Shown: piece by piece, positions 1 to 34,183 of the stretch
How the letters are laid out: every line of letters starts with the position of its first letter
Numbering within the stretch: the stretch's first letter is position 1
NCBI GenBank assembly: GCA_027448785.1
Contig: DAIDMW010000007.1
Coordinates: forward strand, 1 to 34,183
Direction: 5' to 3'
DNA: 34,183 nucleotides
Source: Candidatus Colwelliibacteriota bacterium
GTDB lineage: Bacteria > Patescibacteriota > Minisyncoccia > UBA6257 > Colwellbacteraceae
Program-made: the position numbers and the translations under genes
The notes under the pieces: model-generated
What the model was told of the DNA's origin: nothing
The model's database searches: none
What the model saw: the letters and a program-made list of their open reading frames with translations, nothing else

Positions 1-1
1 G

Positions 2-184
2 CCCGAGGGGAGATACCAGTACAATGGCGCAGAAGTTACCGTTAAAAGCGCTCGCGACAAAAACGAAATCATGGACTACCGCTACCAGATAGTTTTCGTC
101 TGGGCTATCAACGCCTACCTAGCTAGGGAGATACACTCCCTAGTCTTGGAGAGGAGAATTGCCCCAGTCGAAGCGTGGTCATAA
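2..184 (+). CDS. C-terminal fragment of a hypothetical protein (5' end outside window)
   Basis: Open frame from base 2: PEGRYQYNGAEVTVKSARDKNEIMDYRYQIVFVWAINAYLAREIHSLVLERRIAPVEAWS*, ending just before a terminator-like hairpin. Confidence 0.55.
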   Translation, partial: PEGRYQYNGAEVTVKSARDKNEIMDYRYQIVFVWAINAYLAREIHSLVLERRIAPVEAWS

Positions 185-191
185 AGACACA

Positions 192-219
192 GCCCCGTTG
201 CTAAGACAGCGGGGTTTTT
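192..219 (+). terminator. Rho-independent terminator
   Basis: CCCCGTTG-CTAAGA-CAGCGGGG followed by TTTTT. Confidence 0.75.
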
Positions 220-225
220 CATATT

Positions 226-252
226 AAAAAGAGCGGGCAAGCCCGCTTTTTT
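226..252. terminator. Bidirectional terminator between convergent genes
   Basis: AAAAAGAGCGGGCAAGCCCGCTTTTTT. Confidence 0.75.
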
Positions 253-271
253 AAGACAACAACTTTTTCGA

Positions 272-829
272 CTATTTATTTTTTCTGGAGAGCCAGTCGA
301 AGATTTCTTCTTCGAACCCCGATCTCGTCCAATCGTCATCCTTGCTTTCAAGAAGCATCTTTCTCAGCTCGTCCATCTCGAACCATCGAAGCTGATTGAT
401 CTCGTCCTCCTCGTAGGTTATGGAATCGATATCGCCGTTCCACTCCATCATAAAGACCGCGACGAACTCTCTGGTGTGCCCGATTTGATGGACGTTGATG
501 AAGTACAGATCTTCTTTTCTCACTCCCAGCCCGAGCTCCTCGTTGCATTCCTTGATGGCTGTTTCCTCGTATCCCTCGCCCGCCAGGACGTGTCCGCCGA
601 AGAACGGTTCCCACTTTCCCGGGCTGCTGTCTTTTTTCAGAGACCGCTGCTGGCAAAGGATCTGTCCTCCGGAGTTCTTTATCCAAACGTTGGCGTTGCG
701 GTGCCAGTGCTCGTCACGGTGCACCTCCTCCCTCGGCTTGGCTTCGACTGGTTTATTGCGTTCGTCGACGACGAACAAAAACTCATCCTTGTTTATCATC
801 GGCGGAAGTATAACCGAGGCAAGAGACAA
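272..829 (-). CDS. NUDIX hydrolase (possibly starting at the internal Met near 796)
   Basis: Nudix box GGHVLAGEGYEETAIKECNEELGL. Confidence 0.85.
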   Translation of the reverse strand: MSLASVILPPMINKDEFLFVVDERNKPVEAKPREEVHRDEHWHRNANVWIKNSGGQILCQQRSLKKDSSPGKWEPFFGGHVLAGEGYEETAIKECNEELGLGVRKEDLYFINVHQIGHTREFVAVFMMEWNGDIDSITYEEDEINQLRWFEMDELRKMLLESKDDDWTRSGFEEEIFDWLSRKNK

Positions 830-873
830 ATTTCAACCCGCCATCTTCATGAAGAATAGCGATTAGCGCTCCC

Positions 874-1395
874 CTACACTCCTATCCGCACCGTAGCGCC
901 AACGGTTATCTTAAGCCGTTTGATCGTCCCGGCGTTCACCTCTAAAACCATATTAACCGGATGATCCGGAGAGATAAGCACCGGTTTCTTGCTACCGGTC
1001 GGCTGAGCTACGTTTGCCGTCAAATCGACTACCTTATCGCCGCTTATCCAAATAAAGTCCAGCGGAAACTCCATTCCCCGCATCGTGAAATAGTACCTGG
1101 CCGGCTGCCTAAAAACGAAGAGCATTCCCGAGTTATCGGCCAGAGAAGTCCTGTCGGATAGACCTTGATACTGCTTCTGCCGCGAGACGGCCACCTCGGC
1201 ATTAATTATCCCATTGCCTATATAAACTCCGACCGTCTCTCCATCGTACAAAGAAGAAAGCGGATCGATCGAGGATCGCAATGCAGGCCAGAGGAGCCAA
1301 GCCGACGCCAAAACCGCAAGGAAAATAGCCGCGATAATGGCAAAACCAATCTTACCCTCTCTTTTCATTCTTTCCTTTTGCGGATAATATTCCAT
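874..1395 (-). CDS. DUF192 family protein with N-terminal TM segment
   Basis: Motifs ...QKQYQGLSDRTSLADNSGMLFVF...FTMRGMEFPLDFIWISGDKVVDL... typical of DUF192. Confidence 0.8.
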   Translation of the reverse strand: MEYYPQKERMKREGKIGFAIIAAIFLAVLASAWLLWPALRSSIDPLSSLYDGETVGVYIGNGIINAEVAVSRQKQYQGLSDRTSLADNSGMLFVFRQPARYYFTMRGMEFPLDFIWISGDKVVDLTANVAQPTGSKKPVLISPDHPVNMVLEVNAGTIKRLKITVGATVRIGV

Positions 1396-1418
1396 CGGAA
1401 AACCAATACAATCATAAC

Positions 1419-1673
1419 ATGGAAATGGCCACTATCGTCGGTTCTATCGCCGGCATTATCAACATCATCGCTTTCGTTCCCCAGGTCTTAAAAAGCTGGA
1501 AAACCAAGCAAACCGGCGATCTGTCGCTGGACATGTACATACTTCTTACCACCGGCAACTTTATGTGGACGCTTTACGGCTTCGTCATCCGCTCCTGGCC
1601 GCTGATCGCCGCCAACGGCGTTATTTTTCTCCTTTCCGCCTCAATTTTAGGGATAAAAATAAAGAACGGCTGA
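1419..1673 (+). CDS. SemiSWEET / PQ-loop sugar transporter-like protein
   Basis: 84 aa, three TM segments, PQ motif: IVGSIAGIINIIAFVPQVLKSWKTKQTGDLS. Confidence 0.85.
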   Translation: MEMATIVGSIAGIINIIAFVPQVLKSWKTKQTGDLSLDMYILLTTGNFMWTLYGFVIRSWPLIAANGVIFLLSASILGIKIKNG

Positions 1674-1674
1674 T

Positions 1675-1768
1675 AAAAGCGCAAAATTTAAAAGAGCCGA
1701 CGGCCAGCCACTAATCTCTAACCGCTAGTCGCTATTTTTCACTTTTAGCTTTTAGTTTTGCGCTTTTT
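1675..1768. repeat. Dispersed palindromic intergenic repeat (GCGCAAAA...TTTTGCGC type)
   Basis: AAAAGCGCAAAATTTAAAAG ... CTTTTAGCTTTTAGTTTTGCGCTTTTT; related copies at about 5096, 15978, 19695, 22382 and 33857. Confidence 0.65.
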
Positions 1769-1813
1769 TACGATGCTTTATCTTTAGATTTACAAGCCAA
1801 ATCGGTTTTGTAT

Positions 1814-1819
1814 TATAAT
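1814..1819 (+). promoter_or_regulatory. Putative -10 box of the cytochrome b operon
   Basis: TATAAT about 4 nt upstream of the first ATG; weak -35 (TTTACA) about 19 nt upstream. Confidence 0.45.
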
Positions 1820-1822
1820 TAA

Positions 1823-1969
1823 ATGATGCTTCAGAGTTCTATGGCGGCCGATATCGTAGTTTATATATTGATTGCAGCCGTTTTTGTCGCCGCGATACTT
1901 CTCCCATATCCGAAGTTTGAATGGAAAAACAAAAAAAATAATGAATCTAACCGAGAGTCTCAGAAATAA
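1823..1969 (+). CDS. Small single-TM membrane protein (48 aa), first ORF of cytochrome b cassette
   Basis: MMLQSSMAADIVVYILIAAVFVAAILLPYPKFEWKNKKNNESNRESQK*; overlaps the next gene's start by 29 nt; absent from supplied ORF track. Confidence 0.5.
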   Translation: MMLQSSMAADIVVYILIAAVFVAAILLPYPKFEWKNKKNNESNRESQK

Positions 1970-2546
1970 AATAGAACAAAACCTGCCGATGGAGCAGTTT
2001 TTGCCGAATAAACTGCCGATTTACGTATCTTCCTTTGTATATATGTTCGGCATACTTACTTTGACTAGCCTAATTGTTACAATTCTTTCTGGATTGGTTA
2101 TGGTTCTAAACGGACCAACTTGGTATCAATTTTCTGCCGCGGGATTCATATTTCGCTCAATTCATTTCTGGGGAGTGCAAGTTTTCTTTTTCTTTCTCTT
2201 CCTTCATTTTTTCTCAGTATTCTTTACGGCGGGCTGGCGGGAGGGCCGCTACGCGACTTGGGCGATCGGAGCATTCCTTCTTATGTTTTCCATTATTGAA
2301 GCTTTTACCGGCTTTTTGATGGAGGGAGGATTTTTCGCGCAGTGGAACCAGGTGCAATCCAAAGATGCGTTCAACTCTATGGGAGTATCTGGATTTTTTA
2401 ACGTCTTAAATAACGGACAGCTTTACGGGTTGCACGTCAGCGCCATACCAGCAGTCCTCATCATCCTTCTTATAATCCACATAACTCTCGTTAGACAAAA
2501 AGGAGTCGTTCCACCGATTCAAATTCAAGCAGAGCGGCATGCCTAA
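1941..2546 (+). CDS. Cytochrome b N-terminal domain (b6-like) di-heme membrane subunit
   Basis: Four-helix cytochrome b N-domain; His pairs IHFWGVQVFFFFLFLH (H-x13-H) and LHVSAIPAVLIILLIIH (H-x14-H). Start chosen at ATG 1941 (MNLTESLRNKIEQ), not 1872 as in the track. Confidence 0.85.
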   Translation: MNLTESLRNKIEQNLPMEQFLPNKLPIYVSSFVYMFGILTLTSLIVTILSGLVMVLNGPTWYQFSAAGFIFRSIHFWGVQVFFFFLFLHFFSVFFTAGWREGRYATWAIGAFLLMFSIIEAFTGFLMEGGFFAQWNQVQSKDAFNSMGVSGFFNVLNNGQLYGLHVSAIPAVLIILLIIHITLVRQKGVVPPIQIQAERHA

Positions 2547-3486
2547 GTATGTAAATCCAGAAAACACATATCCATCCAAAGAGGGCGATCTCATCAAAGA
2601 AATGCTCGTAGCTTTCGTCTTCGTTTCGATTTTAATAACTGTCCTGGCTCTTGTTTTTAAGTCCCCCTTCACGCCTCCGATTACGATTAAACAAGTAGCC
2701 GAAAGCTATCCGGTCCTTTTTGAACAAACCGCCATGAGGGATCTGATGGGCACCAGCGCCATAGCGACTTACGGACCTCCATACAACTCCGGACCAGCGC
2801 AACAAAGCTTGGGGTGGTTTAGTCCGGAACGATGGGGAGGGGTTTCCATTCCTATAAACCCAAGCAAGTTATATGTAACCACTCCCTTGGAAGAAGCGTC
2901 CAACATAAATCCAGACATACAAAAAGCTCTTTCGGAATTCAATTCCGCCACCGACGCACAAAAGAAAGTGTGGGAGGGTAATTATTACGCTGCTCTGCAA
3001 AACGCCACAGCAACTGCCGGAACCGTCTCGGTGTCAGACGGCGATTACGGTCCAGTATCTCCGATGATGAACTATCTCCTAGGTTTGGGGAAAAGCGGAT
3101 TCATGGACTCGTCTCTCAATTCCGGAGGCGAATACAATAATGGAGTTTACACCTATAGCTTTGCCCGCAGCCTTCTTTTTCTACAAGGAGAAGCACTTAG
3201 CAATGTAGCAGCTCAAAAAGGCCTCCTCGGATCCCAGTTCGGAATAGCGCGAGACTTAAGCCCTTATCCAGGTCCTTGGTGGTTATTCGTGTATTCATAC
3301 CTTTACCAAATACCGCCTTATTCCACGGTTGCGGCCGGAGATCTGCTGGTAGCCCTAACAATGCTCGGATTGTTTCTCGTAATACTTTTCCTGCCGTTCA
3401 TACCGGTGTTAAACAAAATCCCCTATTATATTCCAGTTTATAAAGTCATTTGGCGAAGATGGTATAAGAGACAAAATAAGCAATGA
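2539..3486 (+). CDS. Cytochrome b C-terminal/subunit-IV-like protein with large insertion
   Basis: DLIKEMLVAFVFVSILITVLALVFKSPFTPP at N-term and PYPGPWWLFVYSYLYQIPPY...LFLPFIPVLNKIPYYIPVYKVIWRRWY at C-term resemble cytochrome b C-domain helices; overlaps upstream gene by 8 nt. Confidence 0.7.
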   Translation: MPKYVNPENTYPSKEGDLIKEMLVAFVFVSILITVLALVFKSPFTPPITIKQVAESYPVLFEQTAMRDLMGTSAIATYGPPYNSGPAQQSLGWFSPERWGGVSIPINPSKLYVTTPLEEASNINPDIQKALSEFNSATDAQKKVWEGNYYAALQNATATAGTVSVSDGDYGPVSPMMNYLLGLGKSGFMDSSLNSGGEYNNGVYTYSFARSLLFLQGEALSNVAAQKGLLGSQFGIARDLSPYPGPWWLFVYSYLYQIPPYSTVAAGDLLVALTMLGLFLVILFLPFIPVLNKIPYYIPVYKVIWRRWYKRQNKQ

Positions 3487-3887
3487 AATTAAAAGCGGCA
3501 ATATTGGCTATTCTTGTTATCTTAGGGATAGTGCTTTCGTTATACGTCTACCAGGGCATCGTCGAGGATCGAGTGTTAAGCGCCACACTGTTTTCCATTG
3601 CTTTTCTATTGGCAGCGATGTTCGCCGCGAAAATAGCGGCGGAATTCAGACAATTAAACAAATACTTGAGAGCGCGCAATAGGATACAAGCGATCATTCT
3701 CCCCTTGGTCGGAAACGAGAGGCACGCCTCTGTTCTGGCTGAAAATCTAGTCCTGCGCAAAACAAAACTTGAAGATTGGCCGGAGATACCGGAAAACGAA
3801 ACGCATGAAATAAAACTCATCTTATCAAAAGCCTTCATCAACAACAAAAAAGCTCCGCGCAATTCGGAAGTAAATTTCCAAGAGTGA
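3483..3887 (+). CDS. Small membrane protein of the cytochrome b cassette (hypothetical, about 2 TM)
   Basis: ATGA overlap with upstream gene; two N-terminal hydrophobic segments, charged C-terminus; no CxxCH or Rieske motif. Confidence 0.6.
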   Translation: MKLKAAILAILVILGIVLSLYVYQGIVEDRVLSATLFSIAFLLAAMFAAKIAAEFRQLNKYLRARNRIQAIILPLVGNERHASVLAENLVLRKTKLEDWPEIPENETHEIKLILSKAFINNKKAPRNSEVNFQE

Positions 3888-3899
3888 TATCTTCTTAAC

Positions 3900-5075
3900 T
3901 CACTCGCTTTTTATAGCCTTCGCTTTCCCGAAAAATACCTGGTAAAGAAGAATATTAATTCCCATCACAGCTCCATAAATATAAAATGGCAGCGGTATGT
4001 CGCTAAGATCGAAGAGATAGCCGGTAAGCGAGGTTGCTCCCGAAGAGGCCAGCATACGCGCCATCTGGTTCACGCCCAGCGCTCTCCCGACCTCGTCTCC
4101 TTCGACCATGTTAACTAAAGCCGACTGCTGAATAGGAGCGGAAACAATTCGCAAGGCCGGCATAATGAAGTAGATGAAAAGCGAAACCGGAAGAAGGCGG
4201 AAGATCGGCATTATAACCGTTGCTGCGGCGCCGATCCCCCTCGTCCAGATTACGCTCTTCAGGAAGCCGAATTTTTTGTCCAGCAAAGGAGACAGAAGAA
4301 GAGACAAAGCACCCAGTCCGCCACTGATAAACGCATACAGGGACATCTCTTTTATTGGCAAGTGGTAGACGATGATAAAAAACGGAATAAGGAACGGCGT
4401 GACTAATCCTTGAGCAAAGCCGTTCAGCATCCCGGTAATGGTGAACTTGCCGATTACAATCTTATTCCTCATCCTAGATATCTTTTCCGGGCGGAACGGA
4501 TCCTTGATCGGCAAGAGAAAGAGAGCTGAAACCAATCCGATTAAGGTCGCGATAAAGAAGATGTTCTCCTCGCTAACCACGCCGGCCAAAAGAGACCCCA
4601 ATGCCGCCATGCCGCCGGAAAGGAACATAATGATGGAAAAATACCTAGTGCGCTTTTCCGGCCGGGTCAGGTCTACCAGTAAGGCGTTTTGCAGCGGAGC
4701 AGCCATGCCGCCGATGCCGCCGCCGGCCAAAGAGCCGGTGGCAGAGTACGTCCCTAGAATGGCCGCAAGAAACAAAATCCACGGATAATGGAAGTAATAG
4801 ATCAGGCCGGAACTTAAGGGAAGCATCAAACTTACGATAAGAAGCGCGTTCTTGCGGTTGGTCGCGTCAGCCAGGTATCCGACAACCAACCCCAGAAAGG
4901 CTCCAGCTATGATCGCTGCCGTATAAATCGCCCCCAAGAAAAGCGATCCATAATGAAGCTTGGATAAAACGAGATAAGGAAAATCGATGGCGATCATTCC
5001 GGCAGCCACGCTGCGGAAGATGCGGAATGCGATCACCATCCAGAGCGAGATAGCGTTTCTTCTTTTTTCGTTCAT
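3900..5075 (-). CDS. MFS transporter
   Basis: 391 aa, about 12 hydrophobic segments; GYLADATNRKNALL loop motif. Confidence 0.85.
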   Translation of the reverse strand: MNEKRRNAISLWMVIAFRIFRSVAAGMIAIDFPYLVLSKLHYGSLFLGAIYTAAIIAGAFLGLVVGYLADATNRKNALLIVSLMLPLSSGLIYYFHYPWILFLAAILGTYSATGSLAGGGIGGMAAPLQNALLVDLTRPEKRTRYFSIIMFLSGGMAALGSLLAGVVSEENIFFIATLIGLVSALFLLPIKDPFRPEKISRMRNKIVIGKFTITGMLNGFAQGLVTPFLIPFFIIVYHLPIKEMSLYAFISGGLGALSLLLSPLLDKKFGFLKSVIWTRGIGAAATVIMPIFRLLPVSLFIYFIMPALRIVSAPIQQSALVNMVEGDEVGRALGVNQMARMLASSGATSLTGYLFDLSDIPLPFYIYGAVMGINILLYQVFFGKAKAIKSE

Positions 5076-5095
5076 CTATCTAATATAGAAACGCA

Positions 5096-5312
5096 AAGCG
5101 AAAAGCGCAAAAGGCAAAATAACGTAAATCCTAAATCCTAATATCGAAATCCTAAACAAATTCGAAATACCAAACTTCAAATCACAAACCCGTCCGTGTT
5201 TCGAATTTGGAATTTGTGGTTTGTGATTTGTTTAGGATTTCGGATTTCGTGCTTCGAATTTGCCTAACTACTGGCCGTTATTTTGCGCTTTTAGTTTTTA
5301 GTTTTGCGCTTT
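5096..5312. repeat. Long composite palindromic intergenic repeat, copy 1
   Basis: Shares AAATCACAAACCCGT-YYGTGTTTCGAATTTGGAATTTGTGGTTTGTGATTTGTTTAGGATTTC...CTAACTACTGGCCGTTATTTTGCGCTTTTAG with 19695-19910. Confidence 0.8.
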
Positions 5313-5838
5313 CCCCCTCAGGGTTCGGCAATAATTTATAAACCAGTAAATAGGTTACGGCTCCAATTAAAATACCGCCTAAGATGTCCGAGGGCCAGTG
5401 GACTCCGACCGCTATGCGAGCCAGCCCGACTATAAAAACGGAAGAGCTGAGCCAGATTCCCAGCCGCCGGTCGATCAGAAACGATGCCAGCCCGATCGGG
5501 ATTAGAAAACTCATATGACCGGACGGAAAGGAAGAGGTTGCCCCCTGGCTGATCAGCGGCGAAATCCCCAATGCGACAAAAGGACGAGCGCGGTGCAGGA
5601 AAAAATCAAAAGCGTAGGCCACTATGCCGCGGGATACGACCACTGCCAAGATGGAAAGCAGAAATATATAAATCTTTTTCTTGGCGTCAGAAATTTTTAC
5701 CAGTTCGTACAAAAAAGCCGCGACAATCAGATATGGCAGATAGCTGGCTAGAAAAATATAAATCCACTCCAGATAAGCAACACTCGTGGCAAACGAGTAG
5801 AACGCGTGGAAGATAGCAGAATCGAGAATCATATACAT
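5278..5838 (-). CDS. PAP2-family phosphatase (undecaprenyl-diphosphatase-like)
   Basis: RARPF, PSGH and HWPSD motifs. Confidence 0.85.
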   Translation of the reverse strand: MYMILDSAIFHAFYSFATSVAYLEWIYIFLASYLPYLIVAAFLYELVKISDAKKKIYIFLLSILAVVVSRGIVAYAFDFFLHRARPFVALGISPLISQGATSSFPSGHMSFLIPIGLASFLIDRRLGIWLSSSVFIVGLARIAVGVHWPSDILGGILIGAVTYLLVYKLLPNPEGESAKLKTKSAK

Positions 5839-5915
5839 CTAGAAAGATATATCCATTATCGGCCTTGGGTCAATAAAAAAAGTTCTTAAGAAATATGCTA
5901 GAAACTAAAAAAATA

Positions 5916-5944
5916 AAAACAACGGCGGCGTCCGTTGTTTTTTA
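5916..5944. terminator. Terminator of the rpsF-ssb-rpsR transcript (minus strand)
   Basis: AAACAACGG-CGGCGT-CCGTTGTTT hairpin with A/T tracts on both sides. Confidence 0.7.
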
Positions 5945-5955
5945 TTTTTGCGCTT

Positions 5956-6162
5956 TTATTTTGTGTACGGCAGAAGTCCCATATACCTGGCGCGCTTTAC
6001 CGCCTGGGCCAGCAGCCGCTGGTGCTTGGAGCACGTCCCGGTGTGGAGGGGGTCGATAATTTTCGCCTGGTGCGAAACAAACCTCCTCAAGGTTTCCGTC
6101 TCCTTATAATCGATCTGCTTCGCTCCCTGGGAGCAGAAGAAACACTGTTCACTTTTCATCAT
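5956..6162 (-). CDS. rpsR: 30S ribosomal protein bS18
   Basis: CFFCSQGAKQIDYKETETLRRFVSHQAKIIDPLHTGTCSKHQRLLAQAVKRARYMGLLPY. Confidence 0.93.
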   Translation of the reverse strand: MMKSEQCFFCSQGAKQIDYKETETLRRFVSHQAKIIDPLHTGTCSKHQRLLAQAVKRARYMGLLPYTK

Positions 6163-6189
6163 TGATTTTTAGAGCTTACTAGAACTTAC

Positions 6190-6657
6190 TTAGAATGGCA
6201 AATCTTCCGGCTTGATATCGTCGGCGTCGATGTCGATGACCGGGATTTCTTCAATCGGCTCGGCGTCGGCGCTTGCCGCGTGAACATTTCCGTCCTCTCT
6301 CTGGCGGACGCTAGGACTAACTCCTCCGCCCGGCCTCTGGCCAAACTGGACGCGTTCACCGACGATTTCGGTGGTTTTCCGCTGCTGTCCATCCTTTCCT
6401 TCCCAGCTTCTGGTTTGAATCCGCCCCTCGATAAAGACGTTGCTGCCTTTGGTCAGGAACTGGCTGGCCAGCTCCGCCTGCCTCCCCCACAGAACTATGT
6501 TGTGATACTCGGTCTTGGTCTGGCGGCCGCCGCTCTTATCGGTGTAGTAGCTGTTGGTAGCCACGCCGAAAGTGCAAACTGCCTGCCCGCCCGGAGTCTG
6601 GCGCAACTCGGGGTCGCGGGTCAGATTTCCTATAATAAAAGCTTTATTTAAATTCAT
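6190..6657 (-). CDS. ssb: Single-stranded DNA-binding protein
   Basis: MNLNKAFIIGNLTRDPELRQTPGGQAVCTFGVATN...; acidic DDIKPEDLPF tail. Confidence 0.95.
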   Translation of the reverse strand: MNLNKAFIIGNLTRDPELRQTPGGQAVCTFGVATNSYYTDKSGGRQTKTEYHNIVLWGRQAELASQFLTKGSNVFIEGRIQTRSWEGKDGQQRKTTEIVGERVQFGQRPGGGVSPSVRQREDGNVHAASADAEPIEEIPVIDIDADDIKPEDLPF

Positions 6658-6663
6658 CCTTGT

Positions 6664-7113
6664 TTATTTAAGGATCTCCTCAAGCTTCTTTTCCAGCTCT
6701 TCGTTGGAAATCTCGCTTACGGCGGACTCGACCGCGGGAGAAGCCGGCTGTTCCTCATTTTTTTCAGCCGATCGCGGAGCTTTTTTCTTCTCGGTTTTGG
6801 TAATCGGCGGGGTAATAATCAAGTAGCGTACAACACGCCCCTCAAGTTTCAACGCGGCATTCAATTTCACCGCTCCATCCGGCTCGGCCGCAAAATGCAG
6901 CCATCCGAAGTAAGCTGAATTCATTTTTTTTATCGGGTAAGCCAGCTTGATTTCGGAGATTTTTCCTTCATTCAATATCTCGGCTCCGATCTGCGAGAGA
7001 TGCTTCAAAACGGCCTCGACGTCGTTTTCCTCCTTTAGCAAAAAGGATATCTCGTAGTTGTTTTTCTCGCTTTCCATCTGGCTCATGGTATCAGAAAGAC
7101 CCATTCCGGTCAA
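6664..7113 (-). CDS. rpsF: 30S ribosomal protein bS6 (start may be internal, at MESEKNNYEISFLLKEE)
   Basis: YEISFLLKEENDVEAVLKHLSQIGAEILNEGKISEIKLAYPIKKMNSAYFGWLHF; canonical rpsF-ssb-rpsR order. Confidence 0.88.
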   Translation of the reverse strand: MTGMGLSDTMSQMESEKNNYEISFLLKEENDVEAVLKHLSQIGAEILNEGKISEIKLAYPIKKMNSAYFGWLHFAAEPDGAVKLNAALKLEGRVVRYLIITPPITKTEKKKAPRSAEKNEEQPASPAVESAVSEISNEELEKKLEEILK

Positions 7114-7141
7114 TGATTCGGCTCCAAAAGAGCCGAATCAT
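7113..7141. other. 12-bp perfect inverted repeat (hairpin) between rpoC and rpsF
   Basis: ATGATTCGGCTC-CAAAA-GAGCCGAATCAT. Confidence 0.8.
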
Positions 7142-7148
7142 GAGACCG

Positions 7149-10100
7149 CTATTCCTCGGCTTGGGCAGCTACCTCGGCCGCCGGCTGCTCCTCTTCTTCA
7201 ATGAATTTCGGCCGCGCTTCCCCGTGGTGCCCGATCGGCAACAGGCGGCCGATGATGACGTTTTCCTTCAACCCGCGGAGCTGGTCAACGCGCGACTCGA
7301 TTGCGGCGTTAGTCAGAACGCGTGCAGTCTCTTGGAAAGAGGCGGCGGACAGCCAGCCGTCGGCGGCCAGAGCGGACTTGGTGGTTCCTAAAAGGATCTC
7401 TTCGGCTTTGGCTGGTTCGCGGCCGAGAGCCTTCATATCTTTGTTCACCTCGCGGAACTTCGACTTGTCGACGACGTCTCCGGGAACGAAATCGGTGTCG
7501 CCGCTAACGACGACTTTGACCCGTCCGAACATCTGGCGAACGATAACTTCGATGTGCTTGTTGTTGATCGAGTTACCCTCGGAAACATAGATGCGCTGCA
7601 CCTCGCGAATGAGGTAGCGGTAAACCGCCTCCTTGCCCTTCAGTTCCATCAGCTCTTTCAAGTCGATACTTCCTTCGGTCAGCGGATCGCCGGCTTCCAC
7701 AATCTCTCCCTCCTTAGGCAGAATCGCGGTGCGCCTGGTAACGGTGAACTGGGCCGGCTTACCCTTGTGCGGAACGAAGTGGATAACTTTGTTCATTCCC
7801 TTTTCCTCGACGTCGGCGATGCTTCCTCCGGCCGGAGCCAAGACGGCTTTTCCTTTCGGGGTGTGAACCTCAAAAAGCTCCTCTACTCTCGGCAAACCGG
7901 TAGTAATGTCTTTTCCGGCGGCTCCTCCGGCGTGCTTGGTGTTCAAAGTAAGCTGGGTTCCCGGTTCGCCGATGGACTGGGCGGCGATAATGCCGACCGC
8001 CTCGCCGATCTTCACCGGCTCGTTTTCTCCGAGATCCAATCCGTAGCATTTGGCGCAAACGCCATACAAAGTCTTGCAGGCGATCGGCGAACGGACGGCG
8101 ACTTCCTGCAAGTCGGAAGCCTCTATCTCCCGGGCGATTTCGTGGTCTATCGTCTCGCCGGCCTTAATAACGGTTTTTCTCCCGACTTTAACGTCCTCCA
8201 AAGCGGTGCGCGAGAAAAGACGGTCGCCAAACTTGTGTCCGAAATCAGCTCCGTCTTCGCGGCGGATTAGAATACCCTCTTTGGTGCGGCAGTCGTTTTC
8301 GCGGACTACAACATCTTGAGCGACGTCGACTAAGCGGCGGGTCAGGTAGCCTGCCTCTGCCGTCTTTAACGCGGTGTCAGCCAAACCTTTGCGCGAGCCG
8401 TGAGTGGTAATGAAGTAAGTGAGGCCGTTGTGTCCCTCCTTTAATGAAGTGCGGATGGGCAACTCGATTTCTTCACCCTTCGGATTGACCACCAGCCCTT
8501 TCATACCCATCATCTGGGTCGGCTGCTGCCACGATCCTCTCGCTCCCGAATCGATGATCATATAAACAGAACTGTCCTCTCTAAGGGATTTTGGAACTAT
8601 CTTCCTGATCTCCAAGACGGCGCTGGCCCAGAGTTCGATGATGCGGCTTCGCCTTTCTTCGTTGGTCAGAAGGCCAGCTTGGTACTGCTCTTCGATAAGG
8701 CCGGCTTTCTTGTCGGCTTCTTCGAGCAAGTTTTTCTTTTCCTTCGGAACAACCAAGTCGTCCATGCCCCAGCTGATTCCGGAAGAAGTGGCATAAGCGA
8801 ATCCAGTCGACTTTATCTTGTCCAAAACATGCTTCATGGTTTCAGCATCATAAGCGTAGATCAAGCGGCTGGTCAGCTTCTGCAGGGCGGACTTAGTCAT
8901 CGTGTCGTTGATATACTCAACTCCCTCCGGCAAAGCGCGGTTGAAGATAGCGCGTCCGCAGGTCGTCTCCAAACTCCCGATTCTAATCGGAGCGTGCAGA
9001 TCGATAATCCCGTTTTCGTAAGCAATCTCCGCCTCTTCTTCATCGGCGAAAACTTTCCCGGATCCCTTGGCCTCCGGAAAAACCCTGGTCAGATAGTAGC
9101 TGCCCAAAATCATGTCCTGAGTCGGCGAAACGACGGCGTCGCCGGAAGCCGGCTTCAAAAGGTTGATGCTGGAAAGCATTATACTCTCGCACTCAGCCTG
9201 GGCTTCGCTGCTCAAAGGTAAGTGAACGGCCATCTGGTCTCCGTCGAAGTCGGCATTGAAAGCGGTGCAGACCATCGGATGGATCTGGATCGCCAGCCCT
9301 TCGGTCAGAATCGGCTTGAAGGCTTGGACGCTCAAGCGGTGCAAAGTCGGGGCGCGATTCAAAAGGACCTTGCGGTCGCGGATAACCTCTTCCAGGATCT
9401 CCCATACCTCCGGGTCGCCTTGCTCGATCAGGCGGTTGGCGGTCTTGATATTGTGCGCCAGTCCGCGCTGCATAATGCCGCTGATAACGAACGGCTTAAA
9501 GATTTCCAAAGCCATCTTCTTCGGCAAGCCGCACTGGTCCAAGCCCAAGCTCGGTCCGACGACGATTACCGAACGGCCAGAATAGTCGACTCTCTTGCCC
9601 AAAAGGTTCTGCCTAAATCTACCCTGCTTTCCGCGAAGCATGTCGGCCAGCGAGCGCAGCTGGCGGCGGCCGGCTCCGGTCGCCTTGGCGTTGCCGTGGA
9701 TGGAACTGTCGATTAAGGCGTCGACCGCTTCCTGCAGCATGCGCTTCTCATTGACGACGATAACGTCCGGAGCGCGGAGCTCTAAGAGCTTCTTCAAACG
9801 GTTGTTACGGTTAATGACGCGGCGGTAAAGATCATTCAAATCGGAGGTAGCATACCTGCCTCCGTCCAAAGCGACCATCGGGCGCAAGTCCGGCGGCAAG
9901 ACCGGCAAAACGGTCATCGCCATCCATTCGGGACGAGTGTTATTAGCTTCCATCACGCGGAAGAATTTGAGACGACGCAGAAGCTTGCGCTTGCGCAAGC
10001 CGTCCTTGGCCGTATTCACCTCCTTCTCGATGGCCGCGGTTTCTTTTTTCAAATCCAAAGCACTCAGAGCCTGCCTGATTCCCTCGCCTCCGCTGGAAAC

Positions 10101-10715
10101 GCTGAAAACGTGGCTGAATCTTTTCAGGAGTTCGAAATCGTAATCATCCAGAACCAAGCCGATCCGCAGTCCCTTCAGCAAGTTGGTAGCGCGCTCGGCC
10201 GCTTCCTCGACCTCATCGGCCTTCTCGGTAGCCTCTTCCTTTCTCCGCTTCAGCTCCCTCTTTACTTCGTCAAGCGCCTCTTTACGCCTGGCATCGTCGA
10301 CGGAAGTGACGATGTGCGCGGCGTAATAAGTGACCCTCTCTAGCTTGGCCAGGGTTTCATCCAAAGCCAGGCTGATCTTCGAAGGCACGCTACGCAAGAA
10401 CCATGGATGCACGACCGGAGTCGCCAGCTTGATGTGACCCATCCGCTCGCGGCGGACGATGGAGCGGGTAACTTCTACTCCACACTTATCACAAACCACC
10501 CCCTTGTAGCGGACCTTCTTGTACTTCCCGCAATAACACTCCCAATCCTTGGTCGGGCCGAAGATTCTCTCAGAAAAAAGCCCGTCCTTTTCCGGACGTT
10601 GCGTGCGGTAATTGATGGTCTCCGGCTTAGTAACTTCTCCGTAAGACCACGCCAGGATATCCTCCGGCGAGGCCACGCTTATCTTAATCGCGTCGAAATT
10701 CATTTCGTTATTCAT
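7149..10715 (-). CDS. rpoC: DNA-directed RNA polymerase subunit beta'
   Basis: 1188 aa; NADFDGDQMAVH catalytic motif, CYCGKYKKVRYKGVVCDKCGVEV zinc ribbon. Confidence 0.98.
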   Translation of the reverse strand: MNNEMNFDAIKISVASPEDILAWSYGEVTKPETINYRTQRPEKDGLFSERIFGPTKDWECYCGKYKKVRYKGVVCDKCGVEVTRSIVRRERMGHIKLATPVVHPWFLRSVPSKISLALDETLAKLERVTYYAAHIVTSVDDARRKEALDEVKRELKRRKEEATEKADEVEEAAERATNLLKGLRIGLVLDDYDFELLKRFSHVFSVSSGGEGIRQALSALDLKKETAAIEKEVNTAKDGLRKRKLLRRLKFFRVMEANNTRPEWMAMTVLPVLPPDLRPMVALDGGRYATSDLNDLYRRVINRNNRLKKLLELRAPDVIVVNEKRMLQEAVDALIDSSIHGNAKATGAGRRQLRSLADMLRGKQGRFRQNLLGKRVDYSGRSVIVVGPSLGLDQCGLPKKMALEIFKPFVISGIMQRGLAHNIKTANRLIEQGDPEVWEILEEVIRDRKVLLNRAPTLHRLSVQAFKPILTEGLAIQIHPMVCTAFNADFDGDQMAVHLPLSSEAQAECESIMLSSINLLKPASGDAVVSPTQDMILGSYYLTRVFPEAKGSGKVFADEEEAEIAYENGIIDLHAPIRIGSLETTCGRAIFNRALPEGVEYINDTMTKSALQKLTSRLIYAYDAETMKHVLDKIKSTGFAYATSSGISWGMDDLVVPKEKKNLLEEADKKAGLIEEQYQAGLLTNEERRSRIIELWASAVLEIRKIVPKSLREDSSVYMIIDSGARGSWQQPTQMMGMKGLVVNPKGEEIELPIRTSLKEGHNGLTYFITTHGSRKGLADTALKTAEAGYLTRRLVDVAQDVVVRENDCRTKEGILIRREDGADFGHKFGDRLFSRTALEDVKVGRKTVIKAGETIDHEIAREIEASDLQEVAVRSPIACKTLYGVCAKCYGLDLGENEPVKIGEAVGIIAAQSIGEPGTQLTLNTKHAGGAAGKDITTGLPRVEELFEVHTPKGKAVLAPAGGSIADVEEKGMNKVIHFVPHKGKPAQFTVTRRTAILPKEGEIVEAGDPLTEGSIDLKELMELKGKEAVYRYLIREVQRIYVSEGNSINNKHIEVIVRQMFGRVKVVVSGDTDFVPGDVVDKSKFREVNKDMKALGREPAKAEEILLGTTKSALAADGWLSAASFQETARVLTNAAIESRVDQLRGLKENVIIGRLLPIGHHGEARPKFIEEEEQPAAEVAAQAEE

Positions 10716-13700
10716 CGTCGTCTTCCTCTTTTATTTCCACCGGTCGCTCGTCAGCGCCGACCAGTTCGACCGAAAGGCCAAGCGCTTTAAGTTCGTTCAC
10801 CATGACGTTGAACGAGGCTGGTATGTTTGGTTTCTTGATTTCTTCTCCGCGGATGATCGCCTCGTAAGCGGCGCCTCTTCCCGGAACGTCGTCGGACTTG
10901 ATGGTCAACATCTCCTGTAAAGTGTTCGGAGCACCGTGGCCTTCCAAGGCCCACACTTCCATTTCTCCGAAGCGCTGCCCTCCGAGCTGTGCCTTGCCTC
11001 TCAGCGGCTGCTGGGTAATCAGCGAATATGGACCGACCGAGCGCATGTGCACCTTGTCGACGACCATGTGGTCCAGCTTCATCATATAGATTACGCCGAC
11101 GGTCGCCTGGCGGTCGAACGGCTTCCCGGTGCGTCCGTCGTACAAAGTTACCTGGCCGGACTCCGGCAAACCGGCTTTTTTCAACTCTTCCTTGATCTGC
11201 GTTTCAGTAGCACCGGAGAAGACTGGCGTGACGGCTCGGTAGCCCAAAGTCTTAGCCGCCCATCCCACGTGGGTTTCAAGAATCTGGCCGAGGTTCATGC
11301 GGGACGCTATGCCCAGCGGATTCAGAACGATGTCAACCGGAGTGCCGTCCTCGAGGTACGGCATGTCCTCAACCGGCCGAACCTGGGAAACGACACCCTT
11401 GTTGCCGTGCCTTCCGGCCATCTTATCCCCGGATTGTATGTTCCGGAGTTCGGCGACCTGCACCTGGATGCGGGAGATGACTCCCGGCTCGAGTTTGTCG
11501 CCCTTCTCGCGCGATAAGATCTTTACTCCGACCACGCGTCCGGATTTGCCGCTCGGCAGGTAGAGCGAAGTGTCCTTGACCTCGCGGGCCTTCTCGCCGA
11601 AGATCGCCTGCAAAAGCTTTTCTTCCGGCATCAATTCGCTCTCGCCTTTCGGGGAGATCTTTCCGACCAAGATATCCCCTCCCCTGACTTCAGCGCCGAT
11701 GCGTACTATTCCGTCTTCGTCCAAGTCTTTAAGTTTATTTTCGGAAATGTTCGGAATGTCGGGAGTGGTGATTTCTGGTCCGAGTTTGGTGTCGCGGACA
11801 TCGATCGAAAAGTCCTCGATGTGGATCGAAGTATAGCGGTCTTCCATCTGCACCCGCTCGGAAACGACCACGGCATCCTCGAAGTTAGCCCCGTCGAAAG
11901 GAACGAAGGCTACCAACAAGTTCTGCCCCAAGGCGATGACGCCATTGTCGGTCGCGGTGGAATCGGCCAAAACCTGCCCCTTCTTCACCTTCTCTCCCTT
12001 CGCGACTATCGGCCGCTCAGAGATGACGGTGTTCTGGTTGCTCATCTTGAATTTGTTCAAATCGTGGCGGCGGGACTTGCCCTCGTCGTTCTTGATGACG
12101 ATATGATCGGCGTCCACTTCGGTTACGACGCCGGCGAAGTCGGCCATCGGCAAAGCCCTGGCGGCCTGAGCGGCGGACTCTTCGACGCCGGTTCCGACGT
12201 ACGGAGCCTGCGGAATTAAGCACGGAACGGACTGCCGCTGCATGTTCGAAGCCATCAAAGCGCGGTTGGCGTCGTCGTGCTCAAGGAAAGGAATCATCGA
12301 GGTCGAGATGCTGACCAGCTGATTGGAAGCGACCTCGATAAGGTCTACCTCTTCGCGGTCGCAGATTCCCGGCTCTCCTTTGATCCTCGCCTCGATGCGC
12401 TTGTCGGTGATCATTCCTTTCTCGTCGAACTTGGTCTCGGCGCCGGCAATCTTGTACTTTTCCTCTTCGATGGCATTCAGCCAAACAACCTCGCTCGTAA
12501 CCTTGCTATTTTTAACGCGGATATACGGAGTTATTAAAAATCCGTGCTCATCGAGCTTGGTGAAGCTGGATAAGTGATTGACCAGTCCGATGTTGTGCCC
12601 TTCCGGCGTTTGAATCGGGCATATTCTTCCGTAATAGGAGTGGTGGACGTCTCGGACATCGATGCCGGCGCGTTCCCTAACCAATCCTCCTGGACCCAAA
12701 ACCGTAAGTAGTCTCTTGTGTTCTATCTCCGCCAGAATGTTTTCCTGCTCGGCGAACTGCGAAAGCTGCGAAGAAGAGAAAAACTCCTCGACCACCGCCG
12801 AGATCAGGCGCGAGTTGACCAGGCCCCCCGGTTCCAGAGTTTCATAAGTGCCTGCTGCCATCTTGTCCTGGACGTTGCGGCGCAGCCTGGCGAACCCGAT
12901 TCTAAGCCTTCCCTGCAGCAGCTCGCCGACGGTCTTCATACGGCGGTTGCCTAAATGGTCGATGTCATCGGAAACGGCATTGGAGTCTGCGTTTAATCTT
13001 GCCAGCTCGCCGACAATCCTCTTCAGGTCGTCTAAAACCACCAGCCGGCTGTCGGAGGATCCGTTAAGCCTCTGGTTGACCTTGAAGCGGCCGACCGCGC
13101 CCAAATCATAGCGGTCCAGCTGGCTGAATATCGCGTCGATAACTCTCTTCGCGTCTTCGACGCGCGCCAAATCCCCCGGCCTGAGCCTCTTGTAAATCTC
13201 CAGGTAAGATTCGTCGGCGGTGTGGGCGGAGTCCTTCTTTAGTGTCGGAGCGATCACCTCGCCGAGCGCCTTCAGTATCTCTTCGTCTGTCCCCAGTCCG
13301 AAGATGCGCAACAAAGCCGTAACGGCCACTTTGCGATGCCGGTCAATCTTAACCCAGATCGAGCCGTCGGCGTCCGTCTCGAACTCCAGCCAAGCTCCAC
13401 GGTTAGGAATAATCTTCGCCCCGAACAAGTTGCGCCCTCTTTTCTCTTCAGCCAAGAAATAAACTCCGGGTGAGCGAACCAGCTGCGAGATGACGACGCG
13501 CTCCACGCCGTTGATGATGAAAGTCCCGCGATCGGTCATCATGGGAAAGTCGCCTAGATAAACCTCCTGTTCCTTGCCGTTCTTGGCGCCGCCGATGGTA
13601 AGCTTTAGATTGGCGCGCAGCGGAGCGCTGTAGGTTATGCTTTTAATCTTAGCCTCGGTCTCGGTGTACTTCGGATCTCCGAAGTAGTAGTCGAGAAAAT

Positions 13701-13875
13701 GCAGATCGAGATTATGGCTCGAGTAATCTTTGATCGGAGAGAACTCCTCGAAGATTTCTTTTATCCCCTCCTTTTTGAACCACTCGTACGAGTCGCGCTG
13801 GATGGCAATTAGATCCGGCTGCTCAACAAGCGGTCCAGGGTGAGAAGAGAAAACCCTGGTCGGTAATTTGGGCAT
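10708..13875 (-). CDS. rpoB: DNA-directed RNA polymerase subunit beta
   Basis: 1055 aa; [49 protein letters not shown]. Confidence 0.98.
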
Positions 13876-13963
13876 TGGTTATTTTTGTAAAAACGACTTA
13901 TTTGATTTGGCTCGCTTAAAAGCACAAAAAACCCTCGTTCTTACGAACTTTCCGGTTTAGGGC

Positions 13964-14680
13964 TTATTTAAGATATTTAACAATATTTTGCTCCTGTTCG
14001 TCAAGAGTCTTGGCAAATACCATTTTACCACTCCCCGGAATCGAAAGATAGTACCAGTAGGGAGTGGCCTGTGGATAAAGCGCCGCCTCGATAGCGTTAA
14101 GCCCGGGATTATCAATGGGACCGGGCGGTAAGCCGCGGTGCAAATAAGTATTGTACGGCGAGTTTATCGCCAGATCAGCCTTGGTTATCGGAAGACAGGG
14201 CGTAGTCGCTTTGATGTAGCAAATGGTCGAGTCGAGCTGCAGCGGCATTCCCGCCTGCAATCTTTTCCATATTATTCCCGAAACAATCCTCATGTCGGAC
14301 GGCGTTTTCGCCTCGACTTGCACGAGCGAAGCGACGACAAGAATGTTCTTCAGGTTGTCGGCATGCGGAATAATGGGCAGCACTTTGGCGTCGAAGTTTT
14401 TCGAGAACTTTTCTTCAACCACCGGCAGCGATGAAGAAACGTAAAACTGATAAGTGTCGGGAAAAAGATATCCCTCCAATGATTCCGGCAGCGCCTCCCC
14501 GGGGCTTAGCACGTTGCTCGCTTGCAAACGCTGGTTGATATCGGCAACCGTCTCCCCTTCCGGTATGACGACCGTCGCGGTTTTTACCGGAACGATTCGC
14601 GACCGCTCCCAAACTTTATAGAGGACGGCAAACAAGGCAACCACCGCTATTATCGTTATAACCGTCAGGGTCTTTCTCAT
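13964..14680 (-). CDS. mltG: Endolytic transglycosylase MltG/YceG-like
   Basis: GYLFPDTYQF, ASLVQVEA, SPYNTYLHRGLPPGPIDNPG motifs. Confidence 0.85.
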   Translation of the reverse strand: MRKTLTVITIIAVVALFAVLYKVWERSRIVPVKTATVVIPEGETVADINQRLQASNVLSPGEALPESLEGYLFPDTYQFYVSSSLPVVEEKFSKNFDAKVLPIIPHADNLKNILVVASLVQVEAKTPSDMRIVSGIIWKRLQAGMPLQLDSTICYIKATTPCLPITKADLAINSPYNTYLHRGLPPGPIDNPGLNAIEAALYPQATPYWYYLSIPGSGKMVFAKTLDEQEQNIVKYLK

Positions 14681-15750
14681 GCCAATTCCCTCTGCCTAGC
14701 GCTCTGTACTATGCCGAGGAGCGCCGAAGCCGTTAAAAGGTCAGAACCTCCGTAGCTCAAGAAAGGCATTCCCTCCCCTACCACCGGCAAAAGGCCGGTA
14801 ATCGATCCGAGGTTGACCGCCAAGTGCAAAACAATAAACATCACCGCCCCCAAAGAAAGGAAGCGCAGCGTGTTGTTGTCGGCCTTCAAGCCGATGTTCA
14901 AAACGCGGTAAATAACGAGCGCGAAAGCGGCCAGCACCAGGAGTGCGCCCAGAAAACCCCACTCCTCGATGAAAGACGAGAAAGCGAAGTCGGTCTGGGC
15001 AGCCGGGAGAAAGCCCAGCTTTACCTCGGTTCCCTGGCCGAATCCCTCGCCGAAAAATCCGCCGGAGCCGATGGTGATCTTGGACTGAATTGTGTTGTAA
15101 TTTATCCCCAGCGGATCTTTCTGCGGATGGAAAAGGCCGACGATCCGCTCCTTTTGGTAGGAGGCGAAGCCGAAGTGCCACATGAAAACCCCGACCACCG
15201 CCAGGATAAGAACGGCGGCGCCTAAATATCTGGCCGGCATCTCGCTCACCAGAAGGTAGCCGAACCAAATACCAAACATAATGAGCGCCGTTCCTAAATT
15301 CGGCTGCAACAAAACCAAAACGGCGGGAACGAAAAAATAAACGAAAGAAACGGCGATAGTTTTAAGATTAGCGATAGAAACATGGCGCGCCGCAAAAAAT
15401 ACGGAAAAAATGAGAATGAGCGCCGCCTGCATGAACTCCGAAGGCTGCATCTTGAAAGGGCCCAAAGGTATCCAGCTCCGAGCTCCGTGAACCGCCGGCG
15501 CGATGATAAAGTTGATAACCAAAAGCCCCAAGCAAAGCAGATAAACGCCGACAATGAACCAGCGGTAGCTTAAAAGCGCTTTGATGTTCAAAAGAGGCAG
15601 GCCGATCAAAAGAGCAAGGGCGATGAAAATCCAGATCAGCTGACGATAGAAAAGAAAGTGGTCGGAGGAGGCTAAAACCAAAAGGCCGCCGCCCATAATG
15701 AAGGCTACCGCGCCGATTAAGTACCAGTCATGCTTCGCAGAGAAAGACAT
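14677..15750 (-). CDS. rodA: Rod-shape determining protein RodA (SEDS family)
   Basis: SEDS motifs: WIPLGPFKMQPSEFMQ, LLQPNLGTALI, GFLPAAQTDFAFSSFIEEWGFLGALLVL, GEGMPFLSYGGS. Confidence 0.92.
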   Translation of the reverse strand: MSFSAKHDWYLIGAVAFIMGGGLLVLASSDHFLFYRQLIWIFIALALLIGLPLLNIKALLSYRWFIVGVYLLCLGLLVINFIIAPAVHGARSWIPLGPFKMQPSEFMQAALILIFSVFFAARHVSIANLKTIAVSFVYFFVPAVLVLLQPNLGTALIMFGIWFGYLLVSEMPARYLGAAVLILAVVGVFMWHFGFASYQKERIVGLFHPQKDPLGINYNTIQSKITIGSGGFFGEGFGQGTEVKLGFLPAAQTDFAFSSFIEEWGFLGALLVLAAFALVIYRVLNIGLKADNNTLRFLSLGAVMFIVLHLAVNLGSITGLLPVVGEGMPFLSYGGSDLLTASALLGIVQSARQRELA

Positions 15751-15823
15751 CGGTGTAATTATAAGAGATTAATGGCTAGTGGCCAGTGATTAAAAAACTA
15801 GCGACTGGTGGCTAATAAAAAAA

Positions 15824-15938
15824 GGCTGGCGAACCCTACTTTCCCAGCGCCGGAGCGCAAGTATCATCAGGGCCGCGCGCTTTCACTTCTCTGTTCGGAA
15901 TGGGAAGAGGTGGGCCACACGCGGCTTAATCACCAGCC
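15824..15938 (-). rRNA. 5S rRNA
   Basis: Minus strand GGCTGGTGATTAAGCCGCG...CCATTCCGAACAGAGAAGTGAAAGC...GGGAAAGTAGG...CGCCAGCC; complementary termini. Confidence 0.93.
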
Positions 15939-15977
15939 AAATTTATTATATAACCGAATACTTTTAAAATCGCAAAT

Positions 15978-16090
15978 CGTAAAAAACGTAAAAGCTAAAA
16001 CACAAAAGCGAAAAATAAAAAAACAGGACGACTAACCGCTGATTATTAGCAGCTAATCGCCGGTCGTTGTTTTTAGCTTTTAGTTTTTAA
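15978..16090. repeat. Dispersed palindromic intergenic repeat between 23S and 5S
   Basis: AAAGCTAAAACACAAAAGCGAAAAA ... GACGACTAACCGCTGATTATTAGCAGCTAATCGCCGGTCGTTG ... TTTTTAGCTTTTAGTTTTT. Confidence 0.55.
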
Positions 16091-16140
16091 ATGCCGAGCA
16101 TTTAAATGGCAGTTTCGCTAACGTCATTTTTGGGAATGTG
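16086..16140 (-). other. 3' strand of pre-23S processing stem
   Basis: Inverted copy of 19391-19449 (see finding). Confidence 0.7.
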
Positions 16141-16179
16141 TAATTCCGCGCCCAAACCGGCCGAAGCCGGCTAGGCGTT

Positions 16180-19390
<3,211 letters not shown>

Positions 19391-19400
<10 letters not shown>

Positions 19401-19449
19401 CTAAAAGACGTTTACGAAACCTGCCATTTAAATGCTTAGCATTTAAATG
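19391..19449 (-). other. 5' strand of pre-23S processing stem
   Basis: Minus strand CATTTAAATGCTAAGCATTTAAATGGCAGGTTTCGTAAACGTCTTTTAGGGAATGTGGT, complementary to the 23S 3' flank. Confidence 0.7.
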
Positions 19450-19611
19450 TTGTTGTCGTCTTTACTTGTGATTTTTTTAGTATTCGATTTTTAAGATTCC
19501 GTCGACGCTGAATAGAAAAACCGCTCTTCGGAAGCGGCCTTAGAAACAGCAATAAACTAGCTTATTTCAGCCGCTTTTTGGGAGTTGCTTCCTATCAACC
19601 ATCTGGGGCTA

Positions 19612-19639
19612 ATTATATAGAATGGCGGAAGCTTGTCAA
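19612..19639 (-). promoter_or_regulatory. Consensus promoter of the 23S-5S operon
   Basis: Minus strand TTGACA - 16 nt - TATAAT. Confidence 0.8.
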
Positions 19640-19694
19640 TCCACCCATCCGGCCGAGAGATCAGGGATTAGGGACTAGAGAATAAGGATTAGAA

Positions 19695-19910
19695 TTTAGC
19701 GTAAAACTTAAAGCGCAAAAGGCAAAATAACGAAAGCTCGAAATCCTAAACCAGAAAGCCGAAACAAATTCGAAATTACAAATTTTAAATCACAAACCCG
19801 TTTGTGTTTCGAATTTGGAATTTGTGGTTTGTGATTTGTTTAGGATTTCAGATTTCGTGCTTCGAATTTACCTAACTACTGGCCGTTATTTTGCGCTTTT
19901 AGCTTTGTAC
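19695..19910. repeat. Long composite palindromic intergenic repeat, copy 2
   Basis: Near-identical to 5096-5312 over its right half. Confidence 0.8.
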
Positions 19911-20914
19911 TTTTTTTGTTTTGTGCTGCTTTGCTCTCCTGGTTTTTTGGATTTTGTCAGTCCAATAATGGCGGCTGCCACTTTTTCCGGATCGTGGACC
20001 ACCAAGCCCGAGTCGGTCAGCAAATCCAAGCCGACAAACTTTCCACTGGTAGCAGATCGGCTGGATTTTTTACTCACACTTACCACCTCCGCAGCGGTCC
20101 TATCCACTGCCTTGTGGCGCTCGATCCGCGCCGGCGACGGCTGACGGTTGTTGTATAAAACATAATCCACTTCTCCGCCGAGATATTTCTCAATCTCGTT
20201 GCTAAACATCTCGACATTGTATCCGTCCGTTTCGCCTTTTTTAGTCATAACATTGCTCAGGTAGATTTTCTTCGCTTTGCTTTTTACGATTGCTTCGGAC
20301 ATTCCGTCGACTAAAAGAATCTGCGCCAAAGAAGAATATAAATCGCCCGGACCGATAATTATCGCATCGGCTTCCAGCGCCGCGCCAACCGCCTTCTCGT
20401 AGGCCTTAGCCTTCGGCTGTAGGAACACTCTTTTAATACGCAGTTTCGGATCGTGTTTCGGGATGTCGATGTTGGTCTCTCCGCGAATCGTTTTTCCGTT
20501 CTCCAAAACGGCGCAGAGGTTGGAGCGGTCGAGGGTTGCCGGCAGTACCTCGTGCCTTATCTTCAGCATTCTCTTAACCTCATCCATCGTCTTCTCGTAA
20601 CTGTTGGAAGAAAGTTCCAGGGCGGTAATAAGCAGGTTGGCGAAATTGTGCCCCTTGAGTTCGCCGACCTCGAAACGGTAATTAAAAAGATCGGACATCA
20701 CCGGCGAAGTGTCGGCCAAAGCGATTAAGGCGCGGCGGATGTCTCCAGGAGAGACGATCTTGTAATCGTGGCGCAGGCGGCCGGCCGATCCTCCCGAATC
20801 CAGCATGGCGCAGATCACCGAGATCTTCACCGGATAATGCTTCAGCCCCTCGAGAACCGCCTTAGGCATTGCGTTCCCTCCTCCCAGGCAGACGATTTTT
20901 TTCATGTTTTCCAA
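19886..20914 (-). CDS. YvcK/CofD-like (gluconeogenesis factor-type) protein
   Basis: VCLGGGNAMPKAVLEGLK...VCAMLDSGGSAGRLRHDYKIVSPGDIRRALIALAD...GPGDLYSSLAQILLVDGMSEAI. Confidence 0.88.
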   Translation of the reverse strand: MENMKKIVCLGGGNAMPKAVLEGLKHYPVKISVICAMLDSGGSAGRLRHDYKIVSPGDIRRALIALADTSPVMSDLFNYRFEVGELKGHNFANLLITALELSSNSYEKTMDEVKRMLKIRHEVLPATLDRSNLCAVLENGKTIRGETNIDIPKHDPKLRIKRVFLQPKAKAYEKAVGAALEADAIIIGPGDLYSSLAQILLVDGMSEAIVKSKAKKIYLSNVMTKKGETDGYNVEMFSNEIEKYLGGEVDYVLYNNRQPSPARIERHKAVDRTAAEVVSVSKKSSRSATSGKFVGLDLLTDSGLVVHDPEKVAAAIIGLTKSKKPGEQSSTKQKKYKAKSAK

Positions 20915-20951
20915 TTTTGCCTCGGCCGAGACCCGCTGGCAAGTCTGTCCA

Positions 20952-20982
20952 AAAAGCCGAAAGCCGCCTTACGGCGGCTTCC
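20952..20982 (-). terminator. Terminator downstream of the MscS-related gene
   Basis: Minus strand AAGCCGCCGTAAGGCGGCTTTCGGCTTTTT. Confidence 0.65.
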
Positions 20983-21003
20983 GACCTCTTATGAAGCGAT
21001 ATC

Positions 21004-21693
21004 TTATCTCTCCTCAACCTGCTCGCGGAACCTCTCCAAGAGGTGGGCGGCGTAATCCTTACCTCCCAAACCGAAAGCCAGTCCACCGGCCAAAGCCAGC
21101 ATCGCCACAACCGCCACGAACATGGCGTACAAGAACTGAGTGGCAATACCCAGCTGAGCCAAAGCAGCGATGAATCCGAAGACCACCACCGAGTAATAGG
21201 TAAGCGCGCTCAAGAATTTGAACGAGTGCAATTTAGCGCCAGCCATGGTCGCCTTCACGACGCCGCTCAGGAATCTTCCCAAGATAACCGCGCCGAGAAG
21301 AATGATCATAGCCGCTATCACCTGCGGGATGTACGAGACAACCGGCTGGATGATGGCGAAGACGCTAACCGAAGATCCGAGGAGTATGCCGATAACCGAA
21401 ACCAAGGTAACGATCAGGAAGAACCAGTAAACGACTCTTCCGATCAGCCTGGAGAGGCTCATCGTCACTCCTCCTTTCTTCAGGTCTTTGTCGAGCTCGG
21501 TACGCTCCACCAAGGTGTCAAGCTTTAAAGCCTTAACGCCTTTTTCTACGGCTGAACCGAGCACCACCGAAATGATTATACCTACGATGAAAACGATGAT
21601 GGCTCCGATCGCGGCCGGCAGATAGCTAAGGAACTGAGTCCAAACCTGCTGCAGCGGGAACGTTACCGTCCCTACCCAATTTTGACCTACCAT
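21004..21693 (-). CDS. Conserved TM-helix repeat protein, mechanosensitive channel (MscS)-related
   Basis: LPAAIGAIIVFIVGIIISVVLGSAVEKGVKAL; IAAMIILLGAVILGRFLSGVV; ALAGGLAFGLGGKDYAAHLLERFREQVE. Confidence 0.75.
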   Translation of the reverse strand: MVGQNWVGTVTFPLQQVWTQFLSYLPAAIGAIIVFIVGIIISVVLGSAVEKGVKALKLDTLVERTELDKDLKKGGVTMSLSRLIGRVVYWFFLIVTLVSVIGILLGSSVSVFAIIQPVVSYIPQVIAAMIILLGAVILGRFLSGVVKATMAGAKLHSFKFLSALTYYSVVVFGFIAALAQLGIATQFLYAMFVAVVAMLALAGGLAFGLGGKDYAAHLLERFREQVEER

Positions 21694-21825
21694 TTATCTT
21701 CTTTGTCTTTGTGTTAACTCGACCTTTTCTCTGCGCCGACCTCACAATCAGCGCGTTTCGTTCGTCTGGCTTAATTATAGCACACCAAAGGGCCGCCAGT
21801 CCCGCAGGATGTGGATAACTTTAAT

Positions 21826-21873
21826 ATGTGGCTTGCCACGAGTGAGCCCCGAATCTACTAAGGGGCGAATCGA
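21826..21873. repeat. 48-bp direct repeat, copy 1
   Basis: ATGTGGCTTGCCACGAGTGAGCCCCGAATCTACTAAGGGGCGAATCGA. Confidence 0.9.
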
Positions 21874-21940
21874 TATGCCCCTCGATAACGCTCGGGACAC
21901 TCGATTCGTTGAATTCAAAACCACCCTTTCTTTTTTTGAA

Positions 21941-21988
21941 ATGTGGCTTGCCACGAGTGAGCCCCGAATCTACTGAGGGGCGAATCGA
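21941..21988. repeat. 48-bp direct repeat, copy 2, abutting tRNA-Ala 3' end
   Basis: ATGTGGCTTGCCACGAGTGAGCCCCGAATCTACTGAGGGGCGAATCGA; one mismatch to copy 1. Confidence 0.9.
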
Positions 21989-21989
21989 G

Positions 21990-22060
21990 TGGACCTAGCG
22001 AGAATCGAACTCGCGCCTCTACAATGCGAATGTAGCGTCGTACCACTAGACTATAGGCCC
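21990..22060 (-). tRNA. tRNA-Ala (CGC)
   Basis: GGGCCTA/TAGGTCC acceptor with G3:U70; anticodon arm CTACA-TTCGCAT-TGTAG; T-arm GCGAGTTCGATTCTCGC; no encoded CCA. Confidence 0.92.
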
Positions 22061-22120
22061 TCGCCCGTCCGGCGTCCGCCATCCGGCGGAGACGAGAACG
22101 GATCGATTGTTAGTATACTC

Positions 22121-22375
22121 TTACCTGCCCTCTTTGATAAGCCTTAAAACCTCCTCGCGGCTTACCAGATTCCTCCTAGCGATCTCCTCCTCGACAACCT
22201 TCTTAATTTCTTTATTAAGCATCGCTTGGCTTTCCTTCGCCTGCTCCATAAGCTCCCTAATCTGGTCGGGGCTCATGTTTTTCATCATGTTCTGGGCCGC
22301 TTTAAACTGATCGAACATTCCCATATATTTAAATACGTTATTTCCCGACAAAAGGAATATACAATAGGAAGACAC
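22121..22375 (-). CDS. Small hypothetical protein (likely start MFDQFKAAQNMMKNMSPDQ, near 22320)
   Basis: Helical, charged 65-84 aa ORF with good coding character. Confidence 0.65.
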   Translation of the reverse strand: MSSYCIFLLSGNNVFKYMGMFDQFKAAQNMMKNMSPDQIRELMEQAKESQAMLNKEIKKVVEEEIARRNLVSREEVLRLIKEGR

Positions 22376-22381
22376 AAGGCG

Positions 22382-22472
22382 TAAAGCTAAAAGCGAAAAA
22401 CAACGGCAGTTTGTTAACCGTCAATTATTTTAAGTTTTGCGCTTTTCGCTTTGCACTTAGTTTTGCGCTTTA
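22382..22472. repeat. Dispersed palindromic intergenic repeat
   Basis: AAAGCTAAAAGCGAAAAACAACGG...AAGTTTTGCGCTTTTCGCTTTGCACTTAGTTTTGCGCTTT. Confidence 0.5.
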
Positions 22473-23039
22473 TAATCCCAGCTCCTCGTGTATTCCCTGT
22501 AGGGCTGGCAAGGCTATTTTTATAAGCTCCGCCACTTTTAAACCTAATTTGTCCTCCATTTCTAAAAGCAACCCCCTATCGACGCCTCTGGCGAAAGATT
22601 TTTCTTTAAACCTCTTCATAACGCTTTCCACCGTGAGCTCGGAAATTTTTTTGGACGGTAAAACCAAAGCCGCAGCGACAATCAAACCCGTCACTTCCTC
22701 GGTGTAATAAAGTGCCTTTTCCATTAAAGTTTCCGGCGCCGGATGGTTGGCGTGGAAATTATGTCGATAAACCGCCTCTATCACCTCCGGCGGAAATTTT
22801 TCTTCTCTTAATATTTCTGCGGCCGGCTCGGTATGCTTTTCCGGTTCGCTTTGCGTCATCTCCCAGTCCAGGTCGTGCACCAGACCGGACAACTCCCAAA
22901 GATCCGCTTCTTCGTCCTTACCATAGTAATGCGCAAGGGATTTCATAAGTGCGCCGGCGGCCAGGTTATGCTTAATCAGTCCTTGATTTTTGATATACGT
23001 CTTTAAAAGCTCTAAAGCTCTTTTCTTATAATCATTCAT
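22470..23039 (-). CDS. HD-domain protein (predicted hydrolase)
   Basis: KHNLAAGALMKSLAHYYG...WELSGLVHDLDWE...EVIEAVYRHN. Confidence 0.8.
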   Translation of the reverse strand: MNDYKKRALELLKTYIKNQGLIKHNLAAGALMKSLAHYYGKDEEADLWELSGLVHDLDWEMTQSEPEKHTEPAAEILREEKFPPEVIEAVYRHNFHANHPAPETLMEKALYYTEEVTGLIVAAALVLPSKKISELTVESVMKRFKEKSFARGVDRGLLLEMEDKLGLKVAELIKIALPALQGIHEELGL

Positions 23040-23085
23040 TCAGAGAATTTTAAACCAATTTTGCACAATGCTGAATATACATCTA

Positions 23086-23117
23086 AAAACGCCCGCTTCT
23101 CGGCGGGCGTTTTTAGG
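23086..23117. terminator. Bidirectional terminator
   Basis: AAAAACGCCCGCTTCTCGGCGGGCGTTTTT. Confidence 0.8.
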
Positions 23118-23546
23118 TTACTTGCCTTTGGCTTTAACTTTAACCTTCGTCTCGGACCTAGGCGCAGCCGTCTTCGGCATAACGATTTTTAGAACTCCTT
23201 TCTCGTATGTCGCCTCCACTTTCTTTTCGTTGACATTCGCCGGGAGCCTCGCCGCACGCTCAAAGGAGCCGCGCTTGATCTCCTGCCTCCAGTAGCCTTT
23301 CCCCTTTTCTTCCTTCTTTTCTTCAGTAGAACCGCCGACCCGGAGCACTTGATCTTTAACAGTCACTTTCACTTTTTCCGGATCGACTCCAGGAAGGTTC
23401 AGTTCGGCGACGACATCTTTGTCGGTTTCATAAACATCCATCGCCGGCTGCAATATCACGTTGCGCGGAATTACCGGCAGAAACCAATCCTCGTCGCCGA
23501 AGAAGCTTCCGACCTCGCGAAACGGATCCCATGGTACTAATGCCAT
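23118..23546 (-). CDS. Hsp20/alpha-crystallin small heat-shock protein
   Basis: MDVYETDKDVVAELNLPGVDPEKVKVTVKDQVLRVGG...AARLPANVNEKKVEATYEKGVLKIVMPK. Confidence 0.93.
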   Translation of the reverse strand: MALVPWDPFREVGSFFGDEDWFLPVIPRNVILQPAMDVYETDKDVVAELNLPGVDPEKVKVTVKDQVLRVGGSTEEKKEEKGKGYWRQEIKRGSFERAARLPANVNEKKVEATYEKGVLKIVMPKTAAPRSETKVKVKAKGK

Positions 23547-23618
23547 TGAAGTTAAAAAAAATTATGCGACCTTTATTGAGATTTTAATCTCGGATCGAAA
23601 CAATTCAATGCTTCACCC

Positions 23619-24632
23619 TTACGCCTCCGGCTTGACCACGTTCTGCGGCTGGCCACCAATGAACTTAACGATATTGTCGGAGGTGGTATCGAGTATCCGC
23701 ATTATCGCTTCCTTAGTGTTAAAAGCGTTATGCGGAGTGATGATGACGTTCTCCATGTCGACCAAGGCGTTGTTCTGCAAGACGGTCTTCATATTCTCCT
23801 CGTTCGGGTGTCCTTTAAGAAGGAATTGCAGTTCGTCCTGAGTCGGCCCCTCTTCCTCCAAAACATCCAATCCAGCACCCGCCAACGTCCCGTCGCTCAA
23901 AGCCTGGATCAAGGCGTCGGTTTCCACCACCGCGCCCCGGGCGGTATTGATGAGGACCGCTCCTTTCTTAATCTTACCAACATTGTCCTTGTTTATAAGA
24001 TGATGGGTCGACGGCAGATAAGGAACATGGATGGTTATCACGTCCGCGGATTGTAGTAGCTCGTCGAGCGACAGATACTTAAAGTTCAGTTGGCTCTCCA
24101 GCTCCGGCTTGGAATAGGCGTCAAAAGCCACGACTTTCATGCCAAAGCCATTGGCAATAGCGATCGAGTAGCGGCCGATCCGGCCGGTGCCGATCACTCC
24201 CATCGTCTTTCCTTTGAGATCGAATCCTTGCAGTCCCTCCAAGCTGTATGAGCCGGTTTCGCGGATGCGGTCAAACGCTTTGTAAATCTTGCGCGAGACA
24301 TTCAAAAGCAATCCGAAGGCGAACTCCGCGACGGTGTTCTCCCCGTAGGATGGAACGCTTGAGACCACGACTCCTTTGGCGTTGGCCGCCGGCAAATCGA
24401 TGTGGTCGAAGCCGGTGGTGCGGGTGGCTATAAGCTTCAAGTTGGGGAAAGCGGCAAGGACGGCGCCGTCGATTTTCGATCCGACAAAAATCGAAATCAC
24501 GTCGTAATCCCTCTCCGCCGGCAGATTTTCGGCGTTCAGTTCGGCACGAGTGAAAGTCATCTCGTTCCCAGCCAACTTTTCCCTCATATAATTTTCCTCC
24601 CACTCCTCTATTTCAAAAAATCCGATTTTCAT
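23619..24632 (-). CDS. D-isomer 2-hydroxyacid dehydrogenase (D-lactate dehydrogenase-like)
   Basis: TRTTGFDHIDL, GVIGTGRIGR, INTARGAVVETDAL, GLDVLEEEGP, ITPHNAFNT. Confidence 0.88.
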   Translation of the reverse strand: MKIGFFEIEEWEENYMREKLAGNEMTFTRAELNAENLPAERDYDVISIFVGSKIDGAVLAAFPNLKLIATRTTGFDHIDLPAANAKGVVVSSVPSYGENTVAEFAFGLLLNVSRKIYKAFDRIRETGSYSLEGLQGFDLKGKTMGVIGTGRIGRYSIAIANGFGMKVVAFDAYSKPELESQLNFKYLSLDELLQSADVITIHVPYLPSTHHLINKDNVGKIKKGAVLINTARGAVVETDALIQALSDGTLAGAGLDVLEEEGPTQDELQFLLKGHPNEENMKTVLQNNALVDMENVIITPHNAFNTKEAIMRILDTTSDNIVKFIGGQPQNVVKPEA

Positions 24633-24635
24633 TTT

Positions 24636-25853
24636 TTATTGTTTATTTATTTCTTGCTTTAGCGACTTTTCGATCTGCACCAATCTCTTGTATTTTACCA
24701 GTCTTTCGCTTTGGAGAGGAGAGCCCGACTTCAGCCCGTCGGCACCGATGCCGTACGCCAGGTCGGCAATAAAGTCATCGTCGGTCTCGCCGCTGCGGTG
24801 ACTGACGATAACCTTCCAATCGAATTGCCTGGCCAGATTTACGGCGGCGATTGTTTCGCTGACCGTTCCGATTTGGTTCGGCTTGATGATCACTCCGCTC
24901 GCCGCCTGCGCCTGAGCCGCTTTTTTTATCCTTTCGACATTAGTTACCGTCAAATCATCCCCGATTATCCAAACGTCACCTCTTTCCCGCGACAATCTCT
25001 GCCACTCCTCCATCCTCTCCTCATCGAACGGATCTTCGATTGATAAAAGGCTGTAGCGTTTGATAATCCACTCATAAATCTTCAGCAATTCCTCACCGGT
25101 CCAGGTCTGCGATCTCCATTTGTAAATATTCTCGCGAGCATCCCACAAACTTGAGGCGGCGGCATCGATTGATAAATCCACTCGGTCGCCGTAAACGCGC
25201 CGCGCATCGTCCAAAAGCTCCAGTCCTAGTTCGGGATCGAGCCCAGAAACGACAAATCCCCCCTCGTCGCCAAAACGGTCAGCTTCTCCGCGTGGAGCAA
25301 GCACCCCCTTCAGCGTTTCGATAAATTCAAATCCCGTCTTTAAAGCTTCCTCGGGGCTGTTGGTTTTAGGAACAACCAAGTATTCCTGGAACGGAAGAGG
25401 AGTATCGGAAGCGGAGACGTGCAGCCCTCCATTGATCAGGTTAAAAAGAAGCCGCGGGAACGAAGGTGAGGCCCCGGCGCTCTGGCGCCGGAGGAATTCG
25501 TAAAGCGGAAGATTTTCGTTATTAGCCAGCAACCGAGCGAATGAGATGCTTAAAGCCAAAATCAAGTTTGCTCCGAGGTTGCTTTTGTCGGGCGTTCCGT
25601 CAAGGCTAAGTAGAAAATCATCGAATTCGCGCTGCGTTGCGAAATCCTTTTTCCCGGCGGCGCGCATCACACGCTCCAAGCCTTCTAAAGCTTTTTCGGG
25701 AACAATTGGCTTAGCCTCGAACTTTCCCCGGCTTTTCCCGGCCGGTACTGACGATTTAAATTCTCTTCCCTTCGAAAGTAGGTCAATCTCGATAGTTTTC
25801 TCGCCGCGCGAGTCTTCGATTATCCTTCCCCGCGCCGCTTCGATTTTAGCCAT
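24636..25853 (-). CDS. eno: Enolase, divergent
   Basis: INGGLH, RFGDEGGF, LLSIEDPFDEERMEEW, GDDLTVTN, KPNQIGTVSE, VSHRSGETDDDFIADLAYG, LKSGSP. Confidence 0.88.
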   Translation of the reverse strand: MAKIEAARGRIIEDSRGEKTIEIDLLSKGREFKSSVPAGKSRGKFEAKPIVPEKALEGLERVMRAAGKKDFATQREFDDFLLSLDGTPDKSNLGANLILALSISFARLLANNENLPLYEFLRRQSAGASPSFPRLLFNLINGGLHVSASDTPLPFQEYLVVPKTNSPEEALKTGFEFIETLKGVLAPRGEADRFGDEGGFVVSGLDPELGLELLDDARRVYGDRVDLSIDAAASSLWDARENIYKWRSQTWTGEELLKIYEWIIKRYSLLSIEDPFDEERMEEWQRLSRERGDVWIIGDDLTVTNVERIKKAAQAQAASGVIIKPNQIGTVSETIAAVNLARQFDWKVIVSHRSGETDDDFIADLAYGIGADGLKSGSPLQSERLVKYKRLVQIEKSLKQEINKQ

Positions 25854-28218
25854 GCAATTGCTCTTCCTTCTTTTTTATAGCCACCGCGGTTTTCACCACC
25901 GAGTCCGGGTTAAGGGAGATGCTTCCGATCCCCTTCTCGACCAAGAAGGTGGCGAAGTCTTCGTAATCCGATGGCGCTTGTCCACATATACCAACATATT
26001 TTCCTTTCTTTTTAGCGGCCTCGATGATTTTTCCTACTGATATTTTCACCGCTTCATTACGCTCGTCGGCAATCTTAGCCAGTTCGGTGTTGTCGCGGTC
26101 GATTCCGACCGTAAGCTGAGTAAGATCGTTGGAACCGATACTAAACCCGTCGAATATTTCCAGGAAATCGTCGGCCAAAATCATATTAGCCGGGATCTCG
26201 GCCATGGCGTAAACCTTCAGTCCACTTTTCCCCTGTTTCAATCCGAACTCGCTCATCGTCTGAACAACCTTTCTACCTTCTTCCGGCGTGCGGCAGAACG
26301 GGATCATCGGAGTGACATTGGTAAGGCCGAACTCCTCCCGCACTTTCTTCAACGCCTTGCACTCCAAACCAAAAGCCTCTTTAAAACGCGGATCATAGTA
26401 GCGCGAAGCTCCGCGCCAGCCGATCATCGGATTCTCTTCCTTCGGTTCGAAATTCTTTCCACCCAAGAGCGCCGCATACTCGTTGGTTTTAAAATCGGAA
26501 AACCGGACGATAACCTCGTGCGGATAAAAGGCGGCGCCGATCTGGGCAACGCCCTCCGCCAGCTTGCTGACATAAAATTCCCTGCCGTTTTTGTAGCCGG
26601 CGATAATCTTCCTGATTTGTACGCGCGATTTTGGATCGGCTTTCTGCGGCTGAAGCAGGGCTAGTGGATGTGCCTTGATCCGCGCAGCAATGATAAACTC
26701 CTCGCGAGCCAAACCGACTCCGTCCGCCGGCAAGAAAGAAGCCTCGTACGCCTCGTCCGGGCTGCCGATGTTGACCATGATTTTAGTCCGCGGCTTTTGG
26801 AAGTTTTTCAGCTCGTAGGTTTCTTTTTCCCATTTTGTCTTCCCCGCCCAGACGAACCCCTCGGTTCCACTAGAACAGTCAACGGTCAACGGCGTTCCGT
26901 TTTTAATCAACTTGGTCGCGGTTTCGGTTCCAACGACGCAGGGTATTCCCAGCTCGCGCGAAACTATGGCGGCATGTGAAGTGCGACCGCCTTCGTCGGT
27001 CACGATGGCCGAGGCGATCTTCATTATCGGCTCCCAGTCGGGGTCGGTCATCCGCGTCACCAACACCTCGCCTTTTTTGAACTGCCCGATATTCTTCGCG
27101 CTTTTGATCACCTTGGCCGGACCCTCGGCGATCTTCGATCCTATGGCCGCACCCCTCACTAGGAGCTTTCCCGGAGAGCGCATTACATAATTCTCCAGCG
27201 TCTCGACCGCTTTGGCGCCGTGGACCGTTTCCGGCCTGGCCTGAACTATGAAAAGTTTTCCACTTACCCCGTCTTTCGCCCACTCGATGTCCATCGGCTT
27301 TTTGTAGTGCTCCTCGATCTTCAGACACCAGTCAGCCAGCTGCAGTATCTCATTATCCCCTAAAACGAACTTGCTCTTTTTCGCAGCGGCAGTTGTGGTC
27401 AGCCTGGTCCGTTCCTTGTCGCCATAAACAAGCGTCTTCTCCTTACTACCCAATTCCTTCAATATTATCGCCGGAAATCCTTTGCGGAACGGCTCTTTAG
27501 CAACATGAAACTCGTCCGGGACGACCTCTCCCTGCACAACCATTTCTCCCAAGCCCCAGGATCCGTTAATGACTACCACGCCTTGAAAACCGGTATCTGG
27601 GTCGAGAGTGAAAGCAACCCCCGAGCATGCCTTATCGGAACGAACCATTTTTTGCACTCCGACCGAGAGATAGGTCTTTAAGTGGTCAAACCCTTTGTCT
27701 TCGCGATATGAGATTGCGCGGTTGGTGAAAAGCGATGCAAAACACTTCTTTACCGATGAGAGCAACTCCTTTTCCCCGACCACATTCAAATAGGTTTCCT
27801 GTTGTCCGGCGAAGCTGGCTCCCGGAAGGTCTTCTGCCGTGGCCGAAGAGCGCACGGCAACATCGGTATTTTTCGTTTTATACTCTGACGAAAGCTTGTG
27901 ATACGCCTCGCTTATCTCCCGCGCCATCACCTCCGGTATCGAGGCGCTAAGGATCGCTTTGCGGACAGCCGCTCCCCTTTTTTCGAGATCGGGCAGGCTT
28001 TTTACATTCAATCCCCTAAGTAGCTCGGCGATTTTCCTGTCCAAGCCATTGGCGCGCAGAAACTCCTGGTAAGCCCCGGCTGTGATGGCGAATCCATTCG
28101 GGATTCGTACGCCTTCCTTAGTGAGACCGACATACATCTCCCCTAAGGAAGCATTTTTGCCTCCAACCTCGGGAACGTTCTTTATAGACACATCTTTAAA
28201 CCAAAGTATGTTTTTCAT
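25846..28218 (-). CDS. ppsA: Phosphoenolpyruvate synthase (pyruvate, water dikinase)
   Basis: [39 protein letters not shown], phospho-His [22 protein letters not shown]-term [17 protein letters not shown]. Confidence 0.95.
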
Positions 28219-28227
28219 TTGCTGCTG

Positions 28228-29514
28228 TTATTTTTTACTTTTTTTCGATTTCTTCTGCGCGACTAGCATTAAATCCGAAACATTGCTTCCCGTTTTTCCG
28301 CACCTGATTGCTCCGCCCACTCGGCGGAAAAACGAATAAGAGTTGTTGCTTAAAAGGAACTCACCCGGATCGAGTCCGCTCGCCGTCGCTTTCCGCAGAG
28401 TCTCACGATCGGCCAGAGCGCCGGCCGCGTCAACGATGTTATCGACTCCGTCCGAAGCTATAGAAAGGAGTAATTGGTCTTTTTTCAAATGACTCAGCCC
28501 GCCGAGAACGACATCCATATTTCTGCCGCCCTTACCGTTTTTGTTTGTGACCCGGACCAGCGTCTCACCGCCGTAAACCACCATCTCCCCGTTATTTTTC
28601 AGACCGCGGAGCAGTTCCTCGCCGACCTCGGACGCCTCGCCGCGCACGAATCCTTGGCCGACAAAAGTTCGATATCCCAGCGACTGAGCCTTTCTTTCCA
28701 TCGCCCGCAGCGCGTCAGCGTTGCTTAAGAGCAAAATATTTTTTGTTCTGGAAAAAATCCTCCGATCCTTCGGGGTTTCCGAAAGGCTGATATTGTTTAT
28801 GCCGTAGCGAGAGAGAATCTTCTGGGCGTCATTCTTGGTCGTCGTATCCAGGAAAGTCGGGCCGGAAGCAACGAGACCAGGGTCGTCGAAAGGAACGTCG
28901 GAAAAAACCAAGCCTAGCACGGAAGCTGGATTAGCCAGCCTTACCAAGTTGCCGCCGTGCGCGTCGGAAATGTGCTTGCGCACCGTGTTCATCTCCTCGA
29001 TATCGGCGCCGCTATCTAAAAGTTGCGAAAACACTCGGCGAGCGGCGGTGATAGAACCGCCCTTAGGTTTAAAAAGCAGGGATGAGCCACCGCCAGAAAT
29101 TATCGCGATGATCAAATCGTCTTTTTTCGCGTTTTTTGCGATTTTCATTATCTCTGCCGTCGCCTTGGCATTCTGCGCGGATGGCAAGGGATGGGTTCCC
29201 AAGAAGCTCTTAATCTTTTTAAGCTTCTTACTACGCGTATCGATTACCGCGCCCCCGCTCACTCGCGGCCCAAGAATTTTTTCCAAATATTCAGCCGAAT
29301 CAAGTGCGGCTTTTCCGATTCCAATAACAAAAATCCGTCGATACTTGCGCAGATTGATTCTTTCTTTTTTTACGAGGAGAAGTTCGCCAACCAGCCGCAC
29401 CTCGCGGGGTAGGAAATTTTTCGGGCTTATCGCCTCTAATCCGGCTTCAGCTACAAGGAGAGCGTCTCGACGAAGAGGCGTTTTAGCCAACGACTCGAGA
29501 TTTTTAATAAACAT
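28228..29514 (-). CDS. Glycerate 2-kinase (type II / MOFRL family)
   Basis: VIGIGKAALDSAEYLEKIL; GTHPLPSAQNAKAT; IISGGGSSLLFKP; MNTVRKHISDAHGGNL; SDVPFDDPGLVASGPTFLDTTT; SIASDGVDNIVDAAGAL. Confidence 0.9.
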   Translation of the reverse strand: MFIKNLESLAKTPLRRDALLVAEAGLEAISPKNFLPREVRLVGELLLVKKERINLRKYRRIFVIGIGKAALDSAEYLEKILGPRVSGGAVIDTRSKKLKKIKSFLGTHPLPSAQNAKATAEIMKIAKNAKKDDLIIAIISGGGSSLLFKPKGGSITAARRVFSQLLDSGADIEEMNTVRKHISDAHGGNLVRLANPASVLGLVFSDVPFDDPGLVASGPTFLDTTTKNDAQKILSRYGINNISLSETPKDRRIFSRTKNILLLSNADALRAMERKAQSLGYRTFVGQGFVRGEASEVGEELLRGLKNNGEMVVYGGETLVRVTNKNGKGGRNMDVVLGGLSHLKKDQLLLSIASDGVDNIVDAAGALADRETLRKATASGLDPGEFLLSNNSYSFFRRVGGAIRCGKTGSNVSDLMLVAQKKSKKSKK

Positions 29515-29567
29515 TTGCCTTCATTATAACTCCGCCCGACCGAACGCGATAGTGGATATTTATTCAT

Positions 29568-29596
29568 TTGACAAGATATTAACAACGTTTTATTAA
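29568..29596 (+). promoter_or_regulatory. Promoter for the laccase-domain gene
   Basis: TTGACA - 17 nt - TATTAA. Confidence 0.65.
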
Positions 29597-29652
29597 TGGG
29601 TAACCGCATAGCGGCGAAATCTGTACACCAAAATCGATAGGAGGTGGATCTG

Positions 29653-30456
29653 GTGATCGATAGCGATCTTTTCATTAGGCAAGGGGTTAACGGCGTCGAC
29701 CTAGTTATCACTACGACTAAGGCCGGAAATCAAAGTCTCAGGTTCTCGGGGAATCCGATGAAGAATCGCCAAGATCTAGCAAGTCGCTTAGGGCTAACCC
29801 TAGACAACTTCGTCTACATGGGGGCGGAGATGAAAGATCATGTCGTCTTCGTCACCTCCAGCGATAGAGGGCGCGGAAGCGCTTCTCAGGCAGAAAGCAT
29901 CGCCTGCGATGCGATGTTTACAAACGAACCAGGAGTCTTTCCGGTTCTCTTGCCTGGAGATTGTGCCACAGTCTTTGTAGTCCACGAGTTGGTCTGGGGC
30001 ATCATTCACGCTGGTCGCGACAACGCTGCGATTATTATCCCCAAGGCGATCGGCTTGATTTGTACGGCGTTCAACATCGATCCGAGGAGTATCTTTGCCG
30101 TCGTCGGACCGACGATCGGCAACTCGCTAGACGAGGAAAGACTGACTAGAGACGCCGACCTGAGATACTTTTTCTCTCGCGAGAAGGAAAAGTACATCCA
30201 TAAGCAGAGAGTCGAAAAGACTTGGATCAGATCCGGCGCCATCGTCGACACCGTCATCGATGTTGAAGGTATTGGCGTCGAAGGTTGGGAAGTTTTGTTA
30301 GCGAAATATGTCGAATTCGCATTGCGCGAGTCCGGTGTAATTCGCATTCTCAACCCCAACCTTGATACAATGAGCGGTAAGTTCTTCTCTCACTCCTTAT
30401 CGGTCAAAACCGGAACCGAAGAGGGGCGCCACGCTTGTCTTATCGGTCGCTTCTAA
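29653..30456 (+). CDS. Laccase-domain (YfiH/DUF152 family) protein, divergent
   Basis: DAMFTNEPGVFPVLLPGDCATVFVVHELVWGIIHAG ... VVGPTIGNSLDEE; GTG at 29653 sits 8 nt after AGGAGG (29639-29644), so preferred to the tracked start 29644. Confidence 0.75.
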   Translation: MIDSDLFIRQGVNGVDLVITTTKAGNQSLRFSGNPMKNRQDLASRLGLTLDNFVYMGAEMKDHVVFVTSSDRGRGSASQAESIACDAMFTNEPGVFPVLLPGDCATVFVVHELVWGIIHAGRDNAAIIIPKAIGLICTAFNIDPRSIFAVVGPTIGNSLDEERLTRDADLRYFFSREKEKYIHKQRVEKTWIRSGAIVDTVIDVEGIGVEGWEVLLAKYVEFALRESGVIRILNPNLDTMSGKFFSHSLSVKTGTEEGRHACLIGRF

Positions 30457-30476
30457 AAAATTGCACCCAAAAATCA

Positions 30477-30506
30477 AAGGACCAGTCGAGTACTCGACTG
30501 GTCCTT
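30477..30506. terminator. Perfect 30-bp palindrome between convergent genes, probable terminator
   Basis: AAGGACCAGTCGAGTACTCGACTGGTCCTT. Confidence 0.6.
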
Positions 30507-30529
30507 CTCATTTCTATAGAATTAGATCT

Positions 30530-31255
30530 CTATCTATTGATCAACCTGAACAGCCATCCAAATAAGCTGAATCCCTGGGAGGCCTGCTGTAGCGAATTTC
30601 CAAGCTGCTGGTTGGCCTGTTCTAAAACGCTAATCTGCTGCGTCAGCTGCTGCTGGTCGGCCTGGCTGGTTACCTGGCTCTTCAATTGGTTTAGCTGCTG
30701 AATCTGCTGCTGGTTCTGCTGGATCAGCTTCTGTGCATTATTAATCGCTCCGTAATTAGGTCCGATCAAGAATTTTACAATGGCGTTGCGGTTCTGAACC
30801 TGGGTCAAGTTGTCCTCGGCCTTTGTTTGGTTCTGCTCCTGGTTTTGGGCGATAACCCTTATCTGCTGTCCGATGCCGCCGACGCGGCCGGCGACCTGCA
30901 GCATCTGCTGGACGGCGTTAGCCACCGCGCTGCGACGCTGTAAAGCTATCACATTTGGCCCGGCCCCAGCTTGAGTTCCAGTAACATTCAGCCTGCTCGT
31001 AGTCGCCAAGGCTCTAATTGGCGTTCCCGTCGGAGCTTGATTTCTCAACCCCGCCGGACCGCCGTTATATATTTTTCCTTTTTCCCCTGGAAACAAAGGG
31101 ACAGAGGTAGTCGTCCCGCTGGACGCCGGGATCATCGGCCCCATTACGCGGTTACCCACCCCGGCCGGACCGGTGCCGAGATTACTTTGCGCGAAGACCG
31201 GTGCCGCCAAGAGAGGCAGCGCCGCCAAACCGTAAACCAATATCTTCTTGTGCAT
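30530..31255 (-). CDS. Exported Gln-rich coiled-coil protein, hypothetical
   Basis: Signal peptide MHKKILVYGLAALPLLAAPVFAQ; QQNQQQIQQLNQLKSQVTSQADQQQLTQQISVLEQANQQLGNSLQQ; C-term GFSLFGWLFRLINR. Confidence 0.75.
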   Translation of the reverse strand: MHKKILVYGLAALPLLAAPVFAQSNLGTGPAGVGNRVMGPMIPASSGTTTSVPLFPGEKGKIYNGGPAGLRNQAPTGTPIRALATTSRLNVTGTQAGAGPNVIALQRRSAVANAVQQMLQVAGRVGGIGQQIRVIAQNQEQNQTKAEDNLTQVQNRNAIVKFLIGPNYGAINNAQKLIQQNQQQIQQLNQLKSQVTSQADQQQLTQQISVLEQANQQLGNSLQQASQGFSLFGWLFRLINR

Positions 31256-31450
31256 TTTTTTGTTAATATTACCCGACTTTAATTGTTTGTAATTTTACCA
31301 CATAAATTAAAAACACACTGTTGTGGCGGCGAGAATTTCCGACATCCGCTAGCAGCTGATGTCGAATGCGGAACCGGCCTTTATAAAATCGCATTCCGCT
31401 TGACGAAGCAATTTTCGGATAATGCCTAATGTTTTCGTTTGATAGCTCTG

Positions 31451-31521
31451 TCGGGGTGCCGAGAATCGAACTCGGTCTTTACGCACCCGAAGCGCATGTA
31501 CTGCCGGTATACTACACCCCG
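31451..31521 (-). tRNA. tRNA-Pro (CGG)
   Basis: CGGGGTG/CACCCCG acceptor; anticodon loop TTCGGGT; T-arm CCGAGTTCGATTCTCGG; no encoded CCA. Confidence 0.92.
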
Positions 31522-31564
31522 ACAAAACCATCAAACGATCGACTAGATAATAAACCGGCGGGGG

Positions 31565-31987
31565 CTACTTGTCTATCTTCTTTTTGGCAGCCTTCCGCAT
31601 CTTTTCGCGGTGCAGACTCTTCGACTTCTGAGTTAGAGCAAAAACAGAAAGCACCATAATATAGACCGCGATCACTTCGGAAGACACCTTGCGCGTACCG
31701 CCGTCGATAAAAGAAAAAAACATCAATCCAAAGATAGCCACCGTCCACAGCAACACAAAAATCTCTCCCGGATGCCGGCTATCGTGAACTTCGTACCACC
31801 GGTCGAACTCCTTCGTTCCGACGTAAAGTGTAAGTATTCCAATATAGATCACGCTCATCGGGGCGACTAGAAAATCGTAAGCGTTGCGGCTGATAAAATC
31901 AGCTATGACGAAAGCTATAAAAATCAGCGTCCAGAAGTTGGTAATGACCCGCCAGATCCTCTCGTCTTTGAAAATGCTTAAATTCAT
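31565..31987 (-). CDS. Hypothetical integral membrane protein (3-4 TM)
   Basis: Hydrophobic segments ITNFWTLIFIAFVIADFIS, FLVAPMSVIYIGILTLYVG, IFVLLWTVAIFGLMFFSFI, EVIAVYIMVLSVFAL. Confidence 0.7.
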   Translation of the reverse strand: MNLSIFKDERIWRVITNFWTLIFIAFVIADFISRNAYDFLVAPMSVIYIGILTLYVGTKEFDRWYEVHDSRHPGEIFVLLWTVAIFGLMFFSFIDGGTRKVSSEVIAVYIMVLSVFALTQKSKSLHREKMRKAAKKKIDK

Positions 31988-31990
31988 GGA

Positions 31991-33490
31991 TTATTTCACG
32001 TAAAACTTTTTTTTCATTTCCTCCTCCACTCCGGATTCGAACTCGTTTTTCTTCTCCTTAGCCGAAGAAGCCATTTTCCTCAGCTCCTCGTCGCTCAATT
32101 CGTTCAGCTCTAACGCCCGCTGGCGCAGCCACCCCTCATCGTTTTTCTGCGGATCATCCAAAACCTCTTCCAGGAGGACTCCTAAAATATACCCGACTCT
32201 AGGGCCCGGCTCCAAATGCAAATACTCCATCAGCTGGCTGCCGTTTATCTTCAGCATCTTGGGCGAAACGGGATCGGTCCTGACCTTTTCGATCATAAAC
32301 TGCAGATGCCGCAACTTGTAAGGAACGGCTTTGGGAACGCCCGATCCGATCCGATCCGCCTCCCGCACCTTCAGTAAGTCATCGATATTTTCCACTCCGA
32401 CCCGCTGGATAAAGCGCCGCACACCCGCCTCGCTCACCTCGCCGACGTTGTAGTAGAAGAGGTGGTAGCGGACCAAGTGTGTAACCTCCTCGGTCAACTC
32501 CCGGCTGAAATGCAATCGCTCCATCATCTTCCGCGCCATCCTGGCGCCGACCACCTCGTGCCCGTAGAAAGTAGAATCCGGACCTTCTCCTCCTTTGGTC
32601 TTCGGCTTGCCAACGTCGTGCAATAAGGAGGCTAAGCGTACCTTTAGCGAGTAGTCCTTGCCCACCGCATACTGAAGAGCCTTCAGGTTGTGTTCCCAAA
32701 CGGTATAAATGTGGTGTTTGTTTTGCCCCACGCCGATGCCGTCACGGAGCTCGGGAAGAATGTTTTTCAGTAAGCCAAATCCTTCCAGACTCTCTATTCC
32801 CCACACCGCACGCGGCGAGGAAATTACCTTCACCAGCTCATCCCTTATTCTCTCCTTGGCGATAGCTGCAAGTAGGTCGGCGTTGTCTTCGATAGCAGAG
32901 GCCGTTCTGGGTTCTATGGAAAAATTAAGCTCGCAGGCGAAGCGAACCGCGCGCATCAGCCGCAGGGCGTCTTCCTGGAATCTTTGGTTCGGCTCGCCGA
33001 CCGCTCGGATGGTTCTCGCCTTCAAATCAACCTGTCCACCAAAAGGGTCGACTAAACTTATTTCTGTTTCGCCATTCTCCTCTCTTTCGCTCAGACCAGC
33101 CGCCATAGCGTTAACAGTGAAGTCGCGGCGCGCCAAGTCCTCTCTGATCTCCTTAGTGAAAACCACCTCGTCCGGATGACGCAAATCACTGTACTTTCCT
33201 TCGCGGCGGAAGGTCGTCACTTCGACGATGACAGTCTCGTCCGAGCTGCCTCCGTCTATCAGCGAGGCCGGGATTTTCACGCCCACAGTTCCAAAAGTGT
33301 TCTCATAAACCGAATCAGGAAAAAGGCCAAGAATTTCCTTCGGTTCGGCGTCTGTTGCCACATCCCAATCCTTGGGCGGGCGGCCGAGTAGAATGTTGCG
33401 CACTGAGCCGCCGACAAGAAAAGCTTGGAAGCCGGCCTTTTCCAAACCCCTCATTACGTCGTAAACTCCCTCGGGAACTTTGAATCTCAT
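31991..33490 (-). CDS. cca: CCA tRNA nucleotidyltransferase (class II, with HD domain)
   Basis: GFQAFLVGGSVRNILLGRPPKDWDVATDAEP; RRDFTVNAMA; RFQEDALRLMRAVRFA; LASLLHDVGKPKT. Confidence 0.92.
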   Translation of the reverse strand: MRFKVPEGVYDVMRGLEKAGFQAFLVGGSVRNILLGRPPKDWDVATDAEPKEILGLFPDSVYENTFGTVGVKIPASLIDGGSSDETVIVEVTTFRREGKYSDLRHPDEVVFTKEIREDLARRDFTVNAMAAGLSEREENGETEISLVDPFGGQVDLKARTIRAVGEPNQRFQEDALRLMRAVRFACELNFSIEPRTASAIEDNADLLAAIAKERIRDELVKVISSPRAVWGIESLEGFGLLKNILPELRDGIGVGQNKHHIYTVWEHNLKALQYAVGKDYSLKVRLASLLHDVGKPKTKGGEGPDSTFYGHEVVGARMARKMMERLHFSRELTEEVTHLVRYHLFYYNVGEVSEAGVRRFIQRVGVENIDDLLKVREADRIGSGVPKAVPYKLRHLQFMIEKVRTDPVSPKMLKINGSQLMEYLHLEPGPRVGYILGVLLEEVLDDPQKNDEGWLRQRALELNELSDEELRKMASSAKEKKNEFESGVEEEMKKKFYVK

Positions 33491-33617
33491 TGCGCTATAA
33501 GCTTCTGATATTATATCCTAGATTCAGACGCAGTCGAAGAAAAGCCTATTTATGGGCACAGATTTTGCGTTGTTCGGGGTTTAGAATTTAGGATTTAGGA
33601 TTTATTATTTTAAACGC

Positions 33618-33689
33618 GCCCCCGTGGTGAAACGGATATCACGCATGGCTTCGAACCATGAAGTCCGGGTTCGACTCCTGGCGGGGGCA
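33618..33689 (+). tRNA. tRNA-Arg (TCG)
   Basis: GCCCCCG/CGGGGGC acceptor; anticodon arm CATGG-CTTCGAA-CCATG; T-arm CCGGGTTCGACTCCTGG; no encoded CCA. Confidence 0.92.
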
Positions 33690-33731
33690 CAAGACGGGAA
33701 ACTCGAGATATATTTCAGGATTCCCGATTTT

Positions 33732-33857
33732 TCCAGCCAGGAGTCGAACCCTGGAGGGGTCGGGAACCAGGATGGTTCCCGTGGAGGAAATACTAAAACC
33801 GAGTGGTTTTAGAAAATTCCTTGAGGGAATTTTGTGAGATTCCTGGCGGGGGCACAA
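33732..33857. repeat. tRNA-Arg-derived fragments plus three consecutive hairpins
   Basis: Inverted T-arm copy GCCAGGAGTCGAACCC; hairpins at 33761-33781, 33793-33812, 33813-33833; direct 3'-end copy TCCTGGCGGGGGCACAA at about 33840-33857. Confidence 0.75.
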
Positions 33858-33953
33858 AAAGCGAAAAACTAAAAGCTCAAAAGTTAAAAGAATCGATGAC
33901 TAACCACCAACAACTAGTCGCTCTTTTTCGCTTTTAGCTTTTAGTTTTGCGCT
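33857..33953. repeat. Dispersed palindromic intergenic repeat
   Basis: AAAAGCGAAAAACTAAAAGCTCAAAAG ... CTAGTCGCTCTTTTTCGCTTTTAGCTTTTAGTTTTGCGCTT. Confidence 0.65.
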
Positions 33954-34013
33954 TCATAGCGCCTCAGCATCTTGATATTGCGGCTGAAATGTAATAATAA
34001 TTAGAGGGTTATT

Positions 34014-34086
34014 CCACCCATAGCTCAATTGGCAGAGCAGTTGCCTCTTAAGCAAACGGTTCCAGGTTCAAGTCCTGGTGGGTGGA
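34014..34086 (+). tRNA. tRNA-Lys (CTT)
   Basis: CCACCCA/TGGGTGG acceptor; anticodon loop CTCTTAA; T-arm CCAGGTTCAAGTCCTGG; no encoded CCA. Confidence 0.88.
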
Positions 34087-34096
34087 CAAAACAGTA

Positions 34097-34183
34097 ATCC
34101 TTCGACGCGGCTCAGGATGTTTTCATCCTTCGACGCGGCTCAGGATGTTTTCATCCTTCGACGCGGCTCAGGATGTTTTCATC
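34097..34183. repeat. 28-bp tandem repeat, 3 units plus start of a fourth, truncated by window end
   Basis: ATCCTTCGACGCGGCTCAGGATGTTTTC x3, identical units at 34097, 34125, 34153. Confidence 0.95.

Follow-up and report, generated by a model that had tools for sequence, protein, structure and literature searches.

The window analyzed here, by which we mean the whole stretch of DNA (34,183 nucleotides), is all of contig C7 of G000, a 597-kb CPR MAG of 47 contigs that is estimated to be 100% complete; the bacterium itself is very small, probably lives as a symbiont and has hardly any genes for respiration. (Note that G-numbers denote genomes, G000 being the window's own, that L-numbers denote the loci of relatives, and that P0001 to P0004 denote the proteins of the operon.) The forward strand carries an operon of four genes that includes the only cytochrome b gene copy in G000. 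In particular, the first gene (1823 to 1969, + strand) specifies a 48-aa peptide with a single transmembrane (TM) helix, P0001; the second (1941 to 2546, + strand) specifies P0002, a 201-aa protein with four TM helices that corresponds to the N-terminal half of a b6-type di-heme cytochrome b; the third (2539 to 3486, + strand) specifies P0003, a 315-aa protein that corresponds to the C-terminal half and consists of a TM helix, a large extracytoplasmic insert, a PGPWW segment and a second TM helix; and the fourth (3483 to 3887, + strand) specifies P0004, a 134-aa protein with two predicted TM helices at its N terminus. The operon is adjoined on the other strand by a gene for an MFS transporter (3900 to 5075, − strand; PF07690, E-value 6.2e-29), which is part of a conserved slot described below.

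Successive open reading frames of the operon overlap by 29, 8 and 4 nucleotides, so that the four overlapping frames of the original prediction are borne out by their coordinates, and the 8- and 4-nucleotide overlaps are identical at L042 and L044. The start of P0002 is the ATG at position 1941, which is common to the relatives (the longest open reading frame would start at a TTG at position 1872). The order that characterizes this split form, namely TM peptide, b6 half, C-terminal half and two-TM protein, is kept at L042, L044, L045 and L047; at L043 the contig stops before the fourth gene. Moreover, when relatives were compared, each of the four genes showed a pN far lower than its pS (pS was mostly saturated). 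The kept gene order and the low pN agree with the earlier suggestion that the overlapping genes form a maintained unit.

The two small membrane proteins appear to belong to this unit. Counterparts of P0001 are found at the same place at L042, L043, L044, L045, L047 and, by eye, L065, and have in common a hydrophobic stretch and, for the most part, an LPYP motif; pN is well below pS also in the portion of the gene outside the overlap with the next gene. Thus, P0001 is probably a small subunit of the enzyme. P0004 matched no family in Pfam or NCBIfam. Its counterparts at the same place at L042 and L044 are 54–60% identical to it, weakly alike proteins are encoded at L045 and L047, and P0004 is probably an accessory subunit of the split form.

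A b6 half with ligands for two hemes and a divergent C-terminal half

P0002 scored above the Pfam cut-offs of PF00033 (1.4e-11, 45 bits) and PF13631 (4.7e-11, 43.4 bits), which are about 27 bits. The protein contains the pairs His75-x13-His89 and His165-x14-His180 within its four predicted TM helices, its best matches among PDB sequences are cytochrome b6 chains, and an ungapped alignment places the two pairs on the corresponding His of b6. All four heme-ligand His are also invariant in 22 fused relatives. Judged by its sequence, P0002 is therefore a cytochrome b N-terminal domain with ligands for two b hemes, which it would be expected to bind, and the b6-like di-heme subunit with intact H-x13-H and H-x14-H spacings that had been called from the window stands. 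The most conserved region of the fused family is the outer CD loop, in which 59% of positions are at least 95% identical (with the topology assumed from b6).

The original prediction would have failed had structural models placed the His outside a four-helix bundle. A predicted model of the fused relative L051 (pLDDT 75) matched cytochrome b chains with a best E-value of 1.4e-6 and superposed on b6 chains at 3.4–3.5 Å over about 180 columns; note that whole-chain matches had a large rmsd and that the confidence of the model is low in the CD loop and in portions of the insert. The cytochrome b fold is thus seen in the relative, as a prediction. One residue sets the family apart from b6f. A Cys of b6f binds heme cn covalently, and the corresponding position is Met35 in the window and Ser in the fused relatives.

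In most relatives the b6 half and the C-terminal half are fused as one open reading frame of about 455–475 aa (typically about 467 aa). The two halves are therefore one enzyme, of which the 315-aa P0003 makes up the C-terminal half. P0003 had been described as subunit-IV-like, and the fusions uphold this as far as its position in the enzyme is concerned; homology to subunit IV did not hold up. None of 27 C-terminal halves matched PF00032 or any other Pfam family, P0003 being among those without a Pfam match, and none matched PDB sequences by profile; a model of P0003, itself modest (pLDDT 69), gave no fold match in the PDB. Only two TM helices are predicted in P0003, and the third helix that is usual in subunit IV is not. 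The C-terminal half has instead an outward insert of about 180–200 aa (in L051, a new region of 177 residues between helix E and PGAWW). No relative whose sequence extends as far as the place of PEWY has its Glu there; PGPWW, PGAWW or PNSWW is found instead (a correspondence that is by position, without detectable homology). P0003 contains neither His nor Cys, and the insert is thus unlikely to carry a metal centre with the usual ligands.

With two helices in place of three, a large outward insert, no PEWY Glu and no match to subunit IV, the enzyme does not form a bc1/b6f complex. PetB of b6f resembles P0002 in its four-helix di-heme domain, in its His spacings and in being split from a C-terminal protein, but it has the heme cn Cys and works with subunit IV, the PEWY Glu, a Rieske protein and cytochrome f. 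Most of the relatives share the joining of N- and C-terminal halves with actinobacterial QcrB and the other fused cytochromes b of bc and bcc complexes, which were the top fold matches of the L051 model; the family differs from them in lacking a detectable Rieske or c-type partner, in having two C-half helices and the new insert, and in scoring far below the NCBIfam cut-off. The best NCBIfam model for P0002 was that of ExtP (NF040969), the b-type cytochrome of selenite/tellurite reduction operons, at 62.8 bits; this is far under the cut-off of 290 bits, and no such operon surrounds the window's gene. Superoxide oxidase CybB is alike in outline, being a small stand-alone quinone-linked membrane cytochrome b (PMC11869295). 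Unlike the P0002/P0003 enzyme, it belongs to the PF01292 family, for which P0002 scored 22 bits against a cut-off of 30.1, and has no C-terminal half. By these comparisons the enzyme counts as a cytochrome b and falls outside the bc1/b6f complexes, ExtP and b561.

Split and fused forms and their genomic setting

Within the family of this bacterium, a search of 27 genomes found the gene in all five of the window's genus and in none of 22 from other genera; in two of the five (G015 and G017) the b6 half and its partner are in one open reading frame of about 465 aa. Across the order, 244 genomes yielded 19 matches in 10 of 173 genera, one of which (in G089) is clearly divergent. (This locus, L041, encodes a shorter cytochrome b of 380 aa in a genome that has a heme-copper oxidase, and is not a close family member.) Among named genomes, 31 loci were detected, some of which are on the same contigs as the order-wide matches, in Saccharibacteria, Doudnabacteria, Berkelbacteria and other Patescibacteria bins (Parcubacteria included), as well as in unlabeled bins and bins labeled Bacillota, Actinomycetota, Planctomycetota or archaea; note that bin labels can be wrong. 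At L046, L065, L053 and L069 the flanking genes seem to agree with the Bacillota or Actinomycetota label of the bin. In line with the guess that similar orphan cytochrome b pairs may exist in other phyla, the family is patchy, occurs in CPR and some other phyla, and consists mostly of one fused protein. Viral contigs gave no match, and neither did plasmids for P0002; for L065, plasmids gave only distant cytochromes b from Actinobacteria.

These plasmid proteins, from Pseudarthrobacter and Streptomyces, are uncharacterized and annotated as cytochrome b N-terminal domain-containing proteins. They are fused, and no Rieske or c-type gene is annotated near their genes (L093:4875–5984, L094:3956–4927 and L095:4842–5954). 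They are about 32% identical to L065 and differ from the family in lacking the large insert and in having a short segment of the PPWNFWW type and, by eye, a third hydrophobic stretch in the C-terminal half. At L095 the cytochrome b gene is flanked by two genes for heavy-metal P-type ATPases, and at L094 there is a metal-sensitive regulator gene nearby.

In a tree of N-terminal halves the split group, which comprises the window, L042–L045, L047 and two rows labeled Bacillota, was separate from the fused rows with a support of 95/100; note that the Bacillota branches are long and meet, and that their placement is unsure. The two forms nonetheless share a setting. PAP2, ssb, rpsF and rpoC genes adjoin the cytochrome in the window and at L042, L051 and L066, which represent four genomes of the genus. 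Two of these genomes have the split form in this slot, and the other two have the fused form, whose b6 half is 32–37% identical to that of the window. The persistence of the slot with one or the other form in it suggests that the two are functionally equivalent. The MFS gene is within the slot in three of the four genomes (it is not at L042), and relatives of it adjoin the cytochrome at L044, L051 and L066.

It is scarcely credible, given this setting, that the genes are decaying or contaminating ones without function in their host. The data do come from MAGs, and some relatives sit in doubtfully labeled bins, but selection on all four genes is visible in the low pN, the slot recurs in four genomes of the genus, and the operon shares its contig with the core genes of that slot.

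Two further genes were seen near the cytochrome. A Nudix protein is encoded in the window (272 to 829, − strand), whose best NCBIfam match, below the cut-off, is isopentenyl-diphosphate isomerase and whose relatives lie upstream of the cytochrome at L042 and L043. At five Saccharibacteria-like loci a membrane protein of about 185 aa and of no known family is encoded near the cytochrome (L049:3045–3599, L050 from 4000 onward, L058:3486–4049, L059 from 1774 onward and the start of L062).

Respiratory partners in G000 and in its relatives

The original prediction noted that no Rieske protein, cytochrome c or terminal oxidase is encoded in the window, and named a complete bc1/b6f operon elsewhere in the genome as the finding that would overturn it. 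No such operon was found; G000 has its one cytochrome b copy and neither a detectable Rieske protein nor a detectable CBB3-type cytochrome c. Rieske proteins (PF00355) were not found in any of the five genomes of the genus, whose estimated completeness is 91–100% (10 of 14 control genomes matched), and CBB3-type cytochromes c (PF13442) were not found in any of 16 genomes that carry the cytochrome b gene. Similarly, G000 gave no match for heme-copper oxidase (PF00115) and, like the rest of the genus, none for bd oxidase (PF01654), and no secretory CxxCH candidate was present in 342 kb of it. These are profile searches of MAGs for which named control genomes gave matches, and divergent proteins can escape profiles. 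Within the limits of a MAG and of the profiles used, the absences noted for the window thus extend to all of G000, and an intact di-heme cytochrome b is encoded in a CPR genome without detectable Rieske, CBB3-type c or oxidase partners.

We considered whether the operon belongs to a bc-type complex of which the Rieske and c-type components have escaped detection, either through divergence or because they fall in gaps of the MAGs. The b6 half is, after all, clearly that of a cytochrome b, MAGs miss genes and the search models are generic. Against this stand the lack of a Rieske protein in all five genomes of the genus at such completeness and of CBB3-type c in the 16 carriers, together with a C-terminal half that has no PEWY Glu, no predicted third helix of subunit IV and, instead, a large insert on the outer side. 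We therefore regard a hidden complex as improbable. Note that a bc-like complex in CPR bacteria would not itself be new, as both a cytochrome b-Rieske complex and multiheme cytochromes have been described in a Parcubacterium (PMC5220378).

The description of the cytochrome as an orphan holds for G000 but not for the family as a whole. G014, which is in the same genus, has a heme-copper oxidase, and its cyoB and cyoA genes, of a bo3-type quinol oxidase, are on the contig of its cytochrome operon (L043:162–3099), with the near end about 1.8 kb away. The family and a bo3 quinol oxidase occur together in G014, G069, G070, G074 and G082. Across the order, five of the seven genomes with a strong oxidase match have the family, compared to 18 of 244 overall (Fisher p = 2e-5, or 9e-4 at genus level, with kinship ignored). 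The other 13 of the 18 family genomes have no strong heme-copper oxidase match.

That this co-occurrence is with a quinol oxidase bears on the idea that the hemes serve chemistry other than that of quinones, for example the reduction of extracellular ferric iron or the reductive uptake of metals or siderophores, with the MFS protein as transport partner. The idea draws on the MFS genes of one family that adjoin the cytochrome in the window and at L051, L066 and L044; we consider it very unlikely, since the operon at L042 lacks an adjoining MFS gene and no iron gene was seen beside the operon.

Other candidate partners were tried and set aside. NDH-2 was not found in G000, and each genome of the genus has one Pyr_redox_2 match, of thioredoxin-reductase length, which argues against NDH-2 as a general partner. 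A flavoprotein like NDH-2 or SQR is encoded within 5 kb of the cytochrome gene at L049, L050, L059 and the archaeal L072. A cupredoxin-like protein of G000 lacks, by inspection, the Cys and His of type 1 copper, and cupredoxin matches were scattered. (Cupredoxin-like proteins of lipoprotein size and without these ligands are encoded at L090:1291–1788 on contig C18 of G000 and at L091, in each case with an MFS gene upstream.) VKOR, a quinone-dependent type of enzyme, is encoded in G000; it is found in 105 of the 244 genomes of the order and showed no association with the family (p = 1), so that it was rejected as a specific partner. A scan for flavoprotein, 4Fe-4S and Rieske motifs across about 63% of G000, the window included, gave one match, which is transporter-like.

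A candidate function

The operon is conserved without its usual partners in a genome poor in respiration, and its relatives are spread across tiny bacteria and archaea; it thus probably encodes an uncharacterized stand-alone electron-transfer enzyme. The reading that we prefer, and to which we give a probability of about 0.5, is that of a stand-alone, Rieske-less membrane oxidoreductase with two hemes that would connect the quinone pool with a partner on the outer side, would be unable to run a Q cycle and would depend on scavenged heme and quinone. The operon would specify one membrane enzyme, built from a b6-type di-heme four-helix bundle and the divergent C-terminal half, in which the outer heme is probably covered by a lid and pocket made up of the extracytoplasmic domain, the PGPWW segment and the highly conserved CD loop. 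Without a Rieske protein, there would be no high-potential branch for bifurcated quinol oxidation; both hemes should thus relay single electrons that travel between the quinones of the membrane and an outer-face partner, and a bifurcated Q cycle would be impossible for the enzyme. Oxidation of quinol, with the enzyme serving as an electron sink, seems the most likely direction and would fit genomes with and without an oxidase. The co-occurrence with the bo3 quinol oxidase, the flavoproteins like NDH-2 or SQR close to the gene at L049, L050, L059 and L072, and the presence in G000 of VKOR, an enzyme of a quinone-dependent type, count in favor of this overall reading.

The main rival to quinol oxidation is quinone reduction. 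The outer site might take electrons from an extracellular donor (such as superoxide, ferrous iron or a host carrier) that the hemes would pass to quinone, as in CybB. Superoxide oxidase is a stand-alone four-helix protein that oxidizes superoxide directly (PMC11869295), the outer loop of the family is conserved, and an enzyme that reduces quinone would be a sensible companion to the bo3 quinol oxidase in the five genomes that have both. We nevertheless think this direction unlikely, as CybB is in another family (to whose PF01292 model P0002 rises only below the cut-off) and the 13 genomes without a strong heme-copper oxidase would lack that enzyme to drain the quinol, with G000 also lacking a bd oxidase.

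For quinol oxidation as for the enzyme at large, the source of the cofactors matters. UbiA prenyltransferase (PF01040), the marker tested for quinone synthesis, was not found in any of the five genomes of the genus, and the quinone link therefore rests on what is known of the cytochrome b family and on co-occurrence elsewhere. The heme and quinone of the enzyme are probably scavenged. Consistent with this, quinone and heme scavenging has been proposed for a Saccharibacterium (PMC6031116), and soil CPR genomes that have a cyo operon contain no genes for quinone synthesis (PMC8407418).

We found no description, in the open-access literature that was searched, of a Rieske-less cytochrome b with such a C-terminal half. 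The expectation of an unusual quinone- or membrane-linked redox device has survived in that a Rieske-less two-heme cytochrome b lies in a maintained unit; it has to be amended in that this device is not peculiar to G000. Less securely than we propose the function of the operon itself, we tentatively suggest that the family constitutes a stand-alone type of cytochrome b enzyme that has not been described before. It would have an extracytoplasmic domain of its own in the place of the Rieske protein and a patchy presence in CPR, archaea, Bacillota and Actinomycetota, and may equip ultra-small cells that otherwise live by fermentation with a redox outlet or inlet that is linked to quinone and runs on scavenged heme and quinone. 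Such a family suggests that cytochrome b can shed the Rieske and Q-cycle machinery and acquire a new outer domain. A di-heme enzyme that is under selection in a genome of about 600 kb, where searches for UbiA, a Rieske protein and an oxidase gave no match, is a sign of redox exchange with a host or with the surroundings. It bears on the question of how surplus electrons, oxygen and disulfide formation are managed in those CPR bacteria that have no visible electron transport chain. The operon also supplies a defined protein for expression and testing.

On contig C8 of G000 a TspO/MBR gene lies directly beside the VKOR gene (L018:2375–2833, − strand, and 2836–3303, − strand). TspO proteins bind porphyrins, and this pair could bear on the supply of heme.
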